Assembly (NCBI GenBank): GCA_029059965.1
Contig: JAIDUY010000412.1
Span: 1 to 10,049, forward strand
Length of the DNA: 10,049 nt
DNA from: Muribaculaceae bacterium
Lineage (GTDB): Bacteria; Bacteroidota; Bacteroidia; Bacteroidales; Muribaculaceae
Reading direction: 5' to 3'
This document shows, piece by piece, positions 1 to 10,049 of the stretch. Positions within the stretch are counted from its first letter, which is position 1; every line of letters begins with the position of its first letter. The translations under genes and the position numbers were made by a program. The notes beneath the pieces were generated by a model. That model saw nothing but the letters and a program-made list of their open reading frames with translations, was not told the DNA's origin and made no database searches.

Positions 1-91
1 ATTTCCCGCTGACGTGCCCGCGAAACGTTGGCTAAATTTCCCGCTGACGTGCCCGCGAAACGTTGGCGAAATTTCCCGCTGATGTGTCCGC
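1..91. repeat. 35-bp tandem repeat, about 2.6 copies, open at the left edge
   Basis: Units begin at 1, 36 and 71, each starting ATTTCCCGCTGA. The first two (1-35 and 36-70) differ only near their last bases. The third (71-91) stops after 21 nt with two substitutions, where the inverted-repeat element starting at 92/93 begins. A period of 35 is not a multiple of three and no convincing reading frame runs through it, so it looks non-coding. The array probably continues to the left outside the window. Confidence 0.85.
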
Positions 92-92
92 T

Positions 93-325
93 TGTAGGGA
101 CGCTCGGCTCGAGCGTCCGCCTCGTGTCAACGCAACCGTGGCTACCCCCCCCTCGAAATTGCCGGCTGGCAAGGCGTCCGGCAAGGACGCCGACTTACTC
201 GTAGCACGGTACACCGTAGCGCTGCGGAGGTGTGCCGTGACTGCGCATCCCCCGCGGCGTGGCGTCCGGCAAGGACGCCGCCTTACGTTCCAGGCACGCG
301 GACGCTCGAGCCGAGCGTCCCTACA
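93..325. repeat. Inverted-repeat-bounded intergenic element (left copy)
   Basis: A perfect 28-bp inverted repeat at 93-120 and 298-325 bounds this stretch. The outer ends read TGTAGGGA and TCCCTACA. Each arm is itself a hairpin (GACGCTCG-gct-CGAGCGTC at 99-117). The interior carries two GGCGTCC hairpins and a hairpin with a 13-nt loop. No transposase-like ORF is credible inside. The layout resembles a non-autonomous MITE-like or REP-like element; mobility is inference, since no target-site duplication was identified. A structurally equivalent element lies at 9792-9944. Confidence 0.7.
173..291 (+). repeat. 119-bp composite hairpin repeat, copy 1
   Basis: This stretch aligns end to end with 7802-7920 (also 119 nt). 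It contains hairpin GGCGTCCggcaaGGACGCC at 173-191, a long hairpin at 205-239 (11-bp stem starting CACGGTACACC, one G-U pair, 13-nt loop GTAGCGCTGCGGA), and a second GGCGTCC hairpin at 261-279, ending in CTTACGTTCC. Stems are conserved between the two copies, while loops and spacers differ. It lies inside the inverted-repeat element at 93-325. Confidence 0.8.
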
Positions 326-382
326 GCGTTGCATCCGCATCCCGCCCGAATTACAATCGGACATCCCGTCCGCCCGTCGTCC

Positions 383-2809
383 TTACTTGCCGCCGGAATT
401 GCTGCTCTGGAGGTCGTCGTTGGAGATGGAGGCGGCTGTCTTGCGGACGGAGGCCGTCAGGCTGCCGAAGCGGAAGGACACGCTCAGCGAGAAGGTGCGG
501 TTGTGCATCCTCCGGTACTCCACCTCGTTGTCGAGGTCGGTATTGATGGAGTACATGCGCATCAGGCTCTGCGACGGGCCGAATGGATTCATGCTCGACA
601 GCTGCACCGTCAGGCGGTCGTCGCGCAGGAAAGAGCGCTGCAGGCTCAGGCCGTACCATATGTCGTTGGCCGAAGGCTTGTTGATGGTATAGATGTCGGC
701 ATAGCCGCTCCAGTAGCCGCCCCAGCCGCGCAGGGTGAGCTTCCACGGCAGTTTCTGCGTGATGTTGACATAGGGATTGTAGGTCCAGTGGCATTTGGTG
801 AGTCCTTTAGCGGGGCTGTGGAAGCGCTGCCACGAGACATAGGCGTTGAGCATTATCTGAGTCTTGCTGCCGGGACTCCACTGCATATAGGGGCTGATAT
901 AGACGCCGCGGTAGTGGTCGGCGTTGTCGTAGCTGTAGTAGGTGTGCTGGTCGCGCACTTCTTTGGTCTGCATGAGCTGATTGTTGGAGAATGTGACGCC
1001 GGCGCTGACATCAAGCATTATTTTGGGCTTGATGAGGTTGTAGTTGAAGCTGATGCGGTCCTGTGCCGAGCTGCCAAGGTTGGGGTTGCCCTGCGAGGTA
1101 ATCTGAGGTGTCTCGCTGACTGTCGGGTCGAGGTAGTCTATGCTCGGGCGCGATATGCGGCGGTTGTAGCTGAGCTTGAGCGTATTGGCGTCGTTGACGT
1201 TCCAGCTTACGGATGCGTTTGGCGCCAAGTCGTTGAGCGAGCTGCCCCAGTGGCGCCCCTCGCCGCTGCGGTAGCGTGCGCTCAGGTGAGAGAACTCATA
1301 GCGCAGGCCGGCGCGGGCATTGAAGCGGCCGAAGCTGACGCGGTAGTCCGCATAGGCCGCCCCTATGGAAGTGCGGTGCGTGAAGTCGTCGTAGGTATCG
1401 CCGGCGCCGATATAGTCGCGGCTGTTGCGGCTGCTGTTGTTGCGCTGTATGAACTTGGCTCCGAGGTCCAGCTTGTGATGCTCGCCGTAGGGACGGCTCC
1501 AGTCGACCTGTCCGGTGTGCTCGATGAAGTTCTGACGGCCGTCGCTCTCGATGCCCGTGTAGTCGAACACGGGGTTGACAAGTTCGGAGTAAAGCCACGA
1601 CTCGCGGTTGGCGGTGTTGCGCCCCGACACGCGGTAGGACAGCGTGATTGTCTCGCCCTTGAGTCTTGTGTTGCGTTGGTAGTTCACGGCGCCGTCGATG
1701 GCGAATGTGCGCGCCTTGGGGCTGAAAGTTGTCTCGGAATAGCTGTATATGGGGCTGCCGTCGGCCGCCGTCAGCGAGGACTTCCCGAAGCCTTGCGGTT
1801 TGCGGCTGCTGGCGAAGAAGTTTGCCTCGACGGTTATCAGATTCATTGTGTCCGGCTCCCACGAGGCCTCGAGACCGCCGTGGCCTCCATTGGAGTTGCT
1901 GTAGTACAGTCTCTCGCTGTGCAGGCTGTTGCCGGTGCTGAGATAGGTGCCTTCGCCGCTCTGGAAGCTCTCGCTTTCGTTGCGGTTGGAGTTCCAGTAG
2001 CCGCCGTTGACCGACAGGGTCACACGGTCGACCTGCGTGGTGACGTAGACGTTGGGCGTCGGCGTGAGGTTGTAGTTGTTGGCGTAGACCGACACCGTGC
2101 CCGTCACGCCCTTGAGGGCGGTGTTGTTGTCGGTGATGATGTTGAGGATGGCGCCCACGCCCTCGGCGTCCTCGCGTGCGCCGGGATCGGTTATCACCTC
2201 AATCTTTCGTATGCTCGATGCCGGGATGGCCTTGAAAATTTCCTTGGCGTTGTTGGTGAGGGCATTGTTCGGGCGGCCGTTTTTATAGACTCGGAAGTTG
2301 GACGAGCCGTTGACTTTGACCGTGCCGTCGGGCTCGACTGTCACCAGGGGAACCTTGCGGAGGATGTCGGTCAGCTGCGCGGTCTTGGATTCCTCGTCGG
2401 CGGCCACGTCGTAGGCTATGCGGTCTATTTCTTTCGATACGAGCGGACGCTGGGCGGTGACGGTGATTTCGCTCAGCTCGGTGGAGGCGGGGTTCAGGAT
2501 GATGTCCCCGAGCCTCGCTACGGGCTCGGCATCGTCGACGCTGAAGGTCCGTTCGGCGGGCTGCGAACTCATGCCGACAAGGACGATTCGGTACTCACCG
2601 GGGTGGGGTAGGGTAGTGCTGATTTTGCCGTCGTCGCCCGTGACGGCACCCTTGACGGGGCGGATGCTGTCGCCGGCGGCGAACACGCGCCATGTGGCGA
2701 AGGATTCGGGCGTGCCCGTAGAATCGACTGCCGCAGCCTCGACGCCATAGTCGGCGGCGAATGCTGCGGCAGGAATGGAGAGTAGGAGAACGAGTAAAGA
2801 CAGTTTCAT
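383..2809 (-). CDS. TonB-dependent-receptor-like outer-membrane beta-barrel protein
   Basis: The 808-residue product begins with a signal peptide (KL, a run of Leu, then AAAFA-A near residue 19), so it is exported. Residues about 20-105 look like a small carboxypeptidase-regulatory-like Ig fold. A TonB-box-like ELSEITVTAQ (111-120) follows, then a plug domain to about 235 with LTDILRKVPLVTVEPDG, VYKNGRP and IEVITDPGARED...AILNI. The rest alternates aromatic and polar strands typical of a large outer-membrane barrel and ends in FRFGSLTASVRKT with a Ser/Gly-rich tail. This fits the Bacteroidota outer-membrane beta-barrel family with a TonB plug rather than a SusC: no SusD partner adjoins and it lacks the usual ~1000-residue size. 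The substrate is unknown. I chose ATG at 2809 because an upstream in-frame TTG (2833) would put eight polar residues before the signal peptide. No convincing promoter or Shine-Dalgarno was found in the 144-nt gap to the esterase gene upstream, so co-transcription is possible. Confidence 0.85.
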   Translation of the reverse strand: MKLSLLVLLLSIPAAAFAADYGVEAAAVDSTGTPESFATWRVFAAGDSIRPVKGAVTGDDGKISTTLPHPGEYRIVLVGMSSQPAERTFSVDDAEPVARLGDIILNPASTELSEITVTAQRPLVSKEIDRIAYDVAADEESKTAQLTDILRKVPLVTVEPDGTVKVNGSSNFRVYKNGRPNNALTNNAKEIFKAIPASSIRKIEVITDPGAREDAEGVGAILNIITDNNTALKGVTGTVSVYANNYNLTPTPNVYVTTQVDRVTLSVNGGYWNSNRNESESFQSGEGTYLSTGNSLHSERLYYSNSNGGHGGLEASWEPDTMNLITVEANFFASSRKPQGFGKSSLTAADGSPIYSYSETTFSPKARTFAIDGAVNYQRNTRLKGETITLSYRVSGRNTANRESWLYSELVNPVFDYTGIESDGRQNFIEHTGQVDWSRPYGEHHKLDLGAKFIQRNNSSRNSRDYIGAGDTYDDFTHRTSIGAAYADYRVSFGRFNARAGLRYEFSHLSARYRSGEGRHWGSSLNDLAPNASVSWNVNDANTLKLSYNRRISRPSIDYLDPTVSETPQITSQGNPNLGSSAQDRISFNYNLIKPKIMLDVSAGVTFSNNQLMQTKEVRDQHTYYSYDNADHYRGVYISPYMQWSPGSKTQIMLNAYVSWQRFHSPAKGLTKCHWTYNPYVNITQKLPWKLTLRGWGGYWSGYADIYTINKPSANDIWYGLSLQRSFLRDDRLTVQLSSMNPFGPSQSLMRMYSINTDLDNEVEYRRMHNRTFSLSVSFRFGSLTASVRKTAASISNDDLQSSNSGGK

Positions 2810-2953
2810 AGGAGAAGTTGAACAATGTTTCAACTAATAGACGCACTACGCGCCCTCTTGTTACACGCTCTCCGTGTTTTTTACTTAAATACTTTTTGGG
2901 TGTGGCGCTTAATGTGTTGAATAATAGCCAAATGCCTTTATTTAAACGCTCGC

Positions 2954-4237
2954 TCAGTCGCAGCCGTGCAGGGCCTCGGCCATTGCGTCGAATTCGGCGT
3001 CGGTCTGTTCGGCTATGGTCCAGTGTCCCGTCAGCGGCGCCGTTATCAGGCTCTTGGGCGCGCGGATGGAGTTATAGACCGAATAGGTGGTCGTGGGCGC
3101 GCACGTGAGGTCGTTGAAGCCGAAGCCGTAGATGCCGGGCTTGTCGAGAATACGGGCGAAGTTGACGGTGTCGAAATAGCTCAGGTTGCCAAGCAGGCTC
3201 TCGGTGCGGTTTTCAGGATTTCGGAATATATGCGGCCAGCCTCCGGCACGTCCGTGGGCGTATCCGGCGAGGTCGCTCATTGCGGGGAAATTGGCCACGA
3301 CGAAGCGCACATCGGGGTTTAGCGCCGCCGCGGCGATGGCAAGGAATCCTCCCTGGCTGCCGCCGTATGTAGCGATGCAGCCGTTGCACTCGTGCAGCGA
3401 TGCGACGTAGTCCACTGCGCGCACGGCGGCCTGGATGACGGCATAGTAGTAGTAAGCCTCGCGCTCGTGCATATTGAATGTCGGATAGCCGCGCAGGGCG
3501 CCGCCGTCGAGGTTGCGGTATATCTCGGGGTCGAGGTCGTTGGGGATGCCGTGCACGCCCATGGACAGCACTATGTAGCCCTTTTCGGCCCAGCCTATTG
3601 TGGGGTCGATGGCATAGACCCCGGCGCCTGGGAACCGCACGATGGCGGGGTAGCGCCCTTCGGCGCGGGGCATGGACAGCATGCCGTAGAAGCGGCGGTT
3701 GCTTTTGCCGACGGCGAACGATACCTGGTAGGCGGCTACGGTCGGCGTCGACTTGTCGGGCAGGGGAGTGACGCGCGCGTCGAGCGGGCACGAACGCGCG
3801 CCATCGATAGCTCGCTGCCAGAACTCGCTAAAGTCGCAGGGCATCTGCGTGGTCGGCTCAAGGCTCTCTGGGTCGAAGCCTACGGTGCCCATGGCGCTGT
3901 AGCTCTTGCCGTCGTTTTGGTAGCGCACCTTGCAGCGCACGAAGCCCGGATGCTCCATCGTTCCGGCGTCGACGGTTGCGCGGCCGTCGGCGATGGTGAC
4001 GGTGCCGCACTTGTACGGCTCCATCAGGTCCTGCGATATTTCGTAGCTTACGTTCACCCCGTCCATCGGGATGTTGGACTCCTCGGCGCTGATGACGAAG
4101 GTAAGGTCGGTGCCGACGGGGACGGTCCACGATTTTCCTTCGGGCGCGACGCGCAGCTCGATGAGGTCGGTGCTTCTGCTTGCCACGGCGGCGAGGCAGC
4201 TGCCCGCCACAAGGAGTATGGCCAATAGTTGTTTCAT
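2954..4237 (-). CDS. Exported acetylxylan esterase / cephalosporin-C deacetylase family hydrolase
   Basis: The 427-residue protein has an N-terminal signal peptide (MKQLLAILLVAGSCLAAVAS). Residues about 25-120 form an Ig-like beta domain, and the remainder is an alpha/beta hydrolase. Visible catalytic elements are the nucleophile elbow GGSQGG at 292-297 (Ser294), an acid candidate Asp376 in GFNDLTCAP, and His405 in LTGHW. The order and spacing match the AXE1/CE7 family, which removes acetyl groups from xylan and acetylated oligosaccharides; activity on this exact substrate is inference. Cys14 gives only a weak lipobox (AGSC), so a periplasmic or secreted soluble enzyme is more likely than a lipoprotein. 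ATG at 4237 was chosen because it begins the signal peptide; an extension to 4297 adds 20 polar residues. A weak -7-like AATATTTG (minus strand, 4295-4302) lies about 58 nt upstream. The outer-membrane protein gene follows downstream on the same strand, compatible with glycan uptake and trimming. Confidence 0.88.
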   Translation of the reverse strand: MKQLLAILLVAGSCLAAVASRSTDLIELRVAPEGKSWTVPVGTDLTFVISAEESNIPMDGVNVSYEISQDLMEPYKCGTVTIADGRATVDAGTMEHPGFVRCKVRYQNDGKSYSAMGTVGFDPESLEPTTQMPCDFSEFWQRAIDGARSCPLDARVTPLPDKSTPTVAAYQVSFAVGKSNRRFYGMLSMPRAEGRYPAIVRFPGAGVYAIDPTIGWAEKGYIVLSMGVHGIPNDLDPEIYRNLDGGALRGYPTFNMHEREAYYYYAVIQAAVRAVDYVASLHECNGCIATYGGSQGGFLAIAAAALNPDVRFVVANFPAMSDLAGYAHGRAGGWPHIFRNPENRTESLLGNLSYFDTVNFARILDKPGIYGFGFNDLTCAPTTTYSVYNSIRAPKSLITAPLTGHWTIAEQTDAEFDAMAEALHGCD

Positions 4238-4495
4238 GGTGGTGTTTTGTGCTTTGAATTGCGTTTTTTTGCCCTGCGGCTGCCCGTGGAAATTCAAATA
4301 TTGAAATCTCGCGGGCTTAAAAATGCGCTATTTTGGAGTTAAGTGATTGTTTTATAGTTTGCTAAGGCTTTTCTGCGACTTTCGCGTCCCAAGTCCGAAC
4401 GGGAGATTCTCGGAGCGTCCTTGTCTGCATCGGGCCTTTAGATACAAGAAACGCGGCAATGCCGCGTTTCTTGATGCCGGCCGTGTCGGCGCGGG
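4238..4495. other. Intergenic region between the esterase gene and apt
   Basis: This stretch contains the presumed 5' region of the esterase gene (AT-rich, 4238-4370, minus strand) and the apt terminator at 4445-4473. Between about 4365 and 4440 I see no ORF with family features, no tRNA and none of the intergenic hairpin repeats found elsewhere in this window. Confidence 0.6.
4445..4473 (-). terminator. Hairpin terminator downstream of apt
   Basis: A perfect 13-bp stem with a 3-nt loop: CAAGAAACGCGGC, aat, GCCGCGTTTCTTG. It begins 22 nt after the apt stop codon. The A-rich and T-rich outer stem segments give a GC core followed by a TTTCTT run on either strand, so it could work bidirectionally. 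It marks the 3' end of the ybeY-mnmG-apt unit, separating it from the esterase gene. Confidence 0.8.
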
Positions 4496-5014
4496 TCAGT
4501 ATTCGATGAGCGAAGTCACCTCTGCGTCTTCGGGCAGGGCGGCGCGTCCGTTCAGTGCGGTCAGCTCGATGATGAAGTTGATGTAGATTTTTTTGGGGTT
4601 CATGCTTTTCACAAGAGCATAGGCGGCGGCCATTGTACCGCCTGTGGCGAGCACGTCGTCGTGGATTACCACGATGTCGTCCTCGGTGATTGCGTCGCGG
4701 TGCATCTCGATGGTGTCGGTGCCGTATTCCTTGGCATAGCTCATCTTGATGGTGTCGGCGGGCAGCTTGCCGGGTTTGCGCACGGGCACGAAGCCTGCGC
4801 CGAGCTCAAAGGCAAGGATGGAGCCGCCGATGAAGCCGCGGCTCTCGATGCCCACCACCTTGGTCACGCCCTTGTCGCGGTAGAGCTGCGACAGGTCCCA
4901 GCCGATTACGTGAAGTGCGCGCGGATCCTTGAACGCTGTCGTCAGGTCTTTGAACAGGATGCCGGGCGAGGGGAAGTCCTGTACGTCGCGGATGTGTTTT
5001 TTGATGTATTCCAT
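4496..5014 (-). CDS. apt: Adenine phosphoribosyltransferase
   Basis: Apt converts adenine and PRPP to AMP and pyrophosphate in cytoplasmic purine salvage. The 172-residue length is normal. Family marks are FPSPGILFKDLT (14-25), GIESRGFIGG (55-64), the flexible-loop segment VRKPGKLP (78-85) and the PRPP-binding motif VVIHDDVLATGGT (115-127) with its paired acidic residues and GGT turn. ATG at 5014 gives the expected N-terminus. It lies 66 nt downstream of mnmG on the same strand, with a parS site in the gap, and is followed by a strong hairpin terminator. No clear separate promoter was seen in the short gap (only a TATAAT-like stretch), so read-through from ybeY-mnmG is plausible. Confidence 0.96.
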   Translation of the reverse strand: MEYIKKHIRDVQDFPSPGILFKDLTTAFKDPRALHVIGWDLSQLYRDKGVTKVVGIESRGFIGGSILAFELGAGFVPVRKPGKLPADTIKMSYAKEYGTDTIEMHRDAITEDDIVVIHDDVLATGGTMAAAYALVKSMNPKKIYINFIIELTALNGRAALPEDAEVTSLIEY

Positions 5015-5063
5015 CTTGGGGAGTATTATAAGTTGTTGATTTACTTTTGAATTCTATGTTGAT

Positions 5064-5079
5064 TGTTTCACGTGGAACA
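5064..5079. promoter_or_regulatory. parS: parS centromere site (ParB binding)
   Basis: TGTTTCACGTGGAACA matches the bacterial parS consensus TGTTnCACGTGnAACA at every fixed position; on the minus strand it reads TGTTCCACGTGAAACA. ParB loads on such sites and spreads to organise and segregate the origin region. It sits one base past the mnmG stop codon, outside both neighbouring reading frames. Any short ORF starting MFHVEH across it is an artefact of the palindrome. Binding itself is inferred; the match is direct. Confidence 0.88.
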
Positions 5080-5080
5080 T

Positions 5081-6961
5081 TCAGCGGTTCATCGTGAGAA
5101 GGAGTATGTTTATGTCGTTGGGCGACACGCCGGGGATGCGGCTTGCGGCGCCGACGGTGGCCGGGCGCTGAGCCGTCAGTTTCTGGCGCGCTTCGGTCGA
5201 GAGCGACTGCATGGCGTTGTAGTCGGTGTCGGGGCGCAGGCGTATTTCTTCAAGGCGCTGCAGCTTGTCGGCGATAGCGCGTTCGCGGGCTATGTAGCCT
5301 TCGTACTTGATGAGCACTTCGGCGGCCTCGACTATCTCTTGACGGCGGTCGTCGGGCAGGCTGTCGATGAGGCGGCGCAGCGGCGCCACGATGTCGGCCA
5401 GCATGAGCAGGTTCAGCTGGGGGCGCTGCACGAGGTCGAAGAGCTTGGTGCCCTGCCGCAGCGGCGCCGTTCCCGCTGCCGTCAGCAGTTCCTCGGCCTG
5501 TGCGGGATGAACGGTCAGGCTACGGGCCATGGCAATGATTTCGTCGCGCAGGGCGCGCTTGCTTTCGGCAAGTTCCATGCGCCGGTCGTCGGCCAGACCT
5601 ATGCGGTGGCCTATGGGCGTAAGGCGCATGTCGGCGTCGTCCTGACGCAGCAGTATGCGGTATTCGGCGCGCGAGGTGAACATACGGTATGGCTCGTCGA
5701 CGCCCTTGTTGATGAGGTCGTCGATAAGCACGCCTATGTATGCCTGGTCGCGTCCTAACAGCAGCGGCTCGCGTCCGAGCGCGGCGAGGGCTGCGTTGGC
5801 TCCGGCCACGAGCCCCTGTCCGGCGGCCTCCTCGTAGCCCGTGGTGCCGTTCACCTGACCGGCGAAATAGAGTCCCGGCACGAGCTTGGTTTCAAGTGTG
5901 GGATGTAGTTGTGTGGGGTCGAAGAAGTCGTATTCGATGGCATAGCCGGCGCGGTAGAGCTGGGCCTCGGCGAGTGCGGGGACGGTGGCGAGGGCGCGCA
6001 CCTGGATGTCGAGCGGCATCGACGACGAGAAGCCGTTCACATAGTATTCCTGCGTTGTCTCGCCCTCGGGCTCGAGGAAAAGCTGATGCTCCGTCTTGTC
6101 GGCGAAGGTCACTATCTTGGTTTCGATGGACGGGCAGTAGCGCGGGCCTATGCTCCGGATCTGTCCGTTGTAGAGGGGCGAGTCGGGCAGGCCTTCGCGC
6201 AGTATGCGGCAGGTCTCGGCGTTGGTGTAGACGATGTGGCAGGGACGCTGCTGCAGCGTGGACTCCACTCCCGGCAGGAAGCTGAAATGGTGGAAGTCGC
6301 TGTCGCCCCATTGCTCGGTGGCAAGGTCGAAGCGAATGGTGCGTCCGTCCAGGCGCACGGGCGTGCCCGTCTTCATGCGGTCGGTGCGGAAGCCGCGGGC
6401 GGCGAGCTGCTCGGTGATGCCGTGCGCCGCCGGTTCGGATATGCGTCCGCCGGCGAAGCTGTGGCGTCCGATATGCATCAGTCCGTTCAGGAATGTGCCC
6501 GCCGTCAGCACCACGCGCGGAGCGTGGAACTCGGCGCCTTCGGTCGTGGCCACGCCCGCAAGGCGGTCGTCGCCGTCGAAGAGCAGACGGTCCACCGAAC
6601 CCTGCCACATCGACAGCCCCGGAGTATTCTCCAGCGTCTCGCGCCACAGTGCCGAGAACTTGTTGCGGTCCTCCTGTGCGCGGGGGCTCCACATGGCCGG
6701 CCCCTTGCTGCGGTTGAGCATGCGGAACTGGATGGAGGCGCGGTCGGCGATGATGCCCGTCATGCCGCCGAGGGCGTCGATTTCGCGCACGATCTGACCC
6801 TTGGCGATGCCGCCGATGGCGGGGTTGCAGCTCATCTGCGCTATCTTGCCCATGTCCATGGTCACAAGCAGCGTGCGTGCGCCTATGCGGGCCGCGGCAT
6901 GGGCGGCCTCGCAGCCGGCATGGCCGGCGCCGACGACTATTATGTCGAAATCGAAATTCAC
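5081..6961 (-). CDS. mnmG: tRNA uridine-5-carboxymethylaminomethyl modification enzyme MnmG (GidA)
   Basis: With MnmE, MnmG installs the (carboxymethyl)aminomethyl group at C5 of wobble U34 in certain tRNAs, using FAD and methylene-tetrahydrofolate. The 626-residue length is normal. Visible motifs are the FAD-binding GAGHAG (11-16), SCNPAIGGIAKG (44-55, conserved Cys45), LNRSKGPAMWSPRAQEDR (82-99), AGTFLNG (154-160), MKTGTPVRLDG (196-206), YCPSIE with Cys276 (275-280), GLYFAGQVNGTTGYEEAAGQG (363-383) and the C-terminal MnmE/tRNA-binding part with YEGYIARE (553-560). The start is GTG at 6961-6959. It overlaps the ybeY stop as GTGA, so translation is probably coupled. No better in-frame ATG lies nearby, and this start puts the Rossmann fold at residue 5 as in homologues. 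Confidence 0.97.
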   Translation of the reverse strand: MNFDFDIIVVGAGHAGCEAAHAAARIGARTLLVTMDMGKIAQMSCNPAIGGIAKGQIVREIDALGGMTGIIADRASIQFRMLNRSKGPAMWSPRAQEDRNKFSALWRETLENTPGLSMWQGSVDRLLFDGDDRLAGVATTEGAEFHAPRVVLTAGTFLNGLMHIGRHSFAGGRISEPAAHGITEQLAARGFRTDRMKTGTPVRLDGRTIRFDLATEQWGDSDFHHFSFLPGVESTLQQRPCHIVYTNAETCRILREGLPDSPLYNGQIRSIGPRYCPSIETKIVTFADKTEHQLFLEPEGETTQEYYVNGFSSSMPLDIQVRALATVPALAEAQLYRAGYAIEYDFFDPTQLHPTLETKLVPGLYFAGQVNGTTGYEEAAGQGLVAGANAALAALGREPLLLGRDQAYIGVLIDDLINKGVDEPYRMFTSRAEYRILLRQDDADMRLTPIGHRIGLADDRRMELAESKRALRDEIIAMARSLTVHPAQAEELLTAAGTAPLRQGTKLFDLVQRPQLNLLMLADIVAPLRRLIDSLPDDRRQEIVEAAEVLIKYEGYIARERAIADKLQRLEEIRLRPDTDYNAMQSLSTEARQKLTAQRPATVGAASRIPGVSPNDINILLLTMNR

Positions 6962-7407
6962 TGTTCAGAATCGTTGAAAATACCTTCGGGAAGCAAGGCC
7001 AGAGCCGCGTCCTCGGCGGCCTCCATAATCTCGCGTTCGCCCGGTCCCTTGTCGTTGATGCCGCACAGATGGAGCACCCCGTGCACAATCACGCGCAGCA
7101 GCTCGCGGCGTCCGTCCTGTCCAAGACCCTCGGCATTCGATGCCACGGTGTCAAGACTGATGTAGACATCGCCGCGGAGCAGGCGCCCCGTGCAGGTGTC
7201 GAAGGTAATGATGTCCGTGTAGTAGTCGTGATTCAGAAAGCGCCTGTTGACCGTCAGAATCTCCTCGTCGTTGCAGAAAACGTAGGTAAGGGTGCGGAGA
7301 ATCCGGTTGTGCGAGGCGGCAACTTGGGCTAACCAGTGCTCAAGTTGTTGATAATCAAGGCGTGGGAGTTCCACGCCCGATGCTATCCACTCAATTGCGG
7401 TTGTCAT
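6958..7407 (-). CDS. ybeY: Endoribonuclease / rRNA maturation factor YbeY
   Basis: YbeY is a metal-dependent RNase involved in 16S rRNA 3'-end maturation and ribosome quality control. The 149-residue length is typical. Motifs are NHDYYTDIITFD (59-70, the family's TDxLSF region) and HGVLHLCG (109-116) with His109 and His113 as metal ligands. The usual third ligand in HGxLHLxGYDH is not present: the sequence continues INDKGPGE. ATG at 7407 lies just downstream of a well-formed Bacteroidota promoter. It is the first gene of a minus-strand operon and its TGA overlaps the mnmG GTG start by 4 nt. Confidence 0.93.
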   Translation of the reverse strand: MTTAIEWIASGVELPRLDYQQLEHWLAQVAASHNRILRTLTYVFCNDEEILTVNRRFLNHDYYTDIITFDTCTGRLLRGDVYISLDTVASNAEGLGQDGRRELLRVIVHGVLHLCGINDKGPGEREIMEAAEDAALALLPEGIFNDSEQ

Positions 7408-7427
7408 TGGTCGTGATAACTAAAGCG

Positions 7428-7458
7428 CAAAGTTAATCAAAAAAACAACTCTGCACAA
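7428..7458 (-). promoter_or_regulatory. Bacteroidota-type promoter for the ybeY-mnmG operon
   Basis: On the minus strand the -7 box TAACTTTG (7435-7428) matches TAnnTTTG, with TTG (7458-7456) 20 nt upstream as the -33 element. Transcription would start near 7421, giving a very short leader of about 14 nt before the ybeY ATG. Confidence 0.75.
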
Positions 7459-7554
7459 TACCAAATCAATTTTGCACCCCATTTCCCCACAAACAACCGC
7501 CCCGTCAACATCGCCGTATTGTACGGACGCGATTTACCGCCTCGCCGTCCGCCC

Positions 7555-7620
7555 TCGCCTCAACGTGCCCCGTCGCAACATCGCGACAAAATTGCCGGCA
7601 ACGTGGCCTCCGGCAGGAGG
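7555..7620 (+). repeat. 66-68 bp repeat unit, copy 1
   Basis: Starts TCGCCTCAACGTGCCCCGTC, continues through a small GTCGC...GCGAC hairpin and ACAAAATTGCCGG, and ends in a degenerate GGCCTCC hairpin. It matches 7751-7818 with only two substitutions and two single-base indels. A partial, more diverged version of the ATTGCCGG...GGCGTCCGGCAAGG part occurs at about 153-191. Confidence 0.8.
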
Positions 7621-7621
7621 A

Positions 7622-7644
7622 GCGGCGGAGCCGCGATGTTGTGT
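7622..7644 (+). repeat. GCGGC hairpin followed by GATGTTGTGT
   Basis: GCGGC-gga-GCCGC (7622-7634) is immediately followed by GATGTTGTGT (7635-7644). The same 10-nt tail follows a different hairpin at 7700-7722. Confidence 0.6.
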
Positions 7645-7647
7645 TTA

Positions 7648-7678
7648 ACCCCATGCGCAGCGCAGCGGAGCATGGGGT
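7648..7678 (+). repeat. Hairpin with 9-bp stem and 13-nt loop GCAGCGCAGCGGA
   Basis: The stem ACCCCATGC (7648-7656) pairs perfectly with GCATGGGGT (7670-7678). The 13-nt loop GCAGCGCAGCGGA (7657-7669) is identical to the loop of the unrelated-stem hairpin at 7833-7867 and nearly identical to that at 205-239. Confidence 0.75.
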
Positions 7679-7699
7679 ATGGCAGCCACCAAGGCCGGA

Positions 7700-7722
7700 G
7701 CCTCGAAGAGGCGATGTTGTGT
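7700..7722 (+). repeat. GCCTC hairpin followed by GATGTTGTGT
   Basis: GCCTC-gaa-GAGGC (7700-7712) is immediately followed by GATGTTGTGT (7713-7722), the same tail as at 7635-7644 but with a different stem. Confidence 0.6.
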
Positions 7723-7750
7723 GGAATGCCAACAAGGACGCCGATAGCCT

Positions 7751-7818
7751 TCGCCTCAGCGTGCCCCGTCGCAACATTGCGACAAAATTGCCGGCCAACG
7801 TGGCCTCCGGCAAGGAGG
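7751..7818 (+). repeat. 66-68 bp repeat unit, copy 2
   Basis: Near-identical to 7555-7620. The internal hairpin is better formed here: GTCGCA-acat-TGCGAC. The unit ends within the intact GGCCTCCggcaaGGAGGCC hairpin (7802-7820), which also begins the 119-bp composite repeat. Confidence 0.8.
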
Positions 7819-7920
7819 CCGATTTATCGTAACACGGTACACCGCAGCGCAGCGGAGGTGTGCCGTGACCTCACCCCTCCCCTCAACGTGGCGTCCGGCA
7901 AGGACGCCGACTTACGTTCC
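7802..7920 (+). repeat. 119-bp composite hairpin repeat, copy 2
   Basis: Same order and length as 173-291: hairpin GGCCTCCggcaaGGAGGCC (7802-7820), hairpin with stem CACGGTACACC/GGTGTGCCGTG and 13-nt loop (7833-7867), then hairpin GGCGTCCggcaaGGACGCC (7890-7908) and CTTACGTTCC. The first hairpin differs from copy 1 by a paired G-to-C and C-to-G swap that preserves the stem. Confidence 0.8.
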
Positions 7921-7987
7921 CGAAAAATCAAATTACTTTTTTGTGGCCGATTCGTCATCAATGCTTCGCGGTTCGCGCTTTTTTGCC

Positions 7988-7995
7988 TATCTTTG
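7988..7995 (+). promoter_or_regulatory. Bacteroidota-type promoter (-7 box) for the kinase gene
   Basis: TATCTTTG matches TAnnTTTG exactly and is followed by CGG, as in many Bacteroidota promoters. The -33 position (about 7965-7968, TTCG) is a poor TTG match. Transcription would start near 8002, leaving a leader of about 68 nt before the ATG at 8070. This placement also argues against an in-frame upstream start at 7941. Confidence 0.65.
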
Positions 7996-8069
7996 CGGAT
8001 GTAACCTTTTACATCGCGGGCGCGATATATCACGCCCCTACTGTTCGGACGATACGTTCATTTTTTGCA

Positions 8070-9722
8070 ATGGAAAACAACGACAAAGCCCTTAGGCCGG
8101 GCACAGTACTACAAGGCAAACGCACATACCGCATCGAGCGCATGCTCGGAGCCGGCGGTTTCGGCATCACATATCTCGCCTCCTGCGATGTTGTGGTCGA
8201 CGGTCTGCGCATGGAGGGCCTTGTCGCCATCAAGGAGCACTTTATGAGCGACCATTGCAACCGCGGCGGCGACGCCACATCCGTCGTCTGCCCCGGCACC
8301 GATGCCTCGCAGGCTCTCGTTGCCTGCAGCCTCAAGGACTTCGTCGCCGAGGCCGGACGCCTCAAGGAATACGGCTCCAACCACTCCAGCATCGTCAAGG
8401 TCAACGAAATATTCGAGGCCAACGGCACCGCATACTACGTCATGGAGTACCTCAAGGGGCAGAGTCTGTCCGACTATATCCGTGCCAAGGGTGCCCTCGG
8501 CGAGGACGAAATCCGTGCGCTGGTCTATCCCGTTGTCGACGCCGCGGCCTACCTCCACGGCAAGCGCGTCACCCACCTCGACATCAAGCCCGGAAACATC
8601 ATGCTCGCCGCCAAGCCCGACGGCACCGTCCGCCCCGTCCTCATCGACTTCGGCCTCAGCAAGCACTATAACGCCGACGGCTCCGCCACCTCGACCGTCA
8701 ACACCATGGCCTGCTCCGACGGCTTCGCCCCGCTGGAGCAGTACAAGGGCATCCGCACCTTCAGTCCCGCCGCCGACGTCTACGCCCTCGGCGCCACGCT
8801 CTACACAGCCGCCACGGGCCACAACCCCGCCACGGCAGGCGAATTTCCCTTCGGCGAACCCGCAGCCACCATCGCCGCCCTGCCCCTGAGCGAACGGCTC
8901 CGCACAGCCATGACCCGCGCCATGGCCGACCGCGCCGCCGAACGCTATCCCGATGCCGGCGCCCTCCTCGCCGCCCTCGGCGGCAGCGCAAGCGTCGGCA
9001 CCATCCCCCTCCCCAAACCCGCCGACAGCACCAAGCCCTTGCCCAAGGCCACACCGACGCCGGAGCCGACACCCTCCGCCCCCTCCACGCGCCCGAACCG
9101 CAAAGGCCTGATTATCGGCGCCGCCATCGCCGCAGTAGTCATCATTCTGCTCTCGGGCTTAGGAATCTCATCGTACATAGATTATCGCCAAGAGCGCGAA
9201 CGTCAAGAGCTGGCAGCCGCCCCCCGCGAAAGAATGAGGCAATATGCAACGCCCCATAATCTCGACCTTGCTGTTCGCGGAGCTAATGGCCAGACCTACT
9301 ATTTCAACCAGAACAACTGGCAGAGTCTTATGCAACCCGGCGATGAGAAGCTTGGCGTGGTGATAATCAAGGACGGCCAGCGATTCATTCTCGCCCTCGA
9401 AGACCTTGCCGGAGGTCAGAAAATGAACTGGAACAATGCCATGAGCCGCTATGGCAACCGCCTGCCCACAAAAGAGCAAGGCGAGGCATGGGTAAGTCAG
9501 CGCGATGCTGTCCGTGATGCCGTCCGTGCCTATGGCGGTCATCATCCAAGTCCATTGGACCAAGATTCGCGTGGCAATTATTACTGGTATTGGACGAAAA
9601 CGGAAGATGATTCTTCCTACGCGTGGGGCGTCAATAGTTATTACAGTTACGTCTACACCTACAGCAAGCCAAATACCTACAGGGTTCGCGCAGTGGCCCC
9701 GGTGCCGTCGTCGGCGATATAG
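8070..9722 (+). CDS. Membrane-anchored Ser/Thr protein kinase with C-terminal C-type-lectin/DUF1566-like domain
   Basis: The product has 550 residues. The Hanks-type kinase domain (about 18-305) shows the Gly loop GAGGFG (27-32), VAIK Lys55, catalytic loop HLDIKPGN (169-176; Asp171, Asn176), DFG at 193-195, an APLEQ segment (220-224) and Asp236. HLD instead of HRD makes it a non-RD kinase. A Pro/Thr-rich linker (312-342), one membrane helix (about 346-369) and a charged Arg/Glu segment (370-393) follow. Residues about 395-550 resemble the DUF1566/C-type-lectin fold common in Bacteroidales: MNWNNAMSRYGNRLPTKEQ (452-470), YYWYWTKTE (504-512), YAWGVN (517-522), YRVRAVAPV (537-545). The kinase should face the cytoplasm and the lectin domain the periplasm. 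The final segment resembles a DGR variable region. ATG at 8070 was chosen because the promoter lies between it and the upstream in-frame start at 7941, and the intervening 43 codons have no kinase character. GC content falls from about 68% (8521-8580) to about 44% (9571-9680). The ligand and the phosphorylated target are unknown. Confidence 0.92.
   Translation: MENNDKALRPGTVLQGKRTYRIERMLGAGGFGITYLASCDVVVDGLRMEGLVAIKEHFMSDHCNRGGDATSVVCPGTDASQALVACSLKDFVAEAGRLKEYGSNHSSIVKVNEIFEANGTAYYVMEYLKGQSLSDYIRAKGALGEDEIRALVYPVVDAAAYLHGKRVTHLDIKPGNIMLAAKPDGTVRPVLIDFGLSKHYNADGSATSTVNTMACSDGFAPLEQYKGIRTFSPAADVYALGATLYTAATGHNPATAGEFPFGEPAATIAALPLSERLRTAMTRAMADRAAERYPDAGALLAALGGSASVGTIPLPKPADSTKPLPKATPTPEPTPSAPSTRPNRKGLIIGAAIAAVVIILLSGLGISSYIDYRQERERQELAAAPRERMRQYATPHNLDLAVRGANGQTYYFNQNNWQSLMQPGDEKLGVVIIKDGQRFILALEDLAGGQKMNWNNAMSRYGNRLPTKEQGEAWVSQRDAVRDAVRAYGGHHPSPLDQDSRGNYYWYWTKTEDDSSYAWGVNSYYSYVYTYSKPNTYRVRAVAPVPSSAI
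9579..9719 (+). other. Candidate DGR variable region (VR) at the 3' end of the kinase gene
   Basis: Codons 504-537 are rich in Tyr, Ser, Asp, Asn and Thr. Of 20 candidate variable codons (513-517, 520, 522-527, 529-532, 534-537), 19 end in T or C, and Ser is written both as TCY and AGY, as expected if AAY template codons were mutated at adenines. Fixed positions AWxVN, K533 and RVRAVA match the scaffold of known lectin-fold DGR targets. The GC-rich end (9681-9719) could be the initiation-of-homology segment. No template repeat or reverse transcriptase is in the window, so this is an inference from pattern. Confidence 0.5.
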
Positions 9723-9753
9723 ACCCTTTCATACTTCAAACTTATTGCGCAGT

Positions 9754-9771
9754 GCGCGGCCTCGGCCGCGC
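9754..9771 (+). repeat. GC-rich hairpin just after the kinase gene
   Basis: GCGCGGCC-tc-GGCCGCGC is a perfect inverted repeat starting 31 nt after the stop codon. No T-run follows, so it is a poor intrinsic terminator. It could still end transcripts, or, if the upstream segment is a DGR variable region, it could be the stem-loop often found just beyond such regions (speculative). Confidence 0.6.
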
Positions 9772-9791
9772 CCCGCAGCTTCGCGCCAACG

Positions 9792-9944
9792 ATTGTAGGG
9801 ATGCACCCCGGTGCATCCGCTTCCGTCAATAATTCCGTCAATAATGCACACGATGGACGCACCCATGTCGCACGGCGGATGCACAATGTCGCACGCGGAT
9901 GCACAATGTCGCACGGCGGATGCACCGGGGTGCATCCCTACAAT
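9792..9944. repeat. Inverted-repeat-bounded intergenic element (right copy)
   Basis: A perfect 29-bp inverted repeat (9792-9820 and 9916-9944) bounds 95 bp. The outer ends read ATTGTAGGGA and TCCCTACAAT and each arm is itself a hairpin (GATGCACC/GGTGCATC). Outer ends and orientation match the element at 93-325, but the palindromic core differs (GATGCACC here, GACGCTCG there). The interior holds short direct repeats rather than the GGCGTCC hairpins. Confidence 0.75.
9821..9925 (+). repeat. Short direct repeats inside the right inverted-repeat element
   Basis: TTCCGTCAATAA is tandemly duplicated at 9821-9832 and 9833-9844. A 20-21 bp unit beginning ATGTCGCACG and ending GGATGCAC(A) occurs at 9865-9885, 9886-9905 (one G shorter) and 9906-9925, the last running into the right arm of the inverted repeat. 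Confidence 0.85.
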
Positions 9945-10030
9945 TCGTTGCGGCATCATTTCCGCCGCCCGCGCCGCTCCGCGACTAAGGCGACAGCACC
10001 ACACATCCCAAGAGCATTGCGCATCAACGT

Positions 10031-10049
10031 GGCCTCCGGCAAGGAGGCC
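10031..10049 (+). repeat. GGCCTCC hairpin copy at the right edge
   Basis: GGCCTCCggcaaGGAGGCC, preceded by CAACGT as in the copies at 7605 and 7802. It is identical to the 7802-7820 hairpin and ends exactly at the window edge, so a longer composite repeat probably continues to the right. Confidence 0.8.

Follow-up and report, generated by a model that had tools for sequence, protein, structure and literature searches.

Temperate-phage retroelements probably rewrite in trans the variable region that ends a kinase gene of a Muribaculaceae bacterium

Kinase gene and predicted domains

The question raised by this locus is whether the end of a bacterial kinase gene is the target of a diversity-generating retroelement (DGR) and, if so, where the reverse transcriptase (RT) that acts on it is encoded. 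The window, meaning the whole 10,049-nucleotide stretch of contig JAIDUY010000412.1 that was analysed, ends with a Hanks-type kinase of 550 residues. This Ser/Thr protein kinase gene with a C-terminal variable domain occupies 8070-9722 on the forward strand, on which its parts described below also lie; its ORF (Pkinase 106 bits) has the same start as the database copy P0001, and its C-terminus reads ...AWGVNSYYSYVYTYSKPNTYRVRAVAPVPSSAI up to the stop codon. The Pkinase profile match covers residues 89-255 (8334-8834), with the sequence motifs AIKEHF, HLDIKPGN, and DFG close by. A membrane helix is predicted from hydropathy at residues 346-366 (9105-9167), where the structural model has a helix spanning residues 345-383. 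The C-terminal variable-protein domain follows at 9249-9719, and the variable region (VR) lies at the kinase's C-terminus. By profile the domain is only Lcl_C-like, its 21.5 bits lying below the cut-off of 34.9, and a homologous phage VR protein scores 36.3 bits, above that cut-off. A C-type-lectin fold is suspected for the domain. The matches listed in a structure search with the full kinase model were all kinases, a model of the C-terminal domain alone was useless as evidence on the fold, and a profile search of solved structures gave a single weak match across the VR (8q4e, HbP1, E 0.0011).

Many PADLOC matches of the kinase are to defence kinases (PD-T4-6 models) and span the kinase domain; they show no defence role. 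The contig looks chromosomal because apt, mnmG, and ybeY are among the genes upstream of the kinase in the window. No conserved neighbourhood of the kinase was seen in the regions checked, and the window's neighbour genes were not found near other copies.

The variable region and a phage template repeat

The earlier note had proposed a DGR variable region at 9579-9719 from a run in which 19 of 20 candidate codons were NNY. The run is real, and our recount gives 17 of 18, since counting starts elsewhere, from a boundary resembling the template repeat (TR) to AGG, with GCG, TGG, AAG, and AGG excluded. By itself the NNY count is weak evidence for a DGR variable region. The 17/18 compares with an NNY share of 69% in the rest of the kinase gene (p = 0.012), and the comparison with 121 upstream codons of the same domain gives p = 0.003; where a residue can be encoded by either NNY or NNR, however, NNY makes up 8/9 in the VR against 77% elsewhere (p = 0.35). 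As judged from sequence comparison, the DGR reading is lifted above chance by the match to a phage TR and by an inverted codon-position pattern.

A TR-like pattern matched four viral contigs, and through it a TR was found on viral contig L063, which reads SSNAWNVNMNNGNVNNNNKTNTNRVRAVAPVPSSA. This TR adjoins an RT (PHROG E 4.5e-46), an Avd (E 9.4e-22), and a 262-residue protein ending in a VR; other genes of the contig are, as we label them from sequence, portal and tail genes. The near-repeat beside an RT and an avd-like gene for which the earlier note suggested a search was not found in the 83%-complete genome of the window itself and is present on this phage contig. The VR of the window is co-linear with the L063 TR from TTCTTCC through GCGA (9611-9717), as judged from the TR alignment and the mismatch and codon counts. 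The place named earlier was essentially right, and the VR proper is narrower, because nothing in the TR corresponds to the bases immediately before it. Over the 107-base alignment the final 39 bases (9679-9717) are identical in all 39 positions, forming a 3' constant part that is likely the homing site. Mismatches fall at 13/33 adenines and 4/64 other bases (p = 1.1e-4), so that the differences concentrate at template adenines, as had been anticipated. The four non-adenine mismatches to this best TR are confined to two codons, and because of them the L063 TR may not be the exact donor of the window: a template variant may have escaped the search, or the VR may have drifted. When two phage VRs were compared with their own TRs, differences were located at 16/32 and 14/31 adenines and at zero other bases.

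The phage VR of L063 (L063:11637-11740) has a one-codon deletion, and a widespread host allele (P0053-P0072) is missing the same codon; both read MnnGV and not MnnGNV, perhaps owing to a TR variant. At L209:2950-3060 the TR itself (SNAWYVHLNLGPVYTYYKTNTF) is adenine-poor and seems to have been diversified, as though by overwriting of the template. Three kinds of candidate TR were set aside: L065, one of the four viral contigs matched, and five genome contig matches, all assigned to another DGR by their translated ends, and L138, a chance match of 22 bases.

Location of the RT, Avd, and TR

The end of the kinase gene is, in our judgement, a DGR variable region that is probably rewritten in trans by the RT, Avd, and TR of temperate-phage retroelements, which would alter the predicted sensing by the kinase. 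All three components are present on phage contigs. They were not found in the same genome as the VR: the window's assembly (545 contigs, 83% complete, 6% contamination) contains no RVT_1 match, RT match, or TR-like repeat. The earlier view that the RT acts from outside the window is borne out to this extent. RVT_1 searches of the window's own genome, the genus, and the family were dropped as strong negatives against a resident DGR, because the RVT_1 profile gives the phage RT only 23 bits, below its cut-off. A search of 397 family genomes with the phage RT gave no match in the 49 genomes of the genus or in G069 or G229, and relatives at 35-44% identity in 15 genomes. A DNA search of the window's assembly for a TR found none, returning one further VR (contig C105, 78%) and short matches of 14-20 bases. 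Pattern searches found only VRs, in G001, G010, and G023, with skeleton patterns that would miss the TR type of the G010a and G010b copies and probably that of G069.

RTs of this kind were found on viral contigs L063, L155 and L156 (93%), and L064 and L066 (60-62%), with a further relative on L209. A tyrosine integrase is present on three of the five RT contigs searched (L064, L155, and L066) and was not found on L063 or L156. Relatives of the L064 portal occur in 10/49 genus genomes, and the eight genus regions examined around them gave no RT or Avd match. These eight prophage regions without a cassette count against the trans reading, as do the window's four non-adenine mismatches, the stable alleles described below, the absence of a conserved kinase neighbourhood in the regions checked, and the blindness of the TR searches to some TR types. 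Eight RT-bearing regions from other family genomes carry RTs at 30-36% identity, the three inspected gene by gene (L194-L196) looking phage-like by eye, and no host kinase match was found in the eight. The protein database holds many RTs at 55-93% identity from contigs of unknown kind. The few that are named comprise four from Duncaniella, Paramuribaculum, or Muribaculaceae and one from Lachnospiraceae, which suggests Muribaculaceae as the family of these DGR RTs. No assembly that holds the RT, the TR, and a host VR together was found. A tblastn search with the domain against 50,697 annotated phage records gave no match and peptide patterns in IMG/VR gave no confirmed relative; both searches missed L063, which is present there, and are no evidence of absence.

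The alternative that best survives these results is a resident chromosomal or plasmid DGR, missing from the draft assemblies, that diversifies the kinases, the phage DGRs being merely its relatives. We regard it as unlikely. The six assemblies with such VRs are all somewhat incomplete (83-99%), the database RTs come from contigs of unknown kind, and the cyanobacterial and Thiohalocapsa DGRs are described as hitting remote targets in their own genomes (PMC7517822, PMC10907252). The phage RT, however, went unmatched in all six assemblies in the same search that detected relatives at 35-44% identity in 15 other genomes, and each cassette whose neighbours were inspected at the sequence level lies on a phage contig, the source being a viral collection.

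Variation among relatives and the ends of the VR

The protein database search yielded 114 relatives of the kinase, of which 104 were usable. One cluster comprises 63 kinases (single linkage at 98% over the non-VR part, with a lowest pair of 95.5%) and contains 19 VR strings in about ten groups. Two of its members, P0019 and P0028, differ at 13/26 VR residues and at 2/536 elsewhere, and P0003, 92% identical to the window protein, differs from it at 13/20 positions inside the VR and 35/533 outside. Diversification of the kinase VR is well supported by these data, which are at the protein level or from one genome per species. Adenine-directed differences from a real TR, together with relatives that vary mainly in the VR, support the earlier claim that the kinase gene is a DGR target. 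Two findings had been named that would speak against that claim: lack of an RT and TR, which is what the incomplete assembly presents, and identical codons across relatives, where the codons instead vary. A constantly active element is argued against by a single VR string that is present in 147 contigs and by the VR of G001, which recurs unchanged in G379. The latter lies inside 3,033 identical bases shared by contigs G001:C35 and G379:C45, of assemblies assigned to two genera, perhaps through cross-binning or one contig binned twice.

TR signatures are legible in 43/120 RT ORFs, many of which start inside the TR, and a VR signature is legible in 93/114 host proteins, giving 15 signatures. An exact RT-ORF counterpart exists for 83 of these 93 proteins (5/15 signatures), 64 of them sharing one signature. 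The signature of RT ORF P0155, RVRVVAPVSVSSA, also closes G010a and G010b, two copies truncated where their contigs stop.

Past GCGA, the stop codon and the bases that follow (9718-9736) are common to host and phage VRs and absent from the TRs, which diverge from the VRs directly after GCGA. In most VRs this non-coding flank is ACCCTTTnAyACTT-like, and it may serve as a target signal. Over the 36 bases preceding the block, host genes match phage VR genes at 9-25 positions and TRs at 6-17. This pattern of ends fits copying limited to the TR plus a shared target signal. The flank common to host and phage VRs would also be expected if host genes had acquired finished VRs through homologous recombination with phage VR genes or among themselves, with no retrohoming, and the several copies in G010, some at contig ends, point the same way. 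We nevertheless find such recombination improbable, a little more so than a resident DGR: similarity rises at the TR boundary, with the low upstream counts just given, and many donors would be needed for at least ten VR groups in one kinase cluster.

Codon positions in host copies of the domain

The domain was found by protein search in 10/49 genus genomes, with five places in the window's assembly and seven in G010, and by profile search in 26/397 family genomes. A CsgG-like protein (G000e) and a PEGA protein (G023b) are among the non-kinase carriers. Eleven copies sharing a DNA skeleton were compared, comprising nine of 19 copies plus those of G229 and G069; the other ten of the 19, which depart from the pattern, were excluded, and G343a gave no match when tested against the TRs. 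Changes in the 11 copies are mostly at positions 1 and 2 of the template AAY codons. At the twelve AAY codons the pairwise difference amounts to 0.711 at position 1, 0.600 at position 2, and 0.197 at position 3, with pyrimidines at 131/132 third bases; the corresponding values at 33 variable, gap-free upstream codons of the same genes are 0.641, 0.557, and 0.668. Pooled synonymous mismatch is 0.578 (1275/2205) upstream and only 0.310 (285/920) across the VR and 3' end. Adenine bias is present in each of the 11 host VRs relative to the best of four TRs (p 6.5e-7 to 0.0031), a choice of TR that favours this result. With one fixed TR, 144/264 of the first and second bases of AAY codons are mismatched, against 16/132 of the third bases (p = 3e-17, from related and hence non-independent sequences); the window alone gives 11/24 and 0/12. 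A reading with no DGR, in which a lectin-like binding surface came under ordinary selection to vary, is already disfavoured by this codon-position test and highly improbable, since third positions hold constant where the first two vary, which is not so in variable upstream codons, and since 39 identical bases and a non-coding flank are common with phage DNA, even though the NNY count of the window by itself barely exceeds background.

Two copies differ in arrangement. That of G023a (L019, G023:C59) has an in-frame TGA just past VAPVP, making the protein a few residues shorter, and contig C191 of the window's assembly (L026/L034) carries two domain copies in tandem, the database protein P0002 (748 aa) ending with the second.

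Proposed mechanism and relation to known systems

For the rewriting of the kinase VR by temperate-phage DGRs, the step in trans is one that we infer. A temperate phage would enter or lysogenise the cell and supply the RT, Avd, and TR; the phage RT would reverse-transcribe the TR, making errors at adenines, and the resulting cDNA would replace the VR of the phage gene. The same cDNA would also replace the VRs of host sensors, because the ends of these VRs match. Useful sensors would then be retained, which would explain both the widespread alleles and the genomes without an RT. The C-terminal domain of the kinase is predicted to be a lectin-like ligand sensor outside the membrane, with the variable residues as its predicted binding face, and ligand binding outside is predicted to control the kinase and to be passed on as phosphorylation inside. 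In a broader form, to which we give an even chance, temperate phages may be a shared mutation engine whose DGRs diversify a phage protein together with host sensors (kinase, CsgG-like, and PEGA proteins) that acquired phage VR ends and the target flank, forming an adaptive sensor repertoire.

Publications already describe kinases as remote DGR targets, targets hit in trans inside a single genome, and phage DGRs that are active in lysogens. The hankyphage DGRs are described as diversifying the phage's own tail fibre in lysogens (PMC12135933). In hankyphage and the other Bacteroidales phage DGRs (Bacteroides uniformis F2, F4, and Bacuni_F1) the DGR sits on a phage, as here. Their known target is a phage gene, whereas here host genes bear matching VRs. 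Hankyphage is a transposable phage; three of the five contigs searched here carry a tyrosine integrase instead, and we do not class these phages as hankyphages. The RTs of F2, F4, and Bacuni_F1 are 32-34% identical to our phage RT, which shares <60% identity with all RTs in named phage records. The cyanobacterial Ser/Thr kinase-CLec proteins are reported to join a kinase to a C-terminal variable lectin-like domain, with the RT remote (PMC7517822), an arrangement like the one found here; there RT and targets share one genome, whereas here, in another bacterial group, the RT was found on phage contigs only. For the DGRs of Thiohalocapsa PB-PSB1, a distant TR is described that matches its targets at non-adenine sites, with a kinase among the target architectures (PMC10907252); that trans action is inside one bacterial genome, and here we propose it from a phage. 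By its own account, a global DGR survey is blind to remote targets (PMC8144416). The passages seen of two reviews (PMC8867640, PMC10053308) do not mention host genes as targets of phage DGRs, a term search for this in the first hankyphage paper (PMC6199706) had no match, and none of the literature titles and abstract starts found describes the action of a phage DGR on a gene of the host chromosome.

If phage DGRs do rewrite host genes, the known tally of hypermutated bacterial proteins is too low, phages are donors of targeted host evolution, and hypervariable sensors are possible in genomes without any RT. The ligand of the kinase, lysogeny as a diversification switch, and the flank past the stop as a target signal are testable questions.

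Intergenic repeats in the window

On the downstream side of the kinase gene lies a perfect inverted repeat of 29 nt (9792-9820 and 9916-9944), which surrounds short 20-nt tandem repeats. A similar 28-nt pair is located at 93-120 and 298-325 and a 35-nt tandem repeat at 1-70, and dispersed intergenic repeats around GTGGCSTCCGGCAAGGASGCC occur at 145-203, 250-291, 7578-7920, and 10003-10049.
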